The position numbers and the translations under genes were made by a program. From Tribonema minus (taxonomy: Eukaryota > Sar > Xanthophyceae > Tribonematales > Tribonemataceae), in assembly GCA_017506865.1 (NCBI GenBank), contig JAFCMP010000379.1:186001-250000 (forward strand): DNA of 64,000 bases, written 5' to 3'. Shown here piece by piece: positions 1-64,000 of this stretch. Within the stretch, counting starts at the first letter, position 1. Each line of letters starts with the position of its first letter. The notes beneath the pieces are model-generated. The model was given only the letters and a program-made list of their open reading frames with translations. It was not told where the DNA came from and did not search any database.

Positions 1-420
1 CAGAGAAGCACACGCGCGCAGCGGCGCGCAGCCCGGACAGCAGTAGCATTTAAAAGAAGCGCGGAACCGTTGGAAACAACGCATAGAGCGGCACACAGGG
101 AGCGCTGATTGTGCGCACAGTGCCAAATCCGACTCCTTCCGTAACCTCCTGGGGGAGTGAGTGTTGGGTGTGTCTTGCATTTGTGGGCCACGACAGCCAC
201 AGTTGCATGCTCAGGCCCCCCTTTGGCGCCCTCTGGCGTCTTGAGGGGGGATGGCAAGGGCAGTCTTGAGATGCACTGGCAACCTCGTCAACGGGGCTCC
301 ACCTGCCGTGCGCACGATTGAGCAGTGAGGGACGCACATTGTGGAGTTGGTAATGCAAGGTGCAGAATACGTGTCGAGAATTTCATCGGGCTGTGCTTCA
401 AGCCAGCAGGCCCGCACGTG
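1..420. repeat. Degenerate copy of the BTF3 3'-end region
   Basis: This segment resembles 3,700-4,060 over most of its length: the same CAGCGGCGCACAGCCCG block, the AAATCCGACTCCTTCC block, the GGGCCACGACAGCCACAGT block and the CTCCACCTGCCGTG end. The part near 267-304 corresponds to the last BTF3 exon but has lost the reading frame and the stop. I read it as an old duplicate of the terminal exon plus its downstream flank, not as a gene. Confidence 0.65.
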
Positions 421-494
421 TTGCGCGGCAATGGCAGCTTCATTGAAATGATTATGCAGTTCACGTGCAGAATCAGAAGCAGCACCAACTTTGC

Positions 495-552
495 GCGCGT
501 GCGTGCGTGTGCGTGTGCGTGTGTGTGTGTGTGTGTGCGTGCACGCGGGCGC
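495..552. repeat. GT/GC-rich dinucleotide microsatellite
   Basis: A run of alternating TG and CG dinucleotides. It generates Val/Cys and His/Thr low-complexity reading frames on both strands, which were not treated as genes. Confidence 0.9.
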
Positions 553-889
553 ATGTAATGTTGCGTAAGCGGGCGCTGCGTTTCAGGCACATTGACGTTT
601 TCCGGTCACAGGGGCTCTGCCCGACTGCCATTGCCGTTTCAGCCGAACTGGACCATGAGCGTGTTACCTGAGGCAGAGCAGACTCGCAGTCGACCAGCTT
701 CTGTAAGGTTGAGAGCATGCGGTATGCACAATATCACATCCACTGAGTGCCTGCCTGGTTGCAAAAAGAGATTTGCAGTAGGAAGCCGAAATTGAGGGTA
801 GATGGTATGCGCAGGGCACAGCCATTAGACTACATACATATGTGGCCAAATCATAAGCTGCGGTTCCTCACCGTCCTCAGAAGTATGGC

Positions 890-2480
890 CATCATTGCAT
901 ACGCGGTCCGCGGCTTCCTCCCATTGCCAGTGCCAACCTGGACGTAGTATCTGCGTCAATGGCAGCAGCCAAGGCAGCGGGGAGCAGCAAGAGATCAGGT
1001 CTTGCAGACATGTACGTGTGTCTGTAGAGTCTGGCGCCATGGGATGCACATGTCAGAGCGACCAAACGTCGCTGCTCCTAAGAAAGAGCATGAAGCGTGA
1101 AGCTGACATGTCTCAGGCTATGCAACGGTGCAGTTGCTACAAAATGTAGCGTTCCTGCACCTGCTGTGCCACCTAATTATTCACGCACTATGCAAGCACT
1201 GTTCTAACCAGTACTACAGGAACTGCTGGCGTGGGGGGGGGTCTGTTCACGCAGGGGACACGTCGCGCAGCCCCAACGCCTGCCGCAGCAGGCGCAGAAC
1301 CATGTCCAGGAGTAGTGGGGAGGATCACACAATGGAAGCAATCAATAATCAAAACTCAACTCTACGGAGTCCCAAGCGTCCACCTGACGGCGTTCAAGCC
1401 TGGGTCGAAAGAATGGCCATGGGCCTCGCACGAAGCCACCGCACCTGCACATATAGTGCAAGCAGGGCAGCAACACCCGACCGGGGGCTGAAGGGGAACG
1501 AATGGGGGTCAGCACCAGTTTCCGCCTGAGCTGCCCCAGCCTACCATCTAGCATGGATCTTCAGAAGACTTTACTTATCTTTGCATAAGAAGTCTTCGGT
1601 TGCCTTCCGGCGTCAGTACCGCCGTGGACATAGTATCCTCGCCAGTAAATTATCTGCGTCAGAGGCAGCAGCGAAGGCAGCGGGCAGCAGCAGCAAATCA
1701 GAATTTGCGCTTGTACGCATGTCTCCAGAGCCTGACACCATGGGATGTCAGGATGAGCAAGCGTTGCTGCTCACACAAACAGCATAGACCATGTACCAGG
1801 CTAACCAACGGTGCAGGTGCTCTGATTGGAACGCTACAACTGCTGTGCCACATGTACTCCATGCATTACGCAAGCACCTACCAAGTCGTACAGTAACACT
1901 ACTACACAAACTGTTGGCGTGGGGGGTCTGTTCACGCAGGGGACACGTCGCGCAGCCCCAACGCCTGCCGCAGCAGGCGCAGAACCATGTCCAGGAGTAG
2001 TGGGGGGACTACATGTTCGAGTCTTGGACTCATAAAAGTGCCACAACAGCAGAAGCAGTCATGCAAGCGCAACATTACAGAGTCCCAGGGGTCCACCTGA
2101 CGGCGTTCAACCCTGGGGGGATGGGGCGAAGGGGCGTCGCACGAGGCCACCGCACCTGCCACATATAGCGCAGGCGGAGCAGCAAGACCCCGGGGCTGGA
2201 GGGGAACGAATGGGCTGGAGGTTCAGTATCCAACTGAGCTGTCCCAGCAGACTGTACGCAGCGTGCACGGTCACCATCTTCAGAAGAATGTACTCATCTT
2301 TGCGTATGAAGTCTGCGGTTGCTGTTGGGCGTCAGTGCCATTTTGGGCATTGCGCGCATGTGTCTGTGTCGAAGGCAGCAGCAAAGGAGGCACGCAGCAG
2401 GAGCAACAGATCAGGGTTGGTTAGCGCATGGACACATGTCTGCAGACAATGTAGCATCAAGATCAAGTAACAATGGCGCC
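890..2480. repeat. Diverged tandem repeat, unit about 0.7 kb, two full copies and one partial
   Basis: Three related blocks start near 900, 1,610 and 2,320; each contains a GGCAGCAGC-AAGGCAGC-GCAGCAG stretch followed by a CATGTNTNTG..GAG segment. The first two blocks also share a G-run followed by GTCTGTTCACGCAGGGGACACG, starting near 1,231 and 1,920, and the downstream CCACCTGACGGCGTTCAA block near 1,380 and 2,093. No consistent reading frame survives across copies. It could be an exon-echo array of a gene lying to the left of the window. Confidence 0.6.
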
Positions 2481-3699
2481 AGCCAGGTGGGATAGCCCTT
2501 CCACTCTCACTTGATTAGCCAATCCAATGGGGAAGCGCTGAGGCACTTGATTAGATGAGTTGCGTGCGCGTGCTCGCGATCAAGTGCCATGGATGACAGG
2601 CAGCATACGAACATCGTGATCAGTCATCATCGCAATAAAGAGGAGCAGGCAACTGAATAGAGTATTTGCTGAATAATCCGTTCAAGCTTGTAAGCTCAGT
2701 CACAGTGTTCTGCACGTAGACTGCGCACTTCGAAAGCCCGCTGACTTCAAGCCCATGTAGGGCGTCGGCGTGGGCACGCGGTATGTTGCCTGCAGGCCCG
2801 GAAGTCAAAGAGATGTTGTAGCTGTTCACAACAACAATATAAGGACATCATGGCTGTGATGTCTTACCTTCAGGGCGCCTCGCCATCTCCACGGGATGCT
2901 TCCTCCGCGCCATTTGACTCCGCGCTTCGCATCGACCTCCTCCGGATTCATACGATGTACTGTCGTCTATGCCTGACACCTCGTTTCCGTTGCCGTCAAT
3001 GATTCTGCCCCTCCCCGTCCTCATCGCGCTGCAAGCGCAAGCAGGCGAGGTGGCGATTTTTTCACGAAGTGTAACGGTTTCAGCTTGAAGTTGTGAGGGC
3101 GTGACAAAAAGATGTCGTTAGCGTCCATCGATGTGACAGCACCTCTGCGCCAGTGAAATACGCCAAGGATGTTGTGCCACAAGCCAGATTGTCAGTGTAT
3201 ATGCGGGCTGCAGGTACTTGACAGCAGCCATGCTGGTCACATGGACAAGAATTGTGTGCGATGATGTCACTTGATAAATCACAGCTTTGCTGCATGCACA
3301 CGTCAATTATGGTCAACTCCAGGCTGTGATGTCATCAGGTGGAAATAACAATTTTGAATTGCTGTAGGTTTTACCTTGCTTCTCTTTCTTAAAGATTTTA
3401 GAGACGTATTAAAAATTGATGACTCTTGAGAATATGGTTTTGCATGCGGCATGCAAAGTGTGCCTAATGGGTAGCGACCTCTCAGCACGCGTCCCATCAT
3501 TGCGTCTTCTGCAGCCCACATTAGACTACACCAGCCATACACGCCGCCTAGCAGTGGCTGCATCACTGCCGCGCAGCAAGCTTGACAACGCATGTTGGTA
3601 TGGCACAGGTGCATGTGAGCGTACCAGTCATAATGTGCGACATTTGCAATGCTGGCACTACCATGTTATGTTTGAGACAGCTTCAAGAGTCAGCACACT
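2481..3699. other. Non-coding stretch, nothing recognised
   Basis: No exon, RNA gene or mobile element could be supported here. The reading frames present are short, uninterrupted by chance, and lack coding-like composition or conserved motifs. Two similar sentences, CAGGCTGTGATGTCATCAGG near 3,321 and TGGCTGTGATGTCTTACC near 2,850, suggest further old duplication. Confidence 0.5.
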
Positions 3700-3985
3700 C
3701 TTCACGATGGGCAGAGCAGCACACACACACAGCGGCGCACAGCCCGTGTAGCAGCAGCGGTAGTAGCATTATAAGGCGCGGAACCGTCCGAACGGGGCAT
3801 AGAGCGGCACACAGCGAGCGCTGACTACGCGCACAGTTCCAAATCCGACTCCTTCCACAACATCCTGTGGGAGTAAGTGATGTGTGTGTCTTGCGTTTGT
3901 GGGCCCCGACGGCCACAGTCGCATGCTCGGGCCCCCCTTCGGCGCCCCCTGGCGTCATGAGCGGGGGGGGTGGCAAGGGTGCGCC

Positions 3986-6900
3986 TTACTTGCTGGCGAC
4001 CTCGTCAAAGTTCTCCACCTGCCGTGTGCACGTTGCAGCGGAACATTGTGTTGTCGGTGCATAAAAGAACTTTGAAAAGATTATGAGAAGATGAATGCGT
4101 CACATTTTGTTGAGCCGTGCTTCATGCCAACCGGTCCGTGCCCAGTGCACAGTGCCAGAGGTGCGGGTAATGGTGTGCGCAGGGTCGCAGCCAGTACACA
4201 CACACAACGTTGGGAACATTTCAGTAGACAACTCCACCTTTGGGGGTATACCATATGCTCAGCGTAAGTGTTGCTGCATACATACCAGTTGGGCACATCC
4301 TCGTTGTCCTCCTTGATGGGGGGGTCGGCGCGGGCAGCCACTACACAACAGTCTGAGACACATTAGACGGGCAATTGACAAAACGAGAACAGAATTCGAG
4401 CATGACAATGCCCCCTGGGCGCAACCGCTGCTACATACAACTACATGCATACATACCAGGTCGGGCACGTCTTCGTCACCCTTGTCAATGGGGGCGCCAG
4501 CGCCGGCACCAGCAGCCGCTACACAACAGTTTTGGGCCATTACGCTTGCGGCCGACAAGGGTAGACATTGTACTAGACAACTTCAAAGTAACTGTATACA
4601 CCGTATGCTCAGCGTAATGGTGGCTGCATACATACCAGGTCAGGCACGTCCTCGTCGTCCTCCTCGATGGGGGCGCCGGCGCCGGCGCCGCCCGCGCCGG
4701 CCATGGCCTGCAGCGACGCCATGTTCTCTACGCCCAGCTCGTTGACGATGCCGGGGAGGAGGTCCTGAAGCTCTGCGATACCGCAACGGGGGATAGAAAC
4801 ACACATATGGAACTCAGCGGCCGCGCGCACCATGTTCTTGGCTGACAAGAAGCAGCTGCTGAAATGTGATGGAACTCAGGCCGTGCGCCGGGTTGTTGGT
4901 TGACAAGACGTACATGCTGACAAGTGATTGCCGTGCGCATTGAGACACTGGCAAGTTCCCGCAAGACGCATTTGGATTATGGTAGCGGGCTGGACATCTA
5001 CCATCTGGGGGTTATCATGCGCCCTACGCAAGATATAAAAGAAAGTACATGATGTAACGCAGGCGTATTATGGCAAAAGAGGAGAGCCGACGGCTGCCGT
5101 GGTGATGGTCCGCAGTGGAAGGCGCGATGGGTGGGTGCTGCTTGCAATGTGGCAGAGACTTGAGCTGCTGGGGCTTCAAGTTTGAGGGTTTGCATATCTG
5201 CGCTTGCCTGCATTTCAGGGGGAGGGGGTACTCCGAAAGTGGCCAGGGGGGGTGCGGTCTGGATGATATAAGGAACTGCAAACGACTCAGCATTGAAAAA
5301 GTGAACGTCTCCGTTCCATGCTATGGGTTGGGATCAAGGATGGTGCCTTCGGTCAATGCCACAGCCACACACATTGTGCGACAACAAGGCGAGCAGGCTG
5401 ACCTGCTGTATGGCTGATCCCGCAGCAGCGCTCAACAGAGTCAGCAGCACAGCTCAACACAGTCAGCAGCAGAGCTCAACACAGTCACGTATGCCACCCT
5501 GGAAGACCGCCTCAGGAACGCTAAAAATCGTATCTTGCTGCAGCCCTCAGCGTGGTCAGTGACACAAATCGTCCCGTACGCCGCCAGCAGCATCAGCCTC
5601 GGGCGAAGAACCGCACTTCAAGCGCACGTTCATTTTCAGCGCTGTGCCAGTAAACTTCACTAAGCAATGAGAACCCGAAGACAACTTCAATTTACTGTAG
5701 CTACGCAGGCCCTTGCATGCGCTGAAAGCACATCGTTGTCGCACGCACTCACTCTTGATCTCAGCGTTCCCGCTGATGACGTATGTGTTGGCGCTGACCG
5801 CCGCCTGAACCTGCAGCGGCGAGCAGCGTCCGCAGGGGATGTGATTGGTGAGATTACTTGATATGATGATACCAAGAGCGAGCCATCATGAATGCAGCCG
5901 CACCAGGACATTGTCGACTCGCAAAATCTCTAAGCATTGCTATGACGCTAGGGTTCTGAGCCCCTAGTAGAAGCCAGAAGAGGCCTACATTATAGTCAAG
6001 TTGAAGTTGAAGTTGAAAGTTGAGTGTATCTGCGGCTCGGCCTCGCCTTGATCGGCTAGCCCACTCAAGATCGACTTGGCAGATGTCGGCTCAGGACCCT
6101 ATACTACGCACACCCACCCGCGCAACATGCTGCGCACTCGCTGCAACATACAGCGCACTGTCGTGACCAAAAGAGAGCGCTCATCATCACTGCGTGGCAG
6201 CTCACCTTGGGGTCACAAAGCGTATACACAGGTGCGCACTCACTGCGACACACACATTACTGTAGTAACCAGAGTGCACACTGCTGATTGTCACCGCTGC
6301 GTGGCAGCTCACCTTGATATTCACAGATTTACTTCTCCTTCTCGAAGTGTAACATATAATGTTCATTATCACCACCTGCGTGGCAGCTCACCTTGGGGTT
6401 AACAAAGTGTATAACCTCGCCGTTGTCCTGGAACATGTTGACCTCCTCGATGGCGGGGATGTTGGTGGTGCCCAGCTTCTTGAGCGCCGTCATGAGCTTC
6501 TTGTCATCTTCAACAAGGAGTTGAAGTGCGGATGTGGCCGCGCAAGGTCAGTGTGAGATATCGGCTGTAATTGATCCTGCAGTCACTGGAAAAGTTCTGT
6601 TTGGAATCAATGTGGCTCAGGTTCAAGCAGTACAACAGTGTCACTTGCAAAGCGTGGCGGGGAGCATGTGACGTCAGTGACTGTTGCCGTGTTACTGTCT
6701 TTGGACTCAGTCTGGTCCCAAGTATAAGCGGAACCACAGTGTCGTTTGCAAAGCATTACAGAGACAACATGCAAGGTCCCTTTGTGAATCGCTGGCCCGT
6801 TCACCAAAGCGGGTTCGTTGAAGCCGGCTTTGTTGTGGCGCGTTAGAGGCTGCAGAGGCACCAGCAGAACCGCTAAGAGTCTTGTTTTACTCCACATTGC

Positions 6901-9608
6901 ATGTGCGCTGTTCCAGATGCACAAGTGCCAGTGAGACACTTTGGCAAAACAGGAAAGAGTACTGTAGACTCTGATGACAGCAAAGATTGACATCCACCAT
7001 CTGCGCTTATTGCCCTGAGCGAGAATTGATACAGAGCACATGTGGCCAGCGAATGTGCTGCGTGCATTGCTGTACAGTGCAATACTGCGCGGTTGAGGTT
7101 GCTTTTAGCACCATACACACCTGCGCTAGCACTGTATCAGCACAGATATACAGATGGCATTGAGACACTTCTGCACAACTGCTGCATGTAGGCTCTGGCA
7201 GCAAGTTTGTCAACAGTCATCTGGGCTTTTTGCGCCTTGAGCGAGAACTAACTGCATGTACATGCGGCCAGCTGAGGCGTCGCCTGCATGGCTGTACAGA
7301 ACAATAACGCGCGGTTGAAGATGAGGTGTTGTCAGCACCATACATACCTGCGCTAGCGGTCTTGTGCACCGCCTTCTTCTTCCGCCGTGCGCCTGCACGT
7401 ACACAAGGGTTAGGGCGAGGGGCAGGGTCATGGGCAGGCTCACGGGGGGGATCCACAAGCAGATAAACTAATGCGCGCAGCGCTCAACCCATACTCCGTC
7501 AGAAATATACGCAATGAGGGTTACGGTGAGGGGCAGGGTTGAGAGCATGCCCAGGTGCAGATTGAAGTTTCACGGACATGAACGCTGAACACTCCATCAA
7601 GAAGTAGGTGTTTCGCAGCGAGTAGAAGTAGGTAGGTTAGGGCTGGCGCTCAGATGAGGGCAAGTAGGGTTGGGGTCAGGGCATGCCTGACAGCACGCTC
7701 CACAAGCTGAGAGCGGTGCTTGTGTGTACTTAATAGGGCACTGGGGCCAAGCGCGCTTGCCGGAGTGGATGTATGAGAGCTCTTCACAGACTCACCGCAG
7801 AACTGTGCAAAGGAACGGACTGGATTAGGCGTCTGGCACCAATCGAGCTGTGATACGGCTCACTGATGTTGATAGGGCATTGCTGGCTTGTACCTACCCG
7901 CCAATTTGCCTTGCAAAGGTCGACTGCATGGGGTGACATGCACCTACATTAGCAAGGCGGGGTGATTGGTGATTGGATGGCGCGTCACGCGCCTTCGTCC
8001 GACCTCTGTTCTATGTCAGTGCTCGGCATTTGCGCACTGGGTTAACCGCAGCTTAGTGATGACTGCAACTCTAGTAGGACAACTTCTATATCGTGCGCCA
8101 GAGCATTACTGAGGAACTTCAACTTTGTGCGCGCGCAGGCACCACGCGGTGGCAGTGCTCCGCACCAACGTCGCACCGAACACAGTGCCACAGAACGCTT
8201 AGTTTTTGTCTGCCACTGAACACAGTGCCACAGAGAGCTTAGTCTTTTGTCTGCTGCTGCACAAAATATGCCTCAGAGTGTGCTCTGCCGTGATCTGGTT
8301 CTAACCCTCGCCCTAACCCTGACCTACATGTGACATTGACTAGCGGTCTGACATGGAATCGTCTCTGGTGTGAGCGCCATGGCACTCTGCACCACGATTC
8401 TTGCCAACCCGGTAACAACTCGTTTTCAGGCGCCACAGATGTGGGCGCCAAATCAGGAACGTACATATGTGTGATGCCATTGCCGCACAGCTAGTAACAT
8501 TAAGGGCCGCTGTTGACATGTAGTGACGGGCGGAGTCACGTGCGCTGTGCACATTATGCTTTCGTCTGTGACGTTGCAACGCTTTGACACCAGCGCTGCT
8601 CGACGAGCACACAAGAGCTGCTGCAGGCGATCACCGGCGCTGTCAACAGGCAGTACCCACTGTGTGGTCATGCAGAGATGTCTGCTGTAAGACAGCATTC
8701 AGTAGAAGTTCACAATTCGTCATACGTTGTAATCGTGTGTTGTGAGATTCTACATTCCTTCAGGCCTGAATGCTACTATGTATGTTGATGACTGAATAGC
8801 AGTTGAAGTATCACTTCGTAAGCACAACATGCATATGCGTGGTGACTTGAGCCCCCCATTGTTCAAAAGCAGCACTTGCTGCTGGTGCGCTTGAAGCACA
8901 ACGCACGCACGTCATCATGGCATACTCCGCCCAGCCTGTTGCATGCAGAGAGCAGACCGCCCCCACATCCTGCAGGTCTGACCACCCCCATTCAGCTATG
9001 CCACAGCCGCGCGCCTGTTGTAGCATCAAGGTCACAGCATGGCAGCATCGCCCCCTGAGCTTGCCTGATGCTGAGCACACTTGCACACCTTCTGCTCTCA
9101 CTTGTATTCGTATGCATGTATGTTGTTGCTGCAAACGCCCATTGCCATTTTGTCGCGCAGGCTGAGTGCGTGCACCCGCTGCTAACATTGGTGAGGCATG
9201 GCCCAACGGTCTGCGTGCATAAAGCCAAAGGCATTGTACTTTCGCTGCTTCGTAGAAAGGTAAGTGATTGGAAATATTGGAAGCCCTCTTGGTTGTAAGA
9301 GGCCTATATGATTCCCGAATGCAGCTCACACAAAACCGTGCCTGGCTGGATCACGCAGCATGCTGTTCTGTAAGCAGCAGCCTAGCCTACTCGGTGTGCA
9401 AGACTCCTGCTGGGGCCCTCTACTGAAACACATCACAGCGATTGACATTCAACGTCAGCTGCTTCGATGCAACCAAGAATGAGCTAAAAGGGGCGGCTGA
9501 CGTACCTCCCACTGTGGCGCTGCCCGCCCCCCCGCCAAAGCGCTTGGCAATCATCTTAGCGCGCGCCTCCAACATGGCAGCATCCGCGCCGCTTGTGTCC
9601 TCCACCAT
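3986..9608 (-). CDS. BTF3: Nascent polypeptide-associated complex subunit beta (BTF3 / NAC-beta), six exons
   Basis: Exons, in order of translation: 9608-9506, 7392-7348, 6507-6392, 5810-5753, 4772-4636, 4018-3986. All five introns are GT-AG, phases match at every junction, and the sum is 492 nt, giving 163 residues plus TAA, the usual length of the family. NAC-beta pairs with NAC-alpha at the ribosomal tunnel exit and shields nascent chains from wrong targeting. Visible hallmarks are the basic ribosome-binding stretch RRKKKAVHK (residues 37-45), the NAC domain from about 50 to 117 ([46 protein letters not shown]), and the acidic tail VPDLVENFDE near the C-terminus. The Met at 9608 is the first in-frame ATG after the promoter region; a second Met at residue 12 is an alternative. 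The RTGGKG segment usual before RRKKK is replaced by a glycine-rich VGGA. Introns 1 (2.1 kb), 2 and 4 hold mostly unrecognised sequence plus short interspersed repeats. Confidence 0.93.
4280..4525 (-). repeat. Two echo copies of the BTF3 exon-5 donor edge
   Basis: Two decayed copies of the exon 5 end (acidic DEDVPDL coding segment plus the GTATGTATG donor) lie in the following intron, near 4,285-4,340 and 4,450-4,520. Both keep a plausible splice donor but differ from exon 5 by many substitutions. The true exon was chosen because only it carries the upstream LQDLLPGIV segment in frame. Confidence 0.8.
4920..5012 (+). repeat. Short interspersed repeat, copy 1
   Basis: Contains GCGCATTGAGACACT, followed by GCTGGACATCTACCATCTGG. 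These blocks recur in the same order and spacing near 6,925, 7,148 and 39,745 and, reversed, near 47,092, 53,451 and 54,117. This copy lacks the GAGCGAGAAT end. Confidence 0.55.
6196..6318 (-). repeat. Two echo copies of the BTF3 exon-3 donor edge
   Basis: The sequence GCGTGGCAGCTCACCTT, which spans the donor of exon 3 (6,379-6,395), recurs at about 6,202 and 6,299 in intron 3. The copy near 6,202 extends a few bases into exon 3 sequence. Confidence 0.75.
6925..7254 (+). repeat. Short interspersed repeat, copies 2 and 3; exon-2 donor echo between them
   Basis: Two adjacent members of the interspersed family. The first is 6,925-7,030 (GTGAGACACTTTGGC ... CATCCACCATCTG ... CCCTGAGCGAGAATTG). 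The second is 7,148-7,254 (CATTGAGACACTTC ... TCATCTGGGCTTTTTGCGCC, then TTGAGCGAGAAC). Between them, 7,103-7,125 is a decayed copy of the BTF3 exon 2 donor (GCTAGCGCAG-GT on the minus strand). Confidence 0.6.
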
Positions 9609-10367
9609 GGCTGCTACCTGGTGCCTGGAAGCACGGCAGCCAGCGCCAGCAGCACCGCCATAAGCGATAGGAGGCACCAGAGATGACACAGCGACAGCAG
9701 AGGAGCAGCAGCAGAGGGTGAAGTTGATGCAGCTGAGTTGCCAAGCCAGATCGTCTGAAGCAACCTGATGTCGCATCAACAACAACCAAGATGGCAACAA
9801 GGCCGCCATAAAAAACGAAGACCGAGCTGAGATCTGCAACAATGACCCCAAATGGGCGCTGTAAGTCCACATACAATAGGCATGGGCTCCAAACTCCCCC
9901 TCATAGCTCTCCCTCGTTCAATCTACCACGGCATTTGGGTTGCCGCTGCCCAATGCATATGACCTTGCGCTTTGCAGCATCAATTGCACTTCCTGGTACT
10001 TTCTGAACAGCATGCTGCCGCCTCTCCTTCGTTGTCGCCTCCAATGCATGACATCCTTTCGCTCCCTCAGTACATTTGAAGCTGCAACATCAGGCGAAAG
10101 CCGCGCCGACTCCGCGCAGCGTGCGCGCTCTACAGGCGCAGCTGCTGATCGGTACGCCATGGGTGACTAGTCGCAGGCTCACCTTGAAAGCAGGGACGCG
10201 CTGCTACCTGTGTCGCGCAGGGCCATCGACTTTGATCCGTACGCGGCTACCGCCGGTCGTGCTCGCAAACAGTCGGCTGTAACCTCAACACAAATGCGCC
10301 TAACAGGACGCACGCCACCCCTCCGCAAAGCTGCGCCCGATTAGCAGCCCCTGCCTCAAAGTGCACC
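9609..10367. promoter_or_regulatory. Divergent intergenic region between BTF3 and the kinase-epimerase gene
   Basis: About 760 bp separates the two ATG codons, which point away from each other, so both promoters and 5' UTRs must lie here unless 5' non-coding exons exist. I see no convincing TATA box. The region is GC-rich with no exon echoes, in contrast to the introns on either side. Confidence 0.6.
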
Positions 10368-13300
10368 ATGAGCTACGTAATCGGCGTCGATGGCGGCACA
10401 GAGTCCATCAGGGCCGGGGTGTACAGCAGCGATGGAACACTGGTGGCATCCTCAGCTACTCCGTATTCAACACAGTACCCCAAACCAGGTGAACAACCAG
10501 CTGCCCTTCGTCTGCGTGTCGGCGTTGCTGATCGCCAGCGTGTGTGCTGCTTTATACTGCCAACTCACGCGAATGTCATTGTTGAAGTTGACGTTTTGTA
10601 TCACGACGGTTTGTACGTGCCTCGCCGCTCGCTGCAGGATGGGCTGAGCAGGATCCTGAGGACTGGTGGGCGGGGCTGGGAGCGGCCGTGAAAGCAGTTG
10701 TCGCCAAGAGTGGCGTGCCGGTGTCTGAAATCAAGGGCTTCGTGAGTGCAAATCAGTCAACTTCAACTGTATCATTTGGTGCAGATGCACTTAGTTAGAC
10801 AGCGCAATACGCGATGAGCTCATGTGCACTCTTTGCGGGAGCGTCAGGATTTATGAGGTGCACTCCATATAAGTGTACTTCAACTATGACGGATCAAAGA
10901 TGGGATTCAGGCAGTGTATGACATTGCACACAGGTGCATTTGGTGACGCTCACAAATGGGCATCCACAGGAATGACATGCTTCCACTTCTGCCGTTGCCA
11001 TGCTCAGTGTAACTCGCCAAGTTGCATGTGGCATGAAAAGTTTCAATATCATCAGTGGCATCAGGACTGAATGCAGCATATGAGCCATCATCTTCGACAT
11101 CGACAGATGCATCACTTGTTGCGGTTGTAGAGGGTCGCACTGCTTTCAACGGGCATATCCTGTGAAGCGCGAGTCGCACGCGTCACCTCGCGTGCGCAAG
11201 CGGTTCACGAGTAGGCAACTCGGTTGCCGCAATTGTAATGGGTGCAGCTGTAGGTATGCATGTCTGCACAAGTATGTCAATGATGTAGCTGAGCGTTGCA
11301 GCATCATGTCACACCACGTGCTGGCCATCAGCCAGCTCAGCAGCACCCGTGGTAAGAACTGGTCAACCACGTCTCAACTTCAAGTTTCTACTTCAAGTCT
11401 TTATGTTGAATTATCAGCTGACCCGACTCATGTGACAGCACATGCGGTAGGCGTGCTCTCACCCTGCGTCTGCGCTGCACGGCTGCAAAGCATGTGGACA
11501 CATTCTGGTGAGTGTTGCAACATCATGCCACACTGCATGACGCTCACGAGCACTGACCCAATTTGCGTGCAGTGCGCACTCGGTTGGTGTGTTCTCACCC
11601 TGCGTCTGCGTTGCACGGCTTTAAAGCATGTAGACAACCTGGTGAGCACTGCAACATCGTGTCTTACCGCATGCTGTTCACGAGCGCTAAATTTACTCAA
11701 GTGCAGCGCACTCGGTTGGCGCGCTCTCACCCTGCGCCTTGCGCTGCATTCTTGCAGGGCATGGACACGACGTGCTGCAGCGTGGTGGCGCTGGACGCAT
11801 CGGGCAACGCACTCAGGTAGGTAGGTTTGCGCAACAGTGTTGGTGCAGGTGGACGTGGGCCTTTGTTGGTGGCCTTTTGAGCGAGGCCTATCAACAGTAG
11901 ACTCCCTTGCAGGCAGCGCTCTCAGGTAGGCAAGTGCACATGTGAAGCGAACGAGCACAGCGTGTGTCGGTGCAGGTGGGCACGGGCCTATGCTGGTGGT
12001 TTTTGTGAAGCCCAAGTCGCACATTGCCTGCCATGCGCCAAGCGGTGCACGACGGGTTCCTGCACCTGTCCGTCACTGGGGGGTATGAGCTGAGCGTTGC
12101 ATCATCATTTCACACCACACGGTGGCCGTCACCCTGGTCTTGCTGGTGGTGTCTGAGTGATGATGAGTGCCTGCGTGTGTGTTTTGTGCTTCAGGCCGTG
12201 CCTGCTGTGGATGGACATGCGGTCGAGGGCGGACTGCGCCCCCGCCGTGCTGGCGACGCTCGCAACGGATATTGCAGTGCTCAGCAATGACACACTCCGA
12301 CACACAAGTGTGGCCATTTCTTGCATCCCATGGCCACCTTGCTCGCCAATCACCAGACGATCCCAGTATCTATGTGTTTTGTATCGTGATCTCGTGGCCA
12401 CCATGTTACCAGCTACCTGACTGACGATCACACACAAATCTACCTCCTCAAGTTGAAGCATGTGTTCTGTCTCGCGATTCAGACCGTGCCTGCTGTGGAT
12501 GGACATGCGGTCGGGGGCGGAGTGCGCCCCTGCCGTGCTGGCAACGGGCGATGCAGCGCTCCGCGTAAACTCCGCGGGCCAAGGGCCGGTGTCGGCGGAG
12601 TGGATGATACCCAAGGTATGTATGGTATGCATGCCTTCATAGCCCGCATGCCCATATACTCCACACTGGCAGCTGGCTTGAGGTTCGGCCCAGTTGCGCA
12701 GTAGCATCGGAAGAGCGGATGATACTCAGGGTATGAACTGCGTGCATTCACCCACATGACACCGGTTCTGAAGTTCAACACCACATCACAGTACTGCAAC
12801 TAAGTACGCTCAACTCACTATGGCAGTGCAGCAGTGCCGCAACGGGCGAGACCAGCTTCGAGGTGTCAACGCACCGTAAGATGCAATGCTGGACACGGCG
12901 TATTGGCGATTTCGCCGGTGGCAGCTCATCACCGGATGCAACTTCAAACTTGAACCTCACGCGTGCAGGCGTCGCTCGGCAAGAAGTGAATGACCGACCG
13001 CATGTGAATGACCAACCTTCAGCACGCCGCGTTGAAGTGGCACATCACCTTGTGACATGTGAACCCTAACCCTAACCCTAACTCCCCCGGAACCGCCCTC
13101 GTCATGTGCTGAGCTCACCTCTGTCAAGATGCATCAGCAGGCCACGGTCTTGGCGAATGACGCTCTTGTTCTGAACACTCACATGCGTACACCGTGGTCT
13201 TCACGCATTTGCACAGGCGCTCTGGCTGAAGCGCAACGAGCCTGACACCTACGCGGCGGCCAAGTACGTGTGCGAGTATCAGGTGAGCGCTGTGCCACAT

Positions 13301-16300
13301 ATCATTGCTCGGCATATGTTGGACGTTTGTGTTTGAGGTTAACGTATGAGGCAATCATCCCAACGGAAGTTCCCATGGTCCACATGATTCAGTCCTTCTG
13401 ACATTGCAACACTTTCAATGGTGGCGTCATGCGGTCGTCGGCCGCTGGCACGGTAGGTGCGCGGTGCGTTTTTGCACATTATGAAGTTGATAGTTGATGA
13501 TGAAGTTGGTGTTGAGGTTGTGTCCCGCTCTACCTCGCTGTGAAAACGCAGACACAACTGCACATTATTTTACTGTGCGGCTCTGCTAGCACTACATAGC
13601 AACCGGGCCCCTCCATGAGAGCCTCATGTGATCGTTTGTCACTGGTGGGGGGGGGTGAGCACTGTTTTGTTGAAATGTACGTTTCACCAACTGCCAGTGA
13701 TTGCCTATGCCCGGCGGGCGCGACCAACATCAACTGTGAAGTTGCCATTGTAGCTGACAGTGAAGCGTCATCTGCCATTCTCGCTCGTACAGGACTTCAT
13801 GAACCTGCGCCTTACCGGCCGCATGGTGGCGAGCATCAACAACGCCTCAATCCGCTGGCACTACTGCTCCAAGGTGAGTGGGTGAGAGACTCAGTGCAAG
13901 GTTGGGTCGATTATTGAGAGTGGACGAGGCCAGGTTCAGGGGTAAGGCGATGGTTGGGGGCAGCCGCTTTATACTGCCTGCATCGCCGGCCCTTCTGCGC
14001 CCCCCGCCCTAACCCTAACCCTAACCCTAACCCTAAGGTGCGCAAATGCCTAGGCGCGCAACAGTCATCACCTCACTGCTACTTTAACAATGCTGCTGTG
14101 GTGCGTTGCTCCCCACGCTTGCGGAGCGCTGCAGCGCAGCTGGCCGATAACACAGATGCCACCTGACAACACACACACAGTGACTCGCCGTGCAGCCGTC
14201 AGTAACCGCTACTGACGCCGGCCGCTGCGTCGCACGCTTCCTCAGTGAGGCTCTCTGTGACTCTCTGCGTAACCGTCAGTAACTGCTGCTGACGCTGGCC
14301 GCTGCGTCCCGCACTTGCCGAGCACTGCAGCGCAGCTGGCTGACAACACACATGCTACCTGACAACACACACAGTGACTCACTGTATAATCGTCAGTAAC
14401 TGCCACTGACGCTGGCCGCTGCGCCCCACGCTTGCTGAGCACTGCAGTCAGGCTGGCCCATAGCAAATGCCACCTGTGACTCTCCGTGTAACCGTCAGTA
14501 ACTGCCACTGACTCTGGCCGCTGCGTTGTGCACTTGCTGAGCATTGCAACGAGGCTGGCCGACAACAACGACTCTCCGTCAGTATCTGCTACTGATGCTG
14601 GCCGCTGCGTCTCAATAATAAAAAATGCCACCTGACACCACACCAACAGTGTGAGACTTCGTGTAACTGTCAGTAACTGCCTTTGACGCTCACGCCTTCT
14701 GAGCGCTGCAGCGTGGCTGGCCGATAGCAAATGCCATCTGTGACTCTCCGTGTAACCGTCAGTAACTGCCATGTACTGACGCTTACGCTTTCTGAGCGCC
14801 GCAGCGAGGCTGGCCGACGTCCCTCCTCGCCGCCCTGGACCTGTCCGACCTGATGGAAAAGTGGCCACAGGAGATGCTCGAGCTGGGCGCCGTCATCGGC
14901 GGCCTCACCAGAGACGCTGCCGCGCACCTGGGGCTGCCGGAAGGGCTGCCCGTGGCACAGGTGCGTCACCGTGCGTGCCTCGGCGCACTTCAGTTGAAGT
15001 GTCTATTGAAGTACAATCGACCGGTCGACATTGAAGCAGCGACTGCGCTGTGGGTACTGTATGGGCACGAGGATTGACGCGCTGTGGGCGGCGTAGTTGA
15101 AGCTGATGCGCCTCATATAACCTTTTCACGATGTTTTACGTTATACCTCAAGAGGTGGCAGTATCTCTCCTCTTCCCTCAGGCTCACGCGGTCTTTCCTG
15201 TTGCTCTGACAGACGCATTGGCATTCCGCGCGCAAAGCTGAAATGTCAACAAAAACTTGCCTGAAGCAGAAACTGCTGTTGTAGTGGGCGCACATGGGCA
15301 GGCTGCCTCGATTCAGGACCAGAATTTGCTCTCGACTGTTCCAGAGCTGCCGTTGGGATGTTGTGATCCGTGACCAACCTTTGAGCCGTACCTCAAGACA
15401 AGCAGGTTTCAACTGCACGCATGAACAATGTCTTCAATGATTTGAAGCAAATCAGGTAGGTGTCGACTGCGCGCTTGAACAACTGTCTTTGTGTGCGCGG
15501 GCAGAATTGTACGGGAGTGTCTGTGTGCAGGGATGTATGCGTACATACATTGTTGCACTCATGCACGCGCTCGCCGCCCCAACTTCCGGCAGCACACTGA
15601 CCTCAAATGCGTGCCTACGCGTGTGTCCTGACTGCCGCTGTGCGCAGGGCGGCGCGGACGCGTTTGTGGGCATTCTGGTGAGTTACGCTCCCATCTGGTG
15701 TATCTACTGCTGCAGTGCAGTACGTGAACAGTACATAAGCAGTACATGAATAGTGTGTGTGGCGTGTTGCATGTAGTGCAGCCGCAATCTGCTGTTTGCT
15801 TGCAGCTGTGCGCAGTACGTGAGTAGTACATATGGCGTGTTGCATGTAGTGCAGCCGCAATCTGCTGTTTGCTTGCAGCTGTGCGGTACGTGAACAGTAC
15901 ATAAATCCGCAATCTGCCGTGTTGCCTGCAGCAGTGCAGTATGCGGACAGTGCATAAGCAGTGCATGAACAGTATATGAGGCGTGTTGCATGCAGCGCAT
16001 CCGCAATCTGCTGTTTAGCAGTGACTTCCGTGAACAGTACATAAGCAGTACATGAACAGAACATCTGGTGTGTTTGCCTACAGTGCATGAACTGCCAGGC
16101 TGCACCACATACGTACGCCCTAGCCGCCTGTATGCACAAGGCACTATTGTGGTTGAACTCTAGTGCTTGCGCGCTCTCGCAACGCCTGAACAACGCTCAC
16201 AGTCTAGTGCTTGCATGTTATAGCAGGGCCTGGGCGTGGTACACCCCTGCGAAATGCCGGTCCTCGACAAATGAGATCGCGTCCGACGCTGGCCAATCCT

Positions 16301-19300
16301 AATCCTAACCCTAAAGTCCTATGCTCACATCTTGTGCAGATCTCTCGCGGAATACACCGCAGCTCACATCATCCTCCACAGAGTATCTGCCGGCAGAGTG
16401 CCTGTAATGATTCAGTGTTTGTGCGCTGTCACTGTCCCTGGGCGTGGTAAACCCCTACCTAACCCTAGACACGGCGCTGCTCAACGCGTGAGCACAGACC
16501 AATGAATCGCAACGAACGCTCGCATCTGGCATGCAGCCTGAACCAAATGCGCCGACAGCAGCTTACACGCCACCTTCTGTACAGGGTGTCCACCTCAGCA
16601 GCAGCGCTCACACCTGAGGACACATCGACGCTAACTAAATCAGTGCTTGCGCTCGCGTGCAGGGCCTCGGCGTGGTGAACCCCGGTGAGATGGCGCTGCT
16701 GACCGGCTCGTCGCACTTGCACCTGGGACTGGTCGACCGCGAGATCAGCGGCGGCGGCATGTGGGGCTCCTACAGCGACGCCGTCCTGCACGGCCTGTAT
16801 GTGGTGCGTAGACGCATACTATTTGTACTTTAAGTTTGCAGTTCGTGTTTACATTCACGGCCTGGTCGACTGCAAGATCAGCGGGATATTTGTGCTTTAA
16901 GCTTGGAAGTTCGTGTGTACATTCACGGCCTGGTCGACCGCGAGATCAGCGGCGGCGGCATGTGGGGCTCCTACAGCGGCGCCGTCCTGCACGGCTTGTA
17001 TGTGGTACGTAGACGCATGACGAAAACGAATCAAAAGATCGCGATATTTGTACCTCAAGTTTGAAGTTAGTGTTTACGTTCACGGACTGGTGGACCGCAA
17101 TATCAGCGGCGGCGGCATGTGAGGCTCCTATCGCGGCGCCGTCCTGCACGGCTTGTATGTGGTATGTTACCGCGTGTATGCTCATTTATAATAATACGAG
17201 TACTTCAACGTTGAAGTAAGTGGTACTGGTACTGCAGAGTGTGTACATAGGCATCGGGTGCCATTGGACTACAAGATTAGCGCGGCGGCATGTGGGGCTC
17301 TTACGGCGACGCTGTTCTGCACGGCTTGTGTGTGATATGTTACCGTATGTATACGTATGCAGGCATCACACCTTTGTTCTAGCACGTGTACTTTAACTTT
17401 GAATCAAGTTCGTAGGCTTCTATGTACACTTAAACTTTGAAGTAAGTGTGTAGATAATACTTTTATATGTAATATGTGTACTTCAACTTTGAAGTAAGTG
17501 TGTAGGTACAACGGCTGGACCGCGAGATCAGCGGCAGCGGCATGGGGATGCCGTCCTGCGCGGTTTTTATGTGGTATGTAGGTATTACACTTCAACATAC
17601 TTTTTAGGTATGACGTAGCTTGATTGTTCCAAGTGAGCGAGAGCAAATCAGCTGATGCATTCCAACGTATCTACGCGGTCCAGACTTGTTCTGCAGGTGC
17701 GGGACACTCCTCGCCTGTCGTGTTGAACCAGAGCTCCATGTGAAGTTTGCGGCAGCCGTGCATGGGTTTGTACAAAGTATTATCTCGGAGTGGTTGCATA
17801 TGCAGCTGGTCAGCTCGAGATATGGTGTCTTGCCGCACGCTACTGCGCGGCGACGCTCCTACTTCAAGTTTCACTGCCCTGCGCCCATCCAGGATGCAGC
17901 TGACCGCTTCACGCACCCTGCACCACGCTTGCTTGAACAGCGTCACTGTATCTTGAGGCGTAGCGATCATTGTTGCAAATAGGCGATGCTGTTGCCGCTC
18001 ACAGTTGTGCTTGCATCTCCAGTTGAAGGTTTTTTTTTGTCTACTTTCTCAGTATGTCCATGCAGCAGTTGGGCTCTGCGTTCAACGGCAAACCTGCCTG
18101 TGCAGTCCAGAGACCAGAGCCGACCAGCTGCATGGGCCAACACCTTCTTCCAGAGACCTTTTTTTCAGATACCACCTGCAGGCATAGCGGCAAAGCTTGA
18201 AGTTGTAGTGTCGTCACATCCGCGAAGGCTCCAGCACGACATGATCGCGTGATGCCATTACATCGTTACGAAAAACGGCTGACCCGAGGCCATCATACTC
18301 TCTCACTCCCCGCCAATGGCAGGTGGAGGGCGGCCAAACTTCAACTGGAAGTGTCGCGGCGTGGTTCCGCAAAATCGTGGGCGGCGACAGCGTGTCCTAC
18401 CAGGAGCTCGATGCCGAGGCTGCAGCAGTGCCCCCCGGCTGCGAGGGGCTGCTTTGTCTTGACCATTTTCAGGTGCTGACCTTTGGTTTTTCTCTTCTTG
18501 GCTTATTCAAAACTCATTGTCATTTGCAGTACTGGGGCGGCGGTGCCCCCTGGCTGCGAAGGGCTGCTTTGTCTTGGATCAAAGATATCGTGGTTTGAAG
18601 TTTTGGGGTGGCAGTGCTCCCCGACTGCGAAGGGCTGCTCTGTCTTGACCACTTTCTGGTACTTGCCTTGTTGTTTTTTTCTCTTTGTCTTGGATCACAA
18701 TAATGTCATTTGAAGTACTGGGGTGGACACGAGCTGTGTGTGGGGTGCTTGCCACAGTTTTTGCCTTCGTCAATCATTCATGTTATAACATGCGCTCTCA
18801 GATAGACACGAGTTGTGTTTGGACCACTTCCAGGCGCTCGCCACAATCTTCTCTGCATCTTTGAGATGAGAAAATGACATATGGGTGAAGTCGAGTTCAC
18901 CAGCACACAGGGCGTGTTGGTGTGTGGTTCCATCAGCAGTGCGGGACTGACGCTTGGGAGCAACTCATGTTTCCATGAGGACTGTCTGTGGACTGCTCGT
19001 GGACTTCCTGTGAACTGCAGGTGTACCGCAGGGCCACCTCATTTCCCTCAGAGACCCCACGACACGGGCGCACACACTGAGATCAGCAGCAGTGACATCG
19101 GCAGTCTTAACTAGTCCAAACTTAGGCTGACCCTAACCCTCATCTAACCCTAGCCACGTCCTTCTTGCCGGTACCACAGCCTCTTGGCAGCCCTGCTCAG
19201 CAGTCAGCAGTGGCTTAAGCAGAGAGGTCGCTTCCTGAAGTGGTACAATAACGTGCATCTAAAAGTGTACTGGCCATGCACTCCAGGGCAACCGCACACC

Positions 19301-22300
19301 CCCTTCACAGACCCCCAGAGGTCACTATCACTCGCTGCAGATTGCAACAAGATTACCAGCGGCATTGGCTGACCGCAATGCAGGTAGTTGCTTCGCAGGG
19401 TTCTTCAGCCTCGCTGCGTCCCTGGCCGGTTGCCACTGGCACTGTTTGCCACGGCAACGGCACATGAACGAATCTCATGTGTACTGTCGGTGTACTGCCG
19501 GTGTACTTTGTGTGGACTGCAGGGCAACCGCACCCCCTTCACGGACCCCCACAGCAGGGGCGCGTTCAGCGGTCTCAGCCTGGGGCACACGCGCGGCCAC
19601 ATGTTCCGGGCGGTGCTTGAGGTGAGAGTGGTATGGCATTTCTTCAAATAGATGCTCGTGCTTTCTGTTGCAATCAATATGTATGATGGCATACATGGCA
19701 TGTGCAGTGGCCTGAGCCTGGGGCACACGCGCGACACATGACCTGGCCGTGCTTGTTGCGATTAATCCATACGTCTCCTCATGTGCTGGAGGTGCTTGCT
19801 GTTGCAGGCAGGGATGTTCAGGGTGCTCCTTGACGTGAGCACTGCACAAGGCTGCACACGCCACAAAGTGTAGTGGCGAGCGCTGCAGCGTCTACTCAAA
19901 TACCTGAAAGCAGTTCCACCAGCTCGCGTTGAAGTGCTCGTGGCCATATCATGCACGGTCCGTACTCAGATGCTGCCAAGTAGTTCGGCATTATACACTT
20001 TGAATAATTCCTCACTGTGAGTATTTTACAAGAGCATCATGTCACGCCTTGAGTACATTGCTTTTCGAGCGATGTGTGCAGCGCCGTCGCATGTTTCCAG
20101 AAGCCTCACATTGTTCCCTCAGGTTCATTGCCGTCCTGGTGATGTGCGGTGCTACTTTACCGCGCTGATGCGTTAGGGTTAGGGTGAGGATTCTGGTCTG
20201 GTCGGTGAATCCCAAAGGATTAGGGTTAGGATGCGAGTAAGGATTCTGTTCTGGTCTGCTAACCCCAACTCTAACTCCAACTCTGGCGCCCGCTGTCCTC
20301 GGGCACAACACAGCCACGCGACCAGGTCTGCGCTAGATGACCTAATCCTGCCTATGGTCACAATCTTAGAATTAGGGTAAGGTTTGGGTTTAGGGCGAGG
20401 GTTAGTTTAGGGTAAGGATTAGGTCCCGCCAGAAGGTAAACCTGTCCAGTTGCTGCTAATCGTTCTGGCATCGGTCAAGAGCCTATGGTCACAAACTCAA
20501 GGTTGGGGTTGAAGGTTAGGGGTGGGGGTTAGGTCAGGGTGGTAAGGGTCAGGACATGAAGCTAAACAGGTAGGTCCAGCCGCTGACCGCTTTGGCGTTG
20601 GCTAACAACCCCAACCCTAACCCTACCCCTGTTGGGCTCGCAGGGCGTCAGCATGGGCACGGAGCTGGTCCTGGAGGCCATGAGGAAGGCCGGCTATCAG
20701 CCTACGTCCATAGGTATGTACGCATGTACATGCCTGATGTGCCCCCTGAGTTACGCACCCCTTGTGGTGCGAGCATGCCTCGGCGGTTATAGCGCACTGC
20801 CGTAACAACAAAGCACAGCGCCTATTGCTGACCGTATTCTGTTGCCGCAACTGTTGCCGACGCCGCGACGCGGTCGCGGCTGTGGCTCCCTTGGTGCATG
20901 GCAGTTGCAGGATGATGGCACACAGTACTCTGAGCATCTCTCATGTACCTAGTGGGCATCAGCACGAGTCCCCAAAACGTCCCTCTTTGATTCCTGTCCT
21001 CTGTCGCCGCAGCTGTTGCCAGCGGCTCTCGCCGCTGGTGGCTGCAACTTCAACTTCATCATCAACATGGCAGTCACTGAACGACAACCAGCATGCCTGC
21101 ACAGTACCTCGAGTACCATCATGTGATGCGAGGCATCAGCACGAGTGCCCCTCACTGACTGTGTCCCCATTCTATTCGCTCTCGCCGCAGCTGCTGCCGG
21201 CGGCGCCGCGCGCTCGCCGCTCCCTCCAACGCCTGGCAGTTACACGGCAGTTACAAGAATGATATTTTGAAGCGGTGCATAGCACAGTCTCTGACTTCCC
21301 TGCGTAGCTTACGTAGCTCATGTCATGTGCAAGAAGATCGCACAGTGCCCCTCACAGCCCTGTCTAATTTCTATCCTACTTGCTATGCTCTGTTGTGGCA
21401 GCCGTTGCCGGTGGCGCAGCGCGCTCGCCGCTGTGGCTCCAACTTCATGCGGACGTGTGCGGCGTACCCCTACACATCACCAAGGGCGGCACCGACGCGT
21501 GCCTGCTCGGCTCCGCAATGCTAGCTGCCGTAGGCGCCGGCCTGTACGACAGCATACCCGGCGCGGCAGCAGCGATGGTCAAGGTGCATGACGGCGGGCG
21601 CATTGTTGAAATTGAAGTTGAAATAGCAGCGGCAGTGCTCAAGCGCGCCTGCTGGGCTCCGTGATGCTTGCTGCCGTAGGCGCCGGCCTGTACGATAGCA
21701 TACCTGCCGCGGCAGCAGCGGTGGTCAAGGTGCGTGACGGCGGGCGCATTGTTGAAATTGAAGTTGAAAGAGCAGTGGCAGTGCTCAAACGCGCCTGCTG
21801 GGCTCCGTGATGCTCGCTGCCGTAGGCGCCGGCCTGTACGACAGCATACCCGCCGCCGCAGCGGCGATGGTCAAGGTGCGTGACGGCAGGCGCATTGTTG
21901 AAATTGAAGTTGAAAGAGCAGCGGCAGTGCTCAAGCGCGCCTGCTGGGCTCCGTAATGCTCGCTGCCGTAGGCGCCGGCCTGTACGACAGCATACCCGCC
22001 GCCGCAGCGGCGATGGTCAAGGTGCGTGACGGCGGACGCATTGTTGAAGTTGAACTAGCAGCGGCAGTGCTCAAGCGTGCCTGCTGGGCTCCGTGATGCT
22101 CGCTGCCGTAGGCGATGGCCTGTACGATAGCATACCAGCCGCGGCGGCGGCGGCGATGGTCAAGGTGCGTGGCGGTGGGCGATGTCGGGGCGCAGTGTTG
22201 AAGTTGAAGTGGCAGCGGCAGTGGCTCGTCAGTGAGAGAGTTGCAGCAGTACCAGTACGGGGCAGCGAAGCACCCGTGCTTGGGGTTAGGGTAAGGCGCC

Positions 22301-25300
22301 ATACGATGCACGCCCGTCAGAAGAAAATATTGATCGTATGCAGAGCGCTGACGTAGTTGACGTAGCTGCAGCTGCCAAGTACTGACACAGGTCAGCGCCG
22401 AAACAGAGTAGAACCACTCTCGTCACAGCCAAAAAAACTTCAACACTGCATATTGAGCTATAATTGTGTTGTTGTTGCTCTTCTCCCCTGCCGGATAAAT
22501 GTGTCGTCGCCTCCGATCGCTGAAACAACCGCATCAACTCGCACTGATGCGCGTTCGCGGGGCTTCTCGAGATCTCCCAACACTACTCTAACCATAGCCG
22601 CTGCTGTAGCTGAGCGCCAACATTGCTGCAATCACCGCATTGACTCAATTACTCGCTGACGCATTTTTTCGCGTGGGGGTTTCCCCAACCCCACCCAACC
22701 CTGACCCTGACTGCTGCCGACGCCCCCTCTTGCAAGCCCAGCACCCACGGTCTGGCGATGCCTCTCTCAGCCTCTTCTGCTGCCTTTGCTAGTATGCAAC
22801 GCCGCATCTCCAATGAAATAACGGCACTGACTGCGGAGGGCTCCCCCCAACCCTAACCCTAGCCCTAACTGCTGCCCCCGCCCCCGCCCCCCCCCCCGCT
22901 GCAGATCGAGCGCACGATACTGCCAGATAAGAACGCGCACGCCGCCTACGGGCCTGTCATCGCGCACTACCGGCGCCTCTACACCTCACTAAAACCGCTG
23001 TTTCACAGCCAAGCAGGGGGCAGCGCTGGCGCGGCGAAGGGGGGCGGGGGCGGGGGGGTTACTCTAGGGGACAAGCTGGGGAAACCCCTGGCGGCTGTGC
23101 GGGCGCGCGGAGATGCATTACGGTATGTATATGCTTAGTGCATAATGGTATACTTTGAGGCATGTGGTTTGTGTGCATTGGCATTAAGGTAGGTCTACAG
23201 AGGGCTGACGCGTTACGGTTCTACCAAGGTGTGCAGAGGCGCGTTGCGGTGTATTGCTTTACTTCAAGTTTGAAGTACAAACGACGTATGTATGTACTGG
23301 GTGCCGGTGCGGAACGGTGTGGACTATACGCCGTGTGTGGAGACACAGTTCGGCACGCCCCCAATGGTATGCATATTATGTGCAGGCGCATGCAGCTGTC
23401 GAAGCGCACAGCTGATGTTGAACCTTTTTCACTGTATCAATGAACGACCCACGTGTTTGACTTAGAGCATGGTACCGATGATCCCTCAGCTCAAGATACG
23501 CAGGATAATTGACTCCACGAGTCTGTGAATTTTGCCTGATCACCACAGGACCACAGTGGCGTGTGTGTGTTCCTGGTACCCACTAATAGAAGCAGCAAAG
23601 AAGACGCTACTGCAGTTCTCAGGCATCTCAAATGCCGCCATTTTTGTGAACCAGTTCTCTGGAAGCACTGTGTGTCCTTTACGCACCGCCCCCGCCTGAC
23701 TCCATGACTCTATGACCCACTCTATTTTGGCAGGACCGCAGCGGACGTGCGTGTGTTTTTGGTAGCTACTAGTACAAGTATCACAGAAAGATGCTGCTGC
23801 AGCTCTCAGGCATCTCAAATGCCGCATTTGTATGAGCCGATCCTTTGAAAGCACTGTGACCTGAACGTACCGCCCCCGCTTGACTCTATGACTCTGTGAC
23901 TCACTCTATTTGGCAGGATGGCATCGGACGTGTGCGTGTCCCTCGTACCTATCGCTACACCCTTGAGAAGCACTGATGATCCTTTGCGAAGCAACTCACC
24001 ACACCTGACCCATGACACTATGACTCACTCGATCTATGACTCACTCATATTATGACTCACTCCATGTATGACTCCATGAATCACTCGACAGGACCGCAGC
24101 AGACGTGCGCGGCATCGTCGACGCCTCCATCCTGGCCGCCGACTTTGCGGACTTTGGAGGCGAGGCAGAGCGCGCGCTGGAGGCCGGCGCGCAGTGGTGC
24201 CATGTCGACATTGTGGATGGGCACTTTGCTAAGGTGAACTTTGAAGTATTGTAAACAATCACAAGTATGGTGCGAGCACGAGCATACACCACCGTGATGC
24301 TGGTGTTACATCACTGGGCATCATGATATCGGCTCTCGTCCTTTGCCCGCTGGGTGGGGCGCAGTGGTGTCACGTCGACATTGTGGATGGCCACTTCGCC
24401 AAGGTACTGTATGCATGTATTGCGTGGACAAATACTTCGAAGAATACTCAAAAAACTATTTTAGTGTCACCACGTCGACATTGTGGACGGCCACTTTGCC
24501 AAGGTAAGTACTACATTGCGCTAGCAAATAGTTCAACAGATACTTCAAGGTGCTATTTGGAGTGTCACAGCATATCACGCAGCAATGGCTGGGCGCTCGG
24601 CGGTGCCACGTTGACATCGTGGATGGGCACTTCGCCCAGGTATGCATGTACTTCGAAGTGTTGCGTAAATTTCAACGGCTACTTCAGGATGCTATTTGGA
24701 GTGTCACCACAGCATCTTACGCAGCGCATGCCGGCGCCCGGTGAGGACGGTCACTTTCCCAAAGTGTGACAAACTTTTTTCTGGGAAGACTCTGAAGTCA
24801 TTTTCATGTCCATCGAGTGAGTCAATCGTCATCACGCAGCACAGGCTGGCGCCAACTGATGTCACGTCGACATTGCGCATGGGCATTCCGCCAAGAGGTT
24901 CTGCCATGGAATAGGGTCATGGCTACAAAATCAGTGCATCCTCTCGCCTAGGGTGATGGTGCAACTTAACCCTAGCCAGGCCCCAACGCTAACCCTGCAA
25001 AATGCCGTTGATATACAGTGACGGTTGAGACAGCAGCGAGCAGGCGGGCCACAGTAGTGATGAATTTCAATGCGTCATTGGACCGAATGTGGCCACGCAT
25101 GTGGTCAGCTTTGTATGCAATACAATACTTGGATGCAATTGCACAAGGGCCATAGTTCCACAGATACGATAACCCTATCCTAATCGTTAAGCTCGCCCTA
25201 AACCTCTGCAGATCCTGACATTCGGGCCGCTAGTGGTACGCAGTCTGAGGCCACAGACACCGACCATTGCTCAGCAGATCCTGGCTCTAAACTCAACTGT

Positions 25301-28269
25301 GGACCTCGCCCTAACAATGTGCAGATCCTGACGTTTGGGCCGCCGGTGGCGCGCAGTCTGCAATTGAAAACGTGGACACAAACGCCTACATTCATTGCTC
25401 CGCAGATCCTTACCCTAACCCCAACTGTGAACCTCGCCCTAAATACCTGCAGATCCTGACGTTTGGGCCGCCAGTGGTGCGCAGTCTGCGGCGGCGCCTG
25501 CCGCAGCTGTTCATCGACGTGCACCTTGCTGTTGAGAACCCGGGGGAGTACATTGCGCAGCTGGCAGCCGCAGGGGCGTCACAGGTGAAGTTTGTTTGTT
25601 GAAGCTTGTAGGCTGAAGTATCTATCTTGCGCAGCTGGCGGCGGCAGGGGCGTCACAGGAGGTATATGAAGGTGGCCCGAGCAGTGCTATGCAGCGCACC
25701 GGCTCTGTTGCTGCCGGTTTACACACACATGCCCATGCCGTGCATTGTGCACAGAAAGTGTACTTAGTCAAGGGGCCGTTGTGCAGCTGCAAATTGGTCA
25801 TGAGTAGAGTTATAATGTCAGTACGCTAATGGCATGCGCTGCTAGACATGCCTGCATGTGCCACATTGACACGTGCCGCAATGTGCGGCGGCAACCCTAC
25901 CCCTAACCCTAGTTACCCCTGTGGTGACACCGCTCGACGCCTCCTACCGCCCTTCAAGCTCACACGCATGCACGCCCCCCACTGAATGCGCCCAGAGCAA
26001 CGCAATCGCTCACACACGATTGCGTGCTCCTGCGCCCCGCCGCCGCCGCTGGCCCACACAGGTGCTGTTCCACGTGGAGGCGTGCAGGAGCGCTGACGCG
26101 GGTCACCCTAGCCCTACTTATTGCATTGACACCGTGGCAGCGCTCGCGCGTGAGATTCGCGCGGCGGGCATGCGCGCGGGCGTCGTCCTCAACCCCGAGA
26201 CCCCCGCCGCCGTGATCGCGCCCCTGCTGAGGTACGTACCTACATACTCCATATCTCAGCAGTGCTCAACCCCGAGACCCCTGCCGCCGTGATCGCGCCC
26301 CTGCTGAGGTACGTACCTACCATACCCCCATATCTCAGCAGTGCTCAACCCCGCTGGCTTAGATCGCAGCGCTGCTGAGGTACGTACAATACCCCCATAT
26401 CTCAGCAGTGCTCAGCTCCGAGACCCCCGCCGCCGTGATCGCGCTGCTGCTGAGATAGGCTCGTGGTATACAACCATGTTTCAGCAGTGCTCAACCTCGA
26501 GTGGTAATCGCGCCGCTGCTGAGGTTATGTCCCTACTGCACTTTTACCCCCATTTATCAGCAGTGCTCAACCCCAACACCCCCGCTGCCGTGATCGCGCC
26601 GCTGCTGAGGTACGTACCTACATACCCCCATATCTCAGTGCTCAAACCCGAGGCCTCTGGCGGCGTGATTGCGCCGCTGCTGAGGTATGCCCCCCATTTC
26701 TTAGCAGTGCTCAGCCCGAAGACCCCCGCTGGGGTGATCGCGCCGCTGCTGAGGTACCTACATACCCCCGTATCTCAGCTGCTCAGCCCTGAGACTCCCG
26801 CCGCCCTGATCACGCCGTTGCTTCATTATGTACATACCCCAAGACGCCCGCTGCCGTGATCGTGCCGCTGCTGAGACATGTACGCTCATACCCCATGTTG
26901 CAACAGAGCTGAACCCCGAGACACCCGCCGACCGGTGATCGCGCCGCTGCCGAGGTACCTACATACCCCCATTTGTCGGCAGTGCTCACCACAGCGGTGC
27001 TCTCAAGTAGGACTATGTGCATGCTGAGGTACTCACACGCCCCCCATTTATCAGCAGTGCTCAACAGCTGGGCTCCTAGAGTACTGCATGCTGAGGCCCC
27101 TACAGCACCTAAACACATTTATCAGCAGTGCTCCTGGGGCTGCTGAGAGTTATGTGCACGCTGATGTACCTACTTGTCCCATTCCTTTGCAGTGTTCATA
27201 CCACAGCGATGCTACTAACTTTGCGCGGTCGGGGGTAGGGTTAGGGTTAGGGCTCCCACACACCCTTGGCCTTATGTCTTTGTAGTACTCTTACCTCAGG
27301 TGGTCCTGTGTCCTTGTCATCTCTCTTCTGCAATGCACAGTCCAGGAGCTGTACAGCTGGACTGTGTGGACTGCCTCGCAGTTCAACCGGGGTTCGGCGG
27401 ACAGCCGTTTGACAAGTCTGTGCTGCAGAAAGTGGCGGAGCTCCGGGAAATGTGCCCTACTCTTGACATTCAGGTATGTGTGTATGTATGAGCTTGCTGG
27501 CCCCCATTGCTTTGAACACGCATGGAACATGATCGCATTTGAAAGTGCGAAGCATCGCCAGGAATAAGCTGCACTCCTTATGCACAGGTAGCCTCGACAC
27601 AAGCATGGACCGTGATCGCGCTTTGAAGTGTGAGCAATACTTGTATTGTGCTACCAACACGATTAGGGGCATCGTGAGCCAGCATATCAATCACAACGGG
27701 CTGTAGTACTATACTATAGTCAAAGGCGGTGTGAGGTCAGGTTCATCTAACTCTAACCCTAACCCTAACTCAAGCGCGCACCAGCCGCCGCATGCACATA
27801 AATTCCTAACAGTGCGCGCATCAGCACATAAGCACATGTTCCTCACATGAACCATCGACGTCAGACGCTGACTCCCGCAACACTCGCCGCTCAACACCGT
27901 GCTGCCTCGGTGTGCGTTGCAGGTCGACGGCGGCGTGAACCTTGAAACGGCGGCGGCGTGCGTTTAAGCCGCCGCCAACATACTTACGGCCAGCACGTGC
28001 ATGTTCCGCCGAATGCACACAGCACATCACCCTTCAATTTCAATAGCAGATTCTCTTAACCGCCCGCCGCTCAACACCATGCATGTGCTGCGCTCTCTCC
28101 GTGTACTGCGCAGGTTGACGGCGGCGTTAACCTCAAAACCGCGGCGGCGTGCGTGCAAGCCGGCGCCAACGTACTCACGGCCGGCACGTGCATATTTGGC
28201 GCGGAAGACTGCGCGGCGGCCGTCGGCGCGCTGCGGCAGGCGCTGGCGGCACGCTGGACGCTGCAGTAG
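10368..28269 (+). CDS. FGGY carbohydrate kinase fused to ribulose-phosphate 3-epimerase, 19 exons
   Basis: Exons: 10368-10488, 10638-10741, 11758-11816, 12483-12615, 13217-13282, 13793-13873, 14805-14960, 15648-15677, 16663-16803, 18323-18472, 19523-19621, 20644-20713, 21402-21583, 22905-23122, 24092-24233, 25453-25584, 26062-26231, 27341-27473, 28114-28269. All are GT-AG and phases fit throughout; 2,343 nt encode 780 residues. Residues 1-536 are an FGGY kinase: DGGTESIRAGVYS (8-20), LLWMDMRS, RLTGRMVAS, GGADAFVG with the expected catalytic Asp 244, TGSSHLHLGL, GGQTSTG (300-306), GNRTPFTDP. The pattern is closest to the eukaryotic FGGY/YDR109C-type D-ribulokinases (family knowledge). Residues 538-780 are an RPE barrel. 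A kinase feeding an epimerase suggests a D-ribulose to xylulose 5-phosphate route feeding the pentose phosphate pathway or Calvin cycle; substrate and compartment are inferred. No transit peptide is evident at the N-terminus. Confidence 0.92.
11430..11640 (+). repeat. Acceptor-side echoes of kinase exon 3
   Basis: Two copies of the intron-3'-end plus exon start (CTCACCCTGCGTCTGCGYTGCACGGCT, then AAAGCATGTGGACA) lie near 11,448-11,500 and 11,588-11,640, upstream of the true exon at 11,758. The conserved AG has decayed in the copies. Confidence 0.7.
11915..12290 (+). repeat. Donor echo of exon 3 and long acceptor echo of exon 4
   Basis: Near 11,920-11,935 the exon 3 donor (CTCAGGTAGG) recurs. 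At 12,184-12,265 a long near-copy of exon 4 begins after CTTCAG and retains most of the LLWMDMRS-encoding sequence, then diverges. The copy cannot join exons 3 and 5 while keeping family-like sequence, so 12,483-12,615 was taken as exon 4. A donor echo of exon 4 follows at 12,704-12,735. Confidence 0.7.
13063..14036 (+). repeat. Interstitial telomere-type CCCTAA arrays in the kinase gene
   Basis: Short CCCTAA arrays lie at 13,063-13,082 and 14,007-14,036, in introns 4 and 6. Further short or diverged arrays are near 20,170-20,550, 20,613, 22,848, 25,897, 27,233 and 27,753. Orientation varies. In other frames they yield Asn-Pro repeats. Confidence 0.85.
14100..14735 (+). repeat. Five-copy acceptor-side echo array before kinase exon 7
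   Basis: Units of roughly 100-190 bp repeat the sequence CGTCAGTAACTGCYACTGACGCTGGCC, then a Y-rich run, GCRCTGCAGCGNGGCTGGCC. Copies of the acceptor and first codons of exon 7 are near 14,128, 14,318, 14,442, 14,543 and 14,705; the functional one is 14,805. Copies carry substitutions in the AG or in the following RGWPTS codons. Confidence 0.85.
15685..16100 (+). repeat. Tandem repeat in intron 8
   Basis: At least five diverged units built from CAGTACGTGAACAGTACATAAG and GCAGCCGCAATCTGCTGTTTGCTTGCAG are seen. Each unit ends in a pyrimidine-rich acceptor-like TTGCAG. No exon sequence is recognisable in the units. Confidence 0.8.
16224..16460 (+). repeat. Two acceptor-side echoes of kinase exon 9
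   Basis: CAGGGCCTGGGCGTGGTACACCCC near 16,225 and CCTGGGCGTGGTAAACCCCTA near 16,437 copy the start of exon 9 (GLGVVNP) at 16,663. Single-base changes break the frame or the AG. A short CCTAA array lies between them at about 16,297. Confidence 0.75.
16925..17578 (+). repeat. Four donor-side echoes of kinase exon 9
   Basis: Copies of the exon 9 end (LVDREISGGGMWGSY ... HGLYV plus GT donor) occur at about 16,927-17,003, 17,085-17,163, 17,265-17,336 and 17,512-17,577, progressively more decayed. The first is nearly identical to the true exon; the second has an in-frame TGA. Units are separated by CTTYAAGTTTGAAGT-type sequence. Confidence 0.9.
18525..19320 (+). repeat. Donor echoes of exon 10 and acceptor echoes of exon 11
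   Basis: Near 18,533-18,590 and 18,607-18,660 the exon 10 end (PPGCEGLLCLDHFQ region) is repeated with frameshifts, and a third scrap is near 18,815. Near 19,030 and 19,283 the start of exon 11 (GGCAACCGCAC then CCTTCACAGACCCC) is repeated in front of the true acceptor at 19,523. Confidence 0.8.
19695..19845 (+). repeat. Donor-side echoes of exon 11
   Basis: GGCCTGAGCCTGGGGCACACGCGCG near 19,710 and GATGTTCAGGGTGCTCCTTGACGTGAG near 19,808 are two pieces of the exon 11 end (GLSLGHTRGH and MFRAVLE). They are now split and out of frame. Confidence 0.75.
20835..21248 (+). repeat. Three acceptor-side echoes of exon 13
   Basis: Copies of the exon 13 start (GCAG, then the codons for AVAGGAARSPLWLQ) appear near 20,840, 21,005 and 21,183, about 170 bp apart. 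Each is preceded by TGTCCTCTGTCGCCGCAG-like acceptor sequence and each is degenerate. Confidence 0.8.
21650..22210 (+). repeat. Four donor-side echoes of exon 13, period about 145 bp
   Basis: The segment encoding MLAAVGAGLYDSIPAAAAAMVK plus GTGCGTGACGG recurs near 21,661, 21,810, 21,957 and 22,097. Each copy is followed by ATTGTTGAAATTGAAGTTGAA and GCAGTGCTCAAGCGCGCCTG. These are the least decayed echoes in the window and read almost like extra exons, but they would duplicate a conserved helix of the kinase. Confidence 0.92.
23546..23945 (+). repeat. Three acceptor-side echoes of exon 15 (start of the epimerase half)
   Basis: CAGGACCACAGTGGCGTGTG near 23,547, GCAGGACCGCAGCGGACGTG near 23,731 and GCAGGATGGCATCGGACGTG near 23,915 copy the junction that starts exon 15 (24,092), about 180 bp apart. 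Each unit also repeats AGGCATCTCAAATGCCGC or a shorter version of it. Confidence 0.85.
24355..24900 (+). repeat. Five donor-side echoes of exon 15
   Basis: Copies of the segment encoding the RPE metal-site motif HVDIVDGHFAK plus its GT donor occur near 24,365-24,406, 24,467-24,505, 24,600-24,641, 24,735-24,768 and 24,855-24,895. All sit in intron 15 and spacing is about 110-140 bp. TACTTCAA-type sequence separates them. Confidence 0.92.
25203..25368 (+). repeat. Acceptor-side echoes of exon 16
   Basis: GCAGATCCTGACATTCGGGC near 25,208 and GCAGATCCTGACGTTTGGGC near 25,321 repeat the start of exon 16 (25,453). Shorter GCAGATCCT scraps lie near 25,275 and 25,404. A single donor-side echo of exon 16 is at 25,628-25,663. 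Confidence 0.85.
26240..26965 (+). repeat. Ten-copy donor-side echo array of exon 17, period about 70-80 bp
   Basis: The end of exon 17 (LNPETPAAVIAPLLR plus GAGGTACGTACC and CATACCCCCATATCTCAGCAG) is repeated about ten times with increasing decay away from the exon. It is the longest echo array seen. The copies keep GAGGTACG donors, so many cryptic splice sites compete with the true one at 26,231. Confidence 0.92.
27916..28000 (+). pseudogene. Near full-length decoy copy of the last exon with an in-frame stop
   Basis: GCAG followed by codons for VDGGVNLETAAACV, then TAA, then sequence corresponding to AGANVLTAGTC with changes. The true exon 19 (28,114-28,269) lacks the stop and continues to the family-length C-terminus. 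If used by the spliceosome, the decoy would truncate the epimerase just after its metal-binding Asp. Confidence 0.85.
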
Positions 28270-28422
28270 GGCATGTGATCGGAACAGTTTCTGGCCTGAT
28301 ACTTCAAGAACGAGCAGTCCGCAGCGATTCCACGCGGAGAGCCTGCTCTCACGTGTGAGCAGCGATGCCAGCTGGCGGCAGCGGCGGCGCGGTGCTCGCT
28401 GGCTTCACTGCCTCTGGCGCTG

Positions 28423-28660
28423 CGTCGCTGCTGTAGGGCGTCATCAGAAGCGTTTCTAGCGCTGGTGCTTCAAGCATTACAGCGGTTCTGCGCTAGACGG
28501 CTGCTGTAATGCTGTGCGAGCAGCGGCGCCAGCTGGACGCCAATACGTCCTGGTGCTGCTGTAGGGCGTGATTGGAAGCGTTTCTAGCGCTGATGCTTCA
28601 AGAAACAGCAGACCGCGGCGATCTCATGCTGAGAGCCTGCTCTAACGTGTGAGCAGTGGT
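28423..28660 (+). repeat. Echoes of the stop-codon region of the kinase-epimerase gene
   Basis: The sequence across the stop, CTGCAGTAGGGCATGTGATCGGAACAG, recurs as CTGCTGTAGGGCGTCATCAG near 28,429 and CTGCTGTAGGGCGTGATTGG near 28,556. GAGAGCCTGCTCT with an ACGTGTGAGCAG tail recurs near 28,337 and 28,630. Tandem copying therefore extends past the coding end into the 3' UTR. Confidence 0.8.
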
Positions 28661-30815
28661 GCCCTCAACGTCCCGGCGAGAGCTTGCTCTAGTATGCGTG
28701 AGCGACTGTGCCAGCTGGATGCGGCTGCAGTGTCTTTTGTGCTGAAGCCCGCGCCTGCCACCATGCTGTGACGAACGCTGGCCCGGTGCGCACACCAGCG
28801 GCTTTTCTCGCAGCCGCCGCATTTGACGAAAGTCTGCAGCATCCCAGCGCAGCCCTCAGCAAAGCTCCGCTGCCATTGCGCAGCTGTTTCAACGCGGCGC
28901 AGAGAAGCGCCTTTTGATCACCGCATGGATCACGGGCAGAGACATTGCGCAGTAGCCGCCGTTGCGCCCTCTGGTCGACGGCTCTGCCGGCGCTGTGGCT
29001 ATCATGCAGCCGCCGCTGACTATTATTACTCGCTAAGGAGCGCATGTTGGCAGCGCTTAGGACACTGTGCAGCTTGCCACTACTAGTAGCTCTTGCTCCA
29101 GCAGATGTAAGCAAACCTCTCGTCTGACTCAAAGCGTTTTTGGGGGAACAGGCTTTAACGACCATACAGTGTCACATTATACATGTAGAACTGTCTTAGG
29201 GTAACACACTTCAAAGCCTCGAGGATTACGCCAGCACCGGACTTGCTGCTGCGTGACCTTCGTACACACCACGCCGCTGCTTGGGCACTGCAGCTCTGGG
29301 CACCTTTAGTCTTGAGAGCAGCTGTTGATCCACTGGTCACAAGAAAGGTGCCAGCTGCGTTAAGGTCAGCGTAAGTAACACGTAGGGCGAGGGTAAGTGG
29401 CCATACCAAACAACTGGCTGAGCACAGCTGTGTGCGTACCACATCACTACTTGCATGATTCAGCTGCAACGCAGCGCAGAGTCATGTGACATTTCAACAC
29501 ATGGTTGTACATTGTCGCTCACGGTCTAGGTCTTTGCTGCCGTCTGCTGCACATGCTGACAAACCGCATCTGGCCATCTAAAAATGTGCTTTTGCAAGCG
29601 CCAAAGCCTTCGGTTGGTGGCCGGCTGTTTGGAGTCAAGATCATCGCACTTTGGTGTGAGTGCACTGTGCCGGACAAATTGTGGTGGTGGCGATAACGTG
29701 CACGTCAACACACGCTGCAGCATATGAATTGTGGCACCCCACATCGCCTGTGCTCGAATCGAGCGTGACAGCATCGCAGTGCCCAGAGGGGCATTTCAAT
29801 GGGCAATGGGACTTCATTTATTCTTCAATCGGTTACCCGTGGCAGCAAGCAGGGGTTGGCTGCACACGACGACAGCACCCAGATGCATGTTGAGGTTAAG
29901 CCTACCATCCAGAGCGCGCGCTGAGTGCTTGCAGCGTCAGACTGTTGGCATGTTGACATGTGACTCCACATTGATATGACGGGTGAAGCACGGCCGGGTG
30001 CGCCTTGCCGGCACTGCTGGCTGCGTCTTGACTGCTGATGCCACAATGCGCCATTCTTCCAGAACCAGGCATGTCAGCAGCGTCGTGCGTCGAGTGGTGC
30101 GGTGGATGCTGGCTTGTGCCGGCAATGTGCGTGCAGCACGTCAGTGCGTCTGACCCGTGCTCCCCTGACTGTGTGCCGGTGAATTGATGAGTTGAAGTTG
30201 GGTGGTGATGGGTTGAAGCGTCGCCCGCGCGCTGCATGCCGCGCAGGCGCTGCGCATGGTAGTGCAGGCACCCAAGCGCGCATAGTGTAGTTGCAGGCGG
30301 CGGCGGATAGCTCCTGTGTACCGAACGTGCATGCCTACATCAGTTTACACCAATGACTCGCCGCCGTGCGTGCATTGCACACGGTTGACGAGCGTGCTCT
30401 CGAAGTTCGTGCAAGTCGGCGGTCAGAAGAACTTGACGTTGAAGCCGCTCGGGCATTGCCTGTGTGTGCTTAATGCCATATCCGCACAAGGCGTGCGGCT
30501 GTCCGTGCTGCGCAAGTGCGCTTGCAGCTGGCGCGGAGCTGGGGCACGGATTGAAGTTGATCATTTCAGGAGCCAATCGTATGCCAGTGATGTTCAACTT
30601 GAGGTTGAGCACCCCCGGGGGGGGGGGGGGGGGGGGGGGGGCTATCTGCCGAACGCCGCGTGGACGGCGCGTGCCGCCGGTCAAACTTCAAGTTGAAGTT
30701 TATGGCCTCCCAAAAGGCCATCTACCGAACGCCGCGTAGCCTCTCCTCCTCCTCGCCACCGCGCTTCCCACGCTCAACTTCATGTTGAACTTGAGACCTC
30801 CCCCCGAAAGTCCCC
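28661..30815. other. Convergent intergenic region, no gene recognised
   Basis: The region lies between the 3' ends of the kinase-epimerase gene (plus) and the IQ-motif gene (minus). I see no conserved motif in the short frames present. A poly-G run at 30,618-30,641 and two echoes of the IQ-gene stop region (30,645-30,665; 30,718-30,738) sit at the right edge. Confidence 0.55.
30618..30641. repeat. Poly-G run
   Basis: About 24 consecutive G. Similar pure G or C runs occur at 46,977-46,994, 48,620-48,642 and 49,570-49,596, all in introns or flanks and each next to an exon echo. Their exact length in the assembly is doubtful. Confidence 0.8.
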
Positions 30816-31621
30816 TCATCTGCCGAACGCCGCATAAACAGCGCGCGCCGCGCGCAGCCTCTCCTTCTCCGCCTCGAGCTCGTCCAGGAGGTCCCACGGC
30901 ACGCGCGCCGCCGCGCGCCGCCGCAGCGCATCCCCCCCCTCGGGGTCCCCCCCCTCCGCGCGCGGCGCCGCCAGGCGGTGCAGCTGCCGCTGCCGCCGCC
31001 GCCCCTGCACCCTCTCCTCTTCGCCCCACGTCACCGGCATGTGGTGTGTGGCAACGGTGGCGGTGGAGGTGGGGTGGGTGCGGCTGGCGGCGTGCGCGGT
31101 GGGGGGGGGGGGGCGGCCCTGGGGGGCCGATGCCGCAAAGCCGTGCCTGGGAAATGTGTTGAGGTTGCGGGATGGGTGGGGGGGGGGGTGCATGCGTCAG
31201 CCTTGCGTGACACTGACGAGGAAAAATGCACCATAACCCTCTTGGAGTATATGAGGTCAGGATTAGGGTTAGGGTTAGGGGGGGTAGGGCAGCTGCAACG
31301 ACCGCCACACGCGCGCCCTGGGACCTGAGTGCACACAAATCCAGAGTCTGTAAATGAGGCCGGTGCCCCAAATCTGAAAGAGCCTCATGTTGTTTCTGCA
31401 ATTAATGAATGTGATTGACACCTAACCCTCACCCTCACCCTAATCCCAACCCTCAGCAAGCGCACCTGTTGATGAAGCCCGCGGCAGCAAACGGGCGGCG
31501 CCGCCGCGGCGCCGCGCCGCCCGCCGCTGCCGCCTCCGCTGCCGGAGCACCGAGGCTCAGCGCTGATGAAACTTCAACTTCAACTGCAGTCGTCAGCTCG
31601 CCCCCTCTGCCGTCCCCGCTC

Positions 31622-31655
<34 letters not shown>

Positions 31656-34600
31656 GATCGGCGCTGGCGTTAGCCATCACGGCGAGCGCGCTGCTGCTGC
31701 TGCTGCCGTCTGCTGCCGTGTGCTGCGGTGCACCCTGCTGAGCGCTGCTGCTGCTGCTGCTGGTTGGGTCCTCTGGGCGCAGCGCCACCGCGCCCAGCGG
31801 CAAGCGGCGCATAATGTCGCCGATGGGGGCGAGCGCGGCCTCGAACTGCGCCGCCTGGCTGAGGTGCGCGCGCAGCTTCACCTGCGCGTACGTATAAAAT
31901 AGCGCTATAGCTTACGAAGCTGAGGTTCTCAAGTACTGGGAGGATGCGGTTCTCATGTGCTGGGAGAATTCAAGCTTTGCATTCAAGACTTCAACGAACT
32001 TATGTAGCGCTTCAAAGGGTGATGCTTGAGTGCTGCCTTGAACTGCGCGGCCTGGCTGAGGTGCGCGCGCAGCTTCACCTGCGCGCGCAGATAGCATTGT
32101 AGTTTGTAATTATGTTGAAGTGTTGATTGAGCGTGGGCTTCAAGTGCTCACGGAAGTTAAACCTTTCTGAAAAGAATTGTGACGCTTCAAAGAGGACGCT
32201 TGAGCACTGATTTGAACGGCGCGGCCTGGCTGGGGTGCGCGCGCAGCTTGACCTGCGCGTACAAATGACATGGCGCTAAAGGTTACATGGCTGAATGCGG
32301 TTCTCAAGTACGTGAGGAACTGAATCTTTACGTTACATACTTCGAAGTACTTCTACATACATTTGTAGCGTTTCAAAGGGTGATGCCCAGGAATGGGCGG
32401 CCTGGCTGAGGTGCGAGCGCAGCTTCACCTGTGCGTGCAGATAGCATCAGAGCACGCGCTTGACCTGGCGCAAAGTGGCGCATGCAGTGCCCTGCTAGGG
32501 TTAGTCTTAGGGCAAGGATTAGGGCTTGTCTACGCGAAGTCAACGCCCCCGCAGGAAGCCGATCTGCACTCGTGGCATCGACGCACGTCAAACTTCAACT
32601 TGCTTCGCGCGCGCCCAAGGCAGTACTTCCGGTGGACGCCCGGGAGGGATGCGTGCCTTCTCTTTGACGCATGCCTGCGCCTTTGAAGCGTCGATGTGCA
32701 GTTTGTCTACTTCAACTTGAAGTTCAACGGGACCCACCTGCTCCAGCGCCCTGCGCAGACTTGGGCAGTTCCGCAGCGCATTGAGTTGACAGCAACGCCG
32801 TCCAACCAGAACACGCGTATCAGTGCGACCGCCATCGTGCATATTCTGCACTCATGCACCGCCCACCCCACGCGACGCATGCTCTATCGATACCGAATGC
32901 ATGCCCACATATGCCTGCACCTGAAATGGTTGCGTCAACCTGCAAGCCTGCATGCCCCTGAAACAGGTTGTGTGAACTTCAACCGTAACTTCAACGAGAC
33001 GCACCTGCTCCAGCGCCCTGCGCAAGCTTGGCCGGTTCCACAGCGGATCCGACTGCTCCTTGGACGCTCCCTGAATGCAGCACGCACAACATGTGAAAAT
33101 GTTATTGCACAGTCACAGCAGGCCCTCGTGTGTGTATTTCAATTGTTTCTTTTGTCGCCAGATGCAATTTTCGTTCAGCAAGTGTAGGTGCTTCAACTAT
33201 GAAGGATGACGTGCCATGCGCCATCTGGCAGCTGTGACGGACCTGCACGGCATAAATTCGCGTCATCCGCGAACAGGTCCACCTTCTACACTCACACATG
33301 CACCATTCTACTTCAAATGTAAAGTAGGTTGTGACCGCAGTGACGAACCTGTGCTGCGTAGTCGGCGTCATCCGCGAACAGATCCACCGTACCGCCGCAA
33401 AAAACGGCGTGCTTGGCGGCCCTAATGGGGTCTGCAGCCCAAGCGCGCGCGCCACCGCGGCCGCCGCCGCGCGCTGCTTCGCGCTTTCGGCGGTCCGGCT
33501 TGCCCGCCGCGTTGTAGAAGGTGACGGCCCACCTGAGGATGGATCGTCGCCGCGGCGGAGCGTCGTACTTGAAGTTCAAGGAATCGCTTCAATGCACGTT
33601 GAGGCGACAACATCACGAAGAGTTGAAGAGTCGCTTTTGACGCACGTGAGGTGTTCGGCCACATCACAGAACATGTGTGGCTTGACGGCCCACTTGAGGA
33701 TGGAGCATCGTCACGGCGGAGCGCAATACTAATCTGAATGTTCAAGATTCACTTTTTTCGAAAGGATGCACGTTTCAGGTGTACGACGACATCACAACGT
33801 GTACTTCCATACAACATGAAATATGGTGCGGGATCCACGGCGGCGATGGGCTGCCCCGCGCGCTTGCTAATGCGGCCAAGGAACAAATTGCCTTCCTTGC
33901 CCGCATCATAGAAGTTTACGGCACACCTGAGGAGTTGACGCACGTGCGGTCACAGCGGAGCGTCACACGATTGCTTCACACTTGAAGTTGTGCACTCGCT
34001 TTGCCGCGCTTCACGGCACGCCACGACACCGCTGAGCACGCACGTCATCGCATTTGCCGTGGTTGAGACCGCTAGTCGTGCTCATTGAACGTTGAAGTTA
34101 TCCCCTCCAACCCGTGGCTCTATGACGGGATGGACCTGCGTCATTTGCCATGTCTGTGCGGTGATGTCGGTCTGGCGTCGCCGCGCCTCACTGCTGGTGA
34201 TGCCCGCTATCATCTAGGTCGACATCACGATCGCAGAAAATGACTTCAATGTTGAAGTACACGGACCTGCGGCGCTCGTCAGCGACCTTCTGCCGCGATT
34301 CTGCGGCAGTCTCTCAACTCTAACAAACGCGATGCCTCGCTGTCATCTCTACTAGTGTCATGATGAACAAAACACAACTTCAACGCTAAAATTAACAGAC
34401 CTGCGGCGCTCGTCGGCGACCTTCCGCCGCGACTCTGCGGCGTTCTCGCTCCAGCGCCTGCGCGCCTCGCGTTCACGTAGCTCCAGGCGGCCCTCCTCGC
34501 GCCACCGCGCTATGCGCTCCGCCCTCTGCAGCGGCGCAGAGGAAATGAACGTGCGCAATGCTCAACTTGTGATCACGCAAGGCTCGGAAAGTATTATCGC

Positions 34601-37600
34601 CAGCACATGTCCAGACAACCCGCCTCGCGCCGACGCACTATGCGCTCCGCCCGCTGCGGCGGCGCAATCACAATGAATGCAGCAGTCATTGTTGAGCGTG
34701 CTTCGGCTATCTTCGTGCAGCAGGGCCTGCGTCTGTGTGCTACACGGTGGCGTTATGCGTGCATTGCTCATCATGTGATTTCGCGAGCTTCGGTAAGAAT
34801 TGTCGTCTGAGCTCCTTCCTCGCGCCGCCGCGCTATGCGCTCCGCCCTCTGCGGCAGTGCAGTAGAGAGCAGCAGTTTTCGTTACTTAATGTGTCCTTCT
34901 GGTCTGGGCAAAGTGCGCTCGGCTACCTTCGGGCAGCAGCGCCTTCGCGCTCGTATGCGAACGGCGTTGCGTGTGCAGTGCTCAACCTTCAATGAAGCTC
35001 GTACAGTGTTCAGTTGATGAATTGTGTTCAGTCATACTATGTAATATTCTTCAAGAAGCAATAAATGATTATGAATGCTTGCGCAGCTCTAGGCGATTTT
35101 TATGCGTTCCCCCTGCAGCGGCGCGGTGGCGGCAGCCATCAGCAATTTGTGCGGTTGGTCTGTGGGCGGCGCGCCCTACAAAGTTAGGGTTAGGGTTAAA
35201 GTGAAGCAGCACCGCTCAGCTTGCTGGCAGCTCATGCACAGCCCTCAACATGTTGTCACCACTCAGTATGATTCACAAAATACTTCAAAAACACGTCGAC
35301 TCCAGCTAGCACAACGCCAGCAGCAAGCTTCGGCTCCACTGGCCTTTGCGCCCAGCTTTTGCTTGGAAGATGTCCACATCGGCAAGTCACCTGCTTGAGG
35401 TTACGTGCGTGCGCACAGCGCTCAACATGGTATCACCGTGCTCGGATACAGGTGAATCTAGCTGTCCGCTCAGCCCTGTGCGGCGCGTGGCCTAACCCTA
35501 ACCCTGACCCTAACCCTAACCCTAACCCATTCGTCGCGCGTTTGGATGGGTCGGGTCTGGGCGGTGCGCACTTAGGGGTAGGTTAGGGTTGGGGTCAGAT
35601 TACAGTCATGGTCTTAAAAGGCGAAACAAAAACAAGCGCATTCCTCGGGCAGCAGCGCTCGCCACGTTGTTCGGCACGCAGGGTCCTTGCGCACAGCGCC
35701 TAACCCTGACCCTAATCCTAACCCGGACTCCTAAGCCTAACCGCCGTAACCCCTGACCCTACCCCTGAGCCTTCACAACATGCTTCACACTGCAAAGTGC
35801 TCGGAGGCTTAGGGTTAGGATTAGCTTGTGCTTCTGGCCGGTCACCAGAGGGTCTGCGCGTGTGCACAGCGCTCAACATGGTATCACAGTGCTCAGATGC
35901 CACTTGCACTTCAGTCACCTGCTTGAGCTCTTGCAGTGCGCGCTGCCGCTGAGCCATCTCCTCCTGGGCCGTGCGGCCCTCTAGCGCCGAGCCAAACAGC
36001 AGGTCCAGCTTCGTCTGCACAGCAGGAGGGGAAAGGGGGAGCGTAGCACCGGTGTGAGGGTCAAACTTCACTGTGAAGTTGAGTTTACTTTTAGAACCAA
36101 GCAGCAGCTCCAGGTTCGTCTACGCAGCGCGGGAGGGGGATGGGGGGGGGGAGCGGAGGGGAGCGTAGCACCGGTGTGACGTTCAATCTTCATTTAAAGT
36201 TGAGAGAATTTTCAGAGCCAAATAGCAGGCCCAGCTTTGTCTGCACAGCGCGGGGGGGGGGGGGGGGGCATGGAACTGAGGAGAGCGTAGCACTGGTGTG
36301 ACGCTCGTTCTTCACTTTGAAGATGAGAGACTTTAAAACAGTTCCAGCTTCGTCTGAACGAAGCCGGGGCGCAGGGGGGGGACAGTTTCAAGAGTGGAGA
36401 AGCACAGGCACATATCAACTTCACTTTGAAGTATGAAAATTATTGAGGTTTCATGCGTTTATTCATTTATTCGATTTAGACGAAGTAGTAAACACCAGAA
36501 TCAGGGTCAAAGCAGCAGATCTTCACAGGTCTGACCAGACGAGTCATGAGCAGCCGAGCGCACTGCCAAATTGCCGAATTCGCACTGTGCGGGAGCAGCT
36601 GAGGAATGTAAGCTGAAGTTGAATTTGACAGCTGAGGAATGTAAGCTAAAGTTGAAGTTAAGGCCAACAACACCTCATCCCATCGGAGCCCTTAGAGTCA
36701 AATTGAACTTCAACATTAGACCCTGGCCCCCACACACCCTCCCATCACTCAAGTGAAATGCACCTGCGGGACGGACTTTATGTGGTGTTCCATTTCACGT
36801 TGGTCCCCAGCATACGCTTTCAGGATTTGTTTGAACAAACATGGTGTATGTTTCGATACTTCCTCTTTGGCTGTGACCCATGCATGCCCTACCGTCTGAC
36901 TAGGGTTGCCAACCAGCGTATATGAAAATCCATATACTGCGTATAACGTATACATATAACGTATATATAATCTATACTGCGTATACTAGCGTATAATAAT
37001 TACCCAGATTCTGAAGACAAACTCCAATTTCAAAAAAAAAATTCTTCATGCCCGATAGAGTGTATTCACAGCTGTCCGTTGCACCCGTCTCCTTCTACTC
37101 AAGCAAGCATACAACTTAGAAGATAATTCTGAAGCATCGTCAGTTCTATAATGCAGTGCCATGCATCTGCCGCAACTTGTTGAACACACATATATGTACA
37201 CACTGTGAAACTGATGGACTGCACGCACCACCGTGACAGTGACTATGATAGGTGACACATCAACTTTCTATCATATGAGAACGTTTGTGGTGCCTCCACT
37301 TATGCCTCCACTAGGTCGTCTTGCTCGATCAGATGGAGTGCTACACTACTCTTGAAGAAGAACAATGCCAAAGAGGCCAAAGCATTGGCATGCTGTGCTG
37401 GCGTAACGCGCCAACCTTCAAGCAATGCCTGAGTGCCAACTCGCTTCTGCGATTGGCGGCCTCGGCATCAGCGCTCTTTTTGCCGGTCTCAAGATCCTAG
37501 CCACTAGGCTCGACTGATCTGGCTTCTTGACCCCTTTGCATACTGAGGGTTTGAATTGTGACTTTGTGCGCTGTGAGGAGTTCGAGGCTGTGAAAACCTA

Positions 37601-40600
37601 TCGCCGCAGAGAGCTAACTCCAACTGGGCGCACGAATCGCCTTAAGGTTTGATAATGTCGAAATGAGCCCACCAGCTCGCAGCCGAGGGCTTCCTTGTGT
37701 TTGATGAGAGCAGCGTGTACAGTGTGTCCACAGTGTACTATTACTAGGTCTGCCCCATGTACTTTTGCTTTGGCGCTCTGCCGGTGCCGGGGCTCCCATC
37801 CACATTACTACATGCTTCCATCCACATTACTACATCATCGAATTCCTCCATGCCGCTATAACATTTAAATCAGTAAACAATGGCTGGCGGAATCTTCTAT
37901 ACCTAACCCCCCGGCAGTAATGGGTTGTAAAGGGGTACTGGCACTCGGGCAAGCGGCAGCAATGTTGCGCTGCTTCATGCACAGCAGAAACACGGCGAAT
38001 AAAGGCAAACGGGACATTATAATCCAAGCGTATATCAAAATCCATATAACAGTATATATAACGTATATATACATATAACGTATATATACCTTATATGCTG
38101 TTGGCAACTCTACGTCTGACCTTCTCATACTGATCGAGTGATTCGCACCTGTGTGATGGACATCCTGTGCTGTTCCAGGTTGGTCTCCAGCTCCTCGCGC
38201 CAGCCCTGCTGCAGCTTCTTTACTTTGAAATAAATGAATTACTAAAAAATAACTACTTTTGGACTTCACATTCATCTAAAACGCACCTGCGTGATGGACT
38301 TTCTGTGCTGTTCCAGGTTGGTCTCCACTTCCTCGCGCCAGCCCTGCTGCAGCTTGTCGATGTATACATAGACGGATACTCCATGTTCATAAATCAAAGG
38401 GTTGATTCAAAGCTGAACTTCAGGTGAAACGCACCTGTGCAATGGACCTTCTGTGCTGTTCCAGGTTGGTCTCCAGCTCTTCGCGCCAGCCCTGCTGCAG
38501 CGTGTTCAATTATGACCGAATACTTCAAGTATATAGAAGTACTTTAAGTTTGAACTTCAAGTGAAAGTTACCTGTGTAATGGACCTTCTGTGCTGTTCCA
38601 GGTTGGTCTCCAGCTCTTCGCGCCAGCCCTGCTGCAGCGCGCGCGGCGACAGCAGCTGCCGCTGCAGCCGCATGCCCTCAACTGTCTGCGCCGCAACAAG
38701 TGCATGCAGGAAAATTGTACTTGAGAACACGTTTGTGTCGAATGCTTTCAGGAGCTTGCTCCACCGCAGGCGCGTGATCGCTCTCACTTCAACTTGAAGT
38801 ACAGGTTTCAGTTATAGCTGCCGCTGCAGCCGCATGCCCTCAACCGTCTGCGCCGCAAGACGTGCACGCAAGAGTATGGCACTTGAAAACGTAAATTTGA
38901 TGGAAGCTTTCAGGCGCTTGCTTCAGTGAGGCAGGCGTCTGAGAAAGGCTCCAATTGCGTGATGACTTCACTTCTGTCGGACCTCCGTGTGGAAGGCCGC
39001 TTGTTAAAAGTGTATGTGAAGCGTACAAGGGGGGGTTTATGGTGGGTTGTGCCGACACATAGCGGCCACGGTGTGCGCCCGGCGCGCCTGCGAAAGAAAG
39101 TTTTGATTCATGAATCTGTGCCCTTCACAACGTCACTTACGATTCCTTCACTTGTTCAAAATATTTGACCAAACCCTTCTACTCCTTCATTTGTTCAAAA
39201 TATTTGACCAAACCCTTCTACGCATGCATAGAAGGGTTTGATTAAATGCTCAGGGTTTATATGCATGTATGCACGTACTTCAAGAAGTAATACATATGTC
39301 ACCTAGAGCTCTACGATCTTTTATTTCGTTTTTCATACATATATGCATGTGTATGTACTTCTTTGAAGGTATGCTGACATGTACGCGTGTATGCTGATAT
39401 GTATGCAGGCACATGCCCAAAACGGTCTGCGCCTGGGAAGCTGCACACAAATACAAACCCTAACCCTAACCCTAACTCTAACCCTAACCCTAACCCTGAC
39501 CCTGTGAGAGAGCACGTCAAAGTTCACAACCTTGACCGCCACACAGGAGGCCTCACCACATGCAGCGTGCGTATCCACTCACGCACGTCAGACGTGCGCT
39601 GATCCAAAGTACAACGACGCACACGCATATCTAACCCTAGCCCAGGTCTCACCTCATTCGGTGTGCGTATCCGCTCGCACGCGTCGGAATCGCGCTTGGC
39701 GGCGCCAACCCCAAGTACAATGAAGTACATAGTTTACGAGTGATTGGCAATGCGCATTGAGACACTTTCAGAGTGTTCACAAAGGCACATGCAGATTCCG
39801 GTTGCAAGCTGGACATCCGCCATCTGGTTTTTTTTTTTCCGTGAGCGAGATTTGAAAAAAATGGTACACAATTCCAGCCGTAGCACAGGTCTCACCTCGT
39901 TCAGAGTGCGTGTCAGCTCACGTGCATCAAACTCGCGCTTGGCGGCGCTAAAGTACAACAAAGTACACAAACCCAAGTACATCAAAGTACACACGTATAC
40001 AACCCTGGCACAGGTCTCACCTCGTTCAGAGTGCGTGTCCGCTCACGTGCATCAAACTTGGCAACCTGAAGTACAACAAAGTACACAAACCAAAGTACAA
40101 CAAAGTGCACACATATCTAACCCTAGCACAGGACTCACCTCATTCAGAGTGCGTATGCGCTCACGGGCGTCGGACTCGCGCGTAGCGGCGGCGGCGGCGG
40201 CGGCGCCGAGCTGCAGCTTGTCAAAGCGCCTGCACGTCGCACGTGCAAGCGACAACATTGTCAGCAGCCATGAGCCACAAATGCAACTTGAAGTGTGTCA
40301 CCACCGTGCAGCGTATCAGCAAGTTTTTTTATTATTGTCCAGGGTAGTGAGGGGCTACAGAGGCAAGGCAGGGGGGCCAAACGGTCCGGTCACATAATCA
40401 TTTGCTGCTGCATTGACGCTGCGCACGCGGAGCTCTTGCTGCATATCGCAATGGCTTGTGGTCGCCTTCCTTGTAGTTCGCCGTCGTCACCAACCGCTGC
40501 GCTGGTAGGAGGCCGGGTTAGGGTTAAGGGTGAGGGTTAGGGTTAGGGTTAGGGTTAGGCTAAGGGTGACAGGTATGTATGTATGACAACTCCGCTGCTC

Positions 40601-43600
40601 AGCCTACGGTACACCGTAACCTGCACCCCGTATCCGCAGTAGCAGTGACAGGCTGACATGGGGGTGACTGTATGTGTTTGCAACGCCCATGCTCATATTT
40701 TCTGTGATTCTTGAAGTATTCCTTCAAGTATTTGAAGTACATCGTAAAGCGCCATCGCTACCCGCGCGGTGGTACTGTCAAGCGGGGCAGCTGACGTGGC
40801 GATGCTCAAACTCACCCTCCCTGCACGTCATAGCCTGCCATCACTACCTGCAGTGGGCAACTGAGGTGGCAACCACAACACCCACGCTGACTACCTTCTC
40901 TGTATGTCGTAACCTGCCATGAGGTGCTCCTCCTCTGCGCTCAGGCTGACTTTAAGCTCATAGGTATGCAGGTACGTTTCACAACACCCATACCTACTTA
41001 CCTTTTCTGTACGTCGTAATCTGCCATGAGGTGCTCCTCCTCCGCGCTCAGCACCCGCAGCCACTCCTGCCAGAGCGAGGCACGGGCACGAGTTCACCAC
41101 GAATACAGCAGTGCGACATGAGTTCACCATGAGTGCAGCAGCGCATGAGGGGGAGTCGCAGGATTGGTTTGAGTGTATATTGTTGCCTGCGGGAACGCAG
41201 CGCGGCATGAGTTCACCACGAGTGTGCATGTACTATATAACATAGGTCTTGAAGTACATTTTGATGCAGTTCTTCCTGACATCGGCGCCTAGCCGTAGTG
41301 GCACTGCCAACACTGCAGCACACATGAAGGTGTGCATACTCCAAGCCATGCCCCATTCTTCGAAGTAGTAGTAGTACGCGGGGCCGTGATAGCTGGGGCC
41401 ACCAGACACACTCCTTGTTGAAGTAGGTGACTTGCCTTAGTGCGGTTCGTCTTGCGCTCCCACATGGCGTGGAAACGTTGAGCGCGCACTGCAGCACGAA
41501 TGCAGGCATGCATGTACACATACTCCAATCCGCATTTCATTGCAACACACCCCGACATCAGGTTGTAGTAGGCGACGCCACCACACACACTCACTGTTGA
41601 AGTAGGTGACTTGCCTTAGTGCGGTTGGCCTCGCGCGTCCACATGGCGTCGAAGCGCTGCGCGCGCGCGCGGAAGCCGCGGTAGCTGCGCTGCAGCGTCG
41701 TCGCGGCGGCGTGCTGCCGCCGCCGAATGACGGCAACTGCCTTGCGCGCCAGCAGCCCTCGCGCTGCTGTCTGCATGGCATGCCATTGCAGATGTGCATG
41801 GTGAGAAATACTATACATACGATTTCCAGCATCTTGAGGACAGGCGCCAAACGAGGTTGTGGTTGATGGTGGCGCTATGGATAGGAGCGCCGGCGAATGA
41901 CGGCGACTGCCTTGCGCGCCAGCAGCCCGCGTGCTGCCGTCTGATGAATCGTCGTTTGAGACATGGAGGACGCGGACGAAACTATTAGGCAACGATGAGG
42001 TTAGATTAGGGTTGAAGTTAGGGGTTGGGGTTGAGGATAGGGTTGGGGTGACTGGCGGATTACCGCGACTGCCTTGCGTGCCAGCAGCCCGCGTGCTGCT
42101 GTCTGAACATGTTTCCTTAGACACATGGCTGCGCTGCAGCGTCGTCGCGGCGCCGTGCTGCCGGCGCCGGATGACCCCAACTGCCTTGCGCGCTGCTGTC
42201 TGATCAAGGTTTTTCAGAAACGGACGGTGTGGATGCAAGAGTTAGGGTCAGGGTTAGGGCTAGTGTAGCTGTGTGAGGACAGCCTCCGAGAACCACGTGG
42301 TAGGCGGACATTGGGGTTTGGGGCTAGGGATCAGGGCCAGCAGCATACCGCGTGCTGCTGTCTGCACACACGCAGGTTGAACGGTGGACAAGGGGCAGTA
42401 ACAAAGCTAGCTGCGACGACAGCCCTGACAACCACCTGGTGGGCGAACGTTATTGCCAGGCATGCAGTAGCGGAGCAGCAAGGTTGCTCACCATGCTCCT
42501 TAGGGTTAGGGTTAGGGTTGGGGTTAGGGTCAGGGACAGCTGCACCTCATGAGCAAGACGAGTACACAGCACCTGCATGAGTGTGACCTGGGTGTCGAGC
42601 CAGCGGCGGCCCGCGTGCGCGCGCCCCAGCGCTCCGCTGCTGAAATTCATGAATTTCAATGAACTTCATGATTCTAATCAAAACGACGAGGACACTGCAC
42701 CTGCATCAGCGTGACTTGTGTGTCTAGCCAGCGCCGGTCAGCGCGCGCACGCCCCAGCGCTCCGCGCCAGGAGCGCTGTATGGTGAGCGCCGCGCGCTCC
42801 CGCGTGAGCGCCTTCAGCCGCAGCCGCTCCCACCAGCCACGTGCTGCCGCCTGCGTAAGAAGAGCAGAGACGCGTGCGTGCAAGCGCCAGAACATTGTAT
42901 GTGTGAGGAACTTCAACATTGAATTTGGTAGTTGCAGAGGCGGCAGCCGCGCGTCGCCGCCTGCGTCGGAAGAGCAGAGACGCGTGTAGATAAGTGTGAG
43001 TAACTTCTACGTTAGACTTGGTCAATGCAGAGGTGGCAGCTGCCTGCGTGCTGGTAACTTCAACATTGCATGTGGTAGCATCCTCGAGCCGCTCCCACCA
43101 CCGCGCGCCGCCGCCTGCGTCAGGGAAGACGAGGCGCATGCATTCACTATACTCTTTGTTTAACTTCAACATCAAATGATGTAACTGTCAATATTGAATT
43201 TGGCCGCTGCAGGGGATGGCAGCCGTGCGCTGCCTGCCGCCTGCGTCCGGCGATGCGCAGGCGTAATAACTTGTTGTGTGAGTGACTGCAACATTGAATT
43301 TGGTCGATGCAGCGGTGGCAGCCGCGCGCTGCCGCCTGCATCGGGGACGCAGAGACGCGTGCGTGCAGGCACCAGCAACTTGCAGTGAGTAACTTCAACA
43401 GTGAATTTGTTCAATGTGGTAGTTCGTGTTGAGCATTGTCGAGCCACTCCAGACCAGCCGCTCCCGCCACCCGTGTAGGGGGTGCGAGCAGGGCGACAGT
43501 CTTTTCAACTTGTAGTTGTGCAACTTCAAGCAGTCAAGTAGTTGAGATGATCCTGCGCTCTTAACATCTCCGTACACCTATCAGGATGATGGCATCTACC

Positions 43601-46600
43601 TCCCCCCCCCCCCCCCTCTCCATGCATACATACCTGTATGATGGTGCATGCCCTGCGCTCGGCAGCGATGCGGCGCCGCAGGCGCAGATTGCTGAGACCG
43701 CGCCGTATGAGCGACTGCCAGCCGACCACCTGCAGCAGCGATCAGCAACAGCGGCGCAAAAACAACGACCAACATTTGCAGATGGGCTCAGCTGACAAGT
43801 GTACTAAAGCCGCCTGGGTCTTGGGATGTGGCAATGGCACCAGCATGGTAGGATAGGATCAAGCCATGTCTTCTCACAAAACGAACAGTCCACGTTGGTG
43901 CCAGCTTCAACTTCAATCTCCAGAGCATACATGCACGTGGACGATCATGCACAAACCTGTGTGTGCCACGGAGGCTGCCATGGCATGCTTTCGACACAAT
44001 TGCCTACTTGTATACATGATGTTTATCAATGAAGAAGCCAATTCCCTGCACGCTGGCGCCTCCGTGCTGTTCTCCAAGAACGCAACCATGCGCACCCCCC
44101 GCTCCATGAACTTCGAAACGGCATACCTGTAGTACCCATACTTCACCCAACCTTGGAAATGTTTACATACCCTACATAATCATAGAAAGGATACATCCAA
44201 GTAGGATTTGGTTGGGGAGTGTTGGTGGTAGTGTGAAAAGGGGGAAGCCTGTTTGCGTCTTCTGAGAAGGGATGCTGCTGCATCCAGTGCATTCCGAGAT
44301 GAGGGGCTTTTCGCGCCCCATTGGCCAGCGAAATAATTTTAACAAGTACAAACATCGAGAATTGATAAAAAGTGCCATGGTCGAAGTACACACCACCTCA
44401 CAATGTGCGTACGGCGCGCGTGCCACTCTCCGAGCAGCTGCATCGCTGTTTGCCACGTGATGTTTTACTGACGCAGCAGGCCGTAAGTGATAATACATGT
44501 ACTTCTATGTACATGTATATAAACATACACACACACACACACATACGTATATCATAATCGTACACACATGCATATGTCATCAACGTATAAAAGTGCATGA
44601 ACACACCATCTCACCATGTGCGTGCGGCGCGCATGCCACTCCGCCACGAGCCGCCGCGCGATGACGCCGCGCGCCAGCGCCTGAATGCGCACCACCAGCA
44701 GCATCTGCCTGCGCATGTGCGATGTACATGAAGCTTTTGAAAATTGACCTGAAGCGCGTATGGGTGGGCAACGCCGCCAGCATCTGCTGCATAGATGCAT
44801 TCCGACATAAGCCGCCACGCAATGTCGCCGCGCGCGGGCACCTGGATGCGCACCACCAGCAGCATCTGCCTGCTACGACGTGATGGTGTGCGGTACTTGA
44901 AGTTGAAGTTGGAGATGGCAGCTCAAGTTGACAATGACATGACGCGTGGCACTTCGAAGATGAAGTTGGTGATGGCAGTTCAAGTAGACGATGTCAGAGA
45001 ACAAGCTCACCACCCGGGCGTGAAAGCGTGCAGCAGTGCTCCTCGAGTGCGCTGCCTTACCCTTACACTGACCCTAAACTGTACACTGTGCCACGTGCCA
45101 ACAATCGCGCCAGTAGAACTGGCACATGAGCCTACGTTAGAGTGAGGGTCAGGGTCACCGACTTGCGCCAGCGCCCGCATGCCTGCAGAAATCCGATCAC
45201 TGAGTAGGCTGCTAACGCCTCAGAGGTTCAATGCCTCAAAGTTGAAGTTGTGCGTGTGCGCTTCACGGCATCTACGGCCTGTTGCAAGTGAAGGCGGCCT
45301 TCTCGCTGCACCTGAAGCTGGGCGGCGGCATCAGCGCAGCATGCGCATCTCGCAACTTCAAGGGCGTGACGCTCCCAGCCATTGCGGACTACTTGAAGTC
45401 GGCGTACCCATGGCCACACACACTCGTCAACGTCCAACCGATGCATCGTGGTCATCTGGGTGAGAACTGGTTACAAAGTAGGTTGCAGAGCGAGGGTCAT
45501 GGTTGTAAAGATGCACGTTTTCGGTGCACCAACGAAATGGTTCATGCACCAGAGGAGCGTTGCGCTGCGTTACATACATACCTGGTCATGACTTCGAAGC
45601 GGCGCCTGACGCTGTAGTGGCGCCACCAGCGCTGCAGCCGCATTGCCGCCGCGCGCTCGCGCCGCGTGCGCTCAAACAGCGCATCCAGCTGCTTGCAGCG
45701 CAGCGACGGCAGCACGCCCGAGGGACCTGCGCATTGCACATCAAGTTGAAGTTGGAGTTGACTGAAAGTTGAGCCTCAACGCGTGGAAAACACGCGCGCT
45801 TGAGTTGCGTGCGTTCCAGCGCTGGTTTCAGATATAGTCAGATATAGTTGAAGTTTGGAGTTGAAGTTCAGTGAAAGTAAAGTTAAAGTTAAAGTTAGTT
45901 AGTTGAGCCGCAATCGCCACCGCGCGCTCGCGCCGCGTGCGCTTAAACAGCGCGTCCGGCTGCTTGCAGCGCAACGACGGCAGCAAGCCCGAGGGACCTG
46001 CGCGTTGCACATCAAGTTGAAGTTGATCAGAAGTTGAGCATCAACACGCGGAAACACAGAGCGATGGAGTTGCGTGCGTTCCGGCATTGGTTTCGCGCTG
46101 ACGGCGCGCGAGACAGAATTGAAGTTCATATTTGAAGTTCAGTGGCAAAGTTGAGCATCATCATCGCGCTCGCGCCGTACTTGATCAAACAGCGTGTCCA
46201 GCTGCTGGCAGCGCAGCACGCCCGAGGGACCTGCGCGTCGCACACAAAGTCAAAGTTGAAGTTGAAGTTGACCAGCAGTTGCGCATCGACGCGCGGAAAG
46301 CACGCACGCTTGACATCCATGCGTTCCAGCTCTGGTGTCATGTCAGACAGCGCTGAAGATCAGAGTTGAAATTTGGTGAAAGGGTGCGCGTTCCAACAGC
46401 CGTTGAACAGCGCGTCCAGCTGCTTGCAACGCAGACCGACAGTACGTCCGAGGGGCCTGCATGTGGCACACAGTTGAAGATCAATGGAAGCTGAGCTTCA
46501 TCGCGGGCATCATCGTAGTGCGCCGGAGTCTCTGTCGAGCTGCCTGCGGCACAGCGAGCACTGCATGCTTGAGGTGTGTCTCCTACCGCCAGCGCCGTGT

Positions 46601-49600
46601 CGCTTTGTCACTTGGTACCGCTACACATCGCTCAACGTCACCCCGTACGGTAGGTATACCCGCCGCCTGACAAGCACAGCACCGGAGACCCACACGCTGC
46701 GCACGTCCTCCCGCTTCACCGGGTACGACGTTCCACGTACGGTGGGTATGCAGCGTAGAATTTGACAGCCAATGGTAGGTGGCGTATTTGACTTCCCCCT
46801 GCCCACAACAGCCGCCGCCTCGCGATGAAAACAGAACGCGGGCGCGGTGCACTTACGTCGCGTGCATTTTCCGACGTCTCTGGTCAGACATTCCACGAAC
46901 GGTAGCTACGTAACATGGTGGACAGCGTACGGTAGGTAGCGTATGAGCTGCGCGCACAGCCAGCGCCGCCATGCCCCCCCCCCCCCCCCCCCCCTGAGCC
47001 TTGTTCAAGCATTCCACGTACGGTATGTAAACAGCTGCACTTGACAGCGTACGGTAGGTATGTACATTGTGCATGGTAGGTATGTACTGTACTTTTTATT
47101 AATTCTCGCTCAGGGCGCGAAAAAGCCCAGATGATTGGCATCTAGCTGTACGGAATCTACATGTCATATGACAGTCTGAAAGTGTCGTAATGACAACCAC
47201 TCAAACGCCGCTGCCGCCAAATGGCATATCGGGATCCTCCCCTACGTCCTCCTCCATGTGCCCCCCCCCACTATTGCCAATGTACGGTAGGTATGTAGTG
47301 TACTTGATGACGTAAGGTACGTGAGAAGCACGTACCTGCGCGCACGACCGGCACCATCGCGCCCGCCCCCCCCCCCAAGCACTTGGTCAGACACTCCACG
47401 TATGGTCAGGTATAAAGCGCAGGTGACAACGTACCGCACGTGGGCAGCACGTACCTGCGCGTACGGCCAGCGCCACCGCGCCCGCCCCCCCACGCACCGT
47501 GCGCATCTTCCGGTTGACGAGGCGGTACGCGCGCGCGCCGCTGCGGCGCCGCTCCCCGCGCTCCGTCCGCCCCGCCGCCGCCAACGACAGCCGCCGCTCG
47601 AGCTCGCGCAGCCGCAGCTTCTCCGCCGCGGACAGCGCGCTGACCTGAGAGTGGCAGCACGCAGCAGATGCGCAGCACGGCTCAGCTACAGCCTGCGCTC
47701 AAGCTCGCGCAGCCGCAGCTGCTGTGTGTGGCAGCGCTCAGCAATCAAACGCACGGCTCAGCGACGGCCGCCGCTCGAGCTCGTGCAGCCGCAGCTTCTC
47801 CGCCGCGGACAGCGCGCTGACCTGCGCTTGGAATAAGGCGGCATGTCGCATTGAAGACAGGCTGCGTTCGAGTTCGTGCAGCTGCAGCTGCTGTGTGTGA
47901 CATGGCTCAGCAAACGTGCAACACGACTCAGCGACAGCCGCCGCTCCAGCTCGCGCAGCCGCAGCTTCCCTGCGGCGGACAGCGCGCTGACCTGCACGTG
48001 GCATGGCTCGGCAGCCTTAAGACAACCGCTGCTCGAGCGCGCGCAGCCGCAGCTGCTGCGTGGCAGGCAGCGCGTTGACCTGCGTGTGTGTGTGCCAGGG
48101 CTCAGCAAATGTGCAACACGGCTCAGCGATAGCGTGCGCTTGAGCTTGCACAGCCGCAGCTGCTGTGTGTGGCATGGCTCAGCATTCGAGAACACACGGC
48201 TCAGCGACAGCCTGCGCTCGAGCTCGCGCAGCCGCAGCTGCTGTGTGTGGCAGCGCTCAACAATTGAAAAGACCTCAGCGGCGGGCGCCTCTTGAGCTCG
48301 CGCTGCCGCAGCTGCCATGTGTGGCAGTGCTCAGTAATGGAGAAACGGCTCCCGTGCTGTGAACGTGGCCACGGCGGGCCTCACGCTGCGCAGACTCGGC
48401 CTGCTGGTATATTACAGAGTCTCGATCGCTGCACATGGCATGCCCGTGCTGGCGGCTGCAGTGATGCAGCGGTCGCAGAGAGTCGGAGATCGGGAAACTG
48501 ACAGCCTGCGCTCAAGCTCGCGCAGCCGCAGCTTCTCCGCCGCAGACAGCGCGCTGACCTGCACGTGGCATGGCTCAGCAGCCTCCAACACACGGCGCAG
48601 GGACGCTCGAGGCACAGATATGGGGGGGGGGGGGGGGGGGGGGTGTGTCAATGTCAGCCTATATCGCCCGCCCCTGACACCAATGCCTACCCCCGATTCC
48701 ACTGGCAGCACCGACTCTTGAAGTCCAGCTTCAGCCGGCTGACAACTTCGAGTCCAATACTCCAACTTTCATGGCATGCAGACGTACTCACCGCTCCGGA
48801 GGAGGCCGCGGTGGCAGCGTCGTCGGCGCCCGCGCTAGCCGACGCCTGACAACTTCAAGTCCAATACTTCAAGATTTATTACATGCAAACGCGCTCACCG
48901 TTCCGGAGGAGGCCGCGGTGGCAGCGTCGCCGGCGCCCGCGCTAGCCGACGCCTGACAACTTCAACTCCAATACTTCAAGTTGCATGACATGCAGGAGTC
49001 TTATAGACACAAGCGCTCACCGTTCCGGAGGAGGCTGCAGTGGCAGCATCGTCAGCGCCCGCGCTAGCCGACGCCTGCGACGGCTGACTGCCCCTGCCGC
49101 TGCGCGTGCTCGATAGCACGGACAGCGCCGCCGCGCTGTTCGGCAGCACGTCGGAGTCCGGCAGGCAGAGGTACGCCTGCGCGCACGACGCGGTGTGATG
49201 GAGTTTACATGAAAGTACTTCAAAGCGCTTCAATAAAGCACGGTTCGAGAGTGATGGAATAGAGGCACGCCTGCGCGCACGGTGCGGTGAAATGGAGATT
49301 TCATTACTTCGAAGTACTCCAATGGAGCGCGATTTAAGAGTGATGCAGTAGGCCGTGATGGGGACGCTCAATAGCACTGGCGAAGTGCTCCAATGGGTGA
49401 CGAAATGGAGACTGCACGCTTGTAGGATCATCACAGCGATTCAACAAAGATGCAGTAGGGTGCGATGGGGGCGCTCGACAGCGCGCTGGCGAGAATGGCA
49501 TTCAGAAAGGCTCCAGAGGGTGACGTATGTATGTATGCACGCGTGTACCCGCCGCAGGCATACATACCCGGGGGGGGGGGGGGGGGGGGGGGGGGGCTCC

Positions 49601-51069
49601 GCTTCAGCGCACAGCGCAGCACTGTCGCTCGCAGCACGCTCTGCTGCACAATACCCCAGTCAGGTGAAGGGTACTGGCCTCACTGCATACCCGCCGCTGG
49701 CATACTATACATACCCCGGGGCGCGGCCAGCGCTTCAGCGCGCAGCGCAGCGCCGTCGCTCGCAGCTCAGGGGTACTTTCTTCATCGTATGCCCAGCAAA
49801 TGCGCATGCGTACGCATACCCGCCGCGTGCGCATGCGCGTTTGCTACATACCCCCTGATGGGGCATGCTCAAAGCGGTCCACGCTTGATGAGGATGCCAC
49901 CTCACGTCCCGGACGCATCTGTCCGAGCACCACCTAATTTGGTTGAGCGTTGCGCCGAGCAACGTGCCAGCTGCATCGCCCTGATCCACGAGTCGAACGG
50001 CGACATGAAGCATATGTTCCCAAATTTTGCATCAATTGACAAAGCTGAAACGGGAGACATCCTTCTTGTCTACATGTTGTGGCAGCATGAATCACCTGCA
50101 ATATTTACCGATAATATGACAGGCTCTGGAAGGCAGAGTCACCTGTAATTGTTTCGCCAGCACGTCCCTCTGCACGCGGCTCGCATGCTCCAGATTGCCC
50201 ACCAGCCACATGGACTCCAGCGCAGCTGCTCCATCGCTGGCGACCGCAGCAGCACGGAAGCAGCAGCAGTCAAATGGCAGCACGAGCAGAAGCGCCGACG
50301 TGTTACACGACGTGCCCCCTTGAACTTCGAACTTTCAAACTTCACTTTGCTGTCATGGACTCCAGCGCAGCTGCTCCATCGCTGGCGGTTGCAGCATTAT
50401 GGAAGCAGAGTGTAGGCGGCAGCGCGAGCTTACAAGTGCTGGCGTGTGTAGTGCACCACCTGCCCCCTTCAAGTTCAAAGTTTACTGCTACGTCGCATGT
50501 GCAACAGCTCAGCTCCAGGCGGTGTCGCAGTTGAAACGCAAAGCAGCGCCCACAAGTGTAGGCGGCAGACGCGCCACGCGACGGCCGACGCAGACAAGTA
50601 CCCAAAACAGCTGTAGCACTGTTGAGACCACACGTCGGCAGATCACCTACTTGCGAAGTACCCAGGTTCGACCTCCTAAGCGATTCAATCAATTGCGGCC
50701 CTGCGGGTCAGAAACCATGCATGCGAAGAAACTACAGGCGCCGTTGCCATCATTATGGTTCGGAGCATGGTGTCACCTGAATGCATGTGGTGCGCCAGGT
50801 CCTGTGCCCTGTGTTCTGCCCGGCCGCTGGAACAGGCGAGGATATGACACTTCGCTGTATGGCAAATATGCTTTGCATTCCTCATCGCGGTTGATCACGA
50901 AGGAGGTGAATAGGTCAGTAGCACCAGCAGCAGCAGCAGCGCCAGATCCATTTCCTCCTGGCACAGTCCTGGCTCGCTTTCTGTTGCCCGACAGGGCCTC
51001 GCTGAAGCCTGTCTTGCTGCTGCTGGCAGTGGTAGCTGTCTTTCCCTCGGACCTGATGCGTGGCAGCAT
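30816..51069 (-). CDS. IQ-motif (calmodulin-binding) coiled protein, 18-exon model
   Basis: Exons in translation order: 51069-50777, 50236-50143, 49176-49021, 47644-47455, 45726-45582, 44708-44615, 43729-43634, 42850-42701, 41770-41615, 41066-41002, 40229-40139, 38685-38572, 36014-35919, 34525-34401, 33532-33349, 33052-33005, 31881-31466, 31146-30816. Every junction is in phase; 2,844 nt give 947 residues. Residues about 270-450 hold a run of IQ-like motifs: LQRWWRHYSVRRRF, RIQALARGVIARRL, IIQAAARGWWERL (across an exon junction), TIQRSWRGALGRARA, LQRSYRGFRARAQRF. These normally bind calmodulin, centrin or myosin light chains. The rest is Arg/Glu-rich helix (EELETNLEQHR, RALQELKQ, WREEGRLELREREARRRW), an Ala/Ser/Gly linker (about 740-820), and the end WDLLDELEAEKERLR. 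I do not recognise a named family; a centrosomal or flagellar scaffold is possible. The first exon is joined only by phase and donor fit, and small exons could be missing between 49.2 and 50.1 kb. Confidence 0.72.
31561..31590 (-). repeat. TTGAAGTTGAAG motif inside a coding exon
   Basis: The motif that litters introns of this region occurs inside exon 17 of the IQ-motif gene, where it encodes an Ala-Val-Glu-Val-Glu-Val stretch within a low-complexity linker. The frame stays open on both sides. Confidence 0.75.
32035..32445 (-). repeat. Three acceptor-side echoes of IQ-gene exon 17
   Basis: GGCCTGGCTGAGGTGCGCGC followed by GCAGCTTCACCTGCGCG occurs near 32,048, 32,224 and 32,400, about 175 bp apart. 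It copies the start of exon 17 (HLSQAA region) at 31,881. A donor echo of exon 16 lies at 32,730-32,765. Confidence 0.85.
33218..34315 (-). repeat. Echoes of IQ-gene exons 14 and 15
   Basis: The exon 15 donor edge is copied at 33,235-33,290. Its acceptor edge is copied at about 33,685-33,710 and, in longer form, at 33,820-33,940. The donor edge of exon 14 is copied at 34,265-34,312. All copies contain frame-breaking changes. Confidence 0.75.
34610..35135 (-). repeat. Acceptor-side echoes of IQ-gene exon 14
   Basis: TATGCGCTCCGCCCTCTGCR with flanking CGCGCCGCCGCGC is repeated near 34,622, 34,820, 34,950 and 35,100. It copies the RAERIARW start of exon 14 at 34,525. Spacing is about 150-200 bp. 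Confidence 0.8.
35491..35528 (+). repeat. Interstitial CCCTAA array
   Basis: About six CCCTAA units with one GACCCT variant. A GGTTAG block follows near 35,580 and mixed orientation units near 35,698-35,830. Confidence 0.85.
36095..36365 (-). repeat. Three acceptor-side echoes of IQ-gene exon 13
   Basis: AGCAGCTCCAGGTTCGTCTACGC (about 36,100), AGCAGGCCCAGCTTTGTCTGC (about 36,224) and CAGTTCCAGCTTCGTCTGAACG (about 36,340) copy the TKLDLLF start of exon 13. Each is followed by a G-run and a GAGCGTAGCACCGGTGTGACG-like block. Confidence 0.85.
36901..38112. mobile_element. hAT-like DNA transposon remnant, 1,212 bp, 8-bp target duplication
   Basis: The ends are inverted: TAGGGTTGCCAAC at the left and GTTGGCAACTCTA at the right, followed inward by AT-rich CGTATATA-type subterminal repeats. 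The element is flanked by CGTCTGAC on both sides (36,893-36,900 and 38,113-38,120), the 8-bp duplication typical of the hAT superfamily. The interior is much more AT-rich than its surroundings. A short plus-strand stretch near 37,425-37,520 loosely resembles the hAT C-terminal dimerisation region, but no intact transposase remains. It sits in an intron of the IQ-motif gene. Confidence 0.82.
38148..38505 (-). repeat. Three donor-side echoes of IQ-gene exon 12
   Basis: Copies of the exon 12 end (ELETNLEQHRRSITQ plus donor) are near 38,148-38,218, 38,284-38,353 and 38,430-38,502. An older, more decayed copy lies at 36,760-36,825, beyond the hAT-like insertion, so the array was split by that insertion. 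Confidence 0.88.
39457..39503 (+). repeat. Interstitial CCCTAA array
   Basis: Eight units, nearly all perfect, in an intron of the IQ-motif gene. Confidence 0.88.
39535..40068 (-). repeat. Four donor-side echoes of IQ-gene exon 11
   Basis: TCTCACCTCGTTCAGAGTGC, then CGCTCACGYGCRTC is repeated near 39,548, 39,648, 39,890 and 40,014. It copies the RERIRTLNE end of exon 11 at 40,139. AAGTACAACAAAGTACACA separates some units. Confidence 0.88.
39745..39855 (+). repeat. Short interspersed repeat, copy 4
   Basis: GCGCATTGAGACACTTTCAG ... ACATGCAGATTCCGG ... GCTGGACATCCGCCATCTGG, a T-run, then GTGAGCGAGATTTG. It is the plus-orientation copy most similar to the minus-orientation copies near 47.1, 53.5 and 54.1 kb. 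Confidence 0.65.
40515..40560 (-). repeat. Interstitial TTAGGG array
   Basis: About seven units in the opposite orientation to the array at 39,457, with one GGGTGAGGG interruption. Further TTAGGG tracts are near 42,000-42,048, 42,240 and 42,500-42,532. Confidence 0.85.
41890..42370 (-). repeat. Acceptor-side echoes of IQ-gene exon 9
   Basis: GACTGCCTTGCGCGCCAGCA, then GCCCGCGTGCTGCYGTCTG is repeated near 41,900, 42,066 and 42,180 (shorter), and CAGCATACCGCGTGCTGCTG near 42,340. The copies correspond to the TAARGLLARKAVA start of exon 9. Diverged TTAGGG arrays lie between copies. Confidence 0.85.
42935..43500 (-). repeat. Acceptor-side echo array of IQ-gene exon 8
   Basis: At least five units contain GGCAGCCGCGCG-CTGCCGCCTGC followed by GAGACGCGTGCGTG and CAACATTGAATTTGGT. 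They copy the AAARGWWERL start of exon 8 (42,850) with successive decay. A donor echo of exon 8 is at 42,560-42,625. Confidence 0.82.
44395..44880 (-). repeat. Echoes on both sides of IQ-gene exon 6
   Basis: The donor edge (CTCACCATGTGCGTGCGGCG) is echoed at about 44,398-44,440. The acceptor edge (GCGCACCACCAGCAGCATCT) is echoed at 44,847-44,870 with a further partial copy near 44,770. A CA microsatellite at 44,527-44,546 lies between exon and echo. Confidence 0.8.
45900..46460 (-). repeat. Three acceptor-side echoes of IQ-gene exon 5
   Basis: Near 45,905-46,000, 46,160-46,235 and 46,395-46,455 the start of exon 5 (GPSGVLPSLRCKQLDALF region) is repeated with frameshifts. Each unit carries GTTGAAGTTGA and a GTTGAGCATCAACACGCGGA-like block. 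Confidence 0.88.
46540..47400 (-). repeat. Array of CGTACGGTAGGTAT units and exon-4 donor echoes
   Basis: TTCCACGTACGGTRGGTAT or a close variant appears about eight times. Between copies, decayed versions of the exon 4 end (GCGGTGGCGCTGGCCGTRCG, then CGCAGGTACG on the minus strand) occur near 46,950 and 47,330, each beside a G/C homopolymer run. Confidence 0.7.
47092..47260 (-). repeat. Short interspersed repeat, copy 5 (uninterrupted)
   Basis: Read on the minus strand: GGATCCCGATATGCCATTTG, GTTGTCATTACGACACTTTC, TCATCTGGGCTTTTTCGCGC, then CCTGAGCGAGAATTAATAAA. It is nearly identical to the copy at 54,117 and to the flanks of the interrupted copy at 53,451, and serves as an empty site for the foldback insertion there. 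Confidence 0.85.
47690..48595 (-). repeat. Long acceptor-side echo array of IQ-gene exon 4
   Basis: Eight or more copies of the sequence for VSALSAAEKLRLRELERRLS, or of its LRLRELERRL half, occur over 900 bp. They are clearest near 47,757-47,823, 47,937-47,995, 48,030-48,080 and 48,500-48,561. Only the exon at 47,455-47,644 continues into the remainder of the exon in frame. Confidence 0.88.
48785..48960 (-). repeat. Two donor-side echoes of IQ-gene exon 3
   Basis: CTCACCGYTCCGGAGGAGGC followed by CGCGGTGGCAGCGTC and GCCCGCGCTAGCCGACGCCT occurs at 48,788-48,848 and 48,896-48,955. It copies the exon 3 end at 49,021. The three are separated by ACTTCAACTCCAATACTTCAAG. Confidence 0.9.
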
Positions 51070-52218
51070 GTAAAGCAGCTCAGGATACGCCAGAAGACCG
51101 ATGCTTACCCATCACACAAGCGCAACTCAAGAAGCGGCAAAGTGCATTTCCGCCGTTAATAGTGTGGAGCGTCACTACGTTGTGTGGTGACTTCTACAGT
51201 CACGAAGCAGGCCTCGCTGGGGCGTGGCCTGGTCAATAAGCAGTTTTTGTCAGAGGAGGCAACTGGCTTTATTGGTCTGCACGGATGTCACGAGATGCGG
51301 AAGGTGTGGACCTGATGCAGGCGATCCGCACGAACTGGTGGCAATGTGATGCCAAGGGAGAGCGAGCAGATCTTCAGGTACATCTATCTGCGCCGGTCTA
51401 AACTATCAGAAATCGTCTTCTGCGTGGCCAGCTTGGATGTGCAATGCGTGTGCGCCAACAGATTGTGTTTCAGCACCGTGAGGTTGGGAGTGTCACTAAC
51501 CTGATAAAATTGTTCTTCTTATGACGCTGATTGGTCGTATGACTGTTGCTGCTGCAGCAGCTGCACAGACACGACACGACAGGTTTGACAGACACGACAG
51601 GTTTGCCAGGCCAAATAGCAGCATCGTAAAGAGCTTCAAGCTTCTGGTCGCGGCGCACGTGACGTCGGATGAGAAGATTCGTCCTGTATGAGCTGCTGGG
51701 ATGAAATTGATGCACAGGCAGGCACTGCGCACCGCACTGGTGGCAATGCCACCACTCTTGCCAAGGCAGAACAATCAGATTTCAGGTACATCTATGTGCA
51801 TCGCTCTAGACTATCACAGTCACTGAGTGATTCAAGTTGTCTTGTGCGTGTCCCGTTTGGATGTACTACGTAATTCGTGTGCGTCAACTGATGTGTTGTA
51901 AGCACAAACAAATGATGAACAGATATAAGACTCTGAGAGGATTTGATATAGTCTGAGCTCAGGAAATAATAGTAGATGAAGCCTGATGGTCAGACTTCAG
52001 GCAAGTCATCTGCATGTGAAAGTGCCTGCTTCTTGCAAGAGTATTCTGTTGTTGCAACATGTGCACACAAGTGCGCCTTTGACAGAACTTCGTTGAAGTC
52101 ATCAACACTGTCACTCAGTCTCTTGATAGACGCTGCCGCTGTGCATGCTAAAACACACTGCAGTAATGCGCAGGCAATGACCACCCCGCACCAACTCATC
52201 AGCGCCATCATGTGATGC
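51070..52218. other. Intergenic, with one internal duplication
   Basis: No gene recognised. The block 51,330-51,460 (GGTGGCAATG ... CAGGTACATCTATCTGCG ... GTGCGCCAACAG) is repeated with divergence at 51,738-51,895, so at least part of this stretch arose by local duplication about 400 bp apart. Confidence 0.5.
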
Positions 52219-52560
52219 ATTACAGTATGTACCAGCAGGTGCGTTGCTGGAAAGACGCATCAACTTTCGCACACTCACTGGCAGTCTAGACTGGCCAGCT
52301 GCCAGTGGCAGATGCTGCAGCTGCAGCGTGAAGGATTCAATTTGTCTCAATTCAACGGTAGTTCACGCATCCGATCGATTGGACCACATCACCGTGACGC
52401 AAGTGCATACATGCACAGCCGGCTACACTATCATGTGCTTGACATACAAGAACAACTAGTAGGGCAACGCTCGAGCTTTGCTGGCACGTACGGGCTTACT
52501 TTTGAGTCATCAAGATGTTCAAACCCTGCGCAATACAAGCTACTAGCTGCAGCATGAGCA
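52219..52560 (+). repeat. Duplicated non-coding block, copy A
   Basis: Shares GTATGTACCAGCAG, TGGCCAGCTG, GCAGATGCTGCAGCTGCAG, then CACTATCATGTGCTTGACAT with 54,298-54,660 in the same order, with small gaps. The similarity resumes later at ACCCCTGCACCTCGT (53,080 and 54,691), with about 440 bp present only in this copy. Confidence 0.75.
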
Positions 52561-53105
52561 CGTGCTTACTAACTTATTGAATATGATGCCATGTGACAGT
52601 GAATGCATGCATGCATGCATGCATGCACGCTGCTGCAGCTGTCAAGATTGATTTGAGAAAAACGGAACCTGAATATGGAAAACGGACCCAGCATCAAACC
52701 ACTTTGGCGAAGTCTAGTTGAACCCTGCCAGCGTTCGATGCTCAATTTCAACATGAAATTGAGGTTGTTAGGTGAAGTGCCCAGTGTTGAAGTTGGTGAG
52801 GGGTTCCCATGATGAGCACTGAGCACCTTCTTAAATTCAATTTGTAGGTGAACTTCTGTACTTAGCCAAATAGTTGAGGTTAAAGTTCAGAGTCAAGTTA
52901 AACGTCGTATATCTCAATCCTGGGCGTAAAAAGAAATTATTTCTGCTCATTATTTATATATGGGGATGACTATCACACCCACATCATCACAGTTGAGAAA
53001 GGTCCATGGCAGAGTTCACCCCTGTGGTCCCCTGTTGAATTCAGGTCAACGCGTTTTTCGCAACTCAAAAACCCTGTCGGACCCCTGCACCTCGTCCAGC
53101 GTGAC

Positions 53106-53291
53106 TGTGCGCCCAGGTGGTCAATGCAACGCATTTCGACTGTACGACAATTGCCCAGGTGGTCAATGCAACGCATTTCGACTGTACGACAATTGTCATT
53201 TGTCAATGCAACGCATTTCGACTGTACGACAATTGTCATTTGTCAATTGTCGTACAGTCGAAATGCGTTGCATTGACCACCTGGGCGCACA
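53106..53291. mobile_element. Foldback / MITE-like insertion 1, 186 bp, TSD TGAC
   Basis: The arms start TGTGCGCCCAGGTGGTCAAT and end with its reverse complement; the inner sequence is a large imperfect hairpin with CGACTGTACGACAATTG repeats. TGAC flanks both sides (53,102-53,105 and 53,292-53,295). The paralogous block at 54,691-54,735 (ACCCCTGCACCTCGT then CACCGTGACAGTGACC) lacks the insertion and serves as an empty site. It has no coding capacity. Confidence 0.88.
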
Positions 53292-53450
53292 TGACATGTC
53301 CGCAGTAACTACTACTAGTAGTAGTACTCAATCAGCTTATGCTACATGTACTGCAGGGGATAATCCGAGATCCTGCATGCATTCAACATATGTCTTACGC
53401 CAGGCATTGAGGCACCACGACCAGCAGTTCGTGTTGGTAGGTACTAGTAC

Positions 53451-53805
53451 TTTTATTAATTCTCACTCAGGGCGCGAAAAAGCCCAGATGAATGGCATCT
53501 AACTTGAAGCTTGCTGTACGAAATCATGTCGTGTGTCGGACAGTCTGAAAGCGTCTTCTGCGCCCAGGTGTTATCGATGCAACGCATCTCGGTACCTGTA
53601 CGACATTATGCATCTCGGTACCTGTACGACATTATGTCGTACAGGTACCGAGATGCGTTGCATCGACAATATGTCATAATGTCGTACAGGTACCGAGATG
53701 CGTTGCATCGACAACACCTGGGCGCACAGTCTCAACGACAACCACTCAAGCGCCGCCGCCGCCAAATGGCATCTCGGGATCCTCCCCTACGTCCACCTCC
53801 ATGTG
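53451..53805 (-). repeat. Short interspersed repeat, copy 6, interrupted by foldback 2
   Basis: Left half 53,451-53,556 and right half 53,733-53,805 together match the uninterrupted copies at 47,092 and 54,117. On the minus strand the right half could encode an acidic peptide ending PEMPFGGGGA followed by a stop, but no more of a gene is visible. Confidence 0.85.
53557..53728. mobile_element. Foldback / MITE-like insertion 2, 172 bp, TSD GTCT
   Basis: The terminal arms (TCTGCGCCCAGGTG and CACCTGGGCGCACA) match insertion 1 apart from one base. The interior repeats CATCTCGGTACCTGTACGAC in inverted orientation. GTCT flanks both ends (53,553-53,556 and 53,729-53,732). Removing the element and one GTCT restores the GAAAGNGTC-NCAAYGACAACC sequence seen in the uninterrupted copies. 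Confidence 0.9.
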
Positions 53806-54116
53806 CCTCGGGCCCCCCCTGGATTCTGCCATGTGTGTCATGACAACTTGAAGGCGAGAGTACGCCATGTGGAGCGCTGCCAACAGTGCCGCGCGTAAGC
53901 GCGCCAGGGCGAATCGGATGCCCTTTAGAGCTTTAGGGCGCGCTCCTCCGGGCACTGACATCCTGTTGGCACTGCATACTCCGTCGCCACAGGCTCCAGC
54001 AGAAGCTTCCGCCCCTGCTCCCCGATCATGATGCTGCCAATTGACCCGATTGCCAAAGTGGCAAGTTTGTAGCAATGCTGATCATAATGACCAGAATAGA
54101 ACAAAAACATGTGTAC

Positions 54117-54280
54117 TTTTTATTAATTCTCGCTCAGGGCGCGAAAAAGCCCAGATGATTGGCATCTAGCTGTAAGGAATCTACATGTCGTATGACAGTC
54201 TGAAAGTGTCGCAATGACAACCACTCAAACGCCGCCGCCGCCAAATGGCATCTCGGGGTCCTCCCCTACGTCCTACATGT
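54117..54280 (-). repeat. Short interspersed repeat, copy 7 (uninterrupted)
   Basis: Same order of blocks as copy 5, ending on the minus strand in GCGAGAATTAATAAAAAGTA. It lies directly left of duplicated block copy B. Confidence 0.85.
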
Positions 54281-54297
54281 GTACTACATACCATCTA

Positions 54298-54735
54298 TTA
54301 GTATGTACCAGCAGATGCATTGCTGTGAAGACGCATCAGCTTTCGCACATTCAGGCTACTCTGGCCAGCTGGCAGATGCTGCAGCTGCAGCTGGAGCGTT
54401 GAGGATCAATGTCAATTTGTCTCAGTTAAAGAGGTACAGTAGTTCACACACAGTGACTGTGGCACATCAACTGGACCACATCACGCAAGTGCGTGGATGC
54501 AAGACTACACTATCATGTGCTTGACATGCAAGAACTAGGCCTAGGCAATGTGCTTTGCGGGCACGGGCTTGGTTTGAGTCATCAGGATGCTCGAATTCCG
54601 CATGCGCACTGCAATTCAAGCTATATATACTAAGCATATGCTCACATCATGTGCCACGCAGTGCATGCATGCATGCTGCTGCAGCTGTTGGACCCCTGCA
54701 CCTCGTACACCGTGACAGTGACCACTCAGTAAGGT
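54298..54735 (+). repeat. Duplicated non-coding block, copy B
   Basis: Counterpart of 52,219-52,560 and of the sequence around foldback 1. It is shorter because it lacks both the roughly 440-bp segment and the foldback insertion. Confidence 0.75.
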
Positions 54736-55900
54736 ATTGTATACTGCTGGGGATCATGCGGAATCTTGCATGCATCACATGTCTTACACCATGGTACCAG
54801 TCATGAATTGATGATACAAGTTCTCTGTTTTATGCTACGAGTAGCATGAAATGCCAGGAGCTCTGGAAGGAGGAGACCGTTCTCTGGACCGGTACTTCAA
54901 CTTCAAGTCCTGTGCCAGCAACTAGGAGGAAGGCTCTTTTTTTGCTACAACAAGTGCTCAAGGCACCTACAAGGCAAGCAACAAGAGACCATCCTGGCTG
55001 GGAGACAGCAAGACCTCTGGAGCTGAGCCATATTCACTGGGCTCACTCTCCTTCTTCAGCCATGTCTACACAGGTGTGTCTTTGCTTGCTTCCACTGATG
55101 CTTGCCCTGCAAGTTGGCTGCACTTTGATGTCACTAGCAGTTCAGCAGCTCTATTGCTCAAGGCATGGACTCCAGGCTGCTTTGCTGTATCATGGCTCAG
55201 CTCCACTTGCCGGCGACAACATCGGTGCTAGACTTTGAAGACTCTGTCGATTACTCCGACACAGTTTAATGCCGTGCACTTAGGCCACGAAGGTGTTCTG
55301 AAGTACTGCGTCCGCGACGGGGTCGCGTTGGCGGTGCAACAGACACATAGGGACGCTGCTATGTACTAAGACTGCCCAGCGTCTATCAGTTGCTCGCATG
55401 CTATGGCAAGTCCGTGCTGTTTAGTCCTGCAGACGACAGCATGCGATCAACGAAGCTCACGGTGTTTCCCTTCCAGCACACGGCTGCTAGGCACGACTGG
55501 CTATACTGTCAGACTAGGTGCTCCAGCTGCTTTGAGGAATCCGTGAGCATGGACACGCAACCATGCAACAGCGTTTTCCGTCAGTTAGTGTGAGCGCCGC
55601 TAACTGATTCTGATTCGTGCACCTCGGCACAATGTTGCGTGCAGCGTGAAAACTCATGTATGCAACGGGACTGATCACCCCGACGCATTTTGAGTTGACA
55701 ATGTGGAGTTGTCCACACGCTGGCTAGACTCGCCTGGGCCGACCCTGACACGCTTTTTCAAGTGGAAAAGGGAATTATCGGCTTCTGCATAACCTCTGAG
55801 CAGATTGCATAACCTTTGAGCACTTTGAAAAATCTTGAGCGCTCTGGCACGCCGTCGACGCGCACATTTTGAGCGTTTGCCCGCTCTACACGGAAGTGCG
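54736..55900. other. Unassigned sequence, probably including the retrotransposon 5' LTR
   Basis: The short frames here show no recognisable domain. The 5' LTR should lie in this stretch, but its edges cannot be set without the 3' copy. A Cys-rich frame near 55,440-55,590 has no clear relatives that I know. Confidence 0.35.
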
Positions 55901-55929
55901 TACTGGCGACGAGTTGCCAACTTTGTTGT

Positions 55930-56463
55930 GTGTCTCAGGGAGGAAGTGCTATCCACGCTGGCAACGCCGAGCAGCCTGCGACGGGCTTAGCCTCCGTTGG
56001 GGAAACGGGTGGCGCGGGAACCGGCGGTGAGAGTAGCAGTGGCGGTGCGGATCCGCAGGCACAGCCCCCCCCTGTGCACCCTGTGTCGGCGCCTCCTGCC
56101 GATCAGGGCGGCATGTCGGCTGCGGTCGCCTCGATCCCCGCGAGCGCTGGGACTGCACCGACTGCCACTCCGCCTGTCACTGCCGCTCAAGCTCAAGGTC
56201 CCCCCGCGTCCTCCGGAAACCTGCCGGTCGCGACATCCGCCGCACCTGCCCCGGCTTCCGGTGATGGTCGAGAGCAGATGGACGACATTGTTCGAGGACT
56301 TCGCGCTGCTCTCCCCGCTATTAGCGACGAGGCTCTGCGCCGTGTTGCAGAGCGCGTGAGCGCTTCGGTGCGTCCAGCTGCTAGTACCACTGCTAGCCTC
56401 GACCCAGCCATACTCTTCAGCGCCGGCACCGCTGCAACTCCAGGGCGCCAAGGCCAACACTAG
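55930..56463 (+). CDS. Gag-like Ala/Pro-rich ORF
   Basis: The frame is open from about 55,873 to a TAG at 56,461, but the first in-frame ATG is at about 56,113, so either translation starts there or a non-ATG start or 5' exon is used. The product is Ala, Pro, Ser and Gly rich, with one helix-like segment (about MDDIVRGLRAALPAISDEAL then RRVAERV). No capsid major homology region or CCHC knuckle is visible. It overlaps the next frame by about 100 nt in a +1 relation, an arrangement used for gag-pol frameshifting in Ty3-like elements. Assignment as gag rests on position only. Confidence 0.55.
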   Translation: MSQGGSAIHAGNAEQPATGLASVGETGGAGTGGESSSGGADPQAQPPPVHPVSAPPADQGGMSAAVASIPASAGTAPTATPPVTAAQAQGPPASSGNLPVATSAAPAPASGDGREQMDDIVRGLRAALPAISDEALRRVAERVSASVRPAASTTASLDPAILFSAGTAATPGRQGQH

Positions 56464-56467
56464 CGCC

Positions 56468-59400
56468 ATGCGCGGCAGCGACGCCATGGACACTTCGGAC
56501 GAGAGCCACCCCAGGGCTGCGGCAATGGCTCCTGCTAAGCCTGCCAAGCAGCCGGCCAAGCCCAAGAGCGACAAGGCCAAGGCTTCCAGCAGTGACGAGT
56601 GCTTCGGGTGCCACAAGCACTTCGGTGGAGAGAACAAGCTCCGGGAGCACTGCCAAGAGTGCCCGGAATGGTACGAGCACCGCATCGAGCGCCTGAAGGC
56701 CGCCAAGAGGCCCCACGACAAGCTGGAGAAGCGCCGCGACGAGTTGCGCGCCAAGCGCGCCAAGACAAGTGAGTGTTCGCTCACCGCTTTCCACACCTTG
56801 CCTAGTGCACTCGTGGATGTTGACGCGCCAGTGCAACTCGGGCACAGCGGTCATTGCACTAGCTCCACGCAAGATGTGCTAGAAGCGCTAGATGTGCAAC
56901 CAGCGGCGACTGAGGCCGGCACACAAGTCACTACGCGCATGCTCGACAAGACCGTTGGCACTTGTATGTTAGCCACGTTCTTGTATGCGCATAGTGAGCT
57001 AGCAGTACGCGCACTTGACACCAGCGCACCCTTGACTGCTCCAGATGCCAGTGACGCTCCAGCAGTATGCGCACCTGACACTAGCGCACCTTTGACTGCT
57101 TTGGGCACCAGTGACACGACCAGTTGCGCGCCGCTTGCAGCGCAAGATGTCGCTCATGATGTTGCTACTCCGCAGCCAGGTAAGACCGACGTTTCTGACC
57201 CCAGATGCGTTGCACCTACTTCCACCACTTCGCCCGTGTCATATCCGCAGACTAAGGAGGCGTCTGATGCCGACGCGGGGCGCTCGGACAGAAGGCGGCT
57301 GCGGGTGACAGAGTTGTGCTGTGGAATAGGGGGTGTACATAGGGGGTTGCAGGAGTTCGCACGTGCAGCAGACGTTGACGTGCAGGTGGTCTTAGCGGTA
57401 GACAACTGCAAGCGTACATGTGAGGAGTACAGCAAACTCTTCCCTGACACCGAGGTCATATGTGCAGATGTATCTAGCCCCCAAGTTCGCGAGAGGCTCA
57501 AGCACCTCAAGCCAGACGCGATTTGGAATACATCTTCTTGTGTTGAGTTTTCCCCTGCGGGAATGGGGATTGAAGGCGATGCAGCACGCACGCTTGTACA
57601 TGTTGCGGAGATCGCTGCCAATTGCCTGCCAGCTCTAGCCATCAACGAAAACGTGCCCAGGATGCTCCTATCAAGCTCATGGCGTGACTTCTGCCGCGTC
57701 GTGGGTACAAAGGGGTACTCCACCTATGAGGTGCAGTTTCGTGGGACCGACGTTAATGGTGCATCTTCACGCGAGCGCGTCTATACTGTGTCAGCTGCAA
57801 ATGCTGCTCGGTTGCCTGAACGATTTGCACGCTTGAATGCAATTCTCAATGAGCGCTTTCGCACCAGCAAGCCACGTACGGTCCGTGAACATCTTGGTTG
57901 CTCCCATGACACGTTTTATTGGGACCCGAGGCAACCCACGACGCAAGGCGTGCTGTCTACTGACATGCCGCTCCCTAGCCCTGTTACTCGCCAGCCTGGG
58001 CGGGGCCCCTCCTCGTCTTATCAGCCACGTGAGAAAGACGCGGGACCGGTTAATAAGGCCCTTGTCTTGACTGTTGATCAGGTCATGAACTTGCTGGGCT
58101 ACTTTGAGCCACATCCTTCCGGGACCATCACTCAGATGAAGCGCTGGGCTGCAAACTTAGTGCAACCCAATTGCGTGTCAGCGCTCATGCTTGCCTTGCA
58201 CGCTGTCGCCGCCTTGCCGGAGGAGTGGCCAAGCCCTCGTGATGCCACTGGCGTCTCACCAGGTGAGGTTGTAGTGCATGATCGCACTTCTCCCCCGCCA
58301 GAATGGATGGTAGACTCCAGCCCTGATCTGCCTGTAATACTGCGCCTAGCTAGTACTTGCGTGCGGAACTTCCAGCGTTTTACACGCAATGTAGGCCAAG
58401 CCATACTTGCATCATTTCGGCCTGGAAGTGATGCACCGGTTTCGCAGACGCCTTGGACGTACGGTGAAGATGAGGAAGAGCCTTTGACTCCTCATGCTTC
58501 TCATGCGCCGCATGTCGAGACGCCACGTGCTGTTGCAATGCGAGAAATGAGCGACACTGACAGCGATGCAGATGCTCAGCAGCCTAGTGCTAGTAGCATT
58601 GCTACCGATGTTTTCAAGGCTCAACCCAGGCGCATAGCACGTGACAAGCCTCCCAAGATTCTACATAGGGCACGTGCCGTCGGCAGACCTAAGAAGAATG
58701 GCTTTGTGCACATGCCAATACGCACACAAGTTGGTAACGGCATACAAGAACTGGTACTTGACGCGCTAGTGGATAACGGCGCCGAGGCCGAATTCATTAA
58801 CACAGAACGCGCACACCAGTTGCCGCCGGGTTCAATTTGCCCGCTCTCCGAGGGTGATTTTACCACGGTTGAACTTGCAGACGCCAAGAAGTCTGTGCCA
58901 ATTTCAGGTGTAGTGCACGCCCAGGTGCGCTTCAAAGACACCATATTCACACACGCTTTTTACGTGGTGGACCTGCCTTACGAGGCAATCTTGGGGTCAC
59001 ATTTCTTTGGCAAATTTGGCTCGTCCATCACCTATGAACATGGCATGCGATTCCACCCCGCTGGATCCGCTGGACCTGCCGTTGCCATGCATGAACAAGC
59101 TAAGTTGGGGACTCTAGACCCCCCAGCTGCCAACACGATCAAGGTGGGTGTTACAAGAGCCAAGTCTTCTCAGAGGCCCACTTTGCCTAGTCGCACTTAT
59201 TTGCTGCGTACAACGTGTGACCAGGTGCTTAAAGCTGACACCGCTAAAACCATTGAAGTAGTGTCACATCCACCAGTACAGTGCACAGGCCCTGTTGAAG
59301 TGCTACTCACCCCTGACGCGCCAGAGGCGTCAGTGATGGCAAACAGGCTGGCCACCAGAGGTGCCGTTCTCATGGATACGGTGGACTTTGTAGCACCTAA

Positions 59401-59905
59401 CAAGCCACTAGGGATGTTAGTCGAGAACACTTCCACTGCGCCAGTAATTGTGCCTAGAGGTGCAGTGCTGGGCGTCATTGAGGCCCCTGGCATGATCTGC
59501 AGCCTAGACATTGGCAAAGAGGAGCTTGTGACTAACTTGACAAGAATTGCGTTGAGACACCTTGGGCAAAACGCACCAGACACACCTGCTGTAACAGATC
59601 AAGACCTGTGCAGCAGCCAGACCCCTCGTGTGTGCCAGAACACGACTTGCCGAGACCAGACCCTGCCACGCGCGCTGAGGCAGAACGAGCTGCATTCAGA
59701 CACAAGGTGGCAGAGGAGCACAATGCCTCGCTGGGAACTTGCACGGACGAGGAGCTACGTGAAGTGCTGTGTGACAAGAACGGCGAGATCTTCAACATCC
59801 TCAAGCAACGCGATCGACACGGCGTCACCTACTATGACCGCGCTATGGAGGTGCTTCGCCGGCGACGAGGTGCCTTTGCCAAGGACCCCAAGAACCCCAA
59901 GGTGA
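56468..59905 (+). CDS. C5-cytosine DNA methyltransferase plus retropepsin polyprotein segment
   Basis: 1,145-codon frame starting with ATG. Residues 45-65 form a C-x2-C-x12-H-x3-C zinc finger. Residues about 276-580 are a C5-DNA methyltransferase: motif I ELCCGIGG (282-289, AdoMet binding), motif IV with the catalytic Cys358 in SSCVEFS, motif VI ENV (394-396), motif VIII RER (435-437), and a motif IX/X-like end WAANLVQPNCVSALMLAL. The enzyme would methylate cytosine C5 in DNA. Motif IV lacks the usual Pro-Cys-Gln, reading Ser-Cys-Val. From about residue 755 to 860 lies a retropepsin with active-site DNGA (Asp769; usual form DSG or DTG), followed by AILGSHFF. The last 100 or so codons run out of frame past the point where reverse transcriptase continues in the -1 frame, so the functional product probably ends or shifts near 59,600. 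Confidence 0.88.
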   Translation: MRGSDAMDTSDESHPRAAAMAPAKPAKQPAKPKSDKAKASSSDECFGCHKHFGGENKLREHCQECPEWYEHRIERLKAAKRPHDKLEKRRDELRAKRAKTSECSLTAFHTLPSALVDVDAPVQLGHSGHCTSSTQDVLEALDVQPAATEAGTQVTTRMLDKTVGTCMLATFLYAHSELAVRALDTSAPLTAPDASDAPAVCAPDTSAPLTALGTSDTTSCAPLAAQDVAHDVATPQPGKTDVSDPRCVAPTSTTSPVSYPQTKEASDADAGRSDRRRLRVTELCCGIGGVHRGLQEFARAADVDVQVVLAVDNCKRTCEEYSKLFPDTEVICADVSSPQVRERLKHLKPDAIWNTSSCVEFSPAGMGIEGDAARTLVHVAEIAANCLPALAINENVPRMLLSSSWRDFCRVVGTKGYSTYEVQFRGTDVNGASSRERVYTVSAANAARLPERFARLNAILNERFRTSKPRTVREHLGCSHDTFYWDPRQPTTQGVLSTDMPLPSPVTRQPGRGPSSSYQPREKDAGPVNKALVLTVDQVMNLLGYFEPHPSGTITQMKRWAANLVQPNCVSALMLALHAVAALPEEWPSPRDATGVSPGEVVVHDRTSPPPEWMVDSSPDLPVILRLASTCVRNFQRFTRNVGQAILASFRPGSDAPVSQTPWTYGEDEEEPLTPHASHAPHVETPRAVAMREMSDTDSDADAQQPSASSIATDVFKAQPRRIARDKPPKILHRARAVGRPKKNGFVHMPIRTQVGNGIQELVLDALVDNGAEAEFINTERAHQLPPGSICPLSEGDFTTVELADAKKSVPISGVVHAQVRFKDTIFTHAFYVVDLPYEAILGSHFFGKFGSSITYEHGMRFHPAGSAGPAVAMHEQAKLGTLDPPAANTIKVGVTRAKSSQRPTLPSRTYLLRTTCDQVLKADTAKTIEVVSHPPVQCTGPVEVLLTPDAPEASVMANRLATRGAVLMDTVDFVAPNKPLGMLVENTSTAPVIVPRGAVLGVIEAPGMICSLDIGKEELVTNLTRIALRHLGQNAPDTPAVTDQDLCSSQTPRVCQNTTCRDQTLPRALRQNELHSDTRWQRSTMPRWELARTRSYVKCCVTRTARSSTSSSNAIDTASPTMTALWRCFAGDEVPLPRTPRTPR

Positions 59906-60280
59906 CGGACCGTTTCGACGTGGACATTGACACAGGCGACGCGGCGCCCATTGCCGACAGGGCACGCAGGTGGGCTGAACGCGAAGCTAAAATCATATTT
60001 GAAGCCATTGAAAATGAGCGCAAACGCGGACAGATCAGACCTGCCAATGGTCCTTGGGCTAGCAATCCAGTGCTAGTGACTCAGAAGGACAAGGTCCGTT
60101 TCTGCGTTGACTATAGGCCGCTCAACAGAGTTACACGCCGCGATGAGTATGGGCTCGGCAATATGGACGACTTGGTTCAAAAATGCTCGGGCTCGCGCAT
60201 ATTCTCGGCGCTAGACTTTGCTTCTGGTTATAGGCAAATACCCATGACCAGAGAGTCAACCTGCTGGCTCGCTCTGGGAG
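59608..60280 (+). CDS. Reverse transcriptase, N-terminal part
   Basis: This segment is in the frame -1 relative to the methyltransferase-protease ORF. It carries GQIRPANGPWASNPVLV, KVRFCVDYRPLN and SALDFASGYRQIPM, the fingers and first catalytic-Asp region of a Ty3/gypsy RT. At about 60,250-60,275 the conserved sequence leaves this frame, which stops at 60,342, and continues in the +1 frame as WEYKVAPFGL. The KTAF motif usually found just before is not recognisable, so an indel lies here. Confidence 0.85.
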
Positions 60281-63200
60281 TACAAGGTTGCGCCGTTTGG
60301 GTTGGTGTGCTTGCCAAGTATATTCACCAGATGCATGCATGAGCTCCTAGGCTCAGCCAGGCAAACGCATGCGTGTGTGTACGTTGATGATGTGCTCGTA
60401 CACAGCAAGAATCTCGAAGACCATATAGCTCACTTGGACGATGTACTTCGACGCGTGGAAGAGTACGGCATGAGTGTGTCTAGACACAAGTGCCAACTCT
60501 TTGCCGAAGAAGTTACATATCTAGGCCATAAGGTGGGCAAGTATGGAATCAAGCCGTGTGAGGACAAAGTAAAAGCCATGGTCGACATGATGCCGCCCGT
60601 GGGCAGGGACGGCAAGGTAGATAAACGGCTAATGCAAGTCCTCATGGGATGCTTCAATTACTATAGGCGCTACATACACCGCTTTGCGCATATTGCAGCT
60701 CCCCTAGTCGAGTGTACGCGTGATGGCGCTGACATGTCGTGGACCAAACGTCGCCAAGCGGCGCTGGCCAAACTCAAGCATGCCATGTCAAACGCTCCTG
60801 TGATCATGCACCCAGACTTTGACCTACCTTTTATAGTACATACAGACGCAAGCAAGCTAGCCGTTGCTGGCGTTCTATCTCAATTCGTGCCATTAGACAA
60901 ACTACGTGAACGGCACAAGGACTTCCCCTGGGCCAGCACGCGCCTTGTGAATACAGTTGACGGCAAACCTGCCAGAGAGGTAGTTGTGGCATTTTTCAGC
61001 AAGATTAACTCAGTGCAGGACGCAAAACTTGGTGCTACTGCACTAGAGTGTCTGGCTGTGGTGCTAGCTTTGAACAACTTCCGCGGTTACATTTGGGGCA
61101 GACCTGTAACCGTCGTAACCGACGCGTCTGCGCTTCGCTGGCTCTTGACGTTGAACAACCACAATAGCAAGCTGCTACATTGGGCCATGCGTCTCCAGGA
61201 ATACGACGTCGTGGTCGTACACAGGCCTGGCAAAGACAATGGCAATGCAGACTGCCCTTCACGCATGCCTCAGATGACGGAGATCATCGGACCTAGGCAG
61301 TACGAGCACGCTGACGAGCAGTGGCCCGACTGCACCGATGCTGGACCTGCACCTCCGTCTGGGGTACGTTTTGAAGATGAACAATTGCAAGACTCACCAG
61401 CATTTCTAGGCCGTATAGGTGCTTATACGGCATGCCCAGGAGCCACGGCTTTTAAATCTAATAAACTTGCACAAATATCTACAAAACTGAGCAGCCGCAT
61501 GGGTACATTGACACCCCAAGAGGTACATGACCTCAGTGATACCATGCACGAGAGCGCGTGCGTGGACACCGCGCTTTTCAAAGAAGAGGGAGGTGAACCA
61601 GAACCAGAAACCACTCCCCTCGTTTCCATGCTTCGCAATCTGAAACTGGGCTCGTATTCTGAGCACATTTGGGACAGCTGCGCTGCGATGCTCTCGCCGC
61701 TTAGAGATGCGACTGCTCCAACCGAGACTAGCGAAACCACTGACCTTGCCCTTGAAGCTGAAGACGCTGAAGCAGACACTTCAGATGACAATACGTCAAC
61801 TCGGACTGGAGAGTCTGACTCACGCCTAGAGTCTTCACCTGCTATGCTGGAACGCAAAAACTTTGTGCGTTGGCAGGAAAGTGACCATTTCTGTTCATCT
61901 GTGAAGCGCTATCTGGAAACACAAGGCCAGACCCCTGACCCTAGCCTTGCCAAGTTTGTCAGCCAGAACCAAGAGTTTTTCACAGTTGAACCTGACGGTT
62001 TGCTCGTGCACTTCATGGCAAGTCGGTCCAAGAAGGGCTCCCTTATCACTCAGTGGGTGGTGCCTGACGCTTTGAAGCCACTCGTACTCCGTCTTTGCCA
62101 TGATGATGGCAGTGCTCAACACCCCTCGACCGCTGCCACGCACGCCAAGGTGCTGGAACGCATGTATTGGAGAGGGTTAGGCGCTGACGTCCGAGACTAC
62201 GTACGCTCATGCGTCTCTTGTCAACAAACCAAACCGCAGTCCACTGCCAGGTACAAGCAAGCACTGATGCCATCTACACACATGTGGCAACGCTTGCATG
62301 TGGACTACACCGAAGTCGGCGTCCTTTCCTCAGAAGGGCATCGATACTTGCTCATCATCACTGAAGCTAGGTCAGGCTACTGTTGGCTTTTCCCCGTAAA
62401 GACACGATCAGCAGCTGAGGCCGCGCCCCTGCTGGCAGGAGTACTCTTTGAGTGCGGCGCGCTTGTGGAGGAGCTAGTGTCTGACAGAGCCGCAGAATTC
62501 ATGAGTGCGTTGATAAACATGCTCTGCACCTTCTTTAAAGTGCACAAGATAGAAACCAGCGCGTATCACCCCCAGTCTAACGGCGTCGTCGAGAACATGA
62601 ATGGGCGCGTCAAGAGAGCGCTTGCTAGACTCTGTTCTCGCTACCAGGCACGCTGGCATGTGTATCTTGATGTCGTGCAATTTGCGCTCAGGAACACGCC
62701 TAGAGAGGAGACGGGTCTGACCCCATTCTTCTGTGTTTATGGTCGCGAAGCACGCTTTCCTCTTGACGCTTTGACCTCTGAGGTTACAAGCCCGCAAGAC
62801 CTACATGCTGAGGTAAAGCGTCTGCAAGAAAATCTCAAGCTTGCTGAGGAGGCGGTCGGCGAGGCGCTGCAGCAACGTGCTGAACGCATCCAAGCTCGCA
62901 ATGACCAAATCCAACGCACTGTGCACTTGGAGGTCGGTGACTATGTGTGGATCAAGAAACCACCTTCACGCGACCGCGCAAGTGCCATTGAGGAGCATTT
63001 CACTGGCCCCTGGAAGCTAGTGGCTCCGTATGGTGATTCAGGGCTTTCTTTTCAATGCCAACTCATGGGCACGCGCATACGCGAGACCACCGCGCATGTT
63101 GAAAACATGAAGCCATATCACCCCAGACCTGTGCGACTTGACATTGAGGGAGTACATGCCCTCCTGGACTCTGCGCAACTGCACCAGCTGGACCCTGACC

Positions 63201-64000
63201 AGCGATTGTGCCAGATACTAGACCGCAGAGCTGATGAGGACGGCGGCTGGTCATACAAGTGGCTGGCGCGCGATGGCACTACTTCAGAGTGGGTGCGCGA
63301 GAAAGAGCTTGTAGAACTGTTGTTCGTACCACCATGGGTACTGGACACTTTTCATGCTTTGTATGACCTCAAGCACCAAGGCAACGTTTACTCATATGCT
63401 GAGCGCCACCTTCCTCGCGAAGACCGCACGCTGTCCAAAGATGCTGCATTGCTGCGATACCCTTGCGGCACGCAAGTGGTCCGGCAAGTCAATGATGTGC
63501 CGAACTTGACCGACTACTTGTGGGGCCAGGTACGTGACTTTGCGCAGTCCCGCTGGCGTGTACGCTACTCTGACGGCACATGGGAGGACTTAACGTCTTC
63601 TCAGGTACGAGCCGCTAAGCTCATGGCCGAAGGCGTGCGCGACAGACTGCGTAGGTTGGCGCGTCAACGCAACAAGCCAGAACCTACCTTTGACTCCAGC
63701 CTTACGGCTGACCTGCCTGCTAATGTAAGAGTGACTGTGAGTCCATGCTTGCCAACTGACTTTGGACCACTCTACGTTGGCCAAGTTCTCCGCTACCGGT
63801 TCCCTTCCGGATGGAGCCGCGGCGTCTTGCTTAGGCTTGTATCCGTCAAGCGCGATCGTGGAGAATTCACTTTTGATGCGGAGTTCCCCAACACGCGAGG
63901 ACAAAAGCCTCTAGAGAAGCGTTTGAAGCTCAGAGCCGAATATTACCGTGATGACGCTCAGGCTGAACCTTCATCTTGGAATCTCATGCTGGCACGCGAG
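60275..64000 (+). CDS. Reverse transcriptase (catalytic), RNase H, integrase and C-terminal reader modules; open to window end
   Basis: An uninterrupted frame of more than 1,200 codons. RT palm YVDD near 60,380; thumb and RNase H to about 61,260 (HTDASKLAVAGVLSQ, TALECLAVV, VTDASALRWLL). A 250-residue acidic linker follows. Integrase: H-x6-H and C-x2-C zinc site (62,090-62,230), then catalytic Asp in HVDYTEV (about 62,303), Asp in SDRAAEF (about 62,484) and Glu in SNGVVENMNG, spaced D-35-E; GPF/Y module HFTGPWKLV near 63,000. After it, ILDRRADEDGGWSYKWLAR, then TTSEWVREKEL (63,210-63,320) resembles a chromodomain. VVRQVND, WRVRYSDGTWEDL (63,475-63,600) resembles a Tudor-like beta barrel. A third unassigned module runs to the window end. 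Integrase catalyses insertion; the reader modules could steer target choice. Confidence 0.9.

Follow-up and report, generated by a model that had tools for sequence, protein, structure and literature searches.

A Ty3/gypsy-type LTR retrotransposon encoding a C5-cytosine methyltransferase domain in the alga Tribonema minus

Results and Discussion

Organisation of the element

The window analysed here, a stretch of 64,000 nucleotides from a Tribonema minus contig (C379), contains at 54812-64731 a Ty3/gypsy-type LTR retrotransposon whose coding region includes a C5-cytosine methyltransferase (DNMT) domain; by the LTR coordinates on the contig, the final 731 bases of the element lie past the window end. 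Its LTRs, placed by pairwise alignment, are 381 bp each and 100% identical (384 aligned bases). The 5′ LTR (54812..55192, + strand) has TG...CA ends, and the 3′ LTR falls outside the window (contig C379:250351-250731, equivalent to window coordinates 64351-64731). A 4-bp target-site duplication, TTGA, borders the element at 54808..54811, with its second copy again beyond the window (contig C379:250732-250735). The C423 copy likewise has a 4-bp duplication (CTGT), and both of the copies for which both ends were seen have LTRs with TG..CA ends and a duplicated target. Adjoining the 5′ LTR is a primer-binding-site-like TGGCTCAGCTCC (55193..55204, +), and a purine run, AAAGAAGAGGGA, adjoins the 3′ LTR on its 5′ side, outside the window; both were read by eye. 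The LTRs are direct repeats in the ordinary arrangement and not in that of DIRS-like elements, and the RT is of Ty3 type within the domain order RT-RNase H-integrase, as in Ty3/gypsy elements.

All coding features lie on the + strand. A 5′ remnant of gag (55930..56463), without a Pfam match, is truncated by an internal deletion ending at about 56442, and a Cys/His zinc-finger-like stretch marks the gag end (CFGC...HCQEC, 56600..56662; seen by eye, without a Pfam match). The C4 copy has a similar stretch. Downstream of the DNMT domain is a retropepsin-like protease (58766..59023; E 0.044, 14.9 bits, under the Pfam cut-off) whose putative active site reads VDNGA in place of D[ST]GA. The amino-terminal part of the RT occupies a frame of its own in this copy (59608..60342; RVT_1 at 19.7 bits, under the cut-off for the piece), followed by the carboxy-terminal part with YVDD (60368-60397) and RNase H (60302..61264), both placed by Pfam and motif coordinates. 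The integrase comprises an H2C2 zinc finger (E 2.1e-17) and an rve core (E 2.8e-6, 27.9 bits vs a cut-off of 32.6) at 62093..62602. Its tail (63215..63610) contains a chromo-like stretch seen by eye (63215-63322) and a sub-threshold match to Tudor PF21743 (63515-63610, E 0.0046).

The window copy is defective, having the gag deletion and two frame breaks, which the open reading frame list puts at about 59.6-59.9 kb for the first and near 60.3 kb for the second. Similarity to a sister copy starts only at 56442, so that part of gag is missing, and six sister copies of the window family have open frames of 3177-3180 codons. The ATG at 56468, which the preliminary description took as the start, is therefore not the native one. 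The DNMT and the protease-like stretch share the frame of this ATG, but RT, RNase H and integrase lie in other frames here. Nor does the element stop at 59600 as first delimited, since everything from the RT onward lies beyond that point and the element passes the window end.

The methyltransferase domain

The ORF at 56468-59905 (1145 aa) matches PF00145 (DNA_methylase) at residues 279-469 with an E value of 1.1e-14 and 55 bits against a curated cut-off of 22. Pfam, alignment and motif coordinates together delimit a C5-cytosine methyltransferase domain of 308 aa at 57284..58207 (+), placed after the Gag zinc finger and ahead of the protease. Its motifs I (57311-57334), IV (57530-57550, reading TSSCVEF, with the Cys), VI (ENV, 57647-57664) and VIII (RER, of the form RxR, 57764-57784) follow one another in order, and degenerate IX/X-like stretches come after them. 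A conserved PSPVTR lies at 57971-57994 and a motif-X-like segment at 58145-58183. The canonical order reported earlier thus holds, and so does the reading of the locus as an LTR retrotransposon with its own cytosine methyltransferase, given the LTRs, the target-site duplication and the Pfam match. The window family departs from the usual Pro-Cys of motif IV, having Ser-Ser-Cys, in which the catalytic Cys is kept and the Pro is absent. An AlphaFold model of the domain gave a pTM of 0.68 and a mean pLDDT of 65.8; residues 1-80 scored 80-94, and residues 86-97 (after the catalytic Cys), 153-163 and 205-260 were below 50.

Copies and conservation in the genome

The host genome contains at least 185 distinct places with the DNMT domain, on 139 contigs, a recurrence well outside anything that chance would give. 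Among 93 scored places related to the RT of the element, 86 have the DNMT upstream of the RT and seven lack it in the stretches seen. The preliminary description would have regarded the coupling as accidental had other copies lacked the domain, and they retain it. Only the broken frames of the window copy would speak for a chimeric assembly join, or for a fusion that arose by chance in one copy, and this explanation is discarded: the join is found again on many contigs, and in two proteins from other public assemblies (P0008 and P0009) the DNMT and RT Pfam domains stand within one protein. We give this explanation next to no chance.

PF00145 was found in 10/10 representatives of the type I families, as we term those related to the window copy, at identities down to 30%. 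In the type I families read, the DNMT follows the Gag zinc finger and precedes the protease. Across the ten representatives C86, E122-N123, R163 and R165 are invariant in the alignment. Close type I family pairs show a DNMT under purifying selection, with dN/dS of 0.109-0.190 (n=8 pairs with finite dS); the stretch that links the zinc finger to the DNMT has only 29% identity. The residues preceding the catalytic Cys vary, being Pro-Pro-Cys in six other families, Thr-Pro-Cys in C290, Ala-Pro-Cys in C4 and Asp-Cys-Cys in P0009. ENV is changed in 2 of 26 distinct DNMT sequences (L026 and L030), and some copies contain stops. The LTRs are identical in both copies in which both are whole, as they are in the C4 copy over the 279 bases seen, and several copies are 99.95-100% identical across about 3.9 kb.

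Two further architectures, types II and III, occur in the same genome. At the loci read, they have the DNMT between protease and RT; their DNMT-RT linkage is drawn from these loci, and the genome-wide count above covers type I. Between the three types, RT identity is 31-38%, against 32-37% of each with Ty3 (33-35% for type I), and the best PDB match of the type III RT is the Ty3 RT. Moreover, a type III subfamily appears, from its sequences, to have lost, in frame, the loop of motif IV that bears the catalytic Cys: the two matched DNMT pieces abut in 27 of the 28 places listed, and the two places read agree. These apparently loop-less copies have open frames reaching 3455 codons. Elsewhere in type III, motif IV reads TRC.

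Such observations suit a non-catalytic role, in which the methyltransferase fold would serve as a nucleic-acid- or cofactor-binding module (in assembly, cDNA chaperoning or integration targeting) and catalysis would be dispensable in some or all lineages. The relaxed motif IV of the window family, P0009 and type III points the same way. However, a pure binding module would have no need of the Cys, the Glu and both Arg that are invariant throughout the type I representatives, and we consider this explanation rather unlikely. We also put forward, tentatively, a broader possibility: the DNMT fold may be a standard part of Ty3/gypsy polyproteins in this alga, occurring at two positions and in three RT lineages whose mutual distances roughly equal their distance from yeast Ty3, with one subfamily retaining a catalytically dead pseudo-enzyme. 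If so, the fold would serve retrotransposition in general as an accessory, and methylation need not be its core role.

Relationships and origin of the domain

A type I profile searched against the PDB matched DNMT2 proteins best (42-45 bits), followed by 3g7u (39) and the bacterial Dcm enzyme M.HhaI (38). Type I has its catalytic motifs in the order of DNMT2 and M.HhaI; its motif X and target-recognition regions have diverged from both. Among the 28 distinct PDB sequences matched up to E 10 there was no DNMT3, so a Dnmt3 capture is unsupported, and the two DNMT trees were built without any Dnmt3 sequence. In both trees type I is split from all others (support 100 and 93) and stands outside the DNMT2 clade, in which DNMT2 sequences cluster with P0014 and P0015 (support 100); membership of DNMT2 is thereby rejected. 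Types I, II and III are adjacent with moderate support (outgroups apart at 87 and 78), in trees with thin outgroup sampling, the second of which covers the catalytic half only and omits II_C411, I_C9 and gv_C223b. On the choice between one capture and several, this adjacency of the domains stands against RTs that differ among the types about as much as from Ty3. The likeness to DNMT2, together with the position of the domain next to the Gag zinc finger, would fit an enzyme that methylates the genomic RNA or primer tRNA within the particle in the manner of DNMT2. We think this improbable, as the trees keep type I outside DNMT2 and the 42-45 bits are closely followed by 3g7u and M.HhaI.

Family-profile scans returned 31 pattern matches in IMG/VR and 141 in a prokaryote genome collection, with no confirmed relative in either, and a recent bacterial or viral donor is rejected on this ground. 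A distant donor could still be the source, because the scans require the conserved stretches of the family itself. Two PHROGs DNMT families match 10/10 representatives, and further matches, at 24-30% identity, came from 11 phage records.

Comparison with known elements

The pairing of a retrotransposon with a DNMT is rare and known from two other algal groups; here it involves an unusual enzyme and several layouts. According to the portions of de Mendoza et al. 2018 (PMC5890265) used here, KnitGypsy-Dnmt3 of the charophyte Klebsormidium nitens is likewise an LTR Gypsy-type element with a C5-methyltransferase in its polyprotein, and its domain is under purifying selection (Ka/Ks < 0.2). By its description there, it differs in having a Dnmt3-related domain, which ours is not, and repeats that are DIRS-like in arrangement, where ours are ordinary direct LTRs. 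Also unlike KnitGypsy, type I has its DNMT ahead of the protease, and red-lineage plastid genes are present in the host genome, the host being a photosynthetic alga of the red lineage whose 18S and 5.8S sequences look stramenopile-like. With this host and no DNMT3 among the PDB matches, we regard the element as distinct from the published Dnmt3 captures. SymbioLINE-Dnmt and SymbioDIRS-Dnmt3 of Symbiodinium are also retrotransposon-encoded C5-methyltransferases, the former of an orphan DNMT class, with two architectures among the DIRS elements; as described in the same portions, they use LINE or DIRS machinery (endonuclease, tyrosine recombinase) in a dinoflagellate host, in contrast to the LTRs and integrase found here (PMC5890265). 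The orphan eukaryotic DNMTs of Sarre et al. 2025 (PMC12344493) resemble ours in being lineage-restricted and outside the named families, some of them in mobile or viral elements; in the sections of that paper covered here, none of the orphan DNMTs is reported from a Ty3/gypsy element of a red-lineage alga.

A further algal group would join the known hosts of DNMT-bearing retrotransposons. Since the 2018 report it has been an open question why a transposon should bring along an enzyme of the type by which hosts silence transposons. A natural experiment is available in this genome, with well over 100 copies, several of them in long open frames with young insertions. Since canonical and altered forms of motif IV, two polyprotein positions and an apparently loop-less subfamily occur side by side, comparison among them can tell catalytic roles from non-catalytic ones.

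Proposed role

The explanation we favour, at a probability of roughly 45%, is that an old and still amplifying type I clade of Ty3/gypsy-like elements acquired a Dcm/DNMT2-like DNMT, has since retained it as part of the polyprotein and uses it to mark its own cDNA. Its position ahead of the protease, within a single long Gag-Pol frame, would have the domain made in step with Gag and then packaged in the particle. There it may methylate cytosines of the cDNA before integration, or those of a fresh insertion; new copies would thus arrive already marked, and sensing, editing or degradation by the host would threaten them less. The invariant catalytic residues, purifying selection, DNMT-RT linkage, long open frames and near-identical copies argue for this reading. 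Counting against it are the Ser-Ser-Cys of the window family, the changed ENV in L026 and L030, the stops in some copies and the type III subfamily apparently without the catalytic loop. The portions of PMC5890265 used here supply a precedent in its favour, as isolated SymbioDIRS-Dnmt3 domains carried out de novo CG methylation in yeast; on the other side, activity of the KnitGypsy and SymbioLINE domains was absent in yeast, a result called inconclusive there.

An enzyme acting on chromosomal DNA, which would dampen the expression of its own or rival elements or saturate host marks, has been discussed for Symbiodinium in the same portions of that report (PMC5890265). For the present element this appears quite improbable, as the DNMT is encoded within Gag-Pol and not as a free nuclear enzyme.

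The CpG data also count among the points against the favoured explanation. The CpG observed/expected ratio of type I pieces is 0.82-0.85, within the 0.78-0.99 of host chunks in the window (0.89 overall), and type I pieces therefore show no CpG depletion. Private C-to-T changes, counted with L010 excluded for its unrelated flank, are weakly enriched at CpG (20/550 vs 38/1698 sites, p 0.087); a second run minus three more rows gave 24/550 vs 41/1698 (p 0.027).

Structure of the element and its copies

The association between C5-cytosine methyltransferase (DNMT) domains and retrotransposons in Tribonema minus is real, widespread and selected. In the window, a DNMT domain (57284-58207; PF00145 match with E 1.1e-14) lies within an ORF at 56468-59905 and is followed by a protease-like stretch, an order that the preliminary description gave correctly; RT, RNase H and integrase, in contrast, follow on the same strand but in other frames. 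The ends of the element emerged when the window was compared with the 6 kb that follow it on the contig. Its LTRs (381 bp, TG..CA ends; 54812-55192 and C379:250351-250731) are identical across all 384 aligned bases and are flanked by a 4-bp duplication, TTGA. At 9,920 bp, the element extends 731 bases past the window end. The copy on contig C423 also has LTRs identical to each other, with the duplication CTGT, and the C4 copy has a 5′ LTR that was seen for 279 bases only and is identical to its own 3′ LTR.

The window copy is defective. Comparison with a sister copy shows that part of gag upstream of 56442 is missing, and the frame breaks near 59.6-59.9 kb and near 60.3 kb. The ATG at 56468, described earlier as initiating the frame, is therefore most likely a by-product of the gag deletion. 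Six other copies of the window family (C23, C134, C234, C404, C435, C471) have open frames of 3177-3180 codons. The open frame of the C4 copy (3176 codons; 3024 residues read) encodes gag, a zinc-finger-like stretch, DNMT, a protease-like stretch, RT, RNase H, integrase and a tail; here the zinc finger and protease were identified by eye, protease Pfam matches being below cut-off. Both the window copy (54812-64731) and the C423 copy (L032/L033) combine a broken gag frame with LTRs that are identical to each other; this suggests either mobilisation of damaged copies in trans or damage on the way in.

The usual retropepsin active site is D[ST]GA. By eye, the corresponding site in the window (58766-58801) and its type I relatives reads DNGA, DCGA, DPGA or DSGS; it is DTGA in type II, DSCA in type III and DSGA in the public-assembly relative P0009. 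Directly upstream of the element, near-perfect long inverted repeats with arms up to 55 nt (53106-53291 and 53559-53726) are perhaps small non-autonomous elements. Direct repeats spaced about 2.05-2.08 kb (D10, D16, D17; 52224-54720) are suggestive of an old tandem duplication preceding the 5′ LTR.

Recurrence of the DNMT in the host genome

Other genomic copies also carry the domain. Merged searches with the window DNMT and a distant family member placed the type I DNMT at no fewer than 185 distinct places on 139 contigs (genome 158 Mb, 554 contigs), 3 of them from the PF00145 search and some being fragments or containing stops. This is a lower bound, since each DNMT list scored part of its candidates (128/381 and 128/392). 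Moreover, among the best 93 of 634 RT candidates scored, 83 have a DNMT 1.65-4.9 kb upstream on the same strand. When the upstream stretches of the remaining 10 were fetched, three contained the DNMT in place and one a reversed fragment, with no DNMT in the fetched stretch at six; the domain is thus linked to 86 of 93 RT places. Because many of the identical copies are on short contigs or close to a contig end, one insertion may in some cases have been counted twice. This recurrence rules out an accidental single join and, together with the LTRs and duplication, bears out the proposal of an LTR retrotransposon with its own DNMT. At L069 (G000 C27:449401-451200) a DNMT fragment from another family lies in reverse orientation upstream of a type I-like RT, as a nested or rearranged insertion.

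A PF00145 search of the genome (best 123 of 378 candidates scored) led to two further architectures, types II and III, in which the DNMT follows the protease-like stretch (by eye) and precedes RT. Type II (C145, C66 and others) has motif IV GGPPC or GSPPC and motif X LANAV-P; on C145 and C66 an Ala-rich stretch and then RT lie downstream of the DNMT. A type II RT search gave 101 matches. Of these, 91 have 53-100% identity, some of them belonging to one and the same copy, and 10 have 36-37%. One of these 10 was read and is type III (C462), with PF00145 (E 2.5e-9) upstream of RT. In a type III subfamily the two matched pieces abut in 27 of 28 places among the matches listed (best 139 of 353 candidates scored). 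Reading two places (L078 1-1100, L079 1-1000) confirmed that the catalytic-Cys stretch is gone in frame, and in both ENA replaces ENV. Judged from these sequences, the subfamily has apparently lost the motif IV loop, catalytic Cys included.

Conservation and relatives of the domain

PF00145 matched all ten DNMTs compared, namely that of the window and nine family members 30-84% identical to it. C86, E122-N123, R163 and R165 are invariant across these ten, and they correspond to the Cys of catalysis (C86), the Glu of ENV (E122) and the motif VIII RxR (R163/R165). ENV is changed in two copies (L026, L030) of the 26 distinct sequences aligned. Motif IV varies: six families carry Pro-Pro-Cys, C290 carries Thr-Pro-Cys and C4 Ala-Pro-Cys, the window family and relatives 81-84% identical to it carry Ser-Ser-Cys, and P0009 carries Asp-Cys-Cys. 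In the eight type I pairs for which dS was finite, dN/dS was 0.109-0.190, values that are rough because dS was 0.84-2.24; two type I pairs were saturated, and one type II pair gave 0.233. Between the window family and C4, RT is more constrained than DNMT (pN 0.061 versus 0.274; RT dS saturated in 4/4 pairs). Far less constraint is seen in the spacer leading into the DNMT (29% identity, 141 codons). An AlphaFold model of the DNMT (5 sequences; pTM 0.68, mean pLDDT 65.8) predicts residues 1-80 well and falls below pLDDT 50 at 86-97, after the catalytic Cys, 153-163 and 205-260.

Against solved structures, the type I profile is nearest to DNMT2 (45 bits), 3g7u (39) and M.HhaI (38), with DNMT1 at about 25; DNMT3 is absent among the 28 distinct PDB sequences matched up to E 10. 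Three protein searches of public assemblies recovered relatives 82% (P0007), 63% (P0008) and 46% (P0009) identical, the latter two joining DNMT and RT domains within one protein, as well as partial matches (P0001-P0003, P0010). P0011 almost coincides with the C290 family, and P0012-P0023 carry PF00145 but are only distantly related; ten of these thirteen, P0011 included, were read. One 84-bit PF00145 match in the genome groups with DNMT2 in the tree (support 74) and reads as the host DNMT2. Three loci (L044, L045, L046; G000 C223:937874, C223:702740, C181:39962) have intact DNMT frames unlike the retrotransposon ones and are possibly endogenous giant-virus DNA; a neighbouring gene in L044 reads like a dNMP kinase.

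RT identity is 31-38% between the three types and 32-37% between each and Ty3. In an unrooted RT tree of 11 sequences, Ty3 sits with type I on one side and types II+III on the other (supports 100, 74). The DNMT trees set the three types side by side at moderate support, separating the outgroups at 87 and 78. A single old capture followed by a positional shift would fit this pattern, and so would repeated captures or exchanges. The type I portions of the DNMT and RT trees are largely congruent, which is the expectation for a domain that predates divergence of the families.

Host setting and published carriers

The host genome contains 92 matches to the chlorophyll a/b/c-binding family. Of two LHC frames searched, one best matched fucoxanthin chlorophyll a/c proteins and the other four 9vfj chains, followed by chains with the names ACPI and CAC. 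A fragment of rbcL within the nuclear assembly scored 112-114 bits with nine chains, several presumably diatom or Galdieria Rubisco, and 75 bits or less with the presumably green-type chains. These matches point to a red-lineage plastid, and thus away from charophytes and peridinin dinoflagellates; the rRNA also looks stramenopile-like.

De Mendoza et al. 2018 (PMC5890265) describe LINE and DIRS elements bearing DNMTs in Symbiodinium and, in Klebsormidium, a Dnmt3 domain carried by a Gypsy-type element; SymbioDIRS-Dnmt3 domains expressed in yeast methylated CG de novo. The window element differs from the former carriers in being an LTR retrotransposon, and type I from the Klebsormidium element in lacking DNMT3 among its PDB matches. 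Excerpts of Morozov et al. 2019 (PMC6338049), an opinion article, concern retrotransposon DNMT domains; those of Sarre et al. 2025 (PMC12344493) refer to orphan DNMTs and to retrotransposons carrying Dnmt3, and those of Hoguin et al. 2023 (PMC9998398) do not mention retrotransposon-borne DNMTs. None of the literature matches listed, drawn mainly from open-access articles, reports that a red-lineage alga has Ty3/gypsy elements whose DNMT is not of the Dnmt3 kind.

We tentatively suggest, with a probability of about 0.45, that the element's DNMT would methylate its own cDNA inside the particle. The CpG observed/expected ratio lies at 0.82-0.85 for type I pieces, at 0.89 and 1.01 for two type II pieces, and at 0.89 overall (0.78-0.99 per 9-kb chunk) for the host part of the window. 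Private C-to-T changes in 23 copies affect 20/550 CpG sites versus 38/1698 sites at other C (p 0.087); dropping three more rows changes the counts to 24 CpG versus 41 other C (p 0.027).
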